A DNA stretch of 45,863 bases from Actinomycetota bacterium (GTDB lineage Bacteria > Actinomycetota > Acidimicrobiia > Acidimicrobiales > CAIXPF01), in the NCBI GenBank assembly GCA_016870475.1, contig VGBO01000013.1, positions 1 to 45,863 on the forward strand, in the 5' to 3' direction. Shown here one piece after another: positions 1-45,863 of this stretch (position 1 is the stretch's first letter; the number at the start of each line of letters is the position of its first letter). The position numbers were made by a program, and so were the translations under genes. The notes beneath the pieces are model-generated. The model was not told where the DNA came from. It saw only the letters and a list, made by a program, of their open reading frames with translations, and made no database searches.

Positions 1-65
1 GTCTTCCCCACACCGCCCTTCTGGTTTGCGACGGCGATGATCCGGGGAAAGGGCTTCGGCTCCAT
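1..65 (-). CDS. parA: ParA chromosome-partitioning ATPase, N-terminal fragment
   Basis: Reading leftwards from an ATG at 63-65, the 21 visible codons begin MEPKPFPRIIAVANQKGGVG and run into K-T at the window edge. That is the deviant Walker A motif (KGGVGKT) of ParA/Soj ATPases. ParA binds DNA non-specifically in its ATP form and, with ParB on parS, segregates the chromosome. Two parS-like palindromes lie just upstream, and rsmG, jag and yidC follow, which is the usual actinobacterial origin order. The gene continues past base 1, and parB would be expected beyond it. The product call is firm because of the motif and context; nothing can be said of the rest of the protein. Confidence 0.9.
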   Translation of the reverse strand, partial: MEPKPFPRIIAVANQKGGVGK

Positions 66-158
66 CGTGCGCTCCGACCTCGTCGACTCTGCCCGACCGC
101 GGTGATCGCGGTGGGACGGCGAACCTGGAGCATACCGGCGCGCGCTGACGGTCCGAGG

Positions 159-174
159 TGTTCCACGTGAAACC
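159..174. promoter_or_regulatory. parS-like ParB binding site 1
   Basis: TGTTCCACGTGAAACC differs at two of 16 positions from the widely conserved parS sequence TGTTTCACGTGAAACA. It lies in the parA-rsmG gap, a typical place for parS. ParB loads here as a CTP-dependent clamp. The call rests on motif and location. Confidence 0.8.
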
Positions 175-189
175 GTCGACCGGGCCGCG

Positions 190-213
190 GCGATGTTCCA
201 CGTGGAACATCGC
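190..213. promoter_or_regulatory. parS ParB binding site 2 (perfect 24-bp palindrome)
   Basis: The core TGTTCCACGTGGAACA (194-209) is a perfect palindrome and differs from the classic parS at two symmetric positions. The symmetry extends to 190-213. It lies 20 bases from the first site and ends just short of the rsmG stop codon. The remaining parA-rsmG spacer (66-158) shows no gene. Confidence 0.88.
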
Positions 214-220
214 GATCGGG

Positions 221-832
221 TCAGAAGAGCGGGCGCTTCCCGGGGACACCGATCGGTCGGGGGTACCGGTCGTCGAGGGGTGCCGTCTTCCTCAGGAGCG
301 CCATGTGCACCCCGTCGTCGACCCGGATCGCCTCGAGGTCCAGCCCGAGGAGCATGAGCCCGTCGACCGGCCACCGCTCCTCCGACCCGCTCGGCGGTTC
401 GCTGACGGCGATGCGGCCACCGACCCGCACGAAGGCGGCCGCGCACTCGGCGGTGACCGCCGGGGGCCCGAACGACCGCGCCAGCACGAGGTCCGCCCGC
501 TCCCGGAGCGTCGCGTCACGCCCGGCCCGCTCGGCACGGTCCTCGACCACCGACGCCCGATCCGACCATCCCAGCTCGTCGACCGCCCAGCGGAGGAACG
601 CGCACCGGCGAGCCTGGGCGTCGAGGAGGACGCCGGTCGTCCCGGGCCACGTCGACAAGGCGATCAGCCCGGGGATCCCACCCCCCGACCCGAGGTCGAC
701 GAAGGAGTCCGGGACGCCGTCGACGAGCGCACAGAAGCGGGCAGCGTGATCGATGTGGTCGTCGATCGGGCCGGGGCCGAGGAACCCGAGGCTCCGACTC
801 CGTTCAAGCACGTTCCGAAGACCCTCCGTCAC
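221..832 (-). CDS. rsmG: 16S rRNA (guanine-N7) methyltransferase RsmG/GidB
   Basis: This 203-residue protein has the SAM-binding glycine loop VDLGSGGGIPGLIAL and a following acidic motif (LLDAQARRCAFLRWAVDELG), both typical of RsmG. The enzyme methylates N7 of a guanine in the 530 loop of 16S rRNA; loss of the family elsewhere gives low-level streptomycin resistance. The length matches the family. The start used is a GTG at 830-832 with no clear ribosome binding site, so a slightly later GTG is possible. It sits between parA and jag, as in most actinobacteria, and is separated from jag by a strong hairpin. Confidence 0.92.
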   Translation of the reverse strand: MTEGLRNVLERSRSLGFLGPGPIDDHIDHAARFCALVDGVPDSFVDLGSGGGIPGLIALSTWPGTTGVLLDAQARRCAFLRWAVDELGWSDRASVVEDRAERAGRDATLRERADLVLARSFGPPAVTAECAAAFVRVGGRIAVSEPPSGSEERWPVDGLMLLGLDLEAIRVDDGVHMALLRKTAPLDDRYPRPIGVPGKRPLF

Positions 833-871
833 GGGCGGGCAGCGTACGCGTTCACCGACCCCGAAACGGCA

Positions 872-895
872 ACGGCGACCCCGAAGGGTCGCCGT
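872..895 (-). terminator. Hairpin with UUCG loop between jag and rsmG
   Basis: A 10-bp perfect stem (872-881 with 886-895) closes a four-base loop that reads TTCG on the minus strand, giving the extra-stable C(UUCG)G tetraloop. It lies in the 87-bp gap after the jag stop codon, and only a short T run follows. It could terminate or attenuate readthrough from yidC-jag into rsmG, or stabilise the jag 3' end. Confidence 0.55.
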
Positions 896-919
896 ACCGA
901 CGTCGCTGGTGGTTCCGAG

Positions 920-1837
920 CTACTCGCCGGGAACGATCACCACCCGTCGACGGGGCTCCTCGCCCTCGGAGAGGCTCTGCACACCGTCGATCGTCCCGAT
1001 CGTGTCGTGCACGACCTTGCGATCCGCCGAGCCCATGGGCTCGAGGACCTTGCGGCCGCCAGTCGTGCGGACCTCCTCGGCGAGCTGTCGGGTGAACCGC
1101 TCGAGCGCGTCACGGCGCTTCGCCCGGTACCCACCGACGTCGACCCGGAGGCGGCTCTCACTGCGGCCGTTGCCGCGCCGCTGCACGACGACCCTCGTCA
1201 GATCCTGCACGGCATCGAGCGTCCCGGCACGCGGGCCGATGAGCAGACCGAGCTCCGTGCCGTCGACGCGGACCTCGTCGAGCGACTCGTCGACCGACGA
1301 CGACGAGACCGTCGCCTCGACGCCGAATGCCGCCACGAGACCCTCGAGGAAGGTGGTCGCTTCGGCGAGCTGCTGTTCCGAGGTCAGTTCCTCACCCTGG
1401 TGTTCGTCCCGCATCGCGGCCTTCCCTTCGTCGTTGTTCCGTTCGTGCCGGGCTGCGGGCGCAGCCTTGGCCTCGCGCCGGGGCTCGTCGCGGCGACCGT
1501 TGCCACCGCGCTCGCCCGCCGACTCCCGCGGCGTCGTCGCGCGCCCGCCGCCCCGGCCGCCCTCGCCGCCGCCCTCGCGACCGCCGCCCTCGCGTCCGCC
1601 GCCTTCGCGACCACCGCGGCTCCGACGCCGATCACGCCGGTCGGTCTTCGCCCTCGGCGCCACCGGACGCACCCGGGCCCGCACCCGGGCCTGGCCCTTC
1701 GCCCGACGCAACAACTTGCCGACCGTCGGCTCCTCGAGCACCTCGAACTCGGCCTGCGCCTCGTCCACCCCGAGCAGATCGAGTGCCCGGTCCTTCGCTT
1801 CCTCGACCGTTCGGCCGACGACCTCCACCCATTCCAT
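920..1837 (-). CDS. jag: Jag/KhpB RNA-binding protein (Jag-N, KH, R3H)
   Basis: The 305-residue protein begins with a Jag-N domain (MEWVEVVGRTVEEAKDRALD, about residues 1-52). A long Arg/Gly-rich linker follows (about 55-150) with a GGREG repeat. A KH-like segment comes next (VRVDGTELGLLIGPRAGTLD), then a C-terminal R3H domain (GGYRAKRRDALERFTRQLAEE). KhpB proteins bind RNA and influence cell division and envelope homeostasis. The ATG is two bases after the yidC stop, so the genes are translationally linked. The linker is unusually long and basic; the rest is standard. Confidence 0.9.
   Translation of the reverse strand: MEWVEVVGRTVEEAKDRALDLLGVDEAQAEFEVLEEPTVGKLLRRAKGQARVRARVRPVAPRAKTDRRDRRRSRGGREGGGREGGGREGGGEGGRGGGRATTPRESAGERGGNGRRDEPRREAKAAPAARHERNNDEGKAAMRDEHQGEELTSEQQLAEATTFLEGLVAAFGVEATVSSSSVDESLDEVRVDGTELGLLIGPRAGTLDAVQDLTRVVVQRRGNGRSESRLRVDVGGYRAKRRDALERFTRQLAEEVRTTGGRKVLEPMGSADRKVVHDTIGTIDGVQSLSEGEEPRRRVVIVPGE
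1571..1615 (-). repeat. Three 15-bp tandem repeats inside jag
   Basis: Three consecutive 15-base units, such as GCCCTCGCGACCGCC (plus strand), differ by one to three bases. On the coding strand they encode repeated Gly-Gly-Arg-Glu-Gly in the Jag linker. The repeat is in frame and could change copy number without breaking the gene. Confidence 0.75.
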
Positions 1838-1839
1838 GG

Positions 1840-2832
1840 TCAGCGCTTTCCCTTCCCCTGATCGCCCGAGGCCGGAGGTTCCGGCCGGCGGCGTGGACGC
1901 GACCCACCGGTGCGTCCCGGATCCGATGTCCGACGACCGGTCGTCGGACGGTTCGCCGGTGGCCGGGCGGCGCCGGGCTTCTTCGACGGCGTCACCCGAC
2001 CCGGCTTGGCCTTCGGCTCGGTGGTTCCACCGGCCGGCTTCGGCGAAGACGGCTTCTCCTTGGCGGTCGTCTCGACCACCGCCGGGGCGACGCCCTTCTT
2101 CATGCCGTACATGCGTCGCGAGATGTAGGACTGCGTCAGCACTCGGATCGCGTTCGAGGTCACCCAGTAGATGCCGAGGGCGGCGGGGAACCAGGCGACG
2201 GTGAGCGAGAACAGCGGGATGATCCGCATCATCTGCTTCTGCTGCGGCGTCATCTGACCGGGGTTCCGTCCGGAGACCTGCCGCTGCTGGATGTAGCTGC
2301 TGACCCCGACGAGCGCCACGATCAGCAGGAACGGGAGTGACAGCACGAAGTCGTCCTGGACCACATCGAGGGGAGTCCGCGCGAGGTCGATCCCGAGGAA
2401 CCGCATCTCGTTGACCGTCGAGAGTGACTTGTGCAGCGCGGTTCCCTCATCGAGGTACTTCGGGTCGAACATCTCTCGGCTCTCGCCGAGCTGAGTCAGC
2501 CCGCTGATCACCCGGAACAGCACGATGAAGATCGGCGCCTGGATCAGCAGCGGGAGACAGCTGCCGACCGGGTTGATCTTGTTGTCCTTGTAGAACTTGA
2601 GCAGTTCCTCGTTCTGCTTCTGCCGGTCGCCCTTGAACTCCTGCTGGATGCGCCGAATCTCGGGCTGGAACGCCTGCATGGCCATCATCGACCGGGTGCC
2701 TTTGAGGGTCAGCGGGGTCACGAACGCCATGACGACGAGCGTCAGCAGGATGATGGCGACGCCGTAGGAACGGGTGAAGCTGTAGGCGCCGGCGAGCACC
2801 CACGCCATGCCCTGGAACAATCCGTCGAACAT
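1840..2832 (-). CDS. yidC: Membrane protein insertase YidC/Oxa1
   Basis: The 330-residue protein has the Oxa1-family transmembrane layout: a helix near residues 15-40 (YGVAIILLTLVVMAFVTPLT), a cytoplasmic loop rich in charged residues, then helices around PVGSCLPLLIQAPIFIVLF, LPFLLIVALVGVSSYI and MRIIPLFSLTVAWFPAALGIY. It inserts membrane proteins alone or with SecYEG. The large periplasmic domain of the E. coli protein is absent, as in Gram-positive bacteria. The C-terminal 80 residues are Pro/Lys/Arg-rich, as expected of a ribosome-contacting tail. The ATG directly abuts the yidD TAG stop. Confidence 0.95.
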   Translation of the reverse strand: MFDGLFQGMAWVLAGAYSFTRSYGVAIILLTLVVMAFVTPLTLKGTRSMMAMQAFQPEIRRIQQEFKGDRQKQNEELLKFYKDNKINPVGSCLPLLIQAPIFIVLFRVISGLTQLGESREMFDPKYLDEGTALHKSLSTVNEMRFLGIDLARTPLDVVQDDFVLSLPFLLIVALVGVSSYIQQRQVSGRNPGQMTPQQKQMMRIIPLFSLTVAWFPAALGIYWVTSNAIRVLTQSYISRRMYGMKKGVAPAVVETTAKEKPSSPKPAGGTTEPKAKPGRVTPSKKPGAARPPANRPTTGRRTSDPGRTGGSRPRRRPEPPASGDQGKGKR

Positions 2833-3123
2833 CTACTTGCCTTCCGGAGCTGGGACGGGGTCCTCACCGTGGGGACCCCAGGGATGACAGCGGGCGAGCC
2901 TCGCGATAGTGAGCCGGGTACCGCGGAGCGCACCGTGACGCTCGACCGCCTCGAGCGCGTACTGCGAGCAGGACGGAACGAACCGACAGGGGGAGGGGCG
3001 CCAGGCGAACGCCCACTGGTAGGCGCCGATCGACGCGCGGAGCGCGCGCGCCGCCACGGAACGCGGTCGATTCACCGTCGGCGGTGCGGCCGACACGTCA
3101 TGACCGACGCAGCCGGTCGTCAC
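2833..3123 (-). CDS. yidD: Membrane protein insertion efficiency factor YidD
   Basis: This 96-residue protein has the YidD signature [33 protein letters not shown] followed by [13 protein letters not shown]. YidD is a small membrane-associated factor that helps YidC-dependent insertion. The reading frame is open much further upstream, but that part overlaps rnpA. The chosen GTG at 3121-3123 overlaps the rnpA stop as GTGA, and later in-frame GTGs at 3094-3096 and 3073-3075 are alternatives. The neighbours rnpA and yidC are standard. Confidence 0.88.
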
Positions 3124-3515
3124 GCGGGTGCTCCGCCCACACCCGGCGTACGACGGTGCGCCCGGTCGACCGCCCGCCGGAGATCGCCCCGCAGCGCGTC
3201 GAAAGGCACCTCGGCCGCCTCGGGTCCGGCGCCGATCAGGTAGGCACCCGGCTCGAGCACGCCGTCCGCCCGATCGAGCTCGGCGACCACCGCCCGCAAG
3301 CGCCGGCGGACCCGGTTGCGGAGGACGGCTCCACCCACGGGTCGGCCGATCGCATAGGCGACCCGCACACCCTCGGGTGGGCGCGCCGCCGATCCCGCCC
3401 GTCGAGCGGGAAGCTCGTCCGGGGCGAGGTATCGGACGCGCACGGTGCCGCTCCCGGCCCGACGGGCACGCCGGAATGCCGTGAACGTCGCCCGATCCGA
3501 GATCGGGGCGATCAC
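3120..3515 (-). CDS. rnpA: Ribonuclease P protein component
   Basis: The 131-residue basic protein has the RnpA motif [20 protein letters not shown], the RNR region that contacts RNase P RNA, and the family N-terminus ending in RVRYLAPDE. It supports 5' maturation of tRNAs. The GTG start overlaps the rpmH stop as GTGA, and its own stop overlaps the yidD start in the same way, so rpmH-rnpA-yidD form a chained overlapping unit. Confidence 0.93.
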
Positions 3516-3646
3516 GCCGACAGGCGGTTCCGACCCTTGAGGCGGCGTGCGCGCAGCACCGCACGACCTGCTCGGGTCGCCATCCGGGTACGGAAGCCGT
3601 GTCGCTTCGCCCGGCGCCGGTTGTTCGGCTGGTAGGTCCTCTTCAT
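3512..3646 (-). CDS. rpmH: 50S ribosomal protein L34
   Basis: Read on the minus strand from the ATG at 3644-3646, 44 codons give [20 protein letters not shown] followed by [20 protein letters not shown] and a short tail. This is a full-length bL34. It heads the minus-strand operon rpmH-rnpA-yidD-yidC-jag and is preceded by a recognisable promoter at 3794-3823. Confidence 0.97.
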
Positions 3647-3793
3647 GGCGGTCCTCTTCGACCGTCGAACGCCCTCACCCCGACAGGGGCGGTGCCGCCG
3701 TCGAACCCGGAAGGGTTCCGACGTGGCCGGAGACGAGCGCCGACGTGATCCTCGGGACGGCCCCGACAGCCCGGGCCCGTCGAACGGCTCACC

Positions 3794-3823
3794 ATCCTAG
3801 GGGGTGGGCTCCACGGATGACAA
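3794..3823 (-). promoter_or_regulatory. Probable rpmH operon promoter
   Basis: On the minus strand, TTGTCA (3818-3823) and TAGGAT (3794-3799) are separated by 18 bp, a good match to the vegetative consensus. A transcript from here would carry a leader of about 140 bases before rpmH. The site overlaps the longest open version of dnaA, which argues against that N-terminal extension being translated. The stretch 3647-3955 otherwise holds no gene. Confidence 0.65.
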
Positions 3824-3955
3824 CCTCGCCACCGTCCCGCTCGTGCACGTCCGGACGTCCGCTGCTACCGTCGGTGCTCCCACGGTACCGGGCAACCCTC
3901 CCCCTCCTCCCCTCACCGATGGCGAACCCTCCCCGGCTCCCCGCCGAGGGGTCCG

Positions 3956-3987
3956 CTGTCCACAGGTGTGGACGGGCCTGTGGACGT
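3956..3987. promoter_or_regulatory. DnaA-box cluster upstream of dnaA
   Basis: CTGTCCACA (3956-3964), TGTGGACGG (3967-3975) and TGTGGACGT (3979-3987) each match most of the DnaA box TTATCCACA or its complement, in the GC-rich form usual in actinobacteria. The first two form a perfect inverted repeat (3958-3973, GTCCACA-GG-TGTGGAC). Placed 33-64 bases before the dnaA start, they probably mediate dnaA autoregulation. Confidence 0.7.
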
Positions 3988-4019
3988 CCGTGGCCGTCCC
4001 GAATCCGCGAGGCCTACCG

Positions 4020-5411
4020 TTGGACATCGACGCACGCAGCATGTGGGAGGCCTGTGCCGATGCGTTGCGCGTCGAGGTCTCCGACGCCGTGTGGCAGAGC
4101 ACGTTCAACCACGTGCGTCCGCTCGACCTCGACCACTCCACGTTGCGGCTCGGGGTGCCGAATCCGCTGGTCAAGGACCGTTTCGACGGTCGGTTCCACT
4201 CGCTCGTGACCGATGCGCTCGCCACGGCGGGGTGGCCCGACGTCACCGTCACCGTCGAGGTCGTCGCCGAGCTCCCCGTCGCCGGGGCCGACCCCACCGA
4301 CGACGCGCCCGCCCGCCCGCCCGCCGGCGTCGGCGACCCCGCACCCACGCCGCCGGTCACCGGTCGTCCACAGCCTGTGGGGGCGCTCGACGGGATCAAC
4401 GAGCGGTACACCTTCGACAGCTTCGTCATCGGGGCATCGAACCGGTTCGCCCACGCCGCGGCCCTCTCCGTCGCCGAACGACCGGCTGCCTCCTACAACC
4501 CGCTGTTCATCTACGGCGGCGCCGGGCTGGGCAAGACCCACCTCCTGCAGGCGATCGCGAACTACGTGCGGGTCACCTACCCGACGTACACGATCCGGTA
4601 CGTGTCGACCGAGACGTTCCTCAACGAGTTCGTCGACTCCATCCGGAACTCCACGTCGGCGGAGTTCAAGCGCCGCTACCGGGAACGCGACCTGCTCCTC
4701 GTCGACGACATCCAGTTCATGGAGGGCAAGGAAGGTCTCCAAGAGGAGTTCTTCCACACCTTCAACGAGCTCTACGAGGCGAACCGGCAGATCGTCCTCT
4801 CCTCCGACCGGCCGCCGGATGCGATCTCCACCCTCGAGGAGCGACTCCGCAGCCGCTTCAAGATGGGGCTGATCACCGACATCCAGCCCCCCGACGTGGA
4901 GACGCGACTCGCGATCCTCCGCAAGAAGTCCGGCGGCAACGTGCCCGCCGAGGTGCTCGAGTTCATCGCCACGAACATCACGAACAACATCCGTGAGCTC
5001 GAAGGGGCGTTCATCCGGGTTTCGGCGTACGCCTCCCTCACCCGGGAACCGGCGACCGTCGCGCTGGCGGAACACGTGCTCGCCGACAGCCTGCGGGACA
5101 ACCAGCCACGGCGGATCACCACGAAGCTGATCCTCGAGGTGACCTCGGCGAAGTACGGCTTCGAGATCGACGAGTTGATCGGCAAGAGCCGACGCCGTCC
5201 GCTCGTCATCGCCCGGCAGGTCGCGATGTACGTGATGCGGGAATTGACCGACCTTTCGTACCCGGCGATCGCCCGGGAGTTCGGCGGACGCGACCACACC
5301 ACCGTGATCCACGCGGTCGACAAGATCGGGGCCCTCATGAACGAGCGTCGCCAGATCTACGACCAGGTCACCGAGCTGATCACCCTCCTCAAGAACGGCC
5401 GTACACCGTGA
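4020..5411 (+). CDS. dnaA: Chromosomal replication initiator DnaA
   Basis: From a TTG at 4020 the protein is 463 residues. Domain I starts MDIDARSMWEACADAL. A Pro/Ala-rich linker is followed by the AAA+ domain with Walker A (GGAGLGKTH), Walker B (LLVDDIQF) and the arginine-finger region RLRSRF. The C-terminal DNA-binding domain carries the signature GGRDHTTVIHAVDKI. The frame is open back to 3804, but a GAGG seven bases before the TTG, plus the rpmH promoter and DnaA boxes lying within the upstream stretch, favour 4020. ATG 4041 and an upstream in-frame GTG are alternatives. DnaA binds DnaA boxes and melts oriC. Confidence 0.95.
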   Translation: MDIDARSMWEACADALRVEVSDAVWQSTFNHVRPLDLDHSTLRLGVPNPLVKDRFDGRFHSLVTDALATAGWPDVTVTVEVVAELPVAGADPTDDAPARPPAGVGDPAPTPPVTGRPQPVGALDGINERYTFDSFVIGASNRFAHAAALSVAERPAASYNPLFIYGGAGLGKTHLLQAIANYVRVTYPTYTIRYVSTETFLNEFVDSIRNSTSAEFKRRYRERDLLLVDDIQFMEGKEGLQEEFFHTFNELYEANRQIVLSSDRPPDAISTLEERLRSRFKMGLITDIQPPDVETRLAILRKKSGGNVPAEVLEFIATNITNNIRELEGAFIRVSAYASLTREPATVALAEHVLADSLRDNQPRRITTKLILEVTSAKYGFEIDELIGKSRRRPLVIARQVAMYVMRELTDLSYPAIAREFGGRDHTTVIHAVDKIGALMNERRQIYDQVTELITLLKNGRTP

Positions 5412-5655
5412 GCACCGTCGCATCCACACCCTGTGGACGAAGCGGTGGGAGATCGGTGGGTAGTCTGACGCGATCTGTGGACGACCCGTCCGCCCTCCAC
5501 CGAACACCCGCGCGACCGATCTCGCGCGGTGGACGACCGTGGATGATGGCGGGACGACCACACCGCCTCCGACGTGGACTTCTGCAAAGTTGTCCACAAT
5601 CCACAGCGTTATCACTACTACCGCGGTTTCCGAACACCTGCACGGAGGGAACGAC
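5412..5655. other. oriC: Probable replication origin oriC (dnaA-dnaN spacer)
   Basis: This 244-bp non-coding spacer holds several DnaA-box-like nonamers: GCATCCACA 5420-5428, TGTGGACGA 5432-5440 and 5476-5484, CGTGGATGA 5538-5546, TTGTCCACA 5590-5598 (one mismatch from TTATCCACA) and CAATCCACA 5597-5605. The last two overlap and precede a locally AT-richer stretch (about 5599-5625). Gene strand switches near here and parS is close. The dnaA-dnaN gap is the origin in many actinobacteria. The exact unwinding element is not certain. Confidence 0.82.
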
Positions 5656-6750
5656 ATGAGGTTCCGATGCGAACGTGACGTCCTCTTCGAGGCGCTCTCC
5701 GTCGTCGGCCGAGCAGTGAGCACCCGCGCCGGTGCCCTGCAGGTGCTGTCCGGCGTTCGGCTCAAGCTGACCGGCGACGAACTGCGACTCCTCGGCACCG
5801 ACAACGAGCTAGGCATCTCCATGGAGGTGACCGTCGGTGGTGCGGCGGACGGGGTGGCGGTCGTGCCGTCCCGATTGTTCGCCGAGATCGTCCGATCCCT
5901 CGAACCGGGTGCGGTCACCGTCGAGATCGACGGGGAGACGGCACAGGTCAGCGCTGGGCGCAGCCAGTTCGCCGTGCGGGTCATCCCGCCCGACGAGTTC
6001 CCGCGTCCGTCGGTCGCCGTCGGCGACCAGGTCGAGATCGACGCACAGGTCCTCGACGCGGCGCTTCGCCAGGTGGTGCCGGCGGCCAGCACCGACGACT
6101 CCCGACCGATCCTCACCGGCGTGTTGTTCACCGCCGAGGACGGCGACCTCCGACTCGTCGCCACCGACTCCTACCGGCTCGCCCGCCGAGACGTGCGCGG
6201 GCAGTCGGTACTCCAGGACGGGCAGTCCGTCCTATTGCCCTCCCGAGCGCTGACCGAACTCCGGCGGCTGCTCGGCTCGGCGAGCACGGTCACCGTGCAA
6301 CTCGGCCAGAACGAGGCGTCCTTCAGCGTGGGACGCAGCCGCCTGGTGACGCGACTGATCCCCGGGGAGTTCCCGAACTACCGCGGGCTGATCCCCCAGT
6401 CGCACCCGAACAAGCTGGTCGTCAACCGTGAGGCCCTCCTCGACGCGGTCCGACGGGTGCGGCTCATGGCGCGTGAGGCGACCCCGATCCGACTCCTGCA
6501 GACGGCGCAGGGGCTCGACCTGCTCGCCATCACCCAGGACGTGGGCCAGGCGCACGAGACGGTGGATGCCAGCTACGAGGGTGAAGAACTCACGATCGCG
6601 TTCAATCCTGAGTACCTCGTCGACGGCCTCGAGGTCCTCGGCGACGACGAGGTCGTCCTCGACACCCTCGATGCGCGCAACCCGGCGGTGCTCCGCGGCA
6701 CCGAATCCCCGGACTTCCTGTACCTGCTGATGCCCGTCCGGGTCTCCTGA
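5656..6750 (+). CDS. dnaN: DNA polymerase III beta sliding clamp
   Basis: The ATG at 5656 follows GGAGGG (5644-5649) at a good distance and gives 364 residues beginning MRFRCERDVLFEALSVVGRA. Three repeated clamp folds are evident, with landmarks such as LTGVLFTAEDGDLRLVATDS-YRLA and the C-terminal PDFLYLLMPVR. The family ties polymerase III to DNA and hosts clamp-binding partners. A longer upstream open frame runs through the DnaA boxes and is rejected. Position after dnaA is standard. Confidence 0.97.
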   Translation: MRFRCERDVLFEALSVVGRAVSTRAGALQVLSGVRLKLTGDELRLLGTDNELGISMEVTVGGAADGVAVVPSRLFAEIVRSLEPGAVTVEIDGETAQVSAGRSQFAVRVIPPDEFPRPSVAVGDQVEIDAQVLDAALRQVVPAASTDDSRPILTGVLFTAEDGDLRLVATDSYRLARRDVRGQSVLQDGQSVLLPSRALTELRRLLGSASTVTVQLGQNEASFSVGRSRLVTRLIPGEFPNYRGLIPQSHPNKLVVNREALLDAVRRVRLMAREATPIRLLQTAQGLDLLAITQDVGQAHETVDASYEGEELTIAFNPEYLVDGLEVLGDDEVVLDTLDARNPAVLRGTESPDFLYLLMPVRVS

Positions 6751-6775
6751 CGCCGGTCTCTGACCGGCGGCCACC

Positions 6776-7861
6776 GTGCACCTCGACCGGCTGCACCTGC
6801 GGGACATCAGGAACCACACGGCGACCGTCGTCGAGTTCGCGCCAGGCCTCACCGCGCTCGTCGGGCCGAACGGCCAGGGGAAGACCAACGTCCTCGAGGC
6901 CGTCGGCTGGCTGGCGACGCTGCGCTCGTTCCGGGGGGCCGGGCCCGACGTGATCGTGCGCACCGGGTGCGACACCGGGGTCATCCGCGCCGAGGGCCAC
7001 CGTCCCGACGGCCGCGAGGTGCTCGTCGAGGCCGAGCTCGCCGTGAACGGTCGGAACCGGGTGCAGGTCGACCGGCGGCGACTCGGACGGGCGCGCGACC
7101 TCCTCGGGGTCCTCCGGGTGACCGTGTTCACCCCCGAGGACCTTGCCGTCGTGAAGGCGGGGCCCCAACTCCGCCGGGACCTCCTCGACGAGGCGCTCAC
7201 CGCACTCGACCCCCGGTTCGACACGGTGGCGACCACCTACGACCGGGTGCTCCGCCAGCGGAACGCCCTGCTCCGCCAGGTCGGCGGACGACTCTCGGCC
7301 GACGACGCGATCACCCTCGACGTGTGGGACGATCGCCTCGTGGAAGCCGGCGAGCGCATCGTCGAGGCCCGTGCCCGGCTGGTCGCGGAGCTCGGCGACC
7401 CGGTCGAGGCCGCCTACCGGGGGCTCGCGCCGACGACCGCCCGCGTCGAACCGGTGCATCGACCCTCCACCGAGGTCGGCACGCTCGCCAGCCGTCTCGC
7501 CGACGCCCGGCGCGACGACGTGCGGCGGGGCACGACCACGGTCGGCCCGCACCGCGACGACCTCGACCTGGTCCTCGACGGGCGGATCGGACGAACGCAC
7601 GCCTCCCAGGGGGAACAACGGAGTCTCGCCCTGGCCCTCAAGCTCGCCGTCCACCGCCTCGTCACCGAACGGGTGGGTCGTCCCCCGGTGCTCCTGCTCG
7701 ACGACGTGTTCTCCGAGCTCGATCCCCGACGGGCAGCGGCGCTCGTCGAGATCCTGCCGACCGGCCAGACGATCCTCACCACGGCCGACGATCTGCCGCC
7801 CGGAGCGGTGGCCGACCGTACCTACGAGGTGCGCGACGGTACGGTCGAGGAACGGTCGTGA
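6776..7861 (+). CDS. recF: DNA repair/recombination ATPase RecF
   Basis: This SMC-like ATPase has 361 residues, with the N-terminal LHLRDIRNHTATVVEFAPG, Walker A GPNGQGKTN (about residue 31), a signature segment near ASQGEQRSLALALKLAVHRL and Walker B VLLLDDVFSELD. RecF loads RecA at gapped DNA with RecO and RecR. It starts with GTG, 25 bases after dnaN, and its stop overlaps the next start as GTGA. Confidence 0.95.
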   Translation: MHLDRLHLRDIRNHTATVVEFAPGLTALVGPNGQGKTNVLEAVGWLATLRSFRGAGPDVIVRTGCDTGVIRAEGHRPDGREVLVEAELAVNGRNRVQVDRRRLGRARDLLGVLRVTVFTPEDLAVVKAGPQLRRDLLDEALTALDPRFDTVATTYDRVLRQRNALLRQVGGRLSADDAITLDVWDDRLVEAGERIVEARARLVAELGDPVEAAYRGLAPTTARVEPVHRPSTEVGTLASRLADARRDDVRRGTTTVGPHRDDLDLVLDGRIGRTHASQGEQRSLALALKLAVHRLVTERVGRPPVLLLDDVFSELDPRRAAALVEILPTGQTILTTADDLPPGAVADRTYEVRDGTVEERS

Positions 7862-8238
7862 CCAGCCCGGATGCGCCCGACGAGCGGGTCGAACGGTGGT
7901 CGGCGGCCCGACCCGACGTCGTCGACGACCCGGACACCGCACCGCTGCGGGCGGTGCGGGTCGACGTCGGTCTCGACCGGCTGGTGCGGTCGCTCGGCTG
8001 GGCCGGCGGAGCCTCCGAGGTCGGGGTGCTCGCCCGATGGGCGGAGATCGTCGGCGAGGCGATCGCGGCGCACGCCCGCCCGACGTCGCTCGAGGCCGGC
8101 ACCCTCGTCGTGGCCGTCGATGACACCGCCTGGGCGAGCCAGATCCGGTGGTTGGAGCAGCGCATCCTGGACCAGTTGGCGGACGCCGGCGGTGAGCGGC
8201 TCGAACGACTCGTCGTGCGGGTCGTGCCCCGCCTCTGA
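7858..8238 (+). CDS. DUF721 (DciA-like) protein
   Basis: The 126-residue protein starts at a GTG overlapping the recF stop. Its conserved part (GWAGGASEVGVLARWAEIVG through LEAGTLVVAVDDTAWASQIR and LERLVVRVVP) is the DUF721 domain. That family includes DciA, a loader or regulator of the replicative helicase in bacteria lacking DnaC/DnaI. The N-terminal 35 residues are acidic and variable. Position between recF and gyrB is conserved in actinobacteria. The family call is strong; a helicase-loading role is inferred. Confidence 0.88.
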   Translation: MTSPDAPDERVERWSAARPDVVDDPDTAPLRAVRVDVGLDRLVRSLGWAGGASEVGVLARWAEIVGEAIAAHARPTSLEAGTLVVAVDDTAWASQIRWLEQRILDQLADAGGERLERLVVRVVPRL

Positions 8239-8276
8239 GCTGGGGGAGTGTGCGCGGCCGGTGTCCCACCGGCGGG

Positions 8277-8282
8277 TAGAAT
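8277..8282 (+). promoter_or_regulatory. Possible -10 element of gyrB
   Basis: TAGAAT at 8277-8282 in the 114-bp DUF721-gyrB gap matches the TAGNNT -10 form seen elsewhere in this window. No convincing -35 is visible. A transcript would have a leader of about 64 bases. Confidence 0.4.
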
Positions 8283-8352
8283 CGGGCAGCTGTCGCAGCC
8301 CCGCGACGACGCGTGTCGGCCCCTCGGCCGACTGCCGAGTGAGGGAAACTGT

Positions 8353-10272
<1,920 letters not shown>

Positions 10273-10275
10273 CCG

Positions 10276-12816
10276 ATGAGCGACACAGGACCCGAAGAAC
10301 CCGGGACGAACCCGGCGGAGAGCGACGACGCGGTCGAGCGCTCCTCCGTCCAGATCGTCGAGATCCAGGACGAGATGGAACGTTCGTTCCTCGAGTACGC
10401 GATGTCGGTGATCATGGCGCGGGCGCTGCCCGACGCCCGCGACGGCCTCAAGCCCGTCCACCGCCGCATCCTGTGGTCGATGTACGACCAGGGGTTCCGG
10501 CCCGACCGGGCGCACGTGAAGTGCGCACGGGTGACCGGCGACGTGATGGCGAAGTACCACCCGCACGGCAACAGCGCGATCTACGACGCGCTCGTGCGCA
10601 TGGCGCAGCCGTTCTCGCTGCGCGACCCGCTCATCGACTTCCACGGGAACTACGGCTCGCCGGAGTTCGGCGCCGCCGCCGAGCGCTACACCGAGTCCCG
10701 TCTCGGCCAGCTCGCCATGCGGATGCTCGACGGCATCGACGAGAACACCGTCGAGCTCGTCGCCAACTACGACGGCACCAGTACCGAGCCGACCGTCCTG
10801 CCGGCCCGGTTCCCGAACCTGCTCGTCAACGGCAGCCAGGGCATCGCCGTCGGCATGGCGACGAGCATCCCGCCGCACAACCTCGGTGAGGTCATCGACG
10901 CGACCGTCCACCTCATCGACCATCCCGACGCGACGCCCGACGACCTCATGCAGTTCGTCCGGGGGCCCGACTTCCCCACCGGCGGGTTCATCATGGGGCG
11001 CGCCGGCATCGTCGAGGCGTACCGCACGGGACGGGGGTCGGTGCGCATACGCGCTGCCGCAGAGATCGAGGAGACCCGACGCGGCCTCCAGGTCACCGTC
11101 ACCGCACTGCCGTACCAGACCTCGGCCGGCTCGATCGCCGCGCGCATCAAGGAGCTCGTCGACTCCAAGGAGCTCGACGGCATCCGCGACGTGAACGACG
11201 AGTCCTCCGGTGAGGACACGCGGCTCGTCATCGAGCTCAAGCGGGACGCGAACGCGAACGTCGTGCTCAACAACCTCTACCGGCTCACCCCGTTGCAGAC
11301 GAGCTTCGGGATGAACATGGTCGCCCTCGTCGACGGGGTGCCGCGGACCCTCGACCTCGCCCAGATGCTGAATGCCTACGTCGGCCACCAGCTCGACGTC
11401 ATCACCCGACGCAGCGAGCACCGGCTCGACCGGGCGCAGCGGCGGGCGCACATCGTGGAGGGTCGTCTCCGGGCGCTCGACGTGCTCGACGAGATCATCG
11501 CCCTCGTGCGGGCGTCGGAAGATCGCGACGCCGCCCGGGCCGGGCTGACGAGCGAACCGTTCTCGTTCTCCGAGGAGCAGACCGAGGACATCCTCCGCAT
11601 GACCCTCGGGCAGCTCACCCGCCTCGGTCGGGTCGAGCTCGAGACCGAGCACGGCGAACTCCGGGCGACGATCGCCGATCTCGAGGCGATCCTCGCCGAC
11701 GAGGGCCGCAAGCGGACCGTGATCAAGGAGGAGCTCGCCGCCGTCCGCAGCGAGTTCGCCACCCCGCGCAAGGCGCTGCTCATCGCGGATCGCGGCGAGC
11801 TCGCCATCGAGGACCTCGTCGACGACAAGGAGCTCGTCGTCACCATGACGGCGGCGGGCTACCTGAAGGCGGTCGATGCGACCGCGTTCCGCACCCAGGG
11901 CCGTGGTGGGCGTGGCGTGACCGGCGCCGGGCTGCGCGAGGACGACTTCGTCACCCGGGTGCTGCACACGACGGCGCACGCCTACCTGCTGTTCTTCACG
12001 AACATCGGACGGGTGTACCGACTGCGGGCACACGAGGTGCCGGTGCGCGACCGCGGGGCGAAGGGGCTCCCGATCGTGAACCTGCTCGACCTCCGACCCG
12101 GCGAGACCGTGCAGGCCGTCGTCGACACGCGCGACTACGAGACGAACCGCTACCTGCTCTTCGCTACCCGTCGCGGCATCGTGAAGAAGACCCGGTTCCT
12201 CGCCTACGACACGAAGCTGCGCGGCGGGATCATCGCCATCAACCTGCGCGACGGCGACGAGCTCGTCCGGGTGATCCCGACCAACGGCGGCGACGAGGTC
12301 GTGATGGTCGCCCGGTCCGGGCAGACGATCCGGTTCAGCGAGGACGAGGTCCGCGACCAGGGACGGGTGGCCGGCGGCGTGCACGGCATGCGGCTCGTGG
12401 GTGGCGACGCGGTCGTGTCCTGCGACGTGATCCGGCCCGACGCCGACCTGCTGCTCGTGACCGACGGCGGGTTCGGCAAGCGGACCGAACCGACGGCGTT
12501 CCCGCTCCGCCACCGAGGCGGGCAGGGCATCCGGGGGATCCGGACCATCGAACGCAAGGGGACCGTCGTCGCCGCCCTCATGGTGGCCGACGACGACGAC
12601 GTGCTCCTCGTCTCCTCGAACGGCGTCCTGATCCGGACCCCGGTCCGGGAGATCTCCCGGCAGGGACGCGACGCGACCGGGGTCCGGGTGATGAACGTCA
12701 CCGGCGACGAGGTGGTGGCCGCCGTGGCCACCGTCCCACGGGACGACGAGACGTCCCCCGAGGAGACCGACGTGACGGCCGACGGGTCGACGTCCTCCGA
12801 ACCGCCCTCGGCGTGA
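10276..12816 (+). CDS. gyrA: DNA gyrase subunit A
   Basis: The protein has 846 residues with the breakage-reunion domain (SFLEYAMSVIMARALPDARD), catalytic tyrosine 138 in ERYTESRL, and a C-terminal beta-pinwheel containing the GyrA-box-like QGRGGRGV that marks gyrase rather than topoisomerase IV. In the quinolone region the sequence is YHPHGNSAIYD: residue 99 is Asn where E. coli GyrA has Asp82, while the Ser83 and Asp87 equivalents (100, 104) are kept. The acidic 20-residue N-terminus is variable. The final GTGA overlaps the next start. Confidence 0.95.
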   Translation: MSDTGPEEPGTNPAESDDAVERSSVQIVEIQDEMERSFLEYAMSVIMARALPDARDGLKPVHRRILWSMYDQGFRPDRAHVKCARVTGDVMAKYHPHGNSAIYDALVRMAQPFSLRDPLIDFHGNYGSPEFGAAAERYTESRLGQLAMRMLDGIDENTVELVANYDGTSTEPTVLPARFPNLLVNGSQGIAVGMATSIPPHNLGEVIDATVHLIDHPDATPDDLMQFVRGPDFPTGGFIMGRAGIVEAYRTGRGSVRIRAAAEIEETRRGLQVTVTALPYQTSAGSIAARIKELVDSKELDGIRDVNDESSGEDTRLVIELKRDANANVVLNNLYRLTPLQTSFGMNMVALVDGVPRTLDLAQMLNAYVGHQLDVITRRSEHRLDRAQRRAHIVEGRLRALDVLDEIIALVRASEDRDAARAGLTSEPFSFSEEQTEDILRMTLGQLTRLGRVELETEHGELRATIADLEAILADEGRKRTVIKEELAAVRSEFATPRKALLIADRGELAIEDLVDDKELVVTMTAAGYLKAVDATAFRTQGRGGRGVTGAGLREDDFVTRVLHTTAHAYLLFFTNIGRVYRLRAHEVPVRDRGAKGLPIVNLLDLRPGETVQAVVDTRDYETNRYLLFATRRGIVKKTRFLAYDTKLRGGIIAINLRDGDELVRVIPTNGGDEVVMVARSGQTIRFSEDEVRDQGRVAGGVHGMRLVGGDAVVSCDVIRPDADLLLVTDGGFGKRTEPTAFPLRHRGGQGIRGIRTIERKGTVVAALMVADDDDVLLVSSNGVLIRTPVREISRQGRDATGVRVMNVTGDEVVAAVATVPRDDETSPEETDVTADGSTSSEPPSA

Positions 12817-13142
12817 CCCGGGCTCGGCCCGACAGCGGGCAGGCGACCCCCCTCGTCGCTGCCGGGCTCGCGTTCGCCGCCCTGGTCGTCGCCGGGCTCG
12901 GCGCACTCGGCCAGCGGGCGGTCGATGCGGCCGTCGCGTCGGCAGCCGCCGACGCCGCAGCGCTCGCCGGGGCGGCTGCCGGACCGTCGGACGCCCGTCG
13001 CATCGCGACGGCCAACGGGGTCGACGTCGTCGCCGTCCGGGTCGACGGCGACCAGGTGCAGGTCGTCGTGCGGCGGAGTACGGCCACGGCCGTGGCCACG
13101 GCGGAGCGGTACGGAATCGACTCGGGTGCTCCCGTACACTGA
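12813..13142 (+). CDS. TadE/pilus-assembly-like small membrane protein
   Basis: The 109-residue protein starts with GTG overlapping the gyrA stop. It begins MTRARPDSGQATPLVAAGLA, then one hydrophobic helix (about residues 14-35) and an Ala-rich segment (AVASAAADAAALAGAAAG). This architecture matches actinobacterial TadE-like or Rv3654c-like proteins that follow a G-Q-A-T cleavage-type motif. Such proteins are minor pilin or secretion partners, but no other tad genes are in the window. The role is uncertain; the gene is probably real given the overlap and composition. Confidence 0.65.
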   Translation: MTRARPDSGQATPLVAAGLAFAALVVAGLGALGQRAVDAAVASAAADAAALAGAAAGPSDARRIATANGVDVVAVRVDGDQVQVVVRRSTATAVATAERYGIDSGAPVH

Positions 13143-13146
13143 CCCG

Positions 13147-13617
13147 GTGGACAGCGGGCCGAAGCGGGGGGAGCGGGTGCCGTCGTCGTCCTTCGGCAAG
13201 AGCGACATCACTGCCGCCAAGGAGCTGCAGGCTCGCAAGGTCCGGCGGACGATCCGCCACATCGACCCTTGGTCGCTGCTGAAGGTGTCCCTCCTGTTCC
13301 ACGTGGCGGGAACCCTCGTACTGCTGATCGCTGCGTGCCTGCTGTGGATGGTGCTCGACGCTGGCGGCATCGTCGGGACGGTGGAGGGGTTCCTGACCGA
13401 CGTGTTCGCCCTCGACTCCTTCGAGTTCCACAGCGGGCGGTTGCTCCGGTTCGGCGTGTTCACCGTGCTCGTCGTGACGGCGGTCGGCACGGTCGTGACC
13501 TCGCTCCTCGGACTCGTGTTCAACCTGGTCAGCGACATCGTCGGCGGGGTCACCGTGTCGGTGGTCGAGGAGGAGAGCACTCGGCCGGTGCGCCTTCCCG
13601 GCCCGGGTGGGGGCTGA
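13147..13617 (+). CDS. DUF3566 membrane protein
   Basis: This 156-residue protein has a basic N-terminus, the conserved KVRRTIRHIDPWSLLKVSLL entering a first helix (about residues 40-75), and a second helix (RFGVFTVLVVTAVGTVVTSL) before an acidic tail. DUF3566 proteins occur beside gyrA across actinobacteria, and their biochemical role is not established. The frame is open further left, overlapping the previous gene. GTG 13147 is used because it lies five bases after that gene's stop; GTG 13177 is an alternative. Confidence 0.82.
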   Translation: MDSGPKRGERVPSSSFGKSDITAAKELQARKVRRTIRHIDPWSLLKVSLLFHVAGTLVLLIAACLLWMVLDAGGIVGTVEGFLTDVFALDSFEFHSGRLLRFGVFTVLVVTAVGTVVTSLLGLVFNLVSDIVGGVTVSVVEEESTRPVRLPGPGGG

Positions 13618-13646
13618 GCGGCCGCCGCCCGGATCCGGCGACCGGG

Positions 13647-13678
13647 TTGGACGACGGATCCGACGCCGCGGGTAGAGT
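13647..13678 (+). promoter_or_regulatory. Possible tRNA-Ile promoter
   Basis: TTGGAC (13647-13652) and TAGAGT (13673-13678) lie 20 bases apart, a longer spacing than ideal. The -10 ends ten bases before the tRNA 5' end. The call is weak and rests on position and the TAGNNT form. Confidence 0.4.
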
Positions 13679-13688
13679 GATCGCTCCC

Positions 13689-13762
<74 letters not shown>

Positions 13763-13766
13763 CGGG

Positions 13767-13907
13767 ATGATCTTCGTCGTTCGACGGGTCCTCTTCGCCC
13801 TCGTGATCGCCGCCGGCACCGCCGGAGCGATCCGCCTGCGTCGACCCGCAGCATCCGAGGCACGCCGAGGCGGCTGGCGCACGTTGCACGCGCCCACCTA
13901 CCGATGA
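13767..13907 (+). CDS. 46-residue small membrane-type protein after tRNA-Ile
   Basis: The ATG at 13767 is four bases beyond the tRNA, and the frame ends TGA at 13905-13907, overlapping the next gene's ATG as ATGA. The product MIFVVRRVLFALVIAAGTAG continues with an Arg-rich tail ending GGWRTLHAPTYR. One hydrophobic helix (about 8-21) is likely. Its place after gyrA, DUF3566 and tRNA-Ile is where many actinobacteria carry a tiny DLW-39-type protein, but the DLW motif is absent, so homology is only suggested by position. No ribosome binding site is obvious. Function unknown. Confidence 0.6.
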   Translation: MIFVVRRVLFALVIAAGTAGAIRLRRPAASEARRGGWRTLHAPTYR

Positions 13908-14905
13908 CGGGCACATCGTCCGCGCGGGCCGTGGTGGTCGGCACGGGCCTCGTCGCCGGTCACGCGGTCCGCCGCCTCGCCGCCCGCTTCGGGGGCGGCG
14001 CGATCGTCGTCGCCGGGCGTGACCCGGCGGTCGCACGCCGCCTCGCCGACGGTGTCGGCGGCACAGGGGTGGCGCTGGCGGACCTCGAGGGGATCGCGCC
14101 TGCCGACGTCGTCGTGCTCTGCGGGCCGGCGGCGACCCAGACGGTCGCGGCCCGAGCGGCCCTTGCGGCAGGGTCCTCCGTCGTGAGCACCGCCGACCGC
14201 CCCGACGCCGTGCGGGACCTGCTCGGGCTGCACGACGAGGCCGTCGACCGCGGCCGCGCCGTCGTCGTCGGCGCCAGCTTCTGCCCCGGATTGAGCTGTG
14301 TCCTCGCCCGGCACGCGGCGACCCTGTTCGACACCGTCGACGAGATCCACGTCACACGGGGCGGGACCGGCGGGCCGGCGTGCGCTCGTCAGCACCACGA
14401 CGCGCTGACCGGGCGCAACGAGGACTGGCGGGACGGGGCCTGGGTGCACCGCCGGGGTGCGTCCGGCCGACAGCTCGTGTGGTTCCCGGAGCCGTTCGGT
14501 GCCCGGGACTGCTACCGGGCGGCACTCGCCGACCCGGTGCTCCTGCAACGGTCGTTCCCCGACGCGGGACGCATCACCGCCCGTCTCGCCGCCACACGCC
14601 GCGACCGGGTGACGGGATGGCTGCCGATGCTGCGGCCCCCCCACGCCGACGGCGGCCCGGGAGCCCTCCGGGTCGAGGTCTGGGGTCGGCGCGACGGCGA
14701 ACGCGAGGTCGTCGTGTACGCGGCGACCGACAACCCGGCCTACGTCACCGCGGTGAGTGCCGTCGCCGCGGTGGAGGCGATCGCCTCCGGACGGCTCCCG
14801 GCCGCCGGGGCGTCGACGTTGTCGGCGACGTCGGATCCGGTCTGGTTCCTCGACCGGTTCGACGAGGCGGGCGTGGTGGTGTCGACGTTCGAGGGCGCCG
14901 ACTGA
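13904..14905 (+). CDS. Saccharopine dehydrogenase-like NAD(P)-binding protein
   Basis: From the ATG at 13904 the protein has 333 residues. It opens with a Rossmann nucleotide site (VVVGTGLVAGHAVRRLAARF), then ADVVVLCGPAATQTVAARAA and GASFCPGLSCVLARHA, in the arrangement of saccharopine-dehydrogenase-like or trans-acting enoyl-reductase-like proteins. The substrate cannot be inferred. It overlaps the small upstream gene by four bases and converges on the next gene with only ten bases between stops, which form a hairpin. Confidence 0.72.
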   Translation: MTGTSSARAVVVGTGLVAGHAVRRLAARFGGGAIVVAGRDPAVARRLADGVGGTGVALADLEGIAPADVVVLCGPAATQTVAARAALAAGSSVVSTADRPDAVRDLLGLHDEAVDRGRAVVVGASFCPGLSCVLARHAATLFDTVDEIHVTRGGTGGPACARQHHDALTGRNEDWRDGAWVHRRGASGRQLVWFPEPFGARDCYRAALADPVLLQRSFPDAGRITARLAATRRDRVTGWLPMLRPPHADGGPGALRVEVWGRRDGEREVVVYAATDNPAYVTAVSAVAAVEAIASGRLPAAGASTLSATSDPVWFLDRFDEAGVVVSTFEGAD

Positions 14906-14919
14906 GCGGACCCGCTCAG
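14902..14919. terminator. Bidirectional hairpin spanning two convergent stop codons
   Basis: CTGAGCG (14902-14908) pairs with CGCTCAG (14913-14919) around a GACC loop. The stem contains the TGA of the plus-strand gene and the complementary stop of the minus-strand gene. No T tract is present on either side, so it may be a weak or Rho-assisted terminator. Confidence 0.45.
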
Positions 14920-15644
14920 ATGCTGGCGATGTCCCGGAATCGGCGGGCGAGATCGACGTCGCCGAACACCTCGACGGCATCGGTCGGGACCCGGCCCATC
15001 ACCCACAGCAGCAGGTCCGACGCCGGGGCGCGGACCGCCACGTCGCCCTTGGCGTGGCCGCGGACGCACCGCACCTCGTCGGCATCGAAGGTGACCGTCC
15101 ATTCACCGTCGCCGTCGGTGGCGTGGAGGTGCAACGTCTGACCGGCGGCGCCGAACGCGGCGCGGTCGAACCGGTGCTGCAGATGCGTGGAGATCGTCTC
15201 GTCGACGCCGTCGAGGGCGACGTCGACCGCGATCGGCCGCGGCGTACCGGTGGCGGCCTCGCGATCCCAGCGGTGGACGGCGTTCTCGTGGGTCAATCGG
15301 CGTGCCCACCAGCGGGTGTCGCGCGGCCCGATGAACGTGTGTCGGGGGGCGTCCGGGTCGGCGACGTCGAACGCGTCGGACAGGGCGGTGAGGCCGTCGG
15401 CGTACCAACCGATCACCGCGTCGCCTGTCGGCGTCTGGGGGACGTCACGGGCGCTGACCCGCTCGCCGGCCGGGGCGGCGAGGATCGCCGTCACCCAGCG
15501 GTGCACCCACGAGGTGTGGCCCAACAATCCGGCGACGTCCCAGTCGGGACACGACGGGACCCGGTTCCCGAGCTCGGCGGGCGAGACCGAACCGAGCGCC
15601 GCACCTTCGGCGCGAAGGGTGTGCAGGTGTGCGGCGAACTCCAT
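14916..15644 (-). CDS. Maleylpyruvate isomerase-family (MDMPI) mycothiol-type protein
   Basis: This 242-residue protein has the MDMPI N-terminal four-helix DinB-like domain: VPSCPDWDVAGLLGHTSWVH with its metal-site histidine, then WWARRLTHENAVHRWD. A C-terminal MDMPI domain is centred on LHLHATDGDGEWTVTFDADE. Family members isomerise maleylpyruvate using mycothiol, or act as thiol transferases on other substrates. No gentisate-pathway genes are adjacent, so the substrate is open. The family itself is typical of actinobacteria. Confidence 0.83.
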   Translation of the reverse strand: MEFAAHLHTLRAEGAALGSVSPAELGNRVPSCPDWDVAGLLGHTSWVHRWVTAILAAPAGERVSARDVPQTPTGDAVIGWYADGLTALSDAFDVADPDAPRHTFIGPRDTRWWARRLTHENAVHRWDREAATGTPRPIAVDVALDGVDETISTHLQHRFDRAAFGAAGQTLHLHATDGDGEWTVTFDADEVRCVRGHAKGDVAVRAPASDLLLWVMGRVPTDAVEVFGDVDLARRFRDIASI

Positions 15645-15653
15645 GCGCGCACC

Positions 15654-16442
15654 CTACCGGTGCAGATGGAGGACCCCGAGGAGCTCGTCGTGCAGCACCC
15701 CGTTCGACGCGACGCCGCTGCCGCCGTCGATCACCGCGTCGCGGCCGCCGACCGTGGAGAACCGTCCGCCCGCCTCGGCGATGAGCACCGGCATCGGCGC
15801 AAGGTCCCACACCGACACCACCGGGTCGACCATCGCCTCCACCCGCCCGGTGGCGACGAGGGCATAGCCGTAGCCGTCGCCCCAGGTGCGCAAGCGCGCA
15901 CCGGCGGCGCGGAGCCGGTCGACGGAGGCGTCCGGCCAGACGTCGAGGCCGCTCGTCATCACCGCGGCGTCGGCGACGGACGCGTGCGTGGACACCGAGC
16001 ACCGGTGTCCGTTCGACCAGCAGCCGAGCCCGCGTCCGGCCCACACCGTCTCGCCGAGCGCCGGCAGGTGGATGACGCCGACGAGCGGACCGTGGTCGTC
16101 GAGCACGGCGAGGAGCGTGGAGTACAGGGGAACGCCGTGGATGAAGCCGTAGGTGCCGTCGATCGGGTCGACCACCCAGCGGCGGGCCGAGGTGCCCCCG
16201 ACGACGCCTTCCTCCTCGCCGATGATCCCGTCCGTGGGGTGCCGTCGGGCGAGGTGGTCGCGCACGAACCGTTCGGCGGCCCGGTCGGCGTCGGTCACCG
16301 GGGTTCGGTCGGCCTTCCGGTCGACCACGAGGTCGTCGCGCCGGAACCAGTCGAGGGTCAGGTCCCCGGCCGCCCGGGCGAGCTCGACCGCTTCGTCGAG
16401 CAGTGACGGGTCGGCGTCGGGCGGAGGCGGGAACTCGGACAC
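15654..16442 (-). CDS. Inositol-monophosphatase-family phosphatase (histidinol-phosphatase-like)
   Basis: The 262-residue protein carries the two lithium-sensitive phosphatase motifs: GIIGEEEG with the metal-binding Glu (about 76-77), then WVVDPIDGTYGFIHG with Asp92 and Asp95. Downstream is WDLAPMPVLIAEAGGRF. Members hydrolyse inositol phosphates, histidinol phosphate or PAP. The close match of the C-terminal segment to actinobacterial HisN favours histidinol phosphatase, but no other his genes are in the window. The start is GTG. Confidence 0.83.
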   Translation of the reverse strand: MSEFPPPPDADPSLLDEAVELARAAGDLTLDWFRRDDLVVDRKADRTPVTDADRAAERFVRDHLARRHPTDGIIGEEEGVVGGTSARRWVVDPIDGTYGFIHGVPLYSTLLAVLDDHGPLVGVIHLPALGETVWAGRGLGCWSNGHRCSVSTHASVADAAVMTSGLDVWPDASVDRLRAAGARLRTWGDGYGYALVATGRVEAMVDPVVSVWDLAPMPVLIAEAGGRFSTVGGRDAVIDGGSGVASNGVLHDELLGVLHLHR

Positions 16443-16467
16443 GGCCCCGCACGCTACCGGTGGGCGG

Positions 16468-17613
16468 TCAGCCGCCGGTGGTGGACCAGTGCCAGGGTTC
16501 GATCGGCAGGTTGTAGAAGCCGAACGACGCTGCGTTCGCCGCGAGCCAGCGGAAGATCGGGTTCGACCGGCTGCGCACCAGGTCGCCGCCGGAGAAGAAG
16601 TCGATGGCGAGACCCTGCTCGTGCATGGAGAACCCGGGTCGCGCCACCGGCGGCGAACAGTCCATGGACGGCATGTCCCAGATCGCCCAGTCGCTCGAAC
16701 CGCAGTGCGCCCGCCGGAGGTCGATCTGGGTCTGGATGTCGCGGTACCCCTCGCCGTACAACTCGATCCCGTCTGCGGCGGCGGCGTCGACCATCGCCCG
16801 GACCTGGCCGGCGATCTCCGTGTTCACCTCGATCCCGTAGACGGTGACGACGGTGATCGGCCCGTTCCGGGTCCAACCCGGCCGGCTCACCCCGCCGCCG
16901 GCGCGTCGGGCCGCGCGGGCGAGCTCCTGCTCCCGGGCGGCGAGCTGTTCGCCGACGCTGTTCGCTTCGGCGAGCTTGCGTTCGAGGTTCGCGGCGATGT
17001 CGTCGGCGAGGCGTTGCTGAGCGTCGGAAGCCGCCTGCACGGTCGTGAACTGGGCGGCCTCGGCGGCCTCGAGGCGTTTCGCCTCGGCCTCCGCGCGTTC
17101 GGCGTCGGTCCGGGCCCGTTCGGCTCGTTGGCGTTCGCCCCGCAGGCGGTTCACGACGTCGTCGGTGGTCGACGCCCCCACGGAGGCGAACACCCGGCGC
17201 TTCGCCCCGGCGCGCACGTCGTCGTCGGCGAGGAGCGCGCCGATGTCGGTCGAGGGGGGACGCAGGTACGCGGCGACGGCGAGCTCGCGGAGCTGCCCGG
17301 TGAGCTCGTCGATCTTGTCGTTCGCCGCGTCCTCGCGTTCGCGGGCGGCGGTGATCTCACGCTGCGCGCCGGCGACGGCGGCGCGCGCGTCGTCGAGCCG
17401 CTGCTGCTGACGGTCCCGTTCGGCGACGAGGGCGTCGAGCGCGGCGCCGGCGGTCTCCGCGTCGACGGCGAGCACATTGATCTCCGCGGCGAGTTCGGCG
17501 GCCCGGGCCTCGAGCTCGGCTTGGGTCTGCGCGCCTGCCGACCGACCGACCGGGAGGACGGTCGCAACGACGAGCACGATGCCCAGCAGGCGGCGGATGC
17601 GGACGGTGTCCAC
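16468..17613 (-). CDS. Secreted coiled-coil peptidase M15 (VanY/DD-carboxypeptidase-like)
   Basis: The 381-residue protein begins with a signal peptide (RIRRLLGIVLVVATVL, cleavage near AGA-QT). A long Ala/Glu/Arg-rich coiled coil follows (about 30-245), resembling PcsB/RipC-type hydrolase regulators. The C-terminal M15 domain has SMHEQGLAIDFFSGG (His331, Asp338) and EPWHW (Glu372, His375), the expected zinc ligands and catalytic Glu. It probably trims peptidoglycan peptides. GTG 17613 is chosen because it gives the signal peptide; the upstream open frame overlaps the divergent SDR. Confidence 0.84.
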   Translation of the reverse strand: MDTVRIRRLLGIVLVVATVLPVGRSAGAQTQAELEARAAELAAEINVLAVDAETAGAALDALVAERDRQQQRLDDARAAVAGAQREITAAREREDAANDKIDELTGQLRELAVAAYLRPPSTDIGALLADDDVRAGAKRRVFASVGASTTDDVVNRLRGERQRAERARTDAERAEAEAKRLEAAEAAQFTTVQAASDAQQRLADDIAANLERKLAEANSVGEQLAAREQELARAARRAGGGVSRPGWTRNGPITVVTVYGIEVNTEIAGQVRAMVDAAAADGIELYGEGYRDIQTQIDLRRAHCGSSDWAIWDMPSMDCSPPVARPGFSMHEQGLAIDFFSGGDLVRSRSNPIFRWLAANAASFGFYNLPIEPWHWSTTGG

Positions 17614-17692
17614 CCCTCGAGCGTAGCTGCAGCCCCCCGCCGGGGTTCCGGCCGGGCGACGCACCGGGGATCCGGTGTGGTGGAATCCGGGG

Positions 17693-18451
17693 ATGATCAA
17701 CCGTTTCGACCTCACCGGGAAGGTGGCTGTCGTCACCGGCGGTAGCCGGGGCATGGGCCGGGAGATGGTGCTCGCGTTCGCCGAGAACGGCGCGGACGTC
17801 GTCATCGCCTCGCGCAAGATCGACTCGTGCGAGACGCTCGCCGCCGAGGTGACCGAGCGTTTCCCGGGGCGGCGGGCGTTGCCCGTCGCCTGCCACGTGG
17901 GCCGGTGGGAGGAGTGCGACGCCCTCGCCGAGGCGGCCTACGCCGAGTTCGGCAAGGTCGACGTGTTGGTCAACAACGCCGGGATGTCGCCGCTGTACCC
18001 CTCGCTCGTCGAGGTCGGTGAGGACCTCTTCGACAAGGTGATCGGGGTGAACTTGAAGGGCCCGTTCCGCCTGTCGGCGCTGATCGGGTCGCGCATGGCC
18101 GCCGGTGACGGCGGGTCGATCATCAACGTGTCGTCGACCGCGGCGATCCGGCCGACCCCGACCGAGACCGCCTACGCGGCGGCGAAGGCCGGACTGAATG
18201 CGATCACGGTCGCCTTCGCCCACGCGTACGGGCCGAAGGTCCGGGTGAACTGCATCATGCCCGGGCCGTTCCTGACCGACATCTCCAAGGCCTGGGACCT
18301 CGAGGCGTTCGAGGCGCGCGTCAAGGTCGACTACCCGCTCCAGCGCGGGGGCCAGCCGGACGAGGTCGTCGGAGCGGCGCTCTACTTCGCGAGCGCCGCG
18401 TCGAGCTACACGACCGGCTCGGTGCTGAAGATCGACGGGGGCGGCGCCTGA
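17693..18451 (+). CDS. Short-chain dehydrogenase/reductase
   Basis: This 252-residue SDR has the cofactor motif TGGSRGMGREM, the NNAGM core motif, and the catalytic Ser-Tyr-Lys set within INVSSTAAIRPTPTETAYAA (YxxxK follows). It is probably an oxidoreductase of alcohol or 3-hydroxyacyl-type substrates using NAD(P). The ATG 17693 is preceded at once by GGGG and by TGGAAT six bases back, so it may be leaderless. It diverges from the M15 gene across 79 bp and converges with a thiolase. Confidence 0.85.
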   Translation: MINRFDLTGKVAVVTGGSRGMGREMVLAFAENGADVVIASRKIDSCETLAAEVTERFPGRRALPVACHVGRWEECDALAEAAYAEFGKVDVLVNNAGMSPLYPSLVEVGEDLFDKVIGVNLKGPFRLSALIGSRMAAGDGGSIINVSSTAAIRPTPTETAYAAAKAGLNAITVAFAHAYGPKVRVNCIMPGPFLTDISKAWDLEAFEARVKVDYPLQRGGQPDEVVGAALYFASAASSYTTGSVLKIDGGGA

Positions 18452-18463
18452 GACGCCACCCCC
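18437..18463. terminator. Candidate convergent terminator hairpin
   Basis: GGGGG (18437-18441) pairs with CCCCC (18459-18463), with an inner stem GGCG (18443-18446)/CGCC (18454-18457). It covers the end of the SDR gene and lies just before the thiolase stop. There is no T tract, and GC-rich sequence makes chance pairing fairly likely. Confidence 0.35.
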
Positions 18464-18470
18464 GCCGCCG

Positions 18471-19655
18471 TCAGATCCGTTCGATCAAAGTGCCGGTGCC
18501 GAGCCCGCCACCACAGCACATGGTGATGACGCCGTAGCGCCCGCCGGTGCGCTGCAGTTCGTGAACCGCCTTGGTCACGAGGAACGTGCCCGTCCCCCCG
18601 AGCGGGTGGCCGAGGGAGATCGCACCGCCGTTCGGGTTCACCCGCTCCGGGTCGGGCTGCAGCTCCTTCTGCCAGGCGAGCACCACCGAGGCGAACGCCT
18701 CGTTGATCTCGAACACGTCGACGTCGTCGACGGAGATGCCGGCCTGGTCGAGGACCTTGCGGGTCGCCGGGATCGGACCCTCGAGCATGAGCACCGGGTC
18801 GCACCCGACGAGTGCCGTGCCGACGACCCGGGCGACCGGCCGGAGGCCGAGCTCGGCTGCGCGTTCGGCCGACATCATGAGCACGGCGGAGGCGCCGTCG
18901 GCGATCTGGGACGACGACCCGGCCGTGTGCACGCCGTTCTCACGGGCGACCGGCTTGAGCTGGGCGAGCTTCTCGAGGGAGGTCTCGCGCGGGATCTCGT
19001 CGCGGGTGACGGTGACCTTGTCACCGGTGCGCTCGCCGGCCTCGTTGGTCACCTCGACCTCGATCGGGATGATCTGCGGCTCGAAACGCCCCTCGGCGAT
19101 CGCCCGGGCAGCCCGGAGCTGGGACTCGAGCCCGAAGGCGTCGGTGTCCTCGCGGGAGATCTCGTACTTGTCGGCGATCCGCTCCGCACCCTCGAACTGG
19201 CTCGTGAACTCGTAGTGCTCGAAGTAGCTGCGCGACACCGGCTTGCCGAGGCCGGCCTTGGCGCCGGCGTAGGCGTCGGACCCGATGGGCAGGCGCGACA
19301 TGTTCTCCACGCCGCAGGCCATGACCACGTCCTCGGCACCGGATGCGATCAGGCTGTAGGCCAGGTTCACGGCCTGCTGGGACGACCCGCACTGGGCGTC
19401 GACGGTCGTGCAGGCGACCTCCTCGGCCCCGCCGTGGGAGAGCCAGGCGGTGCGGGTGATGTTCATCGCCTGCAACCCGACCTTGTTGATGCAGCCGCCG
19501 ACCACCTGGTCGACCTGGTCGGGGGTCACGCCGGCGCGGCGCAGCACTTCCATCTGCACCGGGCCGAGCACGTCGGCGGGGTGGGTCGAGGCGAGCGAGC
19601 CGCCCTTCTTCCCGATCGGCGAACGACCGGCCTCGATGATCACGACCTCACGCAT
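18471..19655 (-). CDS. Thiolase family acetyl-CoA acyltransferase
   Basis: From ATG 19655, preceded by GGGAGGA, the protein has 394 residues with the complete thiolase set: the nucleophilic Cys89 in VDAQCGSSQQAVNLAY, the catalytic His in GGAISLGHPLGGTG, and the second Cys380 in VITMCCGGGLGTG. Such enzymes cleave 3-ketoacyl-CoA or condense acetyl-CoA units. Biosynthetic and degradative types cannot be separated here, but the surrounding acyl-CoA genes favour beta-oxidation. It diverges from a P450 across 150 bp, where only the P450 -10-like element is seen. Confidence 0.93.
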   Translation of the reverse strand: MREVVIIEAGRSPIGKKGGSLASTHPADVLGPVQMEVLRRAGVTPDQVDQVVGGCINKVGLQAMNITRTAWLSHGGAEEVACTTVDAQCGSSQQAVNLAYSLIASGAEDVVMACGVENMSRLPIGSDAYAGAKAGLGKPVSRSYFEHYEFTSQFEGAERIADKYEISREDTDAFGLESQLRAARAIAEGRFEPQIIPIEVEVTNEAGERTGDKVTVTRDEIPRETSLEKLAQLKPVARENGVHTAGSSSQIADGASAVLMMSAERAAELGLRPVARVVGTALVGCDPVLMLEGPIPATRKVLDQAGISVDDVDVFEINEAFASVVLAWQKELQPDPERVNPNGGAISLGHPLGGTGTFLVTKAVHELQRTGGRYGVITMCCGGGLGTGTLIERI

Positions 19656-19793
19656 GGTGTCCTCCCGAACGGTGTTGCGGGGCACGCTGCCCTGTACGAC
19701 CTGCACAGGATCGCCCGCTGCGACCCGTGCGTGCCAGCCTGCCACGTCCGAACGACGGACATCCGCCTCTGGCTCCCCGGGTCGTGGCTGCGC

Positions 19794-19799
19794 TAGAAC
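19794..19799 (+). promoter_or_regulatory. -10-like element of the P450 gene (leaderless)
   Basis: TAGAAC ends six bases before the ATG at 19806. No ribosome binding site lies between, so the start codon may be the first transcribed triplet. Confidence 0.5.
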
Positions 19800-19805
19800 C
19801 GACCC

Positions 19806-21026
19806 ATGGGTGGGGCGACGACTACGGGTGGCATCGACCTCGGGGCGTTCGAGGTGAACCAGGACCCCGACGCGTTCGCCGCCGAGATGCTCGTCGGCTC
19901 ACCGATCCAGTGGAGCGAGCGGAACCGGGCGTGGCTGCTGCTCTCCTACAAGGCGGCGACCGAAGGGTTCCTCGACCCACGCCTCTCCAACGACCGGACC
20001 CCGGCGTTCCGTCGTGCCGTGCAGAAGCGCGGCGACGCGTTCGAGCGCACCTACGAGCTCCTGTCCGGGTGGATGGTGTTCCGGGACCCGCCGGTGCACA
20101 CGCGCCTGCGTGAACCGGTCCGGCGGGCGTTCACCCCGCGGGTGATGGAGACCCTGCGCGAGTCGGTCGTGGCGATCACCGACGAGCTGCTCGGCGCCAT
20201 CGGCGACGAGCCGACGTTCGACTTCAAGGAACGGTTCGCCGCTCCGCTCCCAGCGCTCGTGATCGCCGATCTGCTCGGCGTGCCCCGGTCGGAACGCGAC
20301 CGGTTCCAGGAGTGGTCGGACAAGCTGGCGAACGTCGTGTTCGCCGTCGACGGCAGCGCCGCCGACCCGGCGACCGAGGCGTCGATCGTGGCGGCGACCG
20401 AGGAGTTCATCGACTTCTTCGGCGGACTCATCGAACACCGCAAGGAGCACCCCGGCGAGGACCTCATCTCCAAGGTCGTCTCGGCGAACGACCTCGATGC
20501 GCTGTCGGTGCTCGAGGTGGTCGGCGCGTGCACGATGCTGCTGTTCGCCGGTCACGAGACGACCACGAACCTGCTGACGAACGGTCTGCGCGAGCTGTTC
20601 GGCCACCCGGACCAGATCGGACGGATCCGTCGCGGCGAGGTCGACACCACCCTCGCCGACGAGCTGTTGCGGGTGGTCGGCCCGGCCAAGGCGATGGTGC
20701 GGATCGCGACCGAGACGCACGTCCGCTACGACCAGGAGGTCCGGGCGGGCGACGCCGTGTTCTGCGTGATCCTCACCGCGAACCGGGACCCGGCCACCTT
20801 CCCCGACCCGACCCGGTTCGATCTCGGTCGCACCCCCAACCCGCACCTCGGGTTCGGCTGGGGGTCGCACCTGTGTCTCGGTGGCAACCTTGCGCGGCTC
20901 GAGGGCGGCATCGCCATGCGGCGCATCTTCGAGCGGTTCCCCGACATCCGACCCGACGGCGAACCGCCCGCGTGGCGGGGCAATCCGCTCGGCCGGTCGT
21001 TGCGCGCGCTCCACGTGCAGGTCTGA
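19806..21026 (+). CDS. Cytochrome P450
   Basis: A 406-residue bacterial class I P450. The I-helix motif LLFAGHETTTNLL has the acid-threonine pair, the K-helix ExxR is ELLR, and the heme loop is FGWGSHLCLGGNLA with Cys357 as the iron ligand. It hydroxylates an unknown hydrophobic substrate and needs ferredoxin and a reductase. A 3Fe-4S-type ferredoxin gene at 33886 could be a partner but is not adjacent. No transmembrane anchor is present. Confidence 0.95.
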   Translation: MGGATTTGGIDLGAFEVNQDPDAFAAEMLVGSPIQWSERNRAWLLLSYKAATEGFLDPRLSNDRTPAFRRAVQKRGDAFERTYELLSGWMVFRDPPVHTRLREPVRRAFTPRVMETLRESVVAITDELLGAIGDEPTFDFKERFAAPLPALVIADLLGVPRSERDRFQEWSDKLANVVFAVDGSAADPATEASIVAATEEFIDFFGGLIEHRKEHPGEDLISKVVSANDLDALSVLEVVGACTMLLFAGHETTTNLLTNGLRELFGHPDQIGRIRRGEVDTTLADELLRVVGPAKAMVRIATETHVRYDQEVRAGDAVFCVILTANRDPATFPDPTRFDLGRTPNPHLGFGWGSHLCLGGNLARLEGGIAMRRIFERFPDIRPDGEPPAWRGNPLGRSLRALHVQV

Positions 21027-21045
21027 CGCCGTCCGTCGCCTGCGT

Positions 21046-21051
21046 TAGAAC
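21046..21051 (+). promoter_or_regulatory. -10-like element of the AbrB-family gene (leaderless)
   Basis: TAGAAC is followed by six bases and the ATG at 21058, the same hexamer and spacing as before the P450 gene. No Shine-Dalgarno sequence is seen. Confidence 0.5.
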
Positions 21052-21057
21052 GCAGGC

Positions 21058-21540
21058 ATGACGCTCCTCACCAGCCTGGCCGCTGCATTCCTCGGCGGGT
21101 TCGCGCTCGAGAAACTGCACGTCCCCTCCGGCGCGCTCATCGGGGCGATGATCGGGGTGACGGTCCACAACATCGGGTTCCGTCAGGTCGCCGCACTCCC
21201 AGCGCCGGTCACCTTCGTGGCGTACGTCGTCCTGGGGTGGGCAATCGGGTTCGGGGTGAACCGCCAGTCGCTTGCGTCGCTGCGCACCGCCGTGGTGCCG
21301 ATCGTGCTCGTCGTCGTCGCCCTGTTGGTCTTCGGTGGCCTGCTTGCCGTCCTGCTCGTGCGATGGGGTGGGTACGACCCGGTGACGGCCTACCTGTCGG
21401 CATCGCCCGGTGCGCTGTCGCAGATGACGGTGCTCGCCGACCAGTCCGGGTCGAACCTGTTGTTCGTCGTGACGATCCACACGGTGCGCGTCGTCGCGGT
21501 GTTGGCCGTCGCGCCGCTCGTCACGCGGTGGCTGAGTTGA
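21058..21540 (+). CDS. AbrB-family (ammonia monooxygenase-like) membrane protein, single repeat
   Basis: The 160-residue, almost wholly hydrophobic protein has about five helices. The family motifs are GGFALEKLHVPSGALIGAMI near the start and YLSASPGALSQMTVLADQSG near the end, with HTVRVVAVLAVAPLV closing. Classic members are about 350 residues with this unit twice, so this is a half-size, single-repeat form. It presumably dimerises to form a transporter; the substrate is not known. Its last 20 bases overlap the convergent MFS gene. Confidence 0.75.
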   Translation: MTLLTSLAAAFLGGFALEKLHVPSGALIGAMIGVTVHNIGFRQVAALPAPVTFVAYVVLGWAIGFGVNRQSLASLRTAVVPIVLVVVALLVFGGLLAVLLVRWGGYDPVTAYLSASPGALSQMTVLADQSGSNLLFVVTIHTVRVVAVLAVAPLVTRWLS

Positions 21541-22909
21541 GCCCGGGAGGCGCAGGCCGCAACATCGACAACACCACCACCAGCGCGCACACGACGCCCA
21601 CGGCGAGGAACGCGTCGCTGAACGCGTCGCCGAACGACGCGTCGTCGGTGGCGCCGCCACGGCGTGCGGCGAAGAACTGCCCGGTGAGGGTCACCCCGGC
21701 GGTGATCCCGACGGTGCGCATCATCTGGGCGAGCCCGCCGGCGACGCCCTGGGAATCGCGCGGGATGCTGCCCATCACGTAGCTGAGGTTCGGCACGGTG
21801 AACAGGCCGAGTCCGAGGCCGATCAGCGCGAGCCCGACGACGACGAAGGGCACCGGGCTCGTCGCGTCGAGGAACGCCACCCCGACGAGGCCCGCGGTCT
21901 GCACGGCGAGTCCGATCGTGCACAGCGCACCGGCACCGACCCGGCCTTCGAGTCGGGCAGCGAGTGGCGCGGCGAGTGCGGTCGCCGCCGGGGTGCAGGC
22001 GAGGAGCAACCCGCCGACGACGACGTGGTGCCCACGGATCGTCACGAGGTAGTAGGGGACGAGCAGCCAGACGGCGAACATCGTCCCGTTCGCGAGCAGC
22101 GTCAACAGGTTGGCGAGAGCGAACGGCCGGTGCCGCAGCAGCAGTGGGTCCATCACCGGCGCCGGGGTCCGGCGTTCGTGCAGAACCCACAACACGGTCA
22201 CGACCACGGCGGCGACGGCGCAGCCGAGCACGAGCGGGTCCGACCACCCCGCCCCGCGGGCCCGGCTCAGCGCGAACAGGGCCGACGCCGCGGCGATCCC
22301 GAGACCGCTCACACCCGCGAGGTCGAGCGACGGGCGCGACCGCCGGTCGGGCGCTGCGACGGCGGGGGTGCCGACGACCACGGCGACGGCGAGCCCCGCG
22401 GCGAGGGGGGCACGCACGAGGAACACCCAGCTCCAGTCGCCGACCGCCACGAGGAACCCGCCGACCGGCGGGCCGAGGGCGAGGCCGGCGGACACGCCGA
22501 GCTGGTAGGAGCCTAGGGCCCGCGAGCGGTCCGTCTCGGCGACGGCGAGGGTGACGAGTGCCGGGGCCGAGCCGAGCACCAGCGCCGCCCCGACCCCCTG
22601 GATCACCCGTCCGGCGAGGAACCACCCGAACGAGGGGGCGAGACCGCACCAGGTCACCCCGATCACCGTCCCGACGAGACCACCGAGCAGCATCCGACGG
22701 TGCCCGAACACGTCGGCGAGCCGCCCCGTGGCGAGGAGCAGGCTCGCGTAGGTGAGCAGGTAGCAGACGACCACCCAACTGATCCGTTCCACACCGAGGT
22801 CGAACCGGGCGGTGATCGCCGGGAACGCGATGTTCACCATCGTGTCGAGGGAGATCACGAGCGCCGCGCCGGCGGCCAGCACGATCCAACGGTGCGGACG
22901 GGCGGCCAC
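21521..22909 (-). CDS. MFS drug/solute transporter (DHA2-like, about 14 helices)
   Basis: This 462-residue membrane protein has the MFS cytoplasmic motif GRLADVFGHRRMLL, the motif C-like GLALGPPVGGFLVA typical of exporters, and enough helices for the 14-segment DHA2 group. It is probably a proton-coupled efflux pump. It starts with GTG nine bases after the upstream gene's stop, so the two are probably co-transcribed, and it overlaps the convergent AbrB-family gene by 20 bases. No local TetR/MarR regulator is seen. Confidence 0.88.
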   Translation of the reverse strand: MAARPHRWIVLAAGAALVISLDTMVNIAFPAITARFDLGVERISWVVVCYLLTYASLLLATGRLADVFGHRRMLLGGLVGTVIGVTWCGLAPSFGWFLAGRVIQGVGAALVLGSAPALVTLAVAETDRSRALGSYQLGVSAGLALGPPVGGFLVAVGDWSWVFLVRAPLAAGLAVAVVVGTPAVAAPDRRSRPSLDLAGVSGLGIAAASALFALSRARGAGWSDPLVLGCAVAAVVVTVLWVLHERRTPAPVMDPLLLRHRPFALANLLTLLANGTMFAVWLLVPYYLVTIRGHHVVVGGLLLACTPAATALAAPLAARLEGRVGAGALCTIGLAVQTAGLVGVAFLDATSPVPFVVVGLALIGLGLGLFTVPNLSYVMGSIPRDSQGVAGGLAQMMRTVGITAGVTLTGQFFAARRGGATDDASFGDAFSDAFLAVGVVCALVVVLSMLRPAPPGLNSATA

Positions 22910-22918
22910 CGGTGGGGC

Positions 22919-23416
22919 TCAGTCCTCGCCGAGCGTGTACCGGAAGTCGCAGTGCGAGGCGCCCTGCATGATCGTCTGGGTCCGGGTGAAGCGGATCGAC
23001 CCGTTGAACCCCTCGATCATCGACCCGTCGCGGTTGCAGCTCAGCACCTCGCCGAGTTCGGGAACGCCGAGCGCCCGGTACATCTCGGCGTACCGGCACC
23101 GGGTCACGTCGAACGCGAGGGTCGTGTCGGACTTCTCGACCACCTCGATCCGCAGCGCGTCCTCGCGGGTCCACATCTCGAGGCCGGCGGCGAACGTGTC
23201 GAGGTCATCTGCGCCGACCTGGCGGGAGAACTCGGCACCCTGCCGGCGGGCCACGTCGACGACGACCTCCCGGGCGAGCTCGACGACCCGTTCACGGCCG
23301 AACTCGGCGGCGAAGCGTTCGATGAGCGGTGCGACGATGCGCGCCTCTATCTCCCGGCGCTTGAGCACCCCGATCTCGTTGAGCGTGTCGGGGGGCGGGA
23401 CGGTGGGGTCGGCCAT
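22919..23416 (-). CDS. L-2-amino-thiazoline-4-carboxylate hydrolase-family protein
   Basis: This 165-residue protein matches the L-ATC hydrolase family by its conserved C-terminal half: DVTRCRYAEMYRALGVPELG, VLSCNRDG, and FTRTQTIMQGASHCDFRY. Founding members open the thiazoline ring during bacterial conversion of DL-ATC to cysteine, but many homologues have no tested role. A good GGAG site precedes the ATG at 23416. It lies directly before the MFS exporter, which could export the product or a toxic substrate. The family call is firm, the reaction is not. Confidence 0.72.
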   Translation of the reverse strand: MADPTVPPPDTLNEIGVLKRREIEARIVAPLIERFAAEFGRERVVELAREVVVDVARRQGAEFSRQVGADDLDTFAAGLEMWTREDALRIEVVEKSDTTLAFDVTRCRYAEMYRALGVPELGEVLSCNRDGSMIEGFNGSIRFTRTQTIMQGASHCDFRYTLGED

Positions 23417-23517
23417 GGTGGTCTCCGGCGTCGGTCGTGGTCGGTCGGCCAGAGCCTGCCACGTCGGCGACCTCCCGGTCTCCGGGTCCGACCCTCGACG
23501 CGCCAGACTGGGGCCCG

Positions 23518-24204
23518 ATGCGCCTCACCCTCGTCCGTCACGCCGAACCGATGTGGGTGCGCGACGGACTCGCCGTCGACGACCCGCCGCTCACCGAGCG
23601 GGGTTGGCGGCAGGCGGAACGACTCGCCGAACGACTCCGCACCGAGACCTTCGACGAGATCGTGGTCTCCCCGCTCGTCCGTACCCGGGAGACCTTCGCC
23701 GCCATCGAGGACCGCACCGGGTGGCGGGGCACGATCACCCCCTGGCTCGAGGAGATCCGCAGCCCGATCTGGCACGGAACCCCGGCGGAACGGGCCGAGG
23801 AGGCTTTCCGCGAGGAACGCGCCCGGATCGCGAAGGAACGGTGGCGAGGCATCGAGGGCGGTGAGGCGGTGCGCGACTTCGTCGCCCGGATCCGGGAGAA
23901 CGGCGGGTTGTTCCTCGCCGAACGAGGGGTCGAACCGGTCACCGAGGACGTCGAGTCGTTGCCCGTATGGCGGGTGCCGGACCCGGGGCGCCGCATCCTC
24001 GTGGTCGCGCACGCAGGCACGAACTCCGGGATCGTGGCCTACCTGTTGGGTCTCGCTCCCGTGCCGTGGGAGTGGGACCGGTTCGTGCTCAACCACGCGT
24101 CCGTCACCCGCATCGAACCGCTGCAGCTCGGGGACGGGTGGACGTTCGGCCTGTCGCGCCTGTCCGACGTCGAGCACCTCGACGTGGCCGACCGGACCCT
24201 CTGA
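23518..24204 (+). CDS. Histidine phosphatase family protein
   Basis: From ATG 23518 the protein has 228 residues with the phosphohistidine motif LVRHAEPMW at its N-terminus, the RxxxT segment VVSPLVRTRETF, and the second His in LVVAHAGTNSGIVAYL. This is the phosphoglycerate-mutase-like superfamily. The substrate may be a phosphosugar, phosphoprotein or nucleotide. The frame is open upstream to 23437 with no family similarity, so the RHG-proximal start is chosen. It precedes an SDR gene by 69 bases. Confidence 0.88.
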   Translation: MRLTLVRHAEPMWVRDGLAVDDPPLTERGWRQAERLAERLRTETFDEIVVSPLVRTRETFAAIEDRTGWRGTITPWLEEIRSPIWHGTPAERAEEAFREERARIAKERWRGIEGGEAVRDFVARIRENGGLFLAERGVEPVTEDVESLPVWRVPDPGRRILVVAHAGTNSGIVAYLLGLAPVPWEWDRFVLNHASVTRIEPLQLGDGWTFGLSRLSDVEHLDVADRTL

Positions 24205-24273
24205 ACGGTGGAGCGGCCTGCGGCTAGCGTCGCAGCGGACGGGGCGCACGGCGCCGGGGGAGCGGAGGACGTG

Positions 24274-25029
24274 ATGACGGCACGGGTGGCGTTGGTGACC
24301 GGCGGGGGCCGGGGGATCGGCCGGGAGATCGTGCTGGCGCTCGTCGCGCAGGGGCGCGCCGTCGCCGTCGCCGACATCCGTGGCGAGGAGGCCGAGGAGA
24401 CCGCAGCGCTCGCCCGGGCCGCAGGCGGGAACGCGAAGGCCTACCGGATCGACATCACCGACCCGGACGCGGTCGCCGACGGCGTGCTCGCCGTGACCGA
24501 CGAGCTCGGTCCGGTCGACATCCTCGTGAACAACGCCGGGTGGGACGAGCTGAGGCCGTTCGTCGAGACCGACGAGGCGTTCTGGGCGAAGGTCGTCGCC
24601 ATCAACTACCTCGGCCCGGTGCGCATGACGCATGCCGTGCTCCCCGGCATGCTCGAGCGCCGTTGGGGACGCATCGTGAACATCGGCTCCGACGCCGGTC
24701 GGGTGGGCTCGTCGCTCGAGGCCGTCTACTCGGGCTGCAAGGGCGGGGTGATCGCCTTCACGAAGACGATCGCCCGCGAGTCGGCCCGCCACGGTGTGGC
24801 CGCGAACGTGGTCTGCCCCGGGCCGACCGACACGCCGCTGCTCGGCGAGATCGTCGGCGGGGACGGCGACGGCGACAAGGTCATCGGGGCGATGACCCGC
24901 GCCGTGCCGATGAAGCGGCTCGGACGCCCCGAGGAGGTCGCCTCCGCCGTGGCGTACTTCACCTCCGACGTGGCCGGGTTCGTGACCGGGCAGACGCTGT
25001 CGGTCAGCGGCGGCCTGACGATGTCGTGA
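24274..25029 (+). CDS. BadH-like SDR (2-hydroxycyclohexanecarboxyl-CoA dehydrogenase-like)
   Basis: This 251-residue SDR has TGGGRGIGREI, NNAGWDELRPF and the catalytic region GSDAGRVGSSLEAVYSGCKG. From memory it resembles BadH of Rhodopseudomonas along its length, with shared stretches such as VDILVNNAGWD, VVCPGPTDT and TGQTLSVSGGLTM. BadH oxidises 2-hydroxycyclohexanecarboxyl-CoA in alicyclic acid degradation. A GGAGG lies five bases before the ATG; a GTG at 24271 is an alternative. Nearby MaoC, acyl-CoA dehydrogenase and hydratase genes fit, but the substrate is inferred. Confidence 0.75.
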   Translation: MTARVALVTGGGRGIGREIVLALVAQGRAVAVADIRGEEAEETAALARAAGGNAKAYRIDITDPDAVADGVLAVTDELGPVDILVNNAGWDELRPFVETDEAFWAKVVAINYLGPVRMTHAVLPGMLERRWGRIVNIGSDAGRVGSSLEAVYSGCKGGVIAFTKTIARESARHGVAANVVCPGPTDTPLLGEIVGGDGDGDKVIGAMTRAVPMKRLGRPEEVASAVAYFTSDVAGFVTGQTLSVSGGLTMS

Positions 25030-25041
25030 CCCGCAAGTCGC

Positions 25042-25524
25042 TCAGGAGCGACCGCGGATCATCCGGCTCGGCGTGTACCGGAGCACGATCTCGTCACGCT
25101 GGTTCACCACGTCGTTCCGGGTCGTGACGATGCCACGCCCGCCCTTGGAGGTGGGTCGCGACTCCACGACGGTCACGTGCACCTCGATCGTGTCGCCGAC
25201 GTAGGTCGGGCCGAGCACCTCCACCGGTGAGCCCAGGTAGGCCATGCCCGTGCCGGCGATCACGCCCGAGCCGATCGTGAGCCCCTCGGCGAAGGAGAAC
25301 ACGAGCGCCCCGGGGCACAGGCGCCCGGCGTAGCCCGCCTCGCCGACCGCGGCCGTGGCGTCGAGGAACAGGCTCTCGGAGAACCCGCACAGGGTGACGA
25401 ACGCGACGAGGTCGGCTTCGGTGACGGTGCGGCGCTGGGTGCGGAACGCGTACCCGACGGGCTGTTCCTCCCACGTGCGGCCCCGCACCAGCGGTTCGGG
25501 CCTCGTGCCGGTGAACTTCTCCAT
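25042..25524 (-). CDS. MaoC-family hot-dog dehydratase
   Basis: This 160-residue single hot-dog-domain protein has TVTEADLVAFVTLCGFSESL, then the characteristic ALVFSFAEGLTIGSG, and VLGPTYVGDTIEVHVTVVES. It is an (R)-specific enoyl-CoA hydratase or related acyl-CoA dehydratase; the classic MaoC His is replaced or shifted, so the activity should not be assumed. A GAGGAGGGG site precedes the ATG. It converges with the BadH-like gene. Confidence 0.8.
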   Translation of the reverse strand: MEKFTGTRPEPLVRGRTWEEQPVGYAFRTQRRTVTEADLVAFVTLCGFSESLFLDATAAVGEAGYAGRLCPGALVFSFAEGLTIGSGVIAGTGMAYLGSPVEVLGPTYVGDTIEVHVTVVESRPTSKGGRGIVTTRNDVVNQRDEIVLRYTPSRMIRGRS

Positions 25525-25564
25525 CGTCCCCTCCTCGTCGTGCCCCCGGATCGTAGGTGGTCGC

Positions 25565-26596
25565 TCAGCCGAGCAGCAGCGCCTCGAGTTCGCTGCGCCG
25601 GGCCGCCTGTTCGGCTGGGGCGACCCCCCACACCGGCGGGCGCACCATCATGGAGTCGGCACGGGACCACAGGCGGTCGAGCGTCGAGGCGACGGTGTCG
25701 CGGTCGCCGCACACGACGAACGTGCGGGCCATCGTGTCGGGGACGAGACGGGCGGCCTCCTCGATGGGCAGGCTGCGGCGGGCCTCCACGATCCGGTCGG
25801 CGACCTCGGCGAACCCGTGCGCCTCGAAGAACGACCGGTACTGCGGGATCGACGCGTAGAACGCGACGGTGGGCCGCGCCAGCTCGACGGCCCGTGCCGG
25901 GTCGTCGTCGAGGGCGACCGTGAGCCAGAGCTGCAGGTGCACATCCGCCGGGTCGCGCCCCGCCCGGGCCGCGCCGCGGGCGAGCGCGTCGAGCGCCGGT
26001 CCGAGCGTCCAGTCGATCGACCACACCGGATGGCCGATCAACCCGTCGGCGACCTCGCCGGCGAGCTCGCAGAGCCGTTCGCGCAACGACGCCAACCAGA
26101 TCGGCAGCGGCCCGGTCCTCGGGGCGAACGTCGGGGTGAACCGGTCGAACTGCAACTCGACGTGCCGCCCCCGGTACGGCTCGATCGACGTCGCGCCGGC
26201 GACGGCCGCGGCGTCGACGTGGCGCACCACGCCGACGACGTCGCGCATGCGGCCGATCGGCGGGCGGTACGCCATGCCGAAGTAGTTCTCCGTCCAATCC
26301 TGCGGTGCGGTACCGAGGCCGAGGGTGAACCGTCCGTCGGCGAGCGTGGCGAGGTCGATCGCCGCGCACGCCGTCTCGAACGCCGACCGGGTGAACCCCA
26401 TGGCGATCCCCGACGCCACCTCGAGCGTCGTCGTCGCCGACGCTGCGACGGCGAGCGGCGCCCACGGCGGGGCGTACACCTGCGCGCCGACCACACCCCG
26501 GTAGCCGGTCCCCTCGGCCCGGCGGGCCGCTTCGGCGATCTCGGCGGCGGTGCCGGTGCGAGGGAGCGACGTCCAGTAGGCACGAGTGCGGTCCAT
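25565..26596 (-). CDS. LLM-class flavin/F420-dependent oxidoreductase
   Basis: The 343-residue protein has the luciferase-like TIM-barrel landmarks: YRGVVGAQVYAPPWAPLAVA, TLEVASGIAMGFTRSAFETA, DGRFTLGLGTAPQDWTENYF and PLPIWLASLRERLCELAGEV. Actinobacterial members mostly use F420 or FMN; the cofactor is not decided here. The ATG at 26596 is chosen over a frame that is open for another kilobase and antisense to the divergent acyl-CoA dehydrogenase. The 81-bp gap between them contains at least the dehydrogenase's -10-like element. Confidence 0.87.
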   Translation of the reverse strand: MDRTRAYWTSLPRTGTAAEIAEAARRAEGTGYRGVVGAQVYAPPWAPLAVAASATTTLEVASGIAMGFTRSAFETACAAIDLATLADGRFTLGLGTAPQDWTENYFGMAYRPPIGRMRDVVGVVRHVDAAAVAGATSIEPYRGRHVELQFDRFTPTFAPRTGPLPIWLASLRERLCELAGEVADGLIGHPVWSIDWTLGPALDALARGAARAGRDPADVHLQLWLTVALDDDPARAVELARPTVAFYASIPQYRSFFEAHGFAEVADRIVEARRSLPIEEAARLVPDTMARTFVVCGDRDTVASTLDRLWSRADSMMVRPPVWGVAPAEQAARRSELEALLLG

Positions 26597-26664
26597 GGCG
26601 GCGCAGTCTGGCCCATCCCCGGGTCCGCTGCGTCGGGCGCGGGCGCGCCGACGCTCGCCGCGGT

Positions 26665-26670
26665 TAGGTT
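26665..26670 (+). promoter_or_regulatory. -10-like element of the acyl-CoA dehydrogenase operon (leaderless)
   Basis: TAGGTT is followed by exactly seven bases and the GTG start at 26678. The spacing suits transcription beginning at the start codon. Confidence 0.5.
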
Positions 26671-26677
26671 CACCGAC

Positions 26678-27868
26678 GTGCTGGCAGACGACGAAGTGCG
26701 GGCGGCGCTCGACGCGATCGGCGACGCGTTGCCCCGCCGGACCGAGAACACCCGGATGTCGACGATGGGGGCGGGCAGCGACGACCTCGAGGCCGGCCGC
26801 CGGTACCTCGCGGCGGCGGTCGCCGAGGGCTGGGCGGTGCCGACCTGGCCGAAGCGCCACGGTGGACGTGACGCCGATCCGGCCGACGCCCGCACGATCG
26901 GGCGGGTGTTGCGCGAGTTCGCCGTGCCCGACCTGTACCCCTACATGATCGGTCTCGGCATGGCCGGCCCGACGCTGCTCCAGTGGGGCACCGATGCGCA
27001 ACGGGACCTGTGGCTGCGCGGCATCGCGAACGGCAGCGAGATCTGGTGCCAGATGTTCTCCGAACCCGAGGCGGGCTCCGACCTCGCGAACCTCGGGCTG
27101 CGCGCGGTCGCCGACGGCGACGAGTGGGTGCTCGAAGGCCAGAAGGTGTGGACCTCCCGGGCGATGTGGGCCCGTTGGGGGCTGCTCCTCGCCCGCACCG
27201 ACCCCGACGTGCCCAAGCACGCCGGCCTCACCATGTTCGCCGTCGACATGGTCGCCCCCGGGGTCGACGTGCGACCGCTCGTCCAGATGAACGGCGACAA
27301 GCACTTCTCCGAGGTGTTCCTCGCCGACGCCCGGTTGCCCGACACCTGGCGGATCGGCGCCGTCGGCGACGGATGGAAGGTGGCGATGACCGTCCTCGCC
27401 CACGAGCGGGCGTCCGCCGGTGGCGAACGCGGCGGCGGCGAGGGCAAGGTGCGCGGTGCCCGGGTCCCCACCTGGTTGCGCGAGCTGCGCGACGCCGGGG
27501 CGTTCAGCGACGTCGTGCGGCGTGACCGGGCGATGCGCATCCATGCCGCCGACCTCGCCGGCAACTGGACGTCCGACCGGGCCGCGGCGTCGAAAGAACC
27601 CGGACCGGCAGGGTCGGGCGCGAAGCTCCGCAAGGTCGCCTCCTACAAGGGCCACGCCTACACGGCGAAGGACGCCCGCGGCGCCGAGGGCATGCTCGAC
27701 GACAGCGACGGGCACATCGACTTCATCACCGCCCCGTCAATGTCGATTCGCGGCGGGAGCGACGAGATCCAACGGAACATCCTCGGCGAGCGGGTGCTCG
27801 GCCTCCCCGGTGAACCCCGGGTCGACCGTGACATCCCGTGGAGCCAGGCACGAAAGGGCGTCATCTGA
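26678..27868 (+). CDS. Acyl-CoA dehydrogenase
   Basis: The 396-residue flavoprotein has the family segments EIWCQMFSEPEAGSDLANLG and VLEGQKVWTSRAMWARWGLL, and the C-terminal SMSIRGGSDEIQRNILGERV that binds FAD. It introduces a 2,3 double bond into an acyl-CoA. The catalytic base cannot be placed with confidence. GTG 26678 is the start, since the frame upstream runs antisense through the LLM gene. It heads a tight plus-strand operon: its stop overlaps the next ATG by one base. Confidence 0.93.
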   Translation: MLADDEVRAALDAIGDALPRRTENTRMSTMGAGSDDLEAGRRYLAAAVAEGWAVPTWPKRHGGRDADPADARTIGRVLREFAVPDLYPYMIGLGMAGPTLLQWGTDAQRDLWLRGIANGSEIWCQMFSEPEAGSDLANLGLRAVADGDEWVLEGQKVWTSRAMWARWGLLLARTDPDVPKHAGLTMFAVDMVAPGVDVRPLVQMNGDKHFSEVFLADARLPDTWRIGAVGDGWKVAMTVLAHERASAGGERGGGEGKVRGARVPTWLRELRDAGAFSDVVRRDRAMRIHAADLAGNWTSDRAAASKEPGPAGSGAKLRKVASYKGHAYTAKDARGAEGMLDDSDGHIDFITAPSMSIRGGSDEIQRNILGERVLGLPGEPRVDRDIPWSQARKGVI

Positions 27869-28278
27869 TGGGAACCGACACGACACGCGCCGTGGTCGAG
27901 GAGTACTACCGAGTCGTCGGGCGCGACCGCGACCGGCTGCTCGAACTGCTCGACCCGGAGGTCACCTGGTCGCCGCCGCCCGGGGCCCCGATCGCCCCGC
28001 TGCGCGGTGCTGAGGCGGTCGCCGACACACTCGGCCGTGACTTCGTCAAGAAGATGTTCGACCTGTCGAAGCCGTTCGCGATCGAGATCCGCCGCATGGT
28101 CGCCGACGGTGACGTCGCCGTCGTGCAGCAACGACTGACCGGTACGGCGAAGGCGACGGGCGCGGCGTACGACAACCAGTACTGCTGGGTGTACACGGTG
28201 CGCGACGGGCGCATCGTCGACATGGAGGAGTACGCCGACACCATGGTCGCGGCACGCGCCTTCGGCTGGGAGCTGTGA
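27868..28278 (+). CDS. NTF2/SnoaL-like small protein
   Basis: This 136-residue cone-fold (NTF2-like) protein has VVEEYYRVVGRDRDRLLELL, then DPEVTWSPPPG and a C-terminal WVYTVRDGRIVDMEEYADTM typical of the superfamily. Members include ester cyclases, ketosteroid isomerases and ligand-binding proteins. The ATG overlaps the dehydrogenase stop (TGATG), and one base separates its stop from the hydratase ATG, so it may act on the same acyl-CoA intermediates. No catalytic residues can be assigned. Confidence 0.75.
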   Translation: MGTDTTRAVVEEYYRVVGRDRDRLLELLDPEVTWSPPPGAPIAPLRGAEAVADTLGRDFVKKMFDLSKPFAIEIRRMVADGDVAVVQQRLTGTAKATGAAYDNQYCWVYTVRDGRIVDMEEYADTMVAARAFGWEL

Positions 28279-28279
28279 G

Positions 28280-29098
28280 ATGACCGACCTCTGCCTCTAC
28301 GAGGTGGCGGACGGTGTCGCCACCCTCACGCTGAACCGTCCCGAACGGAACAACGGCATGAACGGGGCCCTCGAGCTCGCCTACTACCGGGCGCTCGAGC
28401 GGGCTCGTGACGACCGTGACGCCCGGGTGATCGTGGTCACCGGCGCAGGGCGCTCGTTCTGCCCGGGCGCCGACCTCGCCGGTGAGCGCCGACCCGACGA
28501 CGAACCGCTGCCGAACAGCCGGATCCCGACCACGTTCCCGGCGACGATCACCAAGCCGATGATCGCGGCGGTCAACGGCGGCTGCGCCGGCGTCGGTCTC
28601 GTGCAGGCGTTGCACTGCGACATCCGGTTCGCCTCCTCGGGAGCGAAGTTCACGACGGCCTTCGCCCGCCGTGGCCTCGTCGCGGAGTACGGCATCGCCT
28701 GGTTGCTCGAGCGGCTCGTCGGTCGTGGCCGGGCCGCCGACCTGCTGTTGTCCGGCCGCACCTTTGACGCGGCCGAGGCGCTGCAGCTCGGCGTCGTGAA
28801 CCGGGTGTGCGACCCGGACGACCTGATGCCGGCGACGCTCGCCTACGCCCGTGACGTCGCGACCAACGTGGCGCCGTCGTCGGCGGCGACGATGAAGGAA
28901 CAGCTCCGTCGCATCGACGGGCAGACCTACGCCGAGGCGGTCGCCGACGCGCACCGCTACATGTACGAATCGCTCCGAGGGCCGGACGCCCACGAGGGGA
29001 TCGGCGCGTTCGTCGAACGGCGTGAGCCGGCGTTCCTCCCGCTCGGCGAGGGGAGCAGGTTCAGCTGGATGGATCCGGCGGCACGGCCGCCGGCATGA
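28280..29098 (+). CDS. Enoyl-CoA hydratase/isomerase family protein
   Basis: The 272-residue crotonase-fold protein has the oxyanion-hole stretches GAGRSFCPGADLAGE and NGGCAGVGLVQALHCDIRFA, plus the active-site region FARRGLVAEYGIAWLLERLV. It hydrates or isomerises enoyl-CoA, or may cleave a ring ketone as some crotonases do. It sits between the NTF2-like gene (one base) and the MFS gene, whose ATG overlaps its stop. Confidence 0.92.
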   Translation: MTDLCLYEVADGVATLTLNRPERNNGMNGALELAYYRALERARDDRDARVIVVTGAGRSFCPGADLAGERRPDDEPLPNSRIPTTFPATITKPMIAAVNGGCAGVGLVQALHCDIRFASSGAKFTTAFARRGLVAEYGIAWLLERLVGRGRAADLLLSGRTFDAAEALQLGVVNRVCDPDDLMPATLAYARDVATNVAPSSAATMKEQLRRIDGQTYAEAVADAHRYMYESLRGPDAHEGIGAFVERREPAFLPLGEGSRFSWMDPAARPPA

Positions 29099-30360
29099 CC
29101 GGCGACGCCGTCGTCGAGCCCGGGTCCCCCGCCCGTGCCCGAGGGCGCTGGGCGATGCTCGCCGCGGTGTGGGGCGTGTACGCCGGGTTCGGTCTCGTCG
29201 CGGGCTCCCTCGCCCCCGTCGTCGCCGACGTGCAGGCCGACCTCGGCCTGTCGAAGAGTGCGATGGGGCTCGTCCTCGGGGCGTGGCAGCTCGTGTACCT
29301 GGTGTCCGCCGTGCCGACCGGGGCGTTCATCCGCCGGGTGGGGTTGCGGTGGTCGGTCGCGCTGTCGGCGGTGGTGGTGTGCGCGTCGGGGGTGCTGCGG
29401 GCGGGAGCGGGAGGGTTCGGCACCCTGTACGCGGCCGTCGCGCTGTTCGGGTTCGGCGGACCGCTGATCTCCATCGGGGCGCCGCAGCTCATCGGTGAGT
29501 GGTTCGACGTGACCGAACGCCGCACCGCGGTCGGGGTGTACACGACCGCCCCGTCGGTCGGGATGATGTTCGCGATGTTCACCGCGAACGGCGTGTTCGT
29601 GCCGATGTTCGGCTCGTGGCGGCCGACGCTCGTGCTCTACGGGGTGATCGCCGGGGCGACCGGGCTCGTGTGGCTCTCGGTCAGCGCCACGGTCGGTGCC
29701 TGGTCTCGGCGCCCCGTCGACACCGCCGCCGCACCGGCTGCCGTTCAGGCGCTCGGGTCGCGGGCGCTGTTGCGCCTTCCGGTCGTGCGGCTCGTCCTCG
29801 TGCTCGCCGTGGGGTCGTTCCTGTTCAGCCATGCGCTCGGGAACTGGATGGTGCGGATGCTGCAGGACGGCGGGCGCACGGCGGCCACGGCCGGCACGCT
29901 GGCGGCGTTCACGACGGCGGTCGGGATCGCTGCGACGGCGGTCGTGCCACGGTTCGCGACGGTCGAGCGCAGGGTCGCCCTGCTCGTCGGGGTGTACCTG
30001 CTCGGCGCCGTCGCCGTCGCCGGGATGACGTTCGTGTCCGGGTCCGCGGTCGCCGGTCTCCTCGTCGGGCTCGGCGTCGCCCGGGCGACGTCGTTGCCGA
30101 TGGCGATGCTCGTGCTCATGGACGCCCCCGAGGTCGGCCCCCGCAACATGGCGGCGGCGGGGGGTCTGTACTTCACCGCGGGGGAGGTCGGCGGGGTGCT
30201 CGGACCGCTGCTCGTCGGGGTCGTCGCCGACGCCTCCGGCGGGTTCCGCGCCCCTGCACTCGCGCTCGCGGCGGTGGCGCTGGCGCTCGCCGTCGTGTCG
30301 TTGCGGGTCCCGCGTCCTGACCGGGTCGAGGGTCGTGCGGCGGCGGGGGCGTCGGGGTAG
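29095..30360 (+). CDS. MFS transporter (12 helices) of the acyl-CoA operon
   Basis: A 421-residue membrane protein of about 12 helices beginning GRWAMLAAVWGVYAGFGLVA. It has an MFS core with an A-like loop (TGAFIRRVGLRWSVALSA) and a cytoplasmic loop near YTTAPSVGMMFAMF. Its ATG overlaps the hydratase stop as ATGA, which ties it to the acyl-CoA dehydrogenase operon and suggests uptake of the acid being degraded. Its TAG stop forms part of the next gene's -10-like hexamer. Confidence 0.87.
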   Translation: MTGDAVVEPGSPARARGRWAMLAAVWGVYAGFGLVAGSLAPVVADVQADLGLSKSAMGLVLGAWQLVYLVSAVPTGAFIRRVGLRWSVALSAVVVCASGVLRAGAGGFGTLYAAVALFGFGGPLISIGAPQLIGEWFDVTERRTAVGVYTTAPSVGMMFAMFTANGVFVPMFGSWRPTLVLYGVIAGATGLVWLSVSATVGAWSRRPVDTAAAPAAVQALGSRALLRLPVVRLVLVLAVGSFLFSHALGNWMVRMLQDGGRTAATAGTLAAFTTAVGIAATAVVPRFATVERRVALLVGVYLLGAVAVAGMTFVSGSAVAGLLVGLGVARATSLPMAMLVLMDAPEVGPRNMAAAGGLYFTAGEVGGVLGPLLVGVVADASGGFRAPALALAAVALALAVVSLRVPRPDRVEGRAAAGASG

Positions 30361-30363
30361 GTT
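30358..30363 (+). promoter_or_regulatory. -10-like hexamer built on a stop codon, MBL gene
   Basis: TAGGTT starts with the TAG stop of the MFS gene (30358-30360) and lies exactly seven bases before the ATG at 30371. The arrangement recurs at 33873 and 38279. Confidence 0.5.
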
Positions 30364-30370
30364 CGCCCGC

Positions 30371-31231
30371 ATGACGACCGACGTGCAGCAGTGGCAGATC
30401 GGTGACGTGCGCGTCACCAAGGTGGTCGAGACCGTCGTCGCGTGGAGGTTCTCGATCCTGCTGCCGGACTGCACGCCCGAGCTCGTGGACTCGGTGCCGT
30501 GGATGCGGCCCCACTTCGTCGACGACGACGGGAAGATGCTGCTGTCCATCCACACGCTCGTCGTGGAGTCGCAGGGGCGTCGGATCCTGGTGGACACCTG
30601 CATCGGCAACGACAAGGCCCGGCCGTCACGGTCCTTCAACATGCTGCAGACCGACTTCCTCACCCGGCTCGGTGCGGCGGGCTTCCCGCCGGAGACGATC
30701 GACGTCGTCACCTGCACCCACCTGCACGTCGACCACGTCGGCTGGAACACGCGCCTCGACGACGGCGTGTGGGTGCCGACGTTCCCGAACGCCCGCCACC
30801 TCTTCAACCGGGCCGAGTACGAGTACTGGCACGCGAACCCCGACGAGGAGATGAACGGCACCGTGATCGCCGACTCGGTGGAACCCGTCGTCGACGCCGG
30901 ACTCGTCGACCTCGTCGACGAGGACCATCGGATCACCGACGAGGTGTGGCTCGAGCCGACCCCCGGACACACCCCCGGGCACGTGTGCGTGCGCATCTCC
31001 TCCGCCGGGCAGGACGCGATCATCACCGGCGACATGATCCACAGCCCCATCCAGGTGCGGTACAACCTGAGCTGCGGGGTCGACACCGACCGCGACCTCG
31101 GGGACCGCACCCGGGCGGCGTTCGTGGAACGGTACGGCGACAGCGGCACGCTCGTGATCGGCACCCACTTCGCGACACCGACCGCCGGGCACATCGTGCG
31201 CGACGGCGCCAACTGGAAGTTCGAGGTCTGA
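30371..31231 (+). CDS. MBL-fold metallo-hydrolase
   Basis: This 286-residue protein has the metal motif THLHVDHVGWN (His117, His119, Asp121, His122), PTPGHTPGHV, ITGDMIHSP and the last His in IGTHFATPTAGH. It is related to quorum-lactonase-like and other hydrolases, so a lactonase is possible but not shown. Only four bases separate it from the SnoaL-like gene downstream, so they are co-transcribed. The ATG has no Shine-Dalgarno sequence. Confidence 0.88.
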   Translation: MTTDVQQWQIGDVRVTKVVETVVAWRFSILLPDCTPELVDSVPWMRPHFVDDDGKMLLSIHTLVVESQGRRILVDTCIGNDKARPSRSFNMLQTDFLTRLGAAGFPPETIDVVTCTHLHVDHVGWNTRLDDGVWVPTFPNARHLFNRAEYEYWHANPDEEMNGTVIADSVEPVVDAGLVDLVDEDHRITDEVWLEPTPGHTPGHVCVRISSAGQDAIITGDMIHSPIQVRYNLSCGVDTDRDLGDRTRAAFVERYGDSGTLVIGTHFATPTAGHIVRDGANWKFEV

Positions 31232-31235
31232 CGCC

Positions 31236-31673
31236 GTGCCGCTGACCCCGCAGGACCACGAGGACATCCGGCAGCTCGTCGCCCGGTACAACTTCGCCGT
31301 CGACTTCGGCGACTTCGAGGGCTGGGCCGACTGCTTCACCCCCGACGGGGTGTTCCACTGCACCCCCGAGGGCGGGCCGGTCACCGGACTGCACGTGGGA
31401 CGGGACGCCCTCGTGGCCTACGCCCGCACCCACTACTCCTACGCGCAGGGCCGCGCCCGGCACTGGAACTGGAACCTGCTCATCGACGGTGACGGTGACG
31501 AGGCGACGATGGCCTGCTATCTGACGTCGTTCCGGGCGATGGAGCCGGGCGTACCGGCGACCTTCGGGGCGACCGGCGTGTACCGGGACCGCCTCGTGCG
31601 GGTCGACGGACGCTGGTTGTTCGCGCACCGGCACATCCACGTCGATCCGCAACCGCCGCCGGTCGATCGGTAG
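31236..31673 (+). CDS. SnoaL-like small protein
   Basis: The 145-residue NTF2-fold protein has LTPQDHEDIRQLVARYNFAV, DGVFHCTPEGGPVTG and HWNWNLLID, then FAHRHIHVDP near the C-terminus; such SnoaL_4 members occur widely in actinobacterial catabolic clusters. Possible roles are isomerase, dehydratase or cyclase. It starts with GTG four bases after the MBL gene. Its TAG stop is part of TAGTCT, a possible -10 for the following amidohydrolase. Confidence 0.78.
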   Translation: MPLTPQDHEDIRQLVARYNFAVDFGDFEGWADCFTPDGVFHCTPEGGPVTGLHVGRDALVAYARTHYSYAQGRARHWNWNLLIDGDGDEATMACYLTSFRAMEPGVPATFGATGVYRDRLVRVDGRWLFAHRHIHVDPQPPPVDR

Positions 31674-31676
31674 TCT
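31671..31676 (+). promoter_or_regulatory. Possible -10 of the amidohydrolase gene on a stop codon
   Basis: TAGTCT includes the SnoaL-like gene's stop codon. Unlike the leaderless cases, it is followed by a 46-base leader containing GAGGGGGA before ATG 31723, so a conventional promoter plus ribosome binding site is more likely. Confidence 0.4.
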
Positions 31677-31722
31677 CCGAGATTGCTGCGGCCGACGGGC
31701 CGCCCGGAACGAGGGGGACTCG

Positions 31723-32910
31723 ATGCCGTACGCGCAGGGACGCATCTACCACGACGCCGACGCCCACATCATGGAGCTGCCGGACTTCCTGCGGGACAAC
31801 ACCCCCTCGACGTGGCGTGACCGTCTGCCCCGGCTCGGCGTCTCGGCGATCGGCGACGAGGCGGGCAGCAACATGGACTGGGCGCAGATGACCTGCCCGC
31901 TCCACCTCGACCCCGAGTACCGGGCCGCCGAGGAGGAGGTGACGATCCGCAAGAACTACTACGCGGTCGGCAGCTTCGAACGGGACCACCGCAGCCAGGC
32001 CCTCAATCAGCTCGGGTTCGCCAGCCAGCTCGTGTTCTCGACGTGGAGCGCGGCCGAGCTCGTGAAGGCGGAGCACGGCGACGACGTCGACTTCGCCTAC
32101 GCCATGGCCGACGCGCACAACCGGGGCATGGTCGAGTTCTGCTCGGTCGACCGGCGCCTGCTCCCGGTCGGCTACGTGTCGCTCATGGACGTCGACCGGG
32201 CGGCGGAGAACGCCCGCAGCGCGATCGCCATGGGCTGCAAGGCGTTGATGATCGCCTCGTACTGCCCGAAGGACCACTCGCCGTCCCACGTCGGTCTCGA
32301 CCGGGTGTGGGCGCAGGCGCAGGAGGCCGGCGTCCCCGTCGTCACCCACGTCGGCGGTGGTGGGGTGCTGCTGTCGCCGAAGTACTTCGTGAACGGCCTG
32401 CCACCGGTGCCGGACTTCCACGGTGGTGCCGAGAACTTCCGGTCGGTCGACTACATGGCGATCCCGCACAACCCGATGCAGACCATGGCGACCTTGATCC
32501 TCGACGGGGTCCTCGACCGGTTCCCGCGCCTGCAGTGGGGGATCATCGAGCAGGGCGCGTCGTGGTTGCCCGGTTGGATGCGCTACCTCGACTCGGCGTT
32601 CGACGCGTTCCGCCGCAACGAGGAGCGGCTGCAGAACCTGTCGATGCGGCCGTCGGACTTCGTGCGTCGGCAGGTGAAGGCGACGCCGTACCCGCACGAG
32701 GACACCGGGTGGATCATCCGGGAGTCCGGGCCGGACATCTGCCTGTTCTCCTCCGACTACCCCCATGTCGAGGGCGGCCGGAACCCGCTGAAGCGGTTCG
32801 CCGAGTCGACCCAGTCCTGCACCGACGAAGAGCTCGAGCGCTTCTACGCCGGGAACATGGCCGACCTGATGGGCCCGCACCTGCCGTCGGTCGCGCCGGC
32901 CGCCGCCTGA
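31723..32910 (+). CDS. Amidohydrolase family protein
   Basis: This 395-residue amidohydrolase_2 protein opens with the metal motif YHDADAHIMELPDFL. It carries VVTHVGGGGVLL and FPRLQWGIIEQGASWLPGWM before the late metal region DICLFSSDYPHVEGGRNPLK. The family includes decarboxylases and hydrolases of aromatic or lactone substrates. GAGGGGGA lies just before the ATG. It is followed within five bases by pyrF. Confidence 0.87.
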   Translation: MPYAQGRIYHDADAHIMELPDFLRDNTPSTWRDRLPRLGVSAIGDEAGSNMDWAQMTCPLHLDPEYRAAEEEVTIRKNYYAVGSFERDHRSQALNQLGFASQLVFSTWSAAELVKAEHGDDVDFAYAMADAHNRGMVEFCSVDRRLLPVGYVSLMDVDRAAENARSAIAMGCKALMIASYCPKDHSPSHVGLDRVWAQAQEAGVPVVTHVGGGGVLLSPKYFVNGLPPVPDFHGGAENFRSVDYMAIPHNPMQTMATLILDGVLDRFPRLQWGIIEQGASWLPGWMRYLDSAFDAFRRNEERLQNLSMRPSDFVRRQVKATPYPHEDTGWIIRESGPDICLFSSDYPHVEGGRNPLKRFAESTQSCTDEELERFYAGNMADLMGPHLPSVAPAAA

Positions 32911-32915
32911 CGGCC

Positions 32916-33875
32916 GTGCACGTCGCCGACCGTCTCGCCGCGTCGATCGACGCGACCGGTTCGGTCGCCTGCGTGGGCCTCGACCCGCGCCCGGCGCTCG
33001 TCCCGCCGCCGGTGCGCGACGCGGCGCTTGCCCGGCACGGCGACACCGTCGCCGCGGTCGCCGAGGCGTTCCTCGCCACGAACCGGGGGATCCTCGACGC
33101 GGTCGCCGGTCGTTGCGCTGTCGTGAAACCGCAGGTCGCCTGCTACGAGGCCTACGGGTCGGCTGGATGGGACGTGCTCGCCGCGACCGTCGCGCACGCC
33201 CGTGCGCTCGGGATCCCGGTGATCGTGGACGGCAAGCGCAACGACATCGGCTCCACCGCCGAGCACTACCGGGACGCGGTGTTCGGCGGTGCTCCCGGGT
33301 TCAGCGGTGCGGCGGTCGCCGACGGTCTCGGCGGTGACTGGGTGACGGTGAACGCGTACCTCGGCAGCGACGGTGTCGAGCCGTTCCTCGACGACGCCGG
33401 GGCACACGGCGTGTTCGCCCTCGTCCGCACCTCGAACCCTTCGTCCGCCGACCTGCAGGACGTCGTCGCCGGCGAGCGCAGCGTCGCCGAGCACGTCGCC
33501 GACCGGGTCGCCGCCTGGGGAGAGACACGGCGTGGGACGAGCGGGCTGACCGCCGTCGGAGCGGTCGTCGGAGCGACCTGGCCCGAGCAGGCCCGGGCGT
33601 TGCGGGCCCGCATGCCCGACACGGTGTTCCTCGTGCCCGGGTTCGGGGCGCAGGGCGGGACGGCGGTCGACGCCGTCGCCGGTCGTCGCCCCGGTTCGGG
33701 TGCGGCGTCGGCCGCAGGCCTCGTCGTGAACTCCTCGCGCGAGCTGTGGGGGGCGTGGCAGCGAGCCGATGCCCCGGACCGCTGGCAGGCGGCGGCCGCG
33801 ACCGCGCTCGACGCCATGAACCGTGCCCTCGGCGAGGCGCTCGACGCGGGTGCCGGCGCCGACGGACCGGCGTAG
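32916..33875 (+). CDS. pyrF: Orotidine 5'-phosphate decarboxylase (type 2)
   Basis: The 319-residue protein has the catalytic lysine motif VDGKRNDIGSTAEHY (Asp105, Lys107, Asp110), plus SVACVGLDPRPALVP and VNAYLGSDGVEPFLDDAG. It catalyses the last UMP-synthesis step, OMP to UMP. This is the longer type-2 subfamily seen in many actinobacteria. GTG 32916 lies five bases after the amidohydrolase stop; the other pyr genes are not here. Its TAG stop forms part of the next promoter-like hexamer. Confidence 0.94.
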   Translation: MHVADRLAASIDATGSVACVGLDPRPALVPPPVRDAALARHGDTVAAVAEAFLATNRGILDAVAGRCAVVKPQVACYEAYGSAGWDVLAATVAHARALGIPVIVDGKRNDIGSTAEHYRDAVFGGAPGFSGAAVADGLGGDWVTVNAYLGSDGVEPFLDDAGAHGVFALVRTSNPSSADLQDVVAGERSVAEHVADRVAAWGETRRGTSGLTAVGAVVGATWPEQARALRARMPDTVFLVPGFGAQGGTAVDAVAGRRPGSGAASAAGLVVNSSRELWGAWQRADAPDRWQAAAATALDAMNRALGEALDAGAGADGPA

Positions 33876-33878
33876 GAT
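33873..33878 (+). promoter_or_regulatory. -10-like hexamer built on a stop codon, ferredoxin gene
   Basis: TAGGAT begins with the pyrF TAG stop and ends seven bases before the ATG at 33886, with the same geometry as at 30358 and 38279. Confidence 0.5.
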
Positions 33879-33885
33879 CGCCGTC

Positions 33886-34080
33886 ATGAAGATCTCGGTC
33901 ATCGCGGAGAAGTGCCAGGGCCACAACCGGTGCTACGCCCTCGCCCCCGAACTGTTCGACGTCGACGACTACGGCTACGCCACCGCCACCGGCGACGAGA
34001 TCGTACCGCCGGAGCTCGAGGCGAAGGCGCGGCTCGCCGCGGCGAACTGCCCCGAGCAGGCCGTCGTCATCACCGACTGA
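33886..34080 (+). CDS. Small ferredoxin (3Fe-4S-type, P450-associated class)
   Basis: This 64-residue ferredoxin has CQGHNRC (Cys10, Cys16) and NCPEQAV (Cys55), giving CxxHxxC...CP with His at the position usually taken by a fourth cysteine in 4Fe-4S forms. Such ferredoxins donate electrons to P450s in actinobacteria. The acidic middle (ELFDVDDYG) is typical. The partner cannot be named: the nearest P450 is 13 kb away. Confidence 0.88.
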   Translation: MKISVIAEKCQGHNRCYALAPELFDVDDYGYATATGDEIVPPELEAKARLAAANCPEQAVVITD

Positions 34081-34089
34081 CGCACCACC

Positions 34090-34977
34090 TCAGCGTGGCC
34101 GGGGTTCGACCCCGAAGAGCACACCGTCGTCGAACGCCGCAGCGATCGCGTCCATCCGGGTGAAGGCCACGCCGAGATCCGCGATCTCGTCGAGCCACGC
34201 CTCGAGAGCGAGGAGCCGGTGCCCGCGGCCGATCACCTGGGGGTGGAACACCACGTTGCACACGCCCGCCTCGACCTCGCGCACCATCCACCGCACGTCG
34301 CCGGTGAAGTTGGCGAACATCTCCTCCGGGCGTCGCAGACCCGGCATGAGCATGCGCTTGAAGGTGACGAACTCGAGGTACGGGTAATCGTCGAGCGTCC
34401 AGGAGAACGGCAGCTCGACGAGCGGGGTCACCTCACCCCACTCGGCGGGACCGTCCTCGGGGAACCGGTCGCCGCGTCGCACCCGGTAAGGGCGGTAGTC
34501 GTCGCCCATCATCGAGGAGTCGTAGCGGATCCCGTGGGCGAGCAGGGTGTCGATCGTCTGCATCGTCAGCTCCCCCGACGGTGCCCGATACCCGGTCGGT
34601 CGCACGCCGGTGAGGCGTTCGACGAGCTCGATCGCCCGTCCCATCACCCAGGTCTCCCGTTCGGGGGTGAGCACGGTGTTCAGCTCGTGCGCGTACCCGT
34701 GCAAGGCGACCTCGTGCCCGGCGTCGGCGACCATGCGGCACTCGTCGGGATAGCTCTCGATGGTGTGGCCGGGGATGAAGAACGTGGCCGTGATGTCCCG
34801 TTCGGCGAGCAACCGCAGGATGCGGGGCACCGCGACGGCCCCGAACTCGCCGCGGGAGATCGGCGTCGGCGACGTCATCCGCCGCTGCATCCAAAGCGAC
34901 GGCCCGTCGAAGTCGAACGACAGGCACACGTGCCCCCGGTCGTTCGGGCTGAACGCAGACGTCGGCGATGCGGCCAT
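34090..34977 (-). CDS. Polysaccharide deacetylase family protein
   Basis: The 295-residue NodB-fold protein has FDFDGPS (metal/catalytic Asp22, Asp24), HGYAHE (metal His pair), YRAPSGELTM and the C-terminal FHPQVIGRGHR. Members remove N-acetyl groups from glycans or hydrolyse amide bonds in nucleobase-like compounds. There is no signal peptide, so a cytoplasmic small-molecule substrate is more likely than cell wall. It diverges from a CoA-transferase across only 17 bp. Confidence 0.82.
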   Translation of the reverse strand: MAASPTSAFSPNDRGHVCLSFDFDGPSLWMQRRMTSPTPISRGEFGAVAVPRILRLLAERDITATFFIPGHTIESYPDECRMVADAGHEVALHGYAHELNTVLTPERETWVMGRAIELVERLTGVRPTGYRAPSGELTMQTIDTLLAHGIRYDSSMMGDDYRPYRVRRGDRFPEDGPAEWGEVTPLVELPFSWTLDDYPYLEFVTFKRMLMPGLRRPEEMFANFTGDVRWMVREVEAGVCNVVFHPQVIGRGHRLLALEAWLDEIADLGVAFTRMDAIAAAFDDGVLFGVEPRPR

Positions 34978-34982
34978 TGGGG

Positions 34983-34989
34983 CAGGATA
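34983..34989. promoter_or_regulatory. Shared two-way -10-like element
   Basis: In the 17-bp divergent gap, CAGGAT on the plus strand ends six bases before ATG 34995. Its partial complement TATCCT (34984-34989, minus strand) ends six bases before the ATG at 34977. One short motif could set leaderless transcription both ways. Confidence 0.4.
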
Positions 34990-34994
34990 CGCCC

Positions 34995-36209
34995 ATGCTC
35001 CCGCCCGCGAACTCCGGTGCGCTGAACGGCTTCCGGGTCGTCGACCTGACCACCGTCCTCATGGGTCCGCTGGCCGCCCGGATCCTCGGCGACCTCGGTG
35101 CCGACGTGATCCGTCTCGAATCGCTCGAGGGGGACTCGTCCCGCAACAGCCTCCCGGCGCGCACGCCCGGCATGAGCTCGATGGCGATGAACCTGCAGCG
35201 CAACAAGCGGTCGATCGCCCTCGATCTGAAGGACCCGACCGCCCGGTCGGCGGCGTTCCGTCTGTTGTGCGGGGCGGACGTCGTCGTGACCAACATGCGC
35301 CGCGGCGCGCTCGCCCGTCTCGGGCTCGACCCGGACACGGTGCGGGCCGCCGCGCCGTCGGTCGTCTACTGCGTCGCCAACGGCTACGGGTCGGACGGCC
35401 CCTACGCCGACCGTCCCGCCTACGACGACGCGATCCAGGCCGGTTCGGGGATCTCCTGGCTCATCGGTCAGGTGCAGGACCGGCCCGGGTACCTGCCGGC
35501 GATCATCGCCGACAAGGTCTGCGGCATGACGATCGCGCAGGCGGTCCTCGCCGCGCTCCTGCACCGCGCACGGACGGGACGCGGGCAGACGATCGAGGTG
35601 CCGATGCTCGAGACGATGGTCGCCTTCAACCTGATCGAGCACCAGCGGGGTGCCACGTTCGACCCGCCGCTCGCACCGTTCGGCTACGACCGACTCCTCA
35701 CCCCCTACCGCCGGCCGTTCCGTTCCGCCGACGGCTGGGTGGCGTTGCTGCCCTACAACAACGCGCACTGGGCGGCGTTCTTCGCGTTGTGCGAACGTCC
35801 CGACCTCGCCGCCGACCCGAGGTTCGCCGACCACAACGCCCGCATCGCCAACGTCGACGCGCTGTACCGCTGGGTCGACGAGGTCGCTGCGACCCGAACG
35901 ACCGACGCCTGGGTGGACGCGTGCGAGGCGCACGGCATCCCGGTGATGCCGGTGCTCGACCTCGCCCACGCGGCGGACGACCCGCACCTCGCCGCGGTCG
36001 GCCTGTTCGAACACGTCGAGCATCCGACGGAGGGCGCGTACGTGCACGTGCGGGACGCCGTGCGCTACTCCGACAGCCCGTCCGCGTTGCGTCGGTTCAC
36101 CCCGCGCCTCGGCGAGCACACCGTCGAGGTGCTCACCGAGGTCGGCCTCGACACCACCCAGATCGAGGCGCTCGTCGCGTCGGGTGCGGCCCGGACGACG
36201 GCGACCTGA
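34995..36209 (+). CDS. CaiB/BaiF family III CoA-transferase
   Basis: This 404-residue type III CoA-transferase has FRVVDLTTVLMGPLAARILG, the DLGADVIRLE core, the KRSIALDLKDP segment, and Asp173 in AIIADKVCG at the position of the catalytic aspartate. It moves CoA between carboxylic acids, activating an acid without ATP. Donor and acceptor are unknown. It diverges from the deacetylase and precedes a cupin gene. Confidence 0.92.
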   Translation: MLPPANSGALNGFRVVDLTTVLMGPLAARILGDLGADVIRLESLEGDSSRNSLPARTPGMSSMAMNLQRNKRSIALDLKDPTARSAAFRLLCGADVVVTNMRRGALARLGLDPDTVRAAAPSVVYCVANGYGSDGPYADRPAYDDAIQAGSGISWLIGQVQDRPGYLPAIIADKVCGMTIAQAVLAALLHRARTGRGQTIEVPMLETMVAFNLIEHQRGATFDPPLAPFGYDRLLTPYRRPFRSADGWVALLPYNNAHWAAFFALCERPDLAADPRFADHNARIANVDALYRWVDEVAATRTTDAWVDACEAHGIPVMPVLDLAHAADDPHLAAVGLFEHVEHPTEGAYVHVRDAVRYSDSPSALRRFTPRLGEHTVEVLTEVGLDTTQIEALVASGAARTTAT

Positions 36210-36246
36210 TGGCGGAACGGGTCGACCTGCTGCTAGCCAGGGACCC

Positions 36247-36702
36247 ATGAGCGACCACGACCACTGGCGGGACCACGGGGTGAAGGTGATCCCGTCGACC
36301 GCGCTCGACACGAACACGGCGCAGACGCCGGGCATGAACCGGGCGGCGGCGATCACCCACGCCCGGGCCGGCGCCGAGAAGCTGTGGGCGGGCACCGTCA
36401 CCATCCACCCGGAGGCGAAGACCGGCGCGCACCACCACGGCGAGGTCGAGAGCGTGATCTACGTCGTGTCCGGTCGGGCCCGCATGCGGTGGGGTGACCG
36501 GCTCGAGTTCACCGCGGAGGCCGGTCCGGGGGACTTCATCTTCGTCCCGCCGTACGTGCCCCACCAGGAGATCAACGCCTCCACCGAACCGCTCGAGTGC
36601 GTGCTCGTGCGAAGCGGTCAGGAGCCGGTGGTCGTCAACCTCGACATCCCCGTCGTCGAGGAACCCGAGACGGTGCTCTGGACCGACGACCTGCACCACT
36701 GA
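36247..36702 (+). CDS. Cupin-domain protein
   Basis: The 151-residue single-cupin protein has GAHHHGEVESVIYVVSGRAR (metal-ligand histidines and Glu) and GDFIFVPPYVPHQEIN with the later His. The fold covers dioxygenases, isomerases and sensors, and the function is open. It lies 37 bases after the CoA-transferase, with TAGCCA six bases before the ATG as a weak -10 candidate. Its stop pairs with the opposing gene's stop in a small hairpin. Confidence 0.82.
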   Translation: MSDHDHWRDHGVKVIPSTALDTNTAQTPGMNRAAAITHARAGAEKLWAGTVTIHPEAKTGAHHHGEVESVIYVVSGRARMRWGDRLEFTAEAGPGDFIFVPPYVPHQEINASTEPLECVLVRSGQEPVVVNLDIPVVEEPETVLWTDDLHH

Positions 36703-36715
36703 CGGGGTCGGTCAG
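36699..36715. terminator. Small hairpin spanning two convergent stops
   Basis: CTGAC (36699-36703) pairs with GTCAG (36711-36715) around a seven-base loop, including both TGA stops. The stem is short, with no T tract. Confidence 0.3.
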
Positions 36716-37647
36716 CGGGCGAGCAGAGCGTCGATCTCGGCGCGTGCGGTCGCGTCGGGCGTCCACCCCGCGGCGGCGACGTTCGCGAGTACCTGCGCCG
36801 GGCTGGTCGCCCCGGCGATGACCGTGGCCACGGCCGGGGTGGCGACGAGCGAACCGAGGGCGACGTCGAGCAGCGAACACCCAGCGCCGTCCGCCCAGGC
36901 GACGAGCCGTTCGACGACGGCGAGCTTCGCGTCGTCGATGAACGCGTCGGCCCGCGCCCCCCAGCGCACGAGGCGACCGTCGGTCGGACGGTCACGACCG
37001 AGGCGGTACTTGCCGGTCAGCAGGCCCGATTCGAGCGGGAAGTAGGGCACGTACCCGAGCCCGTGCGTCCGACACCGGTCGAGGACCCCGTTCGTGTCGT
37101 CGCCCCGGGTGAGCAGGCTGTAGTGGTTCTGCACCGATGCGTAGGGGGCGTGCCCGGTCGAGGACGCCGCAGCGAGCCAGCCGTCGATCTCCGCCGCGGT
37201 CTGGTGGGTGCACCCGATCTCGCGGATCTTGCCCTCCGTACGCAGGTCGGCGAGGGTCCCGAGGATCTCCTCGTCCGGGGTCGTGGGGTCGGATCGGTGC
37301 AACTGGTAGTGGTCGACGTGGTCGGTGCCGAGGCGGCGCAACGTCCCCTCGAGCGCCCGTCGGACGATCGCCGGGTCGCCGGCGACCTCACCGTCGGCGA
37401 GGTTCGTCGGGAACCCCCACTTCGACGCGATCAGCGCCCGGTCACGACGCCCGCGGAGGGCGAGACCGAGGAACTCCTCGGACTGTCCGCCGCCGTAGCT
37501 CTCGGCGGTGTCGAAGTACGTGATGCCGGCGTCGAGCGCCGCGTCGACCACCGCCCGCGTCGCGTCCGCGTCGATCGTCATGCCGAAGTTGTTGCACCCG
37601 AGTCCGACCACGGAGACCTCGAGTGCCCCGATGCGCCGGAGCTCCAT
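36712..37647 (-). CDS. Aldo/keto reductase
   Basis: The 311-residue AKR has the full catalytic tetrad: Asp46 and Tyr51 in YFDTAESYGGG, Lys76 in IASKWG and His117 in YQLHRSD. It reduces carbonyls with NAD(P)H; no substrate can be named. The frame is open another 225 bases upstream, but that part lies over engB, so ATG 37647 is used. Minus-strand TAACGT lies eight bases before it. Confidence 0.92.
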   Translation of the reverse strand: MELRRIGALEVSVVGLGCNNFGMTIDADATRAVVDAALDAGITYFDTAESYGGGQSEEFLGLALRGRRDRALIASKWGFPTNLADGEVAGDPAIVRRALEGTLRRLGTDHVDHYQLHRSDPTTPDEEILGTLADLRTEGKIREIGCTHQTAAEIDGWLAAASSTGHAPYASVQNHYSLLTRGDDTNGVLDRCRTHGLGYVPYFPLESGLLTGKYRLGRDRPTDGRLVRWGARADAFIDDAKLAVVERLVAWADGAGCSLLDVALGSLVATPAVATVIAGATSPAQVLANVAAAGWTPDATARAEIDALLAR

Positions 37648-37671
37648 GGTCGGCCACGTTAGGTCCCTCGG

Positions 37672-37677
37672 TAGGCT
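37672..37677 (+). promoter_or_regulatory. -10-like element of engB (leaderless)
   Basis: TAGGCT lies exactly seven bases before the GTG start at 37685, the same spacing as the other TAGNNT sites here. Confidence 0.5.
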
Positions 37678-37684
37678 CCCGTCG

Positions 37685-38281
37685 GTGGCCGGTCCTCTCG
37701 CCTTGCAGTTCCTGCGGTCGGCGTCGTCGTCCGACCAGCTCCCCGACGCACTCGTCGAGGTGGCCCTCGTCGGCCGGTCCAACGTCGGCAAGAGCTCGCT
37801 CCTCAACGCGCTCGCCAACCGGACGAACCTGGCGCGCACGTCGAAGACGCCGGGAGCGACCCGGCTCCTCAACGTGTTCGAGCTCGACGGGAAGCCGTCG
37901 GGGCGGTGGGTCGTCGACCTCCCCGGCTACGGGTTCGCAAAGGTGTCCGGGGCCGAACGGGCGTCGTGGCAGCAGATGATCGAGGGGTACCTCACCGGCC
38001 GACCGAACCTGCAGGTGGTGCTGCTCCTCGTCGACGCCGAGATCGGCCCCACCCCCCTCGACGTGCAGACGGTCGACTGGTTGCGCCACGTCGGCCGGCC
38101 GGTCCGCATCGTGGCGACCAAGGCCGACAAGGTCGGTGCGTCCCGACGGGGCGGCCGACGCGCCCAGCTCGCCGCCGGACTCGGCCTCACACCGAACGAC
38201 GTGGCGTGGTGCAGCGCCGAGAAGGGGTTCGGCATCCCCGAGCTCCGGACCGAGGTCGCGGGCCTGTTGACCCCGACGTAG
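37685..38281 (+). CDS. engB: Ribosome biogenesis GTP-binding protein EngB/YsxC
   Basis: This 198-residue TrmE-Era-EngA-like GTPase has P-loop GRSNVGKSS (from residue 30), DLPGYGFAKV (switch II), ATKADKVG (G4) and CSAEKGFGIPEL (G5 region). It supports 50S assembly. The GTG 37685 start is used; the frame runs open upstream with no homology. Its TAG stop is part of the next gene's -10-like hexamer. Confidence 0.94.
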   Translation: MAGPLALQFLRSASSSDQLPDALVEVALVGRSNVGKSSLLNALANRTNLARTSKTPGATRLLNVFELDGKPSGRWVVDLPGYGFAKVSGAERASWQQMIEGYLTGRPNLQVVLLLVDAEIGPTPLDVQTVDWLRHVGRPVRIVATKADKVGASRRGGRRAQLAAGLGLTPNDVAWCSAEKGFGIPELRTEVAGLLTPT

Positions 38282-38284
38282 GAT
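38279..38284 (+). promoter_or_regulatory. -10-like hexamer built on a stop codon, BVMO gene
   Basis: TAGGAT begins with the engB stop TAG and ends seven bases before ATG 38292, the third instance of the pattern seen at 30358 and 33873. Confidence 0.5.
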
Positions 38285-38291
38285 CCGCCCC

Positions 38292-39899
38292 ATGGGGACC
38301 GAGGAGTTCAACGCCGTCGTGATCGGGGCCGGCGTCGCCGGCCTGTACCAGCTCATCCGCCTGCGCCGGCTCGGCATGTCCGTCCGGGTGCTCGAGGCGG
38401 GTGACGGGGTCGGCGGCACGTGGTACTGGAACCGCTACCCGGGGTGCCGGTTCGACTCGGAGAGCTGGACCTACGGCTACTTCTTCGACCCGGACCTGCT
38501 CGACGAGTGGCACTGGTCGGAGCACTTCGCCCCGCAGCCGGAGACGCTGCGCTACCTGAACCACGTCGCCGACCGGTTCGACCTGCGACGGGACATCACC
38601 TTCGAAGCGCGGGTCGCCTCGGCGCACTGGGACGACGACGCCACCCGCTGGACGGTGACGACCACCGACGGCCACAGCTACCGGTCGCAGTTCCTCGTCA
38701 CGGCGATCGGCGCGTTGTCGACGCCGATCATGCCGAACATCCCCGGCGTCGACCGGTTCCGAGGCGAGTCGCACCACACCGCCCGTTGGCCGCACGAACC
38801 CGTCTCCTTCGAGGGCAAGCGGGTCGGGGTGATCGGCACGGGAGCGACCGGGGTGCAGACCATCCAGGAGGTCGCGAAGACCGCCGGGCACCTGACCGTG
38901 TTCCAGCGGAACCCGAACTGGTGCGCACCGTTGCACAACCGGCCGATCACCGACGACGAGCAGGCGCAGATCCGCGAGGACTACAAGCAGATCATGGAGC
39001 GCTGCCGGCAGAACTACGGCGGGTTCGTGCACGAGACCGACAAGCGCAACGCCGTCGACGTCGACGAGGCCGAACGTGAAGCCGTCTTCCAACGGCTCTA
39101 CGACAGCCCCGGCTTCGGCATCTGGATGGGCAACTTCCGCGACGTCCTCGTGAACGAGGAGTCGAACCGGCTCATGTCGGACTTCCTCGCCCGCAAGATC
39201 CGGGAACGGGTGCAGGACCCGGACACGGCGGAACGGTTGACCCCGCGCAACCACGGATTCGGCACCCGGCGCGTGCCGCTCGAGACGAACTACTACGAGG
39301 TCTACAACCAGGACAACGTGCGCCTCGTCGACCTGCGGGACACGCCCATCACCGAGATCACCGAGACCGGCGTCCGCACGACCGACGGCCTCGTCGAGCT
39401 CGACATGATCGTCTACGCGACCGGATTCGACGCGGTCACCGGGGCGTTCGACCGGATCGACATCCGCGGTGTGGACGGCGAGCGACTCACCGACCACTGG
39501 GCGAACGGGCCGCGCACCTACCTCGGGCTCAACATCCCCGGGTTCCCGAACCTGTTCACCATCGTCGGCCCGCACAACGCGGCCACGTTCTGCAACATGA
39601 CCCGCTGCATCGAGCAGAACGTCGAGTGGATCAGCGACCTGCTGGCCCACATGCAGGCGAACGGGCAGGAACGCGTCGTGTCGACCCCCGAAGCGGAGCA
39701 GGCCTGGACGGACCACGTGTTCGAGTCCGGTGAGAAGTTGCTGTTCACCAAGGTCGACTCGTGGTTCATGGGTGTGAACAAGAACCTCGAGGGACGCACA
39801 GAGAAGCGGTTCGTCCTCTACGCCGGCGGTGCACCCCAGTACCGGTCGCGCTGCGACGAGGTCGCCGAGGACGACTACCGCGGGTTCGTCCTGCAGTAG
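38292..39899 (+). CDS. Baeyer-Villiger-type flavin monooxygenase
   Basis: This 535-residue FAD/NADPH enzyme has the FAD site VVIGAGVAGLYQL, the Baeyer-Villiger fingerprint FRGESHHTARWP (residues 156-167, FxGxxxHxxxWP) and the NADPH site GVIGTGATGVQTI. The N-terminal GGTWYWNRYPGCRFDSESW is typical of cyclohexanone-type monooxygenases. It inserts oxygen into ketones to give esters or lactones. A hydrolase would normally follow; none is adjacent, although MBL and amidohydrolase genes lie in the wider region. Confidence 0.95.
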   Translation: MGTEEFNAVVIGAGVAGLYQLIRLRRLGMSVRVLEAGDGVGGTWYWNRYPGCRFDSESWTYGYFFDPDLLDEWHWSEHFAPQPETLRYLNHVADRFDLRRDITFEARVASAHWDDDATRWTVTTTDGHSYRSQFLVTAIGALSTPIMPNIPGVDRFRGESHHTARWPHEPVSFEGKRVGVIGTGATGVQTIQEVAKTAGHLTVFQRNPNWCAPLHNRPITDDEQAQIREDYKQIMERCRQNYGGFVHETDKRNAVDVDEAEREAVFQRLYDSPGFGIWMGNFRDVLVNEESNRLMSDFLARKIRERVQDPDTAERLTPRNHGFGTRRVPLETNYYEVYNQDNVRLVDLRDTPITEITETGVRTTDGLVELDMIVYATGFDAVTGAFDRIDIRGVDGERLTDHWANGPRTYLGLNIPGFPNLFTIVGPHNAATFCNMTRCIEQNVEWISDLLAHMQANGQERVVSTPEAEQAWTDHVFESGEKLLFTKVDSWFMGVNKNLEGRTEKRFVLYAGGAPQYRSRCDEVAEDDYRGFVLQ

Positions 39900-39911
39900 C
39901 GGGCGACCCGC
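39899..39911. terminator. Short hairpin after the BVMO gene
   Basis: GCGGG (39899-39903) pairs with CCCGC (39907-39911) around CGA, in the 16-bp convergent gap before the SnoaL-like stop. The stem is short but GC-rich. Confidence 0.3.
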
Positions 39912-39915
39912 GCGG

Positions 39916-40299
39916 TCAGCGGAGCCGCATGTGGGAGCGCTCGAAGTAGTCGCGCCACGCCGAGACCAGCCCGTCGCGCACCTCGAAGGTCCCCATCACC
40001 GGGAGCACGAACGGCGACTTGTCGCCCGGCCGGTGGGTGAAGTGCTCGTGGCGCTCGGTGAGCACGACCCCGTCGCCCTCCACGAGGTGCAGCACCTCGA
40101 GCCGCACGTCCCACTTCTGACCGAACCCTTCGAGGGTGCGGTGCATCGCGTCGGGCCCGATGTGCAGGTCGTCGTCGAAGGGGATGTTGCGGTACTCGCA
40201 GTCGGCGGTGACGGTGGCACGGAAGTCGTCGAGGGACATCGTGTTCCACCCTTCGCACAGACGGCGGACGGCGGCGAGCTCTGCGGCGGTGACGGCCAT
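39916..40299 (-). CDS. NTF2/SnoaL-like protein
   Basis: The 127-residue NTF2-like protein has VRRLCEGWNTMSLDDFRATV, then FTHRPGDKSPFVLPVMGTF and VSAWRDYFE near the end, as in SnoaL/limonene-epoxide-hydrolase-like proteins. It is the last gene of a minus-strand operon, ten bases after the fused permease. It may process the imported substrate, but no active-site set is visible that would decide this. Confidence 0.75.
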   Translation of the reverse strand: MAVTAAELAAVRRLCEGWNTMSLDDFRATVTADCEYRNIPFDDDLHIGPDAMHRTLEGFGQKWDVRLEVLHLVEGDGVVLTERHEHFTHRPGDKSPFVLPVMGTFEVRDGLVSAWRDYFERSHMRLR

Positions 40300-40309
40300 G
40301 GCGTGGACC

Positions 40310-42334
40310 CTACCGATCGTCGTCGCCGGTCACGCGGACGACCCGGTCGACCACCCGGCGGGCTGCCGGCACCAGGCCGTCGGTCGTGATCACGGTGACG
40401 ACGAGCAGTCCGAGCCCCCACACGAGGAACGCCCCGCCCCCCGGCGCGTCGGGGAGCACGCCCCGCGCCCCGAACGTCCACCCGGTCTCCGCCATGAACC
40501 ACGGCACGCCGATGAACAGGGCCGCGGCGAGCGAGGGCCCGACCAGACCACGGGTTCCGCACACGGCGAGCAGGGCGTACAACGCGAGCGAACGGGACAC
40601 GTCGAACCGGGAAGCGGTCACCGCCTGGGTCTGCACGGCGACGAGGCCACCGCCGAGCGCGGCGAGCCCCGAGGCGATCCCGAAGGTGAGCGTGCGCACC
40701 CGCGTCACCGGCACGCCCATCGCCGCGGCCGCGACGTCGTTCTCCGCCGCCGCCCGGATCGCCCGGCCGATCCCGCTCCGTCGGATGTTGGTCAGCATCA
40801 ACGCGACGGCGACCGCGACGGCGATCACGACGAGGTGCAGCCACGCGTAGGTCCGGTCCGTCGGGAGGCCCAGCCACGACGGTGCGGTGGGAAGCTGCAT
40901 GGGCGGCGGGCCGAGCTCGCCGCCGGTGATCGAGCTGAACCGGTTGAGCAACGACGGGAAGATCACGGCGAGGCACAGGGTGACCATCGCCAGCTCCTGG
41001 CCGCGGATCCGCAGAGCCGGCAGGCCAAGCAGCGTGCCGACGGCGAACCCGACGAGGGTGGCGAGCGCAACCCCGACGAGCGCAGGGACCCCGGCCCGGT
41101 ACGCGATCACCGAGCTCGCGTACGCCCCGACCCCCATGAACGTGGCGTGCCCGAGGGAGATCCGACCGGCGTCCCCGAGCAGGAACCCGAGCCCCCACGC
41201 GGCGATCGCCGTCCCGACGAGCTCGGTGAGCAGCCGGGCCTCGAGGTAAGGCAGCACGAGGCCGCCGACGGCGAGGGCCCCGACCAGGGCGATCCCGCCC
41301 GTCCAGCGTGCACTGCGCACCAGCGCGCCGTCGCGTCGCACGGTGAAACGAGCCGGCCGGCCCGGGAACGGGACTGGGGCGGCGACCGCCGGCGCGTCGG
41401 GGTCCTGCCGGCGGACACCGAAGAGTCCCTGCGGTCGCAGGTACAGCATCACGCCCATCGCGACGACGAGCAGGGGGAACGCACCGGTCGTCTTCACCCC
41501 GGGCACGTACGCGGCGACCATCGTCTGGCCGAGGCCGACGAGCACTCCGCCGAAGAGCGCGCCGCCGGGGCTCGCGAGCCCGCCGATCGTCGCGGCGACG
41601 AGGGAGAACACGAGGAGGCGGGTCATCATCGCCGGGGTCAGCAGGACCGTGCTCGCGGCGAGGCAGCCGACGAGTGTGCCGATCGCGGCGGCGAGCGCCC
41701 ATGCCCCCGAGAGCACCCGCCCCGAGCGGATCCCGCACAGCGCCGCATGCGGCCGGTGCGACGCGACCGCACGGAAGGCGAGCCCGACCCGGCTGCGCAG
41801 CACGAGCGACAGCAACCCGAGCACGACGAGCAGGGTGACCCATGTGCCCACGGTCGCGTACCGGATCCGGACGGACCCGATGATGAACTGGTCGAGCGGG
41901 TCGGACCCGAACGGCGAGGGGAACGGACGTTGGCCGCGACCCCACCACCGGCTGACCGCGGCGTTCACGAGCAGCATCAGGCCGACCGAGAGCGAGATCG
42001 CGGCGACGTTCGAACGCGCCGACGCCCGACGGAGCACCACCCGCTCGAGGGCGACGGCGATGACGGCGCTCACCACCATCGCGGCGGGGATCGTCGCCCA
42101 CTGCGCCCACGGGGTGCCCGGCAGGACCCGTGACGCGGTCACCGTCCACGCCACCGTCGCCGAGATCGGTGCGCCGAGCACGAACGCGACATAGGTGCCG
42201 AGCGTGGCGAGCTCGCCCTGGGCGAGGTTCACCCGCCCGCTCGCCCGGTAGACGAGCGTGAGCGCCAGCGCGAGCGAGCCGTAGAGCGCGCCGTTCGTCA
42301 GCCCGTCGATGACCCGTTGCAGGAACAGCACCAT
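40310..42334 (-). CDS. Fused branched-chain-type ABC permease (LivH-LivM)
   Basis: In this 674-residue protein two permeases are joined in one frame. The first half is LivH-like (GRVNLAQGELATLGTYVAF at about 34-52) and the second LivM-like (GRISLGHATFMGVGAYA). Such pairs normally form a heterodimer importing branched-chain amino acids, amides or organic acids. The usual ATPases LivG/LivF and the binding protein are not encoded in the window. The ATG starts 14 bases after the tandem CoA-transferase stop, so one operon is likely. Confidence 0.88.
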   Translation of the reverse strand: MVLFLQRVIDGLTNGALYGSLALALTLVYRASGRVNLAQGELATLGTYVAFVLGAPISATVAWTVTASRVLPGTPWAQWATIPAAMVVSAVIAVALERVVLRRASARSNVAAISLSVGLMLLVNAAVSRWWGRGQRPFPSPFGSDPLDQFIIGSVRIRYATVGTWVTLLVVLGLLSLVLRSRVGLAFRAVASHRPHAALCGIRSGRVLSGAWALAAAIGTLVGCLAASTVLLTPAMMTRLLVFSLVAATIGGLASPGGALFGGVLVGLGQTMVAAYVPGVKTTGAFPLLVVAMGVMLYLRPQGLFGVRRQDPDAPAVAAPVPFPGRPARFTVRRDGALVRSARWTGGIALVGALAVGGLVLPYLEARLLTELVGTAIAAWGLGFLLGDAGRISLGHATFMGVGAYASSVIAYRAGVPALVGVALATLVGFAVGTLLGLPALRIRGQELAMVTLCLAVIFPSLLNRFSSITGGELGPPPMQLPTAPSWLGLPTDRTYAWLHLVVIAVAVAVALMLTNIRRSGIGRAIRAAAENDVAAAAMGVPVTRVRTLTFGIASGLAALGGGLVAVQTQAVTASRFDVSRSLALYALLAVCGTRGLVGPSLAAALFIGVPWFMAETGWTFGARGVLPDAPGGGAFLVWGLGLLVVTVITTDGLVPAARRVVDRVVRVTGDDDR

Positions 42335-42348
42335 CGTGGGCCGTCGGT

Positions 42349-44709
42349 TCAGACGGTCGGCAGGGCGCCGGCGGCGGCGAGGGCGGCGACCTCGTCGGGG
42401 TGGAACCCGAGGACGTCGACGAGTACCTCGTTCGTGTGTTGACCGAGCGTCGGCGCGGCCCGGCGCAAGCCGTTCGGGGTGTTCCGGAGGCGCCACGGCA
42501 CGCCCGGCACGGGTCGCACCCCGGTGAGCGCGTGCTCGGGTCGTTCGATCATCCCGATCGCCTCCATCTGGGGCTCCCCGGCCCAGAGCGCGAGCGGGGA
42601 CAGCGACGGGAACGCCGCGACGCCGACGGCCTGCAACGCCCGGGTGACCTCCCAGCGGTCGCGGGTCGCGCACCAGGCGGCGATCCGTTCGTCGAGGGCG
42701 TCTTCTGCGGACTTTCGGGCCGCCGTGGTAGCGAACCGGGGGTCGGCGCCGAGGGTCGGATCGACGACGGAGCAGAGCGCCTGCCACATCGTGTCGTCGG
42801 TGCAGCAGATGCTCACCCACTCGTCGTCGCCGGTGGTCCGGTACACGCTGTGCGGCGCCCACTTCGGGTCCTTGTTCCCGATCGGACCGGGTGGGGTCCC
42901 GGTGCTCCGGTACTCCATCCACAGCTCCCCGGTCGTCGCCGCGATCGCCTCGACCATGGCCACGTCGAGGCGGGCGACCTCGCCGTTGCGGCAGCGGGCG
43001 GTGATTGCGTTCACAACCGCCCAGGCGGCGGTGAGCCCGGTGGTCGGGTCGCCGGTGGCGATCCCGGTCTCGCGGGGGTTGCCGCCTTCGTAGCCGGTGG
43101 CGGCGTACAGCCCGGCGACCGCACCACCGACCGGTCCGTACGCCATGTACCCCGCCGCGGGACCGTCCTGTCCGTAGCCGGACAGCGAGGTCACGATGAC
43201 GTCGGGGTTGATGGCCCGGAGCTCCTCGACGGAGAACCCGAGGTCGGCGAGCGTGCCGACGGCGAAGTTCTCCACGACGACGTCGCACCAGGCGATCATC
43301 CGCCGGATGATCTCGCGTGCCGCCTCGTTGCGCAGGTCGATGCCGAGGCTCCGCTTGTCGGAGTTGTACACCTGGAACAAGCCGTTCGTATCGGGCGTGA
43401 GGTCGACGCCCTTGGGGGGGAAGGGGAGGCGGCGGAACAGGCACAGGAACGACGGGGACTCGAGGCGGATCACGTCGGCACCGAGGTGTGCGAGCAGTTG
43501 CGTGCAGTACGGACCCGCCCAGATCCAGCTGAAGTCGCACACCTTGACGCCCTCGAGCGGTCGAGCGAGGGACCCCGGCGCGACCGGACTCGCCGCGGGC
43601 GCGGTCTCCTCCCGGGGGAGCCAGGTCGCCCCGTCGTGCGCGCCACGAGCCGGTGCGACCGACCGCAACCGCCACCAGGGGCGGTCCACCTGGAAGCCGG
43701 AGCCGGGGAGCTTCAAGCCGTCCGGGTCCTCGGCGAAGAACTCGCGGGCGACGAACTGGGCGTTCCGCTCGAGCTGCTCCATCGTGGACACGGGCGACAC
43801 GCACACCCGCGCCTCCTGCCCACGCACGTACAGGTCGTCGACCCGCTGCGTGGCGAACCACTCCGCCAGGTAGATGTCGAGCAGGTCGACGTTCGCCCGG
43901 CGTGACTCGTTGTCGGCGAAGATCTCCATCTGCGCCCACTCGGGGTCGCCCATGATGCGCCGCAGCGACTCCCACTGCGCCTGCTCGACGCAGACGAACT
44001 GCATCAGGCCGTCCTCGCAGGCGTACACGTTCCAGGGGGCGAGGGATTTCACGCCGACGCGTGAGGCGTCGTTCTCGCCGAAGAGGGCACCGGCCGGCGA
44101 CGTCTCCGCCATGCGGGCGACCGCCCCGAGCACGGAGAAGTCGATCACCTCGCCGGACCCGGTGCGGTCGGCGCGGTCGAACGCGGCGAGGGCGACGGTC
44201 GCCGCGACGGTCGCAGCGATGAGGGACGTGTGGCTGCCTCCCGCCTTGATCGGGGGGAGGTCGGCCCGGTCGGAGGAGCCGGGGGAAAGGTTCCCCCAGG
44301 TCGAACCGTGCACGACGTTCAGCTCGGTCGCCGCGTAGTCGGCGTAGGGGCCGACGCCGCCGAAGGGGGTGAGGGCGCAGACGACGAGCCGCGGGTGGCG
44401 GGCGAGGAGGTCGTCGCCGGCGACGCCGAGCTCGGCGGCGGCGGTGGGACCGAGGTCGTGGAGGACGACGTCCGCGCCGTCGAGGAGGTCGTCGAGGCCG
44501 GTCGTGGTCGACCGCTTCGACGTGCCGAGCCAACGGAACAGGTCGTGGGGGCGGTCCCGGACGATGTCGTGGTCGGTCTCATACCGGACGACGTCGGCGC
44601 CGAGGTCACCGAACAGCTTCGCCGCCCACGCCGGGCCGATCCCGCCAGCGATCTCGAGCACGCGGACGCCCTCGAGTCCGGTGCGCGTCGATGATTCCCC
44701 TGCGGTCAT
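42349..44709 (-). CDS. Tandem-domain CaiB/BaiF CoA-transferase
   Basis: A 786-residue protein of two family III CoA-transferase domains (about 1-370 and 380-786). Each half has the opening motif: GLEGVRVLEIAGGIGPAWAA and PLEGVKVCDFSWIWAGPYCT. The second half keeps the catalytic Asp (Asp554 in ATGDPTTGLTAA), but the aligned residue in the first half is Gly158 (KAGGSHTSLIAA). It resembles two-domain CoA-transferases such as DddD in layout only. ATG 44709 has a GGGGGAG site, and the frame open further upstream is rejected. It is first in a minus-strand operon with the permease. Confidence 0.87.
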   Translation of the reverse strand: MTAGESSTRTGLEGVRVLEIAGGIGPAWAAKLFGDLGADVVRYETDHDIVRDRPHDLFRWLGTSKRSTTTGLDDLLDGADVVLHDLGPTAAAELGVAGDDLLARHPRLVVCALTPFGGVGPYADYAATELNVVHGSTWGNLSPGSSDRADLPPIKAGGSHTSLIAATVAATVALAAFDRADRTGSGEVIDFSVLGAVARMAETSPAGALFGENDASRVGVKSLAPWNVYACEDGLMQFVCVEQAQWESLRRIMGDPEWAQMEIFADNESRRANVDLLDIYLAEWFATQRVDDLYVRGQEARVCVSPVSTMEQLERNAQFVAREFFAEDPDGLKLPGSGFQVDRPWWRLRSVAPARGAHDGATWLPREETAPAASPVAPGSLARPLEGVKVCDFSWIWAGPYCTQLLAHLGADVIRLESPSFLCLFRRLPFPPKGVDLTPDTNGLFQVYNSDKRSLGIDLRNEAAREIIRRMIAWCDVVVENFAVGTLADLGFSVEELRAINPDVIVTSLSGYGQDGPAAGYMAYGPVGGAVAGLYAATGYEGGNPRETGIATGDPTTGLTAAWAVVNAITARCRNGEVARLDVAMVEAIAATTGELWMEYRSTGTPPGPIGNKDPKWAPHSVYRTTGDDEWVSICCTDDTMWQALCSVVDPTLGADPRFATTAARKSAEDALDERIAAWCATRDRWEVTRALQAVGVAAFPSLSPLALWAGEPQMEAIGMIERPEHALTGVRPVPGVPWRLRNTPNGLRRAAPTLGQHTNEVLVDVLGFHPDEVAALAAAGALPTV

Positions 44710-44756
44710 GCTCTCCCCCTCGTCGGTGACGGGAGCGTACTCCCGTGTCCGTGGGG

Positions 44757-45779
44757 TCAGGTCGTCGTCGGGGTCGTCCGGCGGAGCACGAGCAGGCCGA
44801 CGGCGACGCCGAGAGCGAGAGCCCCGGCCCCCGTCACCGTCGCCCGGTCGAGCCACTGCGGGGCGTCCGTCGGGACCCACGCTCGCACCGGTGCCGCCCG
44901 ACGGGACCACGCCCACAGGCCCAGTTCGAGGGCGGCGAGCGCGCCCAGCAGGTCGACGCCGAAGCGGGACACCCGGCCCGTCCGGCCGAGCACGAGCGCG
45001 CCGAGGGCGGCGACGAGCGCCGTGGCCGGGAGCAGCCACAGGGTCACCGACGGCTCGGTCTCCGCCGGCACCGACCGGTAGGCCCAACCGCCGAGCACGG
45101 TCGCCAGCGCGGCGCCGCCGGCTGCGACGGTGAGCAGCCCGGAACGGTTGCCGACGCGGCGTCCACCGAGGAGGAGCGCGCCGACCGCTGCGAACGCGAT
45201 CGACCCGCCGACGATCGCCGCGGCGGGTGACGGTCGGGCGAGCAGCACCGACCGGACGTGCACGTCGACCTCGTCGCCGTCGACGACGAGGGGGATGACC
45301 GCCTCGAGGATCGTGTCACCCGGTTCCGCCCCCGGCGGTCGGGCCGGGTTCATCCAGTGGGCACGGTGGTCGTGCCAGGCGTAGCTGCCGTCGGTCGCGA
45401 CGACCCGCCAGTCGGGCTCGGCCCCAGGCGTCGACGACGGCGGGGGTTCGGTCGATCCGTAGCGGTCGTCGTTCAGCCAGCGGCTCGGGGACGCCTCGTT
45501 CCGTTCGACGGTGCCGTCGGCGCCGAAGCGCAGGTAGGGCTCGCCGCGGTAGCCGACGACGTCGACGGTGGTGCCGCGTTCGGCGCGCAGGAGCACGAAC
45601 GAGTCGCCGCCGACGACGCGCACGTCGATCGCCGGTGTGGCCGGGTCGACGCGGACGACCTCGCTTCGGTAGTCGGTCGGTCCGGCCGGGTCGGCGGCTG
45701 CGGGACCGGCGGTGACGACGAGGCCGGCGAGCGCCAGGCCGAACGCGCCGAGGAACGTGCGGAGTCGTCGACGCGTCAT
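44757..45779 (-). CDS. Secreted/membrane protein of unknown function with WHDHRxHWM motif
   Basis: The 340-residue protein has a likely signal peptide (MTRRRLRTFLGAFGLALAGL, cleavage near AAA-DP) and an extracytoplasmic domain with GEPYLRFGADGTV. A motif YAWHDHRAHWMNPA rich in His, Asp and Met suggests metal, perhaps copper, binding. About four C-terminal helices follow, the first at AAAIVGGSIAFAAVGALLLG. The ATG overlaps the stop of an upstream cupredoxin-like gene as ATGA, which supports a copper-related role. I recognise no named family and assign no function. Confidence 0.7.
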   Translation of the reverse strand: MTRRRLRTFLGAFGLALAGLVVTAGPAAADPAGPTDYRSEVVRVDPATPAIDVRVVGGDSFVLLRAERGTTVDVVGYRGEPYLRFGADGTVERNEASPSRWLNDDRYGSTEPPPSSTPGAEPDWRVVATDGSYAWHDHRAHWMNPARPPGAEPGDTILEAVIPLVVDGDEVDVHVRSVLLARPSPAAAIVGGSIAFAAVGALLLGGRRVGNRSGLLTVAAGGAALATVLGGWAYRSVPAETEPSVTLWLLPATALVAALGALVLGRTGRVSRFGVDLLGALAALELGLWAWSRRAAPVRAWVPTDAPQWLDRATVTGAGALALGVAVGLLVLRRTTPTTT

Positions 45780-45863
45780 CGGACCGTGATGGCGATCTCG
45801 CCGCTGGGGTGCACGGTGCACGCCCCCTCGTACCGCCCTGCCGACGCGAACCGTTGACGGAGC
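45776..45863 (-). CDS. Cupredoxin-like protein, C-terminal fragment
   Basis: The minus-strand frame entering from the right edge gives RFASAGRYEGACTVHPSGEI followed by AITVR and a TGA at 45776-45778. The GxYxxxCTxHP segment is the C-terminal copper loop of cupredoxin or plastocyanin-like proteins. The methionine ligand is not seen, with Ser/Gly/Glu in its place, so copper binding is not assured. Its stop overlaps the next ATG. The rest of the gene is outside the window. Confidence 0.62.
   Translation of the reverse strand, partial: LRQRFASAGRYEGACTVHPSGEIAITVR

What the first reader, a model, noticed from the sequence alone, without database searches (positions are those of the whole stretch)
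44757..45863. Cupredoxin-like gene coupled to a WHDHRxHWM membrane protein
The two genes overlap by ATGA. The membrane protein has His, Asp and Met clustered in WHDHRAHWM in a secreted domain before its membrane helices. A copper trafficking or sensing pair is a reasonable guess; the membrane protein does not match a family I can name.
Basis: inference. Interest (0 to 1): 0.5.

Follow-up and report, generated by a model that had tools for sequence, protein, structure and literature searches.

The report
Unnamed, probably copper-handling, membrane protein family
A small copper-protein gene and an overlapping gene for an unnamed membrane protein form a pair; relatives of the membrane protein in actinobacteria often sit among copper-import and oxidase-assembly genes, so it is most likely an undescribed copper carrier at the cell surface.

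Summary
On the minus strand a 340-aa gene (44757-45779) overlaps by ATGA the last 28 codons of a cupredoxin-like gene cut by the contig end; the rest of that gene starts another contig. The 340-aa protein has a signal peptide, a predicted beta-sandwich carrying WHDHRAHWM and five predicted helices. No Pfam or NCBIfam model credibly covers its family (79 members). In 132 distinct relatives the motif counts are W 128, H 120, D 127, H 122, R 132, H 123, M 117. Of 97 loci of at least 6 kb, 75 have Sco, cupredoxin, PCuAC, CopC-CopD or YcnI genes nearby; in a phylum sample, 26 of 37. Best reading: an undescribed family of membrane-anchored extracytoplasmic copper-binding proteins, here paired with a cupredoxin to pass copper towards respiratory oxidase. 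Many relatives, not this one, also have a mature N-terminal His, with WHxH near mature position 108; PmoB of methane monooxygenase has it at 106. That resemblance is suggestive; homology is not shown. Metal binding is untested.

The parts
45776..45863 (-). 3' end of a cupredoxin-like gene, last 28 codons plus stop; the rest is at C35:3-272 of the same genome
45776..45779 (-). ATGA overlap of the stop and start codons of the two genes
   Evidence: read directly
44757..45779 (-). gene for the WHDHR membrane protein, 340 aa plus stop
45693..45779 (-). signal peptide, residues 1-29 (ends AAA before D30)
   Evidence: helix 2-22 in the model; cleavage site inferred from the AxA pattern in relatives
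45228..45692 (-). extracytoplasmic beta-sandwich domain, residues 30-184
   Evidence: predicted, mean pLDDT 93.8
45351..45377 (-). WHDHRAHWM motif, residues 135-143, putative copper ligands H136, H138, H141, M143
   Evidence: conserved over 132 relatives; metal binding inferred
44778..45224 (-). five predicted membrane helices, residues 186-334; no His, Met or Cys conserved in 40 or more of 87 rows

Best explanation
The 340-aa protein belongs to an undescribed actinobacterial family of membrane-anchored, extracytoplasmic copper-binding proteins. Its beta-sandwich domain holds copper with the conserved H136-x-H138-xx-H141-x-M143 cluster. In the window's clade it works with a co-translated cupredoxin, probably a lipoprotein, and in relatives also with Sco and PCuAC, to hand copper to the CuA site of cytochrome c oxidase. 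In the wider family it works beside the CopC-CopD importer and YcnI, capturing copper for import. Shown by computation: gene structure, conserved motif, copper-gene neighbourhood, lack of conserved metal-type residues in the helices. Inferred: copper binding, direction of transfer, CuA as target.
For: Motif near-invariant over 132 distinct relatives. Copper genes within about 6.5 kb in 75 of 97 loci of at least 6 kb, 49 of 60 of the motif-assisted scan and 26 of 37 of a phylum sample; from hit counts I estimate about 1% by chance for SCO, PCuAC and CopD together. Loci with an intact motif have copper neighbours in 72 of 88, loci without it in 3 of 9 (Fisher p 0.004, not corrected for relatedness). 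The window's nearest relatives on the tree, L008 and L010, have Sco, cupredoxin and PCuAC at the locus. L163 has PCuAC, SCO, CopCD, cupredoxin and WHDHR in one run. Over 59 genomes: PCuAC in 9 of 19 with WHDHR against 4 of 40 without (p 0.002), CopD 15 of 19 against 15 of 40 (p 0.005), SCO 11 of 19 against 11 of 40 (p 0.04). No His, Met or Cys conserved in the membrane part, and a supported clade of short members has 190-208 aa from the domain start, too few for five helices: an anchored binder rather than a channel.
Against: No metal-binding data. 22 of 97 loci have no copper gene nearby, 16 of these with an intact motif. In the window's genome the pair is not beside Sco or CopCD. A motif-less relative, G015:C224 (L095), also has a CopD hit about 4 kb away. 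Some loci hold Fur-like and zinc-ABC-like neighbours (clusters 10, 12, 18, 21, named by my reading, not by Pfam scan of those clusters). Neighbour profiles were built from clusters of these same loci, named by one Pfam-scanned representative each. Fold searches gave no significant match.
Confidence: 0.65

Rival explanations
1. It is the extracytoplasmic copper sensor of a regulon: it reports copper state to the neighbouring zinc-finger anti-sigma factor and ECF sigma factor.
For: ECF sigma genes in 40 and anti-sigma genes in 34 of 97 loci; in L036, L055, L062, L072 and L073 the ECF-cluster gene overlaps the WHDHR gene by 4 bases.
Against: 57 of 97 loci have no ECF gene in the stretch counted. 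The anti-sigma protein has its own conserved His residues beyond the zinc finger (H124 25/25, H185 24/25), so it may sense by itself.
Confidence: 0.12
2. It serves another metal, most likely zinc, or haem.
For: Fur-like regulators in 11 loci, and ABC-transporter clusters that I read as zinc-type in 7, 8 and 12 loci (not scanned by family, except one upstream gene matching PF01475 FUR).
Against: In several of the same loci CopC-CopD is a neighbour (L042, L061, L063, L065). Copper genes are the more frequent company overall.
Confidence: 0.1
3. It is a copper permease, the five helices forming the path.
For: Several helices in most members by a hydropathy estimate; beside CopD in many.
Against: No His, Met or Cys conserved in the helices, only basic positions (R207 in 54, position 267 Arg in 73 although Thr in the window, R312 in 82 of 87) and W at 188 in 40; short members exist that cannot have five helices.
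Confidence: 0.06
4. It is a redox enzyme with a mononuclear copper site.
For: N-terminal His plus WHxH in many relatives, as at the pMMO CuB site.
Against: The window protein has Asp, not His, at the mature N terminus. The role of pMMO site B is itself called unknown (PMC10952591, passages).
Confidence: 0.05

Closest known systems
YcnI (DUF1775, PF07987)
   Same: Secreted copper-binding domain anchored in the membrane, genes beside CopC-CopD, N-terminal His (PMC8424229 section 4 and passages; PMC12362106 passages); many relatives here also start with His
   Different: No DUF1775 match in 79 members; has the WHDHRxHWM cluster; several helices in most members; the window protein lacks the N-terminal His
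CopC / CopC-CopD (YcnJ type)
   Same: Extracytoplasmic copper site, AxA|H start in many relatives, frequent neighbour
   Different: No CopC or CopD match in 79 members; no metal-type residues conserved in the helices
PmoB/AmoB, CuB site of particulate methane/ammonia monooxygenase
   Same: In the His-type relatives: mature N-terminal His and WHxH, W at mature position median 108 (range 101-119, 61 rows) against 106 in three actinobacterial PmoB
   Different: No significant profile match (probability 0.5%, E 0.13); the window protein has Asp at position 1; I recognised no PmoA or PmoC gene among the neighbour clusters shown, but did not search for them by family
Sco operon of Streptomyces (sco, PCuAC-like, CopCD; PMC3603459 passages)
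   Same: Same partner genes
   Different: WHDHR protein and cupredoxin are extra members here; whether Streptomyces 3967 or 3968 is related was not tested
Plastocyanin/azurin cupredoxins (PF00127), for the upstream gene
   Same: His, Cys, His ligand positions conserved
   Different: The place of the usual axial Met (recalled) is hydrophobic (my reading); only weak Pfam matches, 7 of 27 at E 0.1 or less

Membership tests
YcnI / DUF1775 | Match to PF07987 | tested here: not met
   79 family members scanned; not among the 14 families found at E 0.1
YcnI / DUF1775 | N-terminal His after signal cleavage | tested here: not met
   Window protein has AAA|D30 by the AxA pattern; of 132 relatives 74 have His, 48 Asp, 10 not callable
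CopC | Match to PF04234 | tested here: not met
   not among the families
CopD | Match to PF05425 | tested here: not met
   not among the families
PCuAC | Match to PF04314 | tested here: not met
   not among the families
PmoB/AmoB | Match to PF04744 | tested here: not met
   not among the families; no PF04744 match in G000
PmoB/AmoB | WHxH pair at about mature position 106 | tested here: met
   W at mature position 106 (median of 43 Asp-type rows, window 106 by residue numbers), 108 in the His type; PDB 3rgb_A reads W136-H137-V138-H139
PmoB/AmoB | N-terminal His ligand | tested here: not met
   Asp in the window protein; His in the His-type relatives
PmoB/AmoB | Cupredoxin fold of the N-terminal domain | tested here: inconclusive
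   AmoB chains 9pxf_A and 9leg_B at Foldseek ranks 3 and 32 (E 0.24 and 1.2) and VIA Z 3.9, but aligned to chain residues 277-414 and 284-419, not the N-terminal domain
Cupredoxin (upstream gene) | His, Cys, His type-1 ligands | tested here: met
   C107 and H110 of L010 invariant in 27 rows, H80 conserved at 90% or more; the window gene shows all three over C35 and C13
Cupredoxin (upstream gene) | PF00127 over its gathering score | tested here: inconclusive
   7 of 27 members match at E 0.1 or less, best 3e-4; L013 at 19.4 bits is under the cut-off of 21.2; other bit scores were not shown
any of the above | Copper binding | not testable with these tools
   needs protein

The most novel reading that the evidence does not exclude
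The WHDHR domain is a new histidine-brace copper domain family. In the His-type relatives (74 of 132) the mature N-terminal His plus the WHxH pair form a mononuclear copper site with the ligand set of pMMO CuB, carried by a protein of copper acquisition and controlled by an ECF sigma and a His-bearing anti-sigma factor; the window's clade has Asp there and works with Sco and cupredoxin partners.
Probability: 0.4. Interest if true: 0.72.

Novelty: new variant of a known kind. Interest (0 to 1): 0.55.

Why it matters
How bacteria capture copper outside the membrane and load respiratory oxidase is still being worked out, with CopC, YcnI, PCuAC and Sco as known players. An unnamed domain that keeps company with all of these, found in 53 of 396 evenly drawn genomes of the phylum, would be a missing member. 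If its site is of the CuB kind, it also gives a small, separable model of a pMMO site whose role is debated.

Tried and rejected
Pfam, NCBIfam and PDB sequence searches of the window protein alone gave no match of note. A profile of the ectodomain met designed beta-trefoils (best E 3e-4) and eukaryotic ribosomal protein eL39 (best E 0.017) in the PDB, and Ribosomal_L39 turned up in 3 of 79 members (best E 0.0084). I judge these chance, from short stretches; I did not test it further. The other 13 Pfam and 15 NCBIfam matches at E 0.1 or less were in one member each.

Fold search of the whole model: best Foldseek E 0.032; VIA Z 10.5 to the copper storage protein Csp3 over the helices, of a kind that helical bundles reach by chance. 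Ectodomain alone: best Foldseek E 0.058; VIA Z 4.8 to an Ig-like DUF3244 protein, 81 residues, rmsd 3.3. I saw no YcnI, CopC or small blue-copper protein in the 50 rows shown, which excludes nothing.

Profile comparison of the ectodomain with YcnI, CopC, cupredoxin, SCO, PCuAC and PmoB-N: none significant, and unrelated families used as controls score alike.

The idea that N-terminal His goes with CopCD context and Asp with Sco context looked almost perfect at first, but 10 of 97 loci with Asp sit beside CopCD or YcnI without Sco, cupredoxin or PCuAC. On a tree the His/Asp label needs 3 changes: it is a clade feature, not a context rule.

Conservation in alignment A4 is partly by construction, since I left 19 of 86 relatives out of it, four with a broken motif among them; the scan used WHDHRAHW as one of six search peptides. 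I therefore use the 132-row count and the phylum sample. For that sample I fetched 40 stretches of the places listed; two repeated other loci and one was under 6 kb, leaving 37.

My first two gene-calling scripts missed 12 and 10 of 91 focal genes, the third one. The tree is a quick one of 131 of 132 rows with few columns. In one search I counted 19 of the 22 genomes, and 24 of its 32 places, dropping weak, helix-only or second-piece rows; three of the 19 genomes have none of SCO, PCuAC or CopD over cut-off.

Literature: 'WHDHR' is in one held paper, on gut microbiota by its title (listing). Searches on Sco/Streptomyces, DUF1775/CopC/CopD, ECF/copper, PmoB His residues, copper/oxidase/actinobacteria and WHDH/copper listed no paper that by title or abstract start describes this family; I opened eight papers, by passages, one section or abstract.

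Full report
What is there. The window is a whole contig, C13 of a 2.45-Mb genome in 116 contigs. At its end, on the minus strand, the last 28 codons of one gene overlap by ATGA the start of a gene for a 340-aa protein, 45779 to 44757. About 47 bases downstream a gene follows that I read as a CaiB/BaiF-type CoA-transferase (name recalled, not searched).

The upstream gene. Its tail aligns with 26 full-length genes that lie directly upstream of relatives' WHDHR genes; Cys107 and His110 (L010 numbering) are invariant in 27 rows, and the first His is conserved at 90% or more. Many rows have a lipobox-like Cys after the signal helix, some do not (my reading). The place of the usual axial Met is hydrophobic, as in high-potential type-1 sites (recalled). 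A search of the own genome with this family's profile found four places: C70, C1, the C13 tail (profile 98-125) and C35:3-272 minus (profile 4-96). The C35 and C13 pieces are complementary parts of one gene; by eye the two ends share one Thr codon, as in the homologues' GETLRQ. Next upstream on C35 is a divergent gene, so here the unit is probably just these two genes.

The 340-aa protein. AlphaFold2 on an alignment of 79 members gives mean pLDDT 92.2: signal helix, beta strands 37-179, five helices 186-334; the ectodomain alone gives 93.8. No member of 79 has a credible Pfam or NCBIfam match. Relatives: 69 loci in records with organism titles, 22 of 59 related genomes by profile, 19 of them strong, and 53 of 396 genomes drawn evenly from the phylum, a lower bound since at most nine candidates per genome were scored. 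Among plasmids only one record matched, in Iamia, annotated 'hypothetical protein'.

Conservation. Over 132 distinct relatives the motif columns are W 128, H 120, D 127, H 122, R 132, then H 123, W 104 and M 117. Fifteen rows lack part of W-H-D-H..H. Among loci of at least 6 kb, 72 of 88 intact and 3 of 9 non-intact have a copper gene nearby (p 0.004); in the phylum sample 23 of 28 against 3 of 9 (p 0.011). These p-values ignore relatedness. A motif-less relative whose stretch was short, G015:C224 (L095), does have a CopD hit about 4 kb off.

Neighbourhood. Clusters of neighbouring genes were named by Pfam on one representative each: CopC-CopD fusion, SCO1/SenC, PCuAC, cytochrome c, thioredoxin-like, DUF1775 (YcnI), zf-HC2 anti-sigma; ECF sigma by Pfam on the immediate upstream genes, 8 of 58. 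Scanned with profiles made from these clusters, 75 of 97 loci of at least 6 kb have SCO, cupredoxin, PCuAC, CopCD or YcnI within about 6.5 kb: 49 of 60 in the motif-assisted scan and 26 of 37 in the phylum sample. From 143 listed SCO, PCuAC and CopD hits in 59 genomes of very roughly 3.4 Mb, about 1% would be expected for those three by chance; this estimate is mine. In the window's clade the common order is cytochrome c, SCO, cupredoxin, WHDHR, then often divergent thioredoxin and PCuAC. Elsewhere it is often ECF and anti-sigma, CopCD, YcnI, WHDHR. L163 has PCuAC, SCO, CopCD, cupredoxin and WHDHR together. Counted from whole-genome hits, 14 of 24 WHDHR places have SCO, PCuAC or CopD within 10 kb on the contig. 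In the own genome a CopCD cut by the contig start and PCuAC are at C1:1-1899, and SCO with a second cupredoxin at C1:46869-47803.

Mature N terminus. In 74 of 132 relatives the signal peptide's AxA is followed by His, in 48 by Asp (the window among them), 10 not callable. On a tree without those columns the label needs 3 changes. From the mature N terminus, W of the motif is at median 108 (101-119, 61 rows) in the His type and 106 (105-111, 43 rows) in the Asp type. Three actinobacterial PmoB proteins start AxA|HGERAQEA and have W of WHVH at 106. In pMMO the CuB copper is held by the amino group and imidazole of His33 with His137 and His139 (PMC7584546, passages), and PDB 3rgb_A reads W136-H137-V138-H139. 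CopC and, in a one-histidine form, YcnI also use an N-terminal His (PMC10952591 and PMC12362106, passages). So the His-type relatives have the parts of a histidine brace; the window protein lacks the first one. Homology to PmoB is not shown: the profile match is not significant, though its best segment is the motif in register, and fold matches are weak and to the other PmoB domain.

Mechanism. Secretion and anchoring, motif conservation and company rest on computation; copper binding and transfer are inferred. The membrane part conserves mainly arginines and no His, Met or Cys at 40 or more of 87 rows, and seven members of one supported clade, with L174, have only 190-208 aa from the domain start, which argues for an anchored binder. 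The CopC-CopD protein YcnJ supports oxidase function under copper starvation in Bacillus (PMC13344008, abstract), Sco and PCuAC build CuA (PMC9145763, passages), and in Streptomyces sco, a PCuAC-like gene and a CopCD gene form one operon (PMC3603459, passages). The WHDHR family joins both sets. I put copper trafficking in general near 0.8 and CuA loading in the window's clade near 0.45; 0.65 is for the statement as a whole.

Against it: no metal data; 22 of 97 loci lack copper neighbours; Fur-like and zinc-ABC-like genes, by my reading, are near some members; in the window's own genome the partner genes are elsewhere.

Noticed in passing
neighbour clusters 1 and 5 of the related loci, e.g. L056:5336-5875 and L056:4639-5268: An ECF sigma factor (near 40 of 97 loci) and a zinc-finger anti-sigma factor (34 of 97) with conserved His and Asp beyond the zinc finger (H124 25/25, H128 21/25, D171 24/25, H185 24/25): possibly a copper- or haem-sensing pair.
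   Followed up: partly
G000 C1:1-1899 (L110) and C1:46869-47803 (L111): The own genome has CopC-CopD (5' cut) with PCuAC, and Sco with a second cupredoxin, away from the window pair.
   Followed up: yes
G000 C70:360-731 (L194): A third cupredoxin of the same family.
   Followed up: no
L091-L095, L173-L175, L185-L188: Relatives with His ligands replaced (e.g. WRDRRTRWE, WFDHRLHRG); only L186 has a copper gene in the stretch held, but several stretches are short and L095's contig has a CopD about 4 kb off.
   Followed up: partly
G097:C32, G064:C144, L092: Two copies of the domain close together, in G097 and G064 apparently in one frame.
   Followed up: no
L145-L147: Actinobacterial PmoB genes in one family (f72); two of the three genomes (G071, G099) also carry the WHDHR domain.
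   Followed up: no
window about 42349-44709, minus strand: CoA-transferase-like gene (my reading) 47 bases downstream of the WHDHR gene; similar genes on C35 next to the other end.
   Followed up: no
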